Made by a program: the position numbers and the translations under genes. Source: an uncultured Blautia sp. (lineage in GTDB: Bacteria; Bacillota; Clostridia; Lachnospirales; Lachnospiraceae). Taken from it: 7,937 bases of DNA. The notes below the pieces were generated by a model, which was not told where the DNA came from, made no database searches, and saw only the letters and a program-made list of their open reading frames with translations. The DNA is taken from NCBI GenBank assembly GCA_900552095.1, contig URYM01000081.1, positions 1 to 7,937 on the forward strand. Direction: 5' to 3'. This document shows positions 1 to 7,937 of this stretch, piece by piece (positions within the stretch are counted from its first letter, which is position 1; each line of letters starts with the position of its first letter).

Positions 1-21
1 GGAGATGTGTATAAGAGACAG
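1..21 (+). other. Sequencing adapter remnant (Nextera mosaic end)
   Basis: Bases 3-21 read agatgtgtataagagacag, which is the 19-base Tn5 mosaic end used in Nextera libraries. The two G bases before it match the end of the read-2 adapter rather than the read-1 adapter. This is untrimmed library sequence, not genome. It creates a false GTG start at base 7 that would extend the sir2 frame by 47 residues. Confidence 0.96.
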
Positions 22-78
22 ATAGGAAGTTTGCAGCTGAAAAGAGAAAAGAATATGGAATCCCGGACGCAAAAAAGG

Positions 79-84
79 TATAAT
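79..84 (+). promoter_or_regulatory. Possible -10 box upstream of sir2
   Basis: A perfect TATAAT lies 63 bases before the sir2 start. The hexamer 17 bases upstream (tggaat, 56-61) matches TTGACA at only three positions, and there is no extended -10 TG. Transcription from here would begin inside the hairpin at 87-116, so the box may be coincidental. Confidence 0.35.
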
Positions 85-86
85 GA

Positions 87-122
87 AACCAGAGGCAGAG
101 AGTTTTGCTTCTGGTTCTTTTT
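87..122 (+). terminator. Hairpin with T-run before sir2 (terminator or attenuator)
   Basis: Bases 87-96 (aaccagaggc) pair with 107-116 (gcttctggtt) over ten positions with one G-T wobble, around a ten-base loop. Bases 118-122 are all T. This is the form of an intrinsic terminator on the plus strand. It most likely ends an upstream gene lost at the contig edge, but it could also attenuate transcription into sir2. Confidence 0.55.
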
Positions 123-147
123 AAGCAGAAAAGAGAGGAGACGGCGT

Positions 148-915
148 ATGGACAGAAAACTGGAACGATTACAGAAGATGATAGAAGAAAGCCGCTATAC
201 AGTTGTCTTAAGCGGTTCGGGAATGCTGGCGGAATGTGGGACTACCAGCCTGAAAACCCAGGAGCGGGCGTATGATATTGAGGAAACTTACGGTTCTTCA
301 CCGGAGTATATTTTTACCAGTGCGTATTATAATACCCGTACGGAACAGTTTTTCCATTTCTATAAAGAAGAGATTTTAAAAAAGATTCCCGAGCCCACGG
401 AGAGTTTCTATGTTCTGGCAGAGATGGAAAGAGCCGGAAAGCTGGATTGCATTGTGACAGCCAATATGTTTGACCTGTGCCAGAGAGCGGGCTGCACGAG
501 AGTGATCGACCTTCACGGCAGCATTTACAGAAACCGCTGTCCGCATTGCGGGAAAGAATTTGATAAGGATTATATTCTGGAGGCGGAGGGAGTTCCCAGG
601 TGTGACGTCTGCGGGACTGTGGTGCGCCCTCAGCTGACTCTCTTTGGAGAGATGATGGACAGTCAGCTGGTTGCGGAGACAGCGGAAGAGATTGAGAAGG
701 CAGACCTTCTGATACTGTTGGGAACTACGCTGTCTTCTGAAGTATATGTACATTATGTGCGGTATTTTGAGGGCAGGCATCTGGTGATTATCCACCGGGA
801 TCCCCACCATTCTGATGAGAAGGCGGATCTGGTAATTTTAAAGGAACCCAGAGAGGTACTTCCCTGTCTGAAACTGGATGGGAAAAAAGAAAAGAACCAG
901 GGAGAAAATTCTTGA
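148..915 (+). CDS. Divergent Sir2-family (sirtuin-like) protein
   Basis: A 255-residue protein with the sirtuin layout. Sirtuins are NAD-dependent protein deacylases or, in some branches, ADP-ribosyl transferases. Visible landmarks: the Gly-rich NAD loop G23-S-G25; the T104-A-N106 segment where sirtuins have TQNID; the catalytic-type histidine H123 in LHGS; a zinc-finger set C131, C134, C152, C155; FGE at 166-168; and LGTT at 191-194 in place of GTS. Several NAD and nicotinamide pocket positions differ from consensus: the first loop has GSGMLAECG instead of GAGxSxxSG and lacks the downstream Phe-Arg, the NID aspartate is Phe108, and the usual IN near the end is IH. The start at 148 is chosen because AGAGGAG (134-140) lies seven bases upstream; the longer frame begins in adapter sequence. 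It may be an active but unusual sirtuin or one with altered chemistry. The neighbours do not suggest a substrate. Confidence 0.85.
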   Translation: MDRKLERLQKMIEESRYTVVLSGSGMLAECGTTSLKTQERAYDIEETYGSSPEYIFTSAYYNTRTEQFFHFYKEEILKKIPEPTESFYVLAEMERAGKLDCIVTANMFDLCQRAGCTRVIDLHGSIYRNRCPHCGKEFDKDYILEAEGVPRCDVCGTVVRPQLTLFGEMMDSQLVAETAEEIEKADLLILLGTTLSSEVYVHYVRYFEGRHLVIIHRDPHHSDEKADLVILKEPREVLPCLKLDGKKEKNQGENS

Positions 916-941
916 CAGAGAATACAGATTTCCAGTACAAT
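912..941 (+). promoter_or_regulatory. Sigma-A type promoter for the M60/cohesin-like operon
   Basis: A perfect -35 TTGACA at 912-917 is followed after 18 bases by TACAAT at 936-941, five of six matches to the -10 consensus. The -35 box overlaps the TGA stop of sir2 (913-915). Transcription would begin near 948, giving a leader of about 35 bases before the start at 983. It implies that the protease operon can be expressed independently of sir2. Confidence 0.75.
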
Positions 942-966
942 CTGAGAGCAACTAAAAAAACAGAAT

Positions 967-973
967 GAGGGAG
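967..973 (+). promoter_or_regulatory. Ribosome binding site deciding the M60 start
   Basis: GAGGGAG lies nine bases before ATG 983. The in-frame ATG at 965 has only an A-rich stretch upstream and no Shine-Dalgarno sequence, so 983 is the better start. It also puts the basic residues MKRR directly at the front of the signal peptide. Confidence 0.8.
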
Positions 974-982
974 TACGACAAG

Positions 983-1063
983 ATGAAGCGAAGAATTGCC
1001 AGACTTCTGGTCTGCGGGCTGCTGGTGCAGAGTCTTCTGGGAAATGCGGCGGTGACCCGGGCT
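983..1063 (+). other. Signal peptide of the M60 protein
   Basis: Residues 1-27 have a basic start (MKRR), a hydrophobic core rich in Leu and Val, and a likely signal peptidase I site after TRA (residue 27). The cysteine at residue 11 sits inside the hydrophobic core without a proper lipobox, so lipoprotein processing is unlikely. Confidence 0.85.
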
Positions 1064-4000
1064 GAGGAACTGCCGGTGACGGAAGCGGCCGAGGAGCAGG
1101 AGTTGACAACCAACACGCCTCACCAGACAGAAGAGGAGACAGAAGATTCCGGAGAAAAACCGGAAGAAGAGCAGCCGGAAACCGAGCAGAACCAGAAAGA
1201 AGACACGGAGACTGTGCCGGAGGAGAAAGAAGAAACAGAAGCTGATCCGGAACAGGAAACGGAAGAAAATAGCGAGCCGACGCCTGAACAGACGCCGGCT
1301 CGAGATGTGAAGGGAAGTCTTCAGGTTCAGCTGAGCTCAGCGCTGGGCGGGCCGGACCATCAGAGTTACACGGCAGTGCTGAAGGGATCTTCCGGGAGCG
1401 AAAGCAAGATGGAACTTTCGGAGATGGAAACGGCTGTCACCTTTTCTGATCTGGAGGATGGAGACTATGAACTTCTCGTATCAGGGAAAGGGTTTGAGAC
1501 GTACAGTCAGAAACTGCAGATCGGGAAGAAAGCGTACAGTGTTCAGCTGTATACAGATTTTATCGGAGGATTTGATTTTTCAGAAGGGAAAAGACATCCT
1601 GGTGTTCTGCTCTACGGAGATGTGAACGGGGATCAGAAACTGGATGAAAAGGATCAGAACCAGATCATTGCAGCTGTGGAAGATCAGACTGCAGAGGGAG
1701 ATTTGAACGGAGACGGAAGTACAACGCTCGTGGATCTGCAGTATTTTGCAGCCCATTATAAGACGGGGCTTGACACGAAAGCTTCCGTGCAGAGCAGCAT
1801 TCCCGGGGCGATGTCAGATACCAGTGCAGAGGGAACTCAGATCGTGGGCGGAGAAGAACAGCTGGATAAGCTTTTTCAGGCAGAAGGCAGCGTGCAGCTG
1901 AAGCCGGAGAAAGGCGGGGCGATCACAGAATCCAATCCGGTTGCCTTAAGTTTTGATTTTGCTTTGGCAGGAGATCCTGTTATGGAGGGGGTCGTAATTC
2001 ATGCCCCGCAGAGTGGAAACGGAGCCATTGAAAATGGAAAGGTGCAGATCACTTATCTGGATGAGAACGACCAGGAGAAACAGATGGAAGTTTCAGTGGG
2101 CGCATCAGCCAGAACATCCGGAGCGTCTGTAAATCGGGAACCGGACGGAACGCTGGTGATCGATTTTGGAAAGCAGATCGCGGTAAAAAAGGTAGTTCTG
2201 GTGGTGACCGGAACGAAGAATCAGGGAAATCTGGCTGAGATTTCCCAGGTGGAATTTTTGAATGATATGGAGTCCAGGATTCCGGCGCCGGAGATGGATA
2301 TCCCGGAAAATCTGGCTGCCCGGGCGGGGAATAAGGAATTTACCCTGAGCTGGGATCCGGTCAGAAATGTAACGGGATATGAAGTCTCTATTTCCAGCGA
2401 GGGAAGAGAAGAACTGAGAAAGACAGCGGACAACACGATGGATGTGAAGCTGTTTCTGAATGAAAAGCTGGAAAATAAGCAGGAATATGTGGTCCGCGTC
2501 CAGTCTGTGAACGGGCAGTGGAAGAGCGGATTTGGAGAGGCCATAACAGTCATTCCCCGGACGGATGAGAAACCGGCGCCTCCGGACAATCTGAAGGTGA
2601 CCGGCATGTACCAGGGGATAAGAGCTTCCTGGAAGCAGATGAAGGATACGGATTCCTATAATCTGTATTACCGTGAGGAAGGGGAAGAGGCTTATCAGAA
2701 GATCGAGGGGATCAAGAGCAATCAGTATCAGCTGGAAGGCCTGAAAGAAGATACGGTCTACTATGTATATGTGACAGGAGTAAATGAACTGGGAGAGGGA
2801 GCGCCTTCTCTTGAATCCTATGCACAGACGGCCAGTTTGAAAGCTGCAAAAATGCCGGGCTATAAACTGCTGAATACAGATGCGGGTGAAGGTAAGCTGA
2901 GCAGCCATATCGAAAGTGCCGTAAGAGGCCGGGGAACTATGGTGGACAGCCCCCTGGATGAGGCTGGGGAGAAGACAGCACTGGGTGTGTTTGATAAGAG
3001 TTACCGTTCTTACTATTTTATGGAGGACTGGGATGACGGAGTGGCATACCCGGGAGAAGGAAAGGGAATTACCGTAACCCTGGATGATTTCTATAAGATG
3101 GATACCTTTACTTTTGCAGAGTCGGAGGATCTGGGAACCGGATTTAATGCGGCATCCGTCTTTTACTGGGATGAGGAGAGCCAGAAGATGGAGCAGGCCT
3201 CCTGTACGCTACAGCAGAAGACTTCAGAAAACGGAAGAAAATATTATCTCATCCGTCTCGCAGATCCGGTGCGGACCAACAAGCTCCGTTTCGGCTTTGG
3301 AAGAGGCGGGAATGTGAGAAATATCCGGATCGCCGAACTGAATCTTTATCTCTATGACAGTCTGGCGGATGATATTGAGGCGCTGTACGCGGATGACCTG
3401 TATACGACGCTGCGGGCGGATGTGACAGAGAAGACTCTGGAGGAACTTCAGAACCGTCTGGACACCCCGGACGAGGTGAGCCAGGAGTATCATCCGGACC
3501 GGGAGCAGCTGCAGAGAGAGCTGGATACGGCAAAGGCAATCTTCCGGGAGGAAGCGCTTCAGGAAGCGGTGAAGGTACATACTTCCATCACAGCCAGTGC
3601 GGATGGCCATCTGAATGGAGTGGGCGGATTAAATGACTGGCAGCCGCTGGGGATTTCCGCCTATGAAGGGGAAGAACTGACCGTTTATGTGGGAGCACCC
3701 GGAAAGAAAGCAGGAGATAATACAGATCTTACGCTGGTGGCTACTCAGTACCACGGCGAGGCGGCTTCCTGGAGCCGGGAGATCGGGCGTCTGAAGGTGG
3801 GAAAAAATGAGATCACAGTTCCCGGCGGTATGCAGAGTATCAATGTAGAGCACGGAGGTGCGCTTTATGTGCGCTATACCGGAAGAAAGGACGCTGCGGA
3901 ATATGGAATCCGTGTGAGCGGCGGAACCAGGATTCCGGTTCTTGACCTTTATCAGACGACGGAGGAAGAGCGTCAGGAGAGGCTGCTCTCTTATGTGGAA

Positions 4001-6259
4001 GCGCTGGAGAAGCAGGCGGCTGATCTGAAGAACGATCACGAAACACACCGGAAAGAAAGCCGGGTGGTGGATTACGATTTTGACCAGGCAAACTGTATCC
4101 TGGGAACCACGGATATTCTGATGAAAGAGATGATGTATTCCGTTCCGGGCGGTCAGATTTTGAGTGCACTGGGAAGCGGAAGCACGGCGGAGAAAGCGGA
4201 GAAGCTGGATCAGTCCCTGAAGGCAATGGAACAGCTGATGCATCTTTTCTATCAGCATAAGGGACTCAGCGATGCGGCTGATGCAGGCGGAAAGGACAGG
4301 CTGCCGGCACGTCATTTAAATATCCGTTACATGCGTATGTTTGCCGGAGCATTTATGTATGCTTCCGGAAATCATATCGGAATTGAGTGGGGCTCTGTCC
4401 CTGCGCTGGCATCTTCTGTGCCTGTTGTCAGCGAAAACGGAAAATATAAGAGTGGAAATCTCTTTGGATGGGGGATTGCCCACGAGATCGGACATCAGCT
4501 GAATCAGGGACAGTATGCAGTGGCGGAGATCACAAACAATTATTTCTCCCTGCTGGCACAGGCCAAAGATACCGCTGACTCGGTACGGTTTGATTATCAG
4601 GATGTCTACGAGAAGGTGACTTCTCAGACGATGGGCTATTCCGATAATGTATTTGTGCAGCTGGCGATGTACTGGCAGCTTCATCTGGCCTATGACAGAG
4701 GATACAATTATAAGACGTATGACACCTGGAAGGAGCAGTTTCAGAATCTTTTCTTTGCCCGCGTAGATGCTTATGCAAGGGATGCTTCCCGGGCGCCTGC
4801 GCCGGAGGGAATTGCCCTGAGCCTCGAAAGTAAAAATGCGGATCAGAATCTGATGCGGCTGGCCAGTGCGGCGGCAGGAAAAGACCTCACAGAATTTTTC
4901 ACCCGCTGGGGACTGACACCCGATGCGGCTACAGCTGCCTATATGCAGCAGTTCCCTGAAGAGGAGAGAGCGATCTATTACGTCAATGATGATGCCAGAA
5001 GCTATGAGATCGAGAATGGAACGAAGGGCACGATCAAGGGAAAAGACGTGATCTCCCCGAAGAGCAGTGTTTCTGTCAGCGATCAAGTGCCGAACCAGGT
5101 AACCTTAAACCTGAAAACCACAGCGGCAGATCCGAATGTGATCCTGGGATATGAGATTACCCGCTGCACGATGGAACAGGGACAGATCCAGCGCGAAGTT
5201 GTGGGATTTGCCACAGAGGAGACGTATGTGGATACGGTTTCTACCATCAATAACCGGGTAGTAGCGTATGAGGTGGCTGCGGTGGATCAGTTCCTGCAGC
5301 GTTCAGCAGTTCAGAAAATCGGAGAGGTGAAAATCTCGGGAGATGGAAGCCTGGGCAAGGAAAAGATGACGCTTACCTCTAATCTGGTATCGGACCAGGA
5401 TGAGAGCAGACCCGGTGAAGAGGGAAATCCCTGTGAACCGCAGAGCGCTCCGGCTTATGAGCAGATCATTGATGGAGATTATTCCGCGGTATACACCGGA
5501 AGCTCTGAAAAGGCAGATCCGGAATTGACTTTCAGCTTCCAGCGTTCTTTTGAGGTCTGCGGGCTGAAATATACAGTGGCAGACGGAGCGGCGCCCATCG
5601 AAGCGTATGAGATTCAGGTAAGAAGCGGCGGTGAGTGGAAGACCGTAAAGAGCGGATCCTTCCAGATGGAAAATGGAAGCCAGACCGTTTACTTTGAAAA
5701 TGAAAATCAGGATCCCTGGGTTGCCACCTACGATGCGGAGGCCGTGCGGCTGGTTGCCAAAGGACAGGCCGGAAAGAAAATCTCCGTTTCCGAGATTGAT
5801 ATTCTGGGTCCCAGCGGAGACAATATTGAATTTTATGAAGACGGGACACCGGCGATCGGTATTCTGAAAGAGGATTTTGTGTACGACCAAAATACCGGAG
5901 ATGCGATTCCGAAGGGGTCTTTGATCTTTACAGGAACTTATAAAGGAAATCCTGCCTATAATGTAGTCATGCTTTATGACGAAGAAGGAAATCTGGTGGG
6001 TGGAAGCGACAGCCAGGGCGCATTAAAGGCACAACAGATTATTCTGGCAGAAGTGCCGGAACATGGCGAATTAGGCGAGACTTCGGATGGAAGCTGGATC
6101 TATTATCTGGAGCCGGGAAGCTTTACAGAACTGCCCGGCCAGGTGAGAGCGGAGCTGTACCGGGTGGACAATGCCATGACGAATGAAGGCCAGCGTCTGG
6201 TCAGCGATACGATGCTGAAAAAACTGCCGGAAAAACTGCCGGAGATCAGCCTGAAATAA
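983..6259 (+). CDS. Secreted multimodular M60 metallopeptidase with dockerin
   Basis: A 1758-residue exported zinc protease. M60 (enhancin-like) peptidases cleave mucins and other O-glycoproteins outside the cell. Order of parts: signal peptide 1-27 (basic start, hydrophobic core, TRA before the cut); acidic Glu/Thr/Pro-rich stretch 28-106; small beta domain, perhaps carboxypeptidase-regulatory-like, 110-192; dockerin 208-262; discoidin-like domain about 300-430; two FN3 domains 433-526 and 530-618; second discoidin-like domain about 625-792; charged helical linker 793-863; M60 beta-sandwich 866-988 and catalytic part about 990-1315; FN3-like domain 1341-1452; third discoidin-like domain 1460-1612; C-terminal module 1613-1758. 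Zinc ligands are H1167 and H1171 in HEIGH plus E1182, ten residues on, with E1168 as catalytic base. There is no LPxTG signal or membrane segment at the C-terminus, so surface retention would depend on the dockerin or the sugar-binding domains. It is intact and is followed 21 bases later by a cohesin-like anchor gene. The catalytic family is confident; the discoidin and FN3 borders are approximate. Confidence 0.92.
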   Translation: MKRRIARLLVCGLLVQSLLGNAAVTRAEELPVTEAAEEQELTTNTPHQTEEETEDSGEKPEEEQPETEQNQKEDTETVPEEKEETEADPEQETEENSEPTPEQTPARDVKGSLQVQLSSALGGPDHQSYTAVLKGSSGSESKMELSEMETAVTFSDLEDGDYELLVSGKGFETYSQKLQIGKKAYSVQLYTDFIGGFDFSEGKRHPGVLLYGDVNGDQKLDEKDQNQIIAAVEDQTAEGDLNGDGSTTLVDLQYFAAHYKTGLDTKASVQSSIPGAMSDTSAEGTQIVGGEEQLDKLFQAEGSVQLKPEKGGAITESNPVALSFDFALAGDPVMEGVVIHAPQSGNGAIENGKVQITYLDENDQEKQMEVSVGASARTSGASVNREPDGTLVIDFGKQIAVKKVVLVVTGTKNQGNLAEISQVEFLNDMESRIPAPEMDIPENLAARAGNKEFTLSWDPVRNVTGYEVSISSEGREELRKTADNTMDVKLFLNEKLENKQEYVVRVQSVNGQWKSGFGEAITVIPRTDEKPAPPDNLKVTGMYQGIRASWKQMKDTDSYNLYYREEGEEAYQKIEGIKSNQYQLEGLKEDTVYYVYVTGVNELGEGAPSLESYAQTASLKAAKMPGYKLLNTDAGEGKLSSHIESAVRGRGTMVDSPLDEAGEKTALGVFDKSYRSYYFMEDWDDGVAYPGEGKGITVTLDDFYKMDTFTFAESEDLGTGFNAASVFYWDEESQKMEQASCTLQQKTSENGRKYYLIRLADPVRTNKLRFGFGRGGNVRNIRIAELNLYLYDSLADDIEALYADDLYTTLRADVTEKTLEELQNRLDTPDEVSQEYHPDREQLQRELDTAKAIFREEALQEAVKVHTSITASADGHLNGVGGLNDWQPLGISAYEGEELTVYVGAPGKKAGDNTDLTLVATQYHGEAASWSREIGRLKVGKNEITVPGGMQSINVEHGGALYVRYTGRKDAAEYGIRVSGGTRIPVLDLYQTTEEERQERLLSYVEALEKQAADLKNDHETHRKESRVVDYDFDQANCILGTTDILMKEMMYSVPGGQILSALGSGSTAEKAEKLDQSLKAMEQLMHLFYQHKGLSDAADAGGKDRLPARHLNIRYMRMFAGAFMYASGNHIGIEWGSVPALASSVPVVSENGKYKSGNLFGWGIAHEIGHQLNQGQYAVAEITNNYFSLLAQAKDTADSVRFDYQDVYEKVTSQTMGYSDNVFVQLAMYWQLHLAYDRGYNYKTYDTWKEQFQNLFFARVDAYARDASRAPAPEGIALSLESKNADQNLMRLASAAAGKDLTEFFTRWGLTPDAATAAYMQQFPEEERAIYYVNDDARSYEIENGTKGTIKGKDVISPKSSVSVSDQVPNQVTLNLKTTAADPNVILGYEITRCTMEQGQIQREVVGFATEETYVDTVSTINNRVVAYEVAAVDQFLQRSAVQKIGEVKISGDGSLGKEKMTLTSNLVSDQDESRPGEEGNPCEPQSAPAYEQIIDGDYSAVYTGSSEKADPELTFSFQRSFEVCGLKYTVADGAAPIEAYEIQVRSGGEWKTVKSGSFQMENGSQTVYFENENQDPWVATYDAEAVRLVAKGQAGKKISVSEIDILGPSGDNIEFYEDGTPAIGILKEDFVYDQNTGDAIPKGSLIFTGTYKGNPAYNVVMLYDEEGNLVGGSDSQGALKAQQIILAEVPEHGELGETSDGSWIYYLEPGSFTELPGQVRAELYRVDNAMTNEGQRLVSDTMLKKLPEKLPEISLK
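1064..1300 (+). other. Acidic Glu/Thr/Pro-rich low-complexity region
   Basis: Residues 28-106, just after the signal peptide, are dominated by Glu with Thr, Pro, Gln and Asp and contain no predicted fold. Such a tether is typical of Lachnospiraceae surface proteins and probably spaces the folded modules away from the site of export. Confidence 0.8.
1604..1768 (+). other. Type I-like dockerin domain inside the M60 protein
   Basis: Residues 208-262 hold two calcium loops separated by a short helix. Loop 1 is DVNGDQKLDEKD (213-224), with D1, N3, D5, D9 and D12 all present. Loop 2 is DLNGDGSTTLVD (240-251), with D1, N3, D5 and D12 present but Thr at position 9. Each loop is followed by a helix-like hydrophobic stretch. 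Dockerins bind cohesins. This one sits near the N-terminus, between a small beta domain and a discoidin-like domain, whereas dockerins in cellulosomal enzymes are usually terminal. Confidence 0.85.
3578..4927 (+). other. Peptidase M60 domain (gluzincin, HEIGH plus Glu)
   Basis: Residues 866-1315. The N-terminal part (866-988) is beta-rich and matches the sandwich that precedes the catalytic fold in M60 enzymes. The zinc motif GWGIAHEIGHQ is centred on residues 1167-1171, with the third ligand E1182 in AEITNN, a segment typical of the family. The spacing of ten residues from the second His to the Glu falls inside the M60 HExxH-x(8-28)-E pattern. All three zinc ligands and the catalytic Glu are present, so activity is expected. 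Confidence 0.92.
5819..6256 (+). other. C-terminal module of unknown function in the M60 protein
   Basis: Residues 1613-1758 follow the last discoidin-like domain. The segment is beta-rich, with repeated Gly-Asn, Tyr and Asp positions (GSLIFTGTYKGNPAYNVVML) and an aromatic run near GETSDGSWIYY. It does not match a domain I can name with confidence. From memory, a similar tail occurs in other Lachnospiraceae M60 proteins. It could be a further ligand-binding beta-sandwich. Confidence 0.45.
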
Positions 6260-6267
6260 GAGGTGGG

Positions 6268-6273
6268 AAGGAG
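6268..6273 (+). promoter_or_regulatory. Ribosome binding site deciding the GTG start at 6281
   Basis: AAGGAG lies seven bases before GTG 6281. The other in-frame GTG at 6263 is only three bases past the M60 stop codon and has no usable Shine-Dalgarno sequence at a proper distance. The start at 6281 is therefore preferred. Confidence 0.8.
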
Positions 6274-6280
6274 AGAAAAA

Positions 6281-7105
6281 GTGAGGAAAAATAAAGGAAA
6301 TAAATACATCTTTTTGCTGATGTTCCTGTCTTTCTTTCTCTTTGCCGCACCGGTGCGGGCGGCAGAGCTGGAGGAAGTTCTGATCGAACCGAATCAGGAC
6401 CGGGCAGAGATCACAGTAACCCTTCCGGAGGAGCAGCAGGAGGAGATTACCTCTCTGCGTCTGGGATTTCAGCTGAAAGTGGTAAAAGGAGAGCCGGAGG
6501 GGGTGAAAGCGTCTTTCCTGTTTGCGGAAAATCTTCCGGCTGCCGTACAGGAATACCGGTATCAGAAGGAAAAGGAAACTCTGTACGTATATCTTTCCGG
6601 AAGAGAAGATCTTTTTAAGGAGCAGCAGCTCTCTTTAGGAACGATTCTTCTGGAAAGTTCACAGGAAGATGGCGCACAGGTATCTTTAAGCCTGATTCCG
6701 GATTCTCTGGAGCTTGTAAATCAGGCTTACGGCGAACTGGATGTAACGCTGGCAGAGGAGCCGGAAGAGTTTCTGACTGTGGGCCGGGGCGGAGAGCCGG
6801 AGGAGACGCCAACACCGGATCCGGAGGCGACTCCTGACCCGGAAGAAACGCTCACACCGACGCCGGATCCGGAAGGAACACCTGTTCCGGAAGGCAGTCC
6901 CACACCGGAGGAGGGGAATACGGTTGCCCCTACTCCCGGGAACGGAGCTGCAGAAGTGACACCGGCACCGTCTGGCGGAGAGGATGCAAAGGGAGCGCAG
7001 ACAAAGGATTCTCAGCTCCCTGCTGTGTGGGCGGCAGCTCTGCTCCTGGCAGCATCCGGGACAGCCCTGACCCTTAAACTGCGAAAAAGCAGGATGGGAA
7101 AATAG
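6281..7105 (+). CDS. Cohesin-like membrane-anchored surface protein
   Basis: A 274-residue exported protein, probably a cell-surface docking partner for the M60 enzyme encoded just upstream. Residues 1-27 are a signal peptide (basic start, Phe/Leu-rich core, VRA before the cut). Residues 29-160 are a predicted all-beta domain whose strand order resembles a cohesin: ITVTLPE, then ITSLRLGFQLKVV, a central LYVYLSG strand, LGTILL, and a closing GELDV strand. Residues 168-243 are a Pro/Thr/Glu/Asp linker. Residues 246-265 form one membrane segment followed by a basic tail (KLRKSRMGK). The sequence before the segment (TKDSQLPAVW) only faintly recalls a sortase signal and lacks a canonical LPxTG, so a plain membrane anchor is as likely. 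The gene is 21 bases from the M60 stop, with no promoter seen between them, so it is probably co-transcribed. The cohesin call rests on pattern and context; another Ig-like beta-sandwich is the alternative. Confidence 0.8.
   Translation: MRKNKGNKYIFLLMFLSFFLFAAPVRAAELEEVLIEPNQDRAEITVTLPEEQQEEITSLRLGFQLKVVKGEPEGVKASFLFAENLPAAVQEYRYQKEKETLYVYLSGREDLFKEQQLSLGTILLESSQEDGAQVSLSLIPDSLELVNQAYGELDVTLAEEPEEFLTVGRGGEPEETPTPDPEATPDPEETLTPTPDPEGTPVPEGSPTPEEGNTVAPTPGNGAAEVTPAPSGGEDAKGAQTKDSQLPAVWAAALLLAASGTALTLKLRKSRMGK
6365..6760 (+). other. Putative cohesin-like beta-sandwich
   Basis: Residues 29-160 of the anchor protein. The pattern of a short acidic strand, a conserved loop, a hydrophobic alternating strand pair, an exposed Tyr-rich strand (EYRYQKEKETLYVYLSG) and a late LGTI strand is what I expect from a cohesin-type fold of about 130-140 residues. 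Sequence identity to classical cellulosomal cohesins looks low. Confidence 0.5.
6782..7009 (+). repeat. Pro/Thr/Glu linker with imperfect repeats
   Basis: Residues 168-243 of the anchor protein contain imperfect repeats of the form TPTPDPE and related TPEE, VPEG and SPTPEE units. At DNA level ccggatccgga occurs at 6815-6825 and again at 6863-6873, exactly 48 bases (16 codons) apart, suggesting local duplication. The region is probably an extended wall-spanning spacer that lifts the folded domain off the membrane. Confidence 0.8.
7010..7102 (+). other. C-terminal membrane anchor
   Basis: Residues 244-274 comprise a hydrophobic Ala/Leu segment (about 246-265) with a Ser-Gly near its middle, then a tail of Lys and Arg. 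The layout mimics a sortase sorting signal, but the expected LPxTG is replaced by LPAVW and the Lachnospiraceae-type TGD by TKD. The protein is either retained by its membrane segment or handled by an atypical sortase. Confidence 0.7.
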
Positions 7106-7132
7106 AAAAAAACGTTTGAAAAAGCGTAAAAG

Positions 7133-7188
7133 CATGCAGGTTTCAGCTTTTATATGCCGGGAGGCAGGCTGGAACCTGCATGTTTTTT
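7133..7188 (+). terminator. Strong intrinsic terminator, probably bidirectional
   Basis: Bases 7133-7147 pair with 7168-7182 over fifteen positions with a single G-T wobble, around a twenty-base loop that holds a small inner hairpin (tgcc at 7155-7158 with ggca at 7163-7166). Six T bases follow at 7183-7188. On the minus strand the same stem is followed by cttttac and then by a second T-rich run. It sits between two convergent genes and can end both. Confidence 0.92.
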
Positions 7189-7223
7189 ATTTCACGGGAA
7201 ATCTTTATTATCAGCAGAAAATG

Positions 7224-7937
7224 CTAGAGTTTTCGGTGGTATCTTTTTTCGATAAAATAGATTAGAAAATAGAGGGTCATCGCCAGGATGCAGAGGAGCA
7301 CAATGCTCATGATTACCATATCCAGCCTGAAAACCTGGCTTCCGTAGATGATCAGGTAGCCCAGTCCCTGCCGGGCGCCGATGAATTCTCCGATAATAAC
7401 CCCCACAAGACAGAGTCCAATATTGATTTTCATGTTGCTTAAAAGATAGGGGATTGAGCCAGGCAGGATCACTTTAAAGAGAGCGTGGCGCTTTGTTCCG
7501 CCCAGGGTATAGATCAGCTTCAGTTTATCCGGATTCATTTCCCGGAAACTGGTATACAGGCTGATCACAGAGCCAAAAATGGCTACCGATATGCCGGCGG
7601 CGATGATTGTTTTCATATTTGCTCCCAGCCAGACGATAAGAAGGGGGGCCAGGGCTGACTTTGGCAGGCTGTTGAGGACTACCAGGTAGGGCTCCAGTAC
7701 CCGGGCAAAGCCGGGACACAGCCAGAGCAGGACGGCCAGGGACAGGGAGAGAAAAACAACCAGAAAGAAACTGATCAGAGTCTCCGCCAGCGTAATGCCA
7801 ATCTGCAGAGCCAGCTGTTCTTCCTGCCACATGGTGAGAAAAGTCCGGAAAACCCGGGAGGGGCTGCTGAAGATGAAAGGGTCAATCTGTCCGGTACCGG
7901 CGGCAGTTTCCCAGGCGAGAAGAAAAAGAATAAAAAG
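7224..7937 (-). CDS. ABC transporter permease, SsuC/TauC/ThiX type (partial)
   Basis: The last 237 codons and stop of an inner-membrane permease of the BPD_transp_1 family, which moves sulfonates, taurine, nitrate or thiamine-precursor-type ligands together with an ATPase and a binding protein. The reading frame stays open to the end of the window. The residues ahead of the Met at 7832 (AWETAAGTGQIDPFIFSSPS) match the family's N-terminal region with its conserved Pro-Ser segment, so that Met is internal and the true start lies beyond the window. About five hydrophobic segments are visible. The ATPase-contact loop is clear: YTLGGTKRHALFKVILPGSIP, the equivalent of EAAxxxGxxxxxxxxxxLP, followed by GEFIGARQGLGYLI. 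The gene runs toward the M60 operon and shares its terminator. The substrate cannot be told from the permease alone; ThiX- and SsuC-type uptake are both possible. Confidence 0.9.
   Translation of the reverse strand, partial: LFILFLLAWETAAGTGQIDPFIFSSPSRVFRTFLTMWQEEQLALQIGITLAETLISFFLVVFLSLSLAVLLWLCPGFARVLEPYLVVLNSLPKSALAPLLIVWLGANMKTIIAAGISVAIFGSVISLYTSFREMNPDKLKLIYTLGGTKRHALFKVILPGSIPYLLSNMKINIGLCLVGVIIGEFIGARQGLGYLIIYGSQVFRLDMVIMSIVLLCILAMTLYFLIYFIEKRYHRKL

Follow-up and report, generated by a model that had tools for sequence, protein, structure and literature searches.

OlpA carries one cohesin and sits on SLH modules. In the available part of PMC12811415, OlpA and OlpC of C. thermocellum represent surface-tethered cohesins that lie outside the main scaffoldin (PDB entries 3ul4 and 4dh2). 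For C. perfringens, the available sections of PMC12997984 state that all five cohesin proteins also bear a glycoside hydrolase domain, an arrangement that links enzyme to enzyme. The survey in that paper, as far as these sections go, relies on Pfam cohesin models, which miss the kind of domain described below, and its main text, to the same extent, contains no word starting with "M60". Within the literature searched (open-licence papers), no report was found of a pair consisting of a dockerin-bearing M60 protein and a cohesin.

The stretch of DNA analyzed here (the window; 7,937 nucleotides) carries adjacent genes for a dockerin-bearing M60 protease and a protein with a predicted cohesin. From their sequences and structure models, it is highly likely that the two products form a dedicated calcium-dependent lock that keeps the protease on the cell exterior, and the proposed docking mechanism is, on these models and sequences, well supported. 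The protease would be secreted, its dockerin would bind the cohesin of the neighboring protein in a calcium-dependent manner, the linker would carry that cohesin through the wall, and the linker and helix of the neighbor would hold the enzyme at the cell surface.

Gene layout and the M60 protease

The list of open reading frames places both genes on the + strand, where the sequence-only reading had put them, and opens them at 965 and 6263. Close homologs start at 983 (P0006, 1,758 amino acids [aa]) and 6281 (P0001 to P0003), and since these starts were adopted, the gap between the protease and anchor genes is 21 bases, the same distance as had been given previously. A shared promoter and terminator had also been proposed, and this fits the predicted signals, with a promoter-like site upstream (912-941; 11/12) and a strong terminator-like hairpin downstream (7128-7187; z −6.5). 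The features are as follows.

912..941, + strand: sigma-70-type promoter-like site, TTGACA-18-TACAAT (11/12 in a consensus scan; prediction only)
983..6259, + strand: gene for an M60-family metalloprotease of 1,758 aa with a signal peptide (open reading frame; Pfam PF13402; the 137-member cluster P0006 begins at 983)
1430..1543, + strand: PEGA-like domain ahead of the dockerin (Pfam PF08308, E 0.0024, under the cut-off)
1595..1759, + strand: dockerin module (Pfam PF00404, Dockerin_1, E 0.0035, under the cut-off)
1619-1654 and 1700-1735, + strand: calcium loops of the dockerin (loop ends conserved in 77 to 79 of 79 relatives)
2288..2821, + strand: fibronectin type III region in two stretches (Pfam PF00041, 6e-20; best stretch, 2579-2821)
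3572..3916, + strand: M60-like N-terminal domain (Pfam PF17291, 1.1e-5)
4409..4912, + strand: M60 peptidase domain (Pfam PF13402, 7.5e-14; solved M60 relatives)
4481-4495 and 4526-4528, + strand: HEIGH motif and downstream Glu codon within the M60 peptidase domain
5459..5701, + strand: F5/8 type C (CBM32-like) domain (Pfam PF00754, 9.2e-8)
6281..7105, + strand: gene for an exported anchor protein of 274 aa with a cohesin-like domain, GTG start (open reading frame; homologs P0001 to P0003 start at 6281)
6359..6778, + strand: cohesin-like domain (predicted fold)
6788..7018, + strand: Pro/Glu/Thr-rich linker (from sequence; P0001 to P0003 differ by repeat units)
7019..7102, + strand: C-terminal membrane helix and basic tail without LPXTG (hydropathy, 1.79 over 18 residues, then KLRKSRMGK)
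7128..7187, + strand: intrinsic-terminator-like hairpin with a T run (the stretch 7118-7195 folds at −38.1 kcal/mol, z −6.5)

The peptidase domain scores 52.4 bits with PF13402 (cut-off, 25.8 bits) and has the HExxH motif and downstream Glu of the M60 family; the His, Glu, His, and Glu of the site are invariant in 36/36 aligned relatives. Solved M60 structures matched by the protease include 5kdj (1e-26) and the ZmpC glycopeptidase 6xsz (2.7e-18). Because the M60 domain is related to these solved proteins, a mucin-type glycoprotein is the likely substrate and, by analogy with the characterized M60 glycopeptidases, it would be O-glycosylated. The first fibronectin type III stretch was placed using PDB matches from residue 442 onward, and the signal peptides of both proteins were read from sequence and hydropathy. 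No surface anchor was seen at the C terminus of the protease, in agreement with the sequence-only reading.

Outside the pair, a gene for a Sir2-family protein lies directly upstream on the + strand (148-915, where the start at 148 is our own reading; PF02146, 1e-29, with weak matches to zinc ribbons). Past the terminator, the − strand encodes an ABC transporter permease (7224-7832; PF00528, 1.6e-18), for which the nearest NCBIfam models are SaoP and taurine/sulfonate permeases, all scoring under their cut-offs. Positions 3-21 of the window read AGATGTGTATAAGAGACAG, which we take to be the Nextera transposon end, that is, leftover sequencing adapter at the contig edge.

The dockerin and the predicted cohesin

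The dockerin scores 17.9 bits with PF00404, under the Pfam cut-off of 22.9 bits. Among related proteases, the calcium-ligand Asp residues at positions 1 and 12 are kept in 78/79 and 78/79 for the first loop and in 77/79 and 79/79 for the second; these counts cover 79 of 80 loci, as one (L053) begins past the dockerin region. The first loop is degenerate in L060. Because the ligands are kept in nearly all 79 relatives, the window dockerin, judged by its sequence, is genuine despite its Pfam score. Its AF2 model (pLDDT, 82) contains both expected helices, so that the predicted structure has the two calcium loops with Asp at positions 1 and 12 and the helix after each that define a type I dockerin. 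In a Foldseek search with this model, the first 18 matches were all cohesin-dockerin, scaffoldin, or dockerin entries, at E values of 0.23 to 1.8, with none at 0.001 or better. The PF00404 cut-off was passed in 11 of 16 relatives' genomes, in 10 of them within what is, by length and place, the protease frame.

In the anchor protein, a signal peptide is followed by a single domain, which a Pro/Glu/Thr linker joins to a membrane helix at the C terminus. It matched no Pfam family at an E value of ≤1, and its matches to PDB sequences were weak (E value of 0.051 or worse) and lay in or ran into the linker; a profile of the domain gave nothing useful against PDB sequences. PF00963, the Pfam cohesin model, had 0 matches in the window and matched only 1 of 73 anchor domains, weakly (E value, 0.012), although a PF00963 match is a criterion of sequence and not of structure. 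Fold comparison placed the domain model with the cohesins, as it shows the beta-sandwich (jelly-roll) of solved cohesins, and its top matches include 3ul4 and 4dh2. The C. perfringens entries 2jh2, 2vo8, 2w1n, and 2ozn are among the matches in the fold lists of the anchor domain and the dockerin, taken together. Sequence-only searches thus gave nothing for the fold of this domain, and fold comparison alone gave an answer. We regard the cohesin fold as a confident prediction; what had been proposed from the letters of the sequence is now the outcome of structure prediction and fold comparison.

Collagen-binding and pilin domains also appear in the fold lists of the anchor domain, lower down, and a fold is no proof of a ligand. 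Both points leave some room for the alternative that the domain is a cohesin-fold adhesin for a glycan or host protein, with the dockerin binding elsewhere and the two genes lying together because both products act on mucus, but we consider this improbable given the copy number and fusion evidence described below.

The claim that the partner is exported and membrane anchored agrees with its sequence, which has an N-terminal hydrophobic segment and a C-terminal helix. Among 74 partners surveyed (the window plus 73 loci, with L055 and L070, a truncated copy, left out), the N-terminal hydrophobic segment is present in 74/74. A C-terminal membrane helix is found in 64, and in 4 more the helix lies further inward. 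The six partners in which the helix is absent include that of L057 (L057:14902-15993), where choline-binding repeats take its place and are an alternative hold on the wall, and five (L002, L027, L030, L065, and L071) for which no clear anchor was found by sequence. The docking role fits this pattern, since the cohesin-like domain is constant and the anchor is variable. The number of linker repeats also differs between strains (full length, 266 to 282 aa in P0001 to P0003); in P0005 the reading frame is lost within the linker, and the membrane helix with it, owing either to a real variant or to a sequence error.

Conservation, copy number, and specificity

Scanning species genomes for the protease yielded 430 relatives, and the analysis went on with the best 80. 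A candidate next gene is present at 75 of these 80 loci, and 74 of the 75 carry the anchor domain by iterated profile; at the 75th (L055), the domain is fused to the protease. The window domain used alone, with no profile, found 68 of the 75 at an E value of <1e-3. When 10,350 six-frame open reading frames of 86 loci were searched with the domain profile (A2), its only matches were one frame in each of the 80 loci; the count of 80/80 is partly circular, because the window and 72 of the same loci went into the making of A2, whereas that of 68/75 is not. Of the 80 profile matches, 77 begin at most 329 bases past the protease and 3 lie inside the protease frame. Over 74 pairs, the median intergenic gap is 19.5 bases when the start lying furthest upstream is used, and three loci (L016, L028, and L072) have truncated copies only, at a contig end. 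The gene-neighborhood survey suggested by the sequence-only reading thus finds the pair conserved wherever it could be judged. In one further locus (L122, genome G470), the protease gene is broken in two, one piece from the N terminus that retains the dockerin and one from the C terminus; the partner is intact.

When separate genes occur fused, this is a classical sign that their products act together. In L055, L069, and L080, which form one clade in the tree, the domain is fused to the C terminus of the protease and is followed by a second dockerin-like stretch that replaces the membrane helix; the fused unit would dock onto some other scaffold. Pfam recognizes this second stretch in L055 (1.6e-9); in L069 and L080 the best Pfam dockerin is the first one, and the second is our own reading. 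In a divergent fourth case (L106), the protease shares one frame with the domain (E value of the latter, 3e-13), and Pfam found no second dockerin; in genome G114 the M60 and domain matches fall within one frame of 2,099 aa.

Conservation also bears on whether the two genes are merely unrelated neighbors, with a cohesin and dockerin resemblance that is accidental or vestigial. In the window, both modules fall short of their Pfam cut-offs, as such a coincidence would allow, but conservation at 80/80 loci, the fusions, the calcium ligands kept in nearly all relatives, and the presence of the pair in two phyla make this very unlikely, to the point of being negligible.

Seven of 100 genomes sampled from the family to which G005 (Dorea sp. 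5-2) belongs have the domain, and the same 7 have a dockerin-bearing M60. By coordinates, the pair is adjacent or fused in six of these, and in the seventh (G058) protease and cohesin are on different contigs, where the contigs break. An eighth genome with an M60 (G070) encodes it in a shorter frame of 872 aa that has no dockerin; the genome lacks the domain, and its three weak dockerin matches are all on other contigs. Weaker dockerin matches were found in 17 of the 93 family genomes without the domain, so the partner goes with the M60 dockerin specifically rather than with dockerins in general. Across a class-wide sample, the domain was present in 2 of 291 genomes, adjacent in one and fused in the other.

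Among 138 Eggerthellaceae genomes, the domain profile matched 7, Pfam M60 18, and the dockerin profile 15. Sixteen of the 19 loci read out hold an M60 of this type; the 14 with sequence past the protease all have a cohesin-like next gene (7 of these had been missed by the genome search; weakest local E value, 0.0023), and of the other 2, one stops 98 bases beyond the protease and one within it. The dockerin is present in 15 of the 16. In L119 (genome G469) the dockerin stretch reads N, and its candidacy as a counter-example, a partner beside an M60 with no dockerin, was rejected for this reason. The three other Eggerthellaceae M60s (L114, L118, and L120) have no dockerin. Two of them, L118 and L120 (G446 and G491), have no cohesin-like neighbor and carry a C-terminal membrane helix of their own (in L120 after an SKTGD motif); L114 runs off the contig at its 3′ end, and its neighbor is outside the comparison. 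The sequence-only reading had named dockerin-less M60 proteins that keep the neighbor as a case that would speak against the pair; none was seen where both could be judged, and G070, L118, and L120 lack the partner. On these few cases, judged by sequence, the dock and the built-in membrane anchor look like alternatives. The pair spans the Bacillota and the Actinomycetota, and because the tree needs just one change between the two phyla, no transfer is claimed. Most of the many hosts, judged from genus and isolate names, are likely animal-gut bacteria.

Of the genomes that supplied the loci, 16/16 have a single domain (E value of ≤0.001) and a single dockerin of this type (E value of ≤0.01), which is the basis on which a private one-to-one lock fits. 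The one-enzyme system proposed earlier therefore holds for dockerins and cohesins of this kind; some relatives have further dockerins, and to that extent it does not. A larger complex resembling a cellulosome or mucinolysome, in which the dockerin would serve a multicohesin scaffoldin elsewhere and the small protein would be one of several docks, could draw on these further dockerins (3 of 7 positive family genomes: G031, G045, and G114, with 2, 4, and 4), on the Pfam cohesins that PF00963 found in 3 of 12 genomes (one below the cut-off), and on the second dockerin-like stretch of the fused forms. Such a complex is decidedly improbable in view of the 16/16 genomes with just one dockerin and one cohesin of this type and of the 9 of 12 genomes with no Pfam cohesin at an E value of ≤0.001. 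The window anchor has one domain and not the tandem cohesins of a scaffoldin, and PF00963 never matched at the anchor gene in any of the 12 genomes. Amedibacillus dolichus (G006) has separate classical Pfam cohesins and dockerins away from its M60 pair (L081, L084, and L085: cohesins in frames of 2,048 and 2,318 aa, a dockerin in a 634-aa frame). In G475:C29 and G476:C2, a second dockerin match lies in a second frame (1,915 and 1,865 aa), perhaps a second M60 copy.

Residue mutual information between protease and cohesin (70 rows; three near-copies left out) was not enriched in the dockerin, which contained 2 of the top 100 pairs against 3.2 expected and 7 of the top 200 against 6.3. In a sliding distance test (72 rows; 965-based numbering), cohesin divergence tracked protease residues 232-290 best of 172 segments; this segment comprises the second dockerin loop and helix and runs past the dockerin. 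Segment 222-281 ranked 4, and those starting ahead of the dockerin, 192-251 to 212-271, ranked only 14 to 35 of 172, by a partial measure. The mildly positive distance test is weak evidence, because the segments overlap and the genes are co-inherited. The null covariation counts in favor of the adhesin reading. The absence of any other Pfam cohesin for the dockerin in 9/12 genomes at the above threshold, the one new-kind cohesin per genome, the fusions, the co-occurrence, and the own anchors of two dockerin-less M60s fit a physical partner better.

Comparison with known cohesin-dockerin systems

We consider it reasonably probable that the calcium-dependent lock is private and one-to-one and represents a third cohesin-dockerin plan, widespread and unannotated: a two-gene cassette, kept in Bacillota and Actinomycetota, by which one mucin-type glycopeptidase alone is displayed through a cohesin family unseen by current models. 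Pfam-based cohesin-dockerin surveys would miss a cohesin of this type, since 72 of 73 members have no match, and if the lock is private, genomes scored as cohesin free in such surveys would carry the new cohesin. If binding occurs as proposed, many uncultured and cultured species would gain a defined mechanism that holds a glycoprotein-cutting enzyme on the cell, and the pair would offer a minimal system, with one partner each, for the study of cohesin-dockerin specificity.

The component parts are of known kinds. As in the OlpA and OlpC proteins, in the available part of PMC12811415, a type I cohesin on a cell-surface-tethered protein would take dockerin proteins directly; those proteins are part of a complete cellulosome in which dockerins are many, whereas here a lone cohesin and a lone dockerin stand side by side and the client is a protease. 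The C. perfringens enzymes are likewise noncellulosomal and animal associated and have single cohesins (PMC12997984, available sections), but there the cohesin is on the enzyme and here it is on the anchor; the fusions of L055, L069, and L080 come closest. The mucinolysome of Limousia shares gut bacteria, dockerin peptidases, a wall-anchored cohesin protein, cSca5, and probably a mucin target, and differs in having five scaffoldins, two of them with tandem cohesins, and 21 dockerin CAZymes (PMC12997984, 2026, same sections). The M60-like peptidases of host-associated microbes belong to the same catalytic family and have CBM32 and fibronectin type III modules (PMC3267712, 2012); in the available part of that paper, a dockerin occurs in 2 of 415 proteins, the word cohesin is absent, and surface features are on the M60 proteins themselves. 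The proposed pair would be a one-enzyme cousin of the cellulosome, differing from known systems as a dedicated, solitary, and genetically linked pair, with a protease as its client, in two phyla, and with a cohesin family that Pfam does not recognize.
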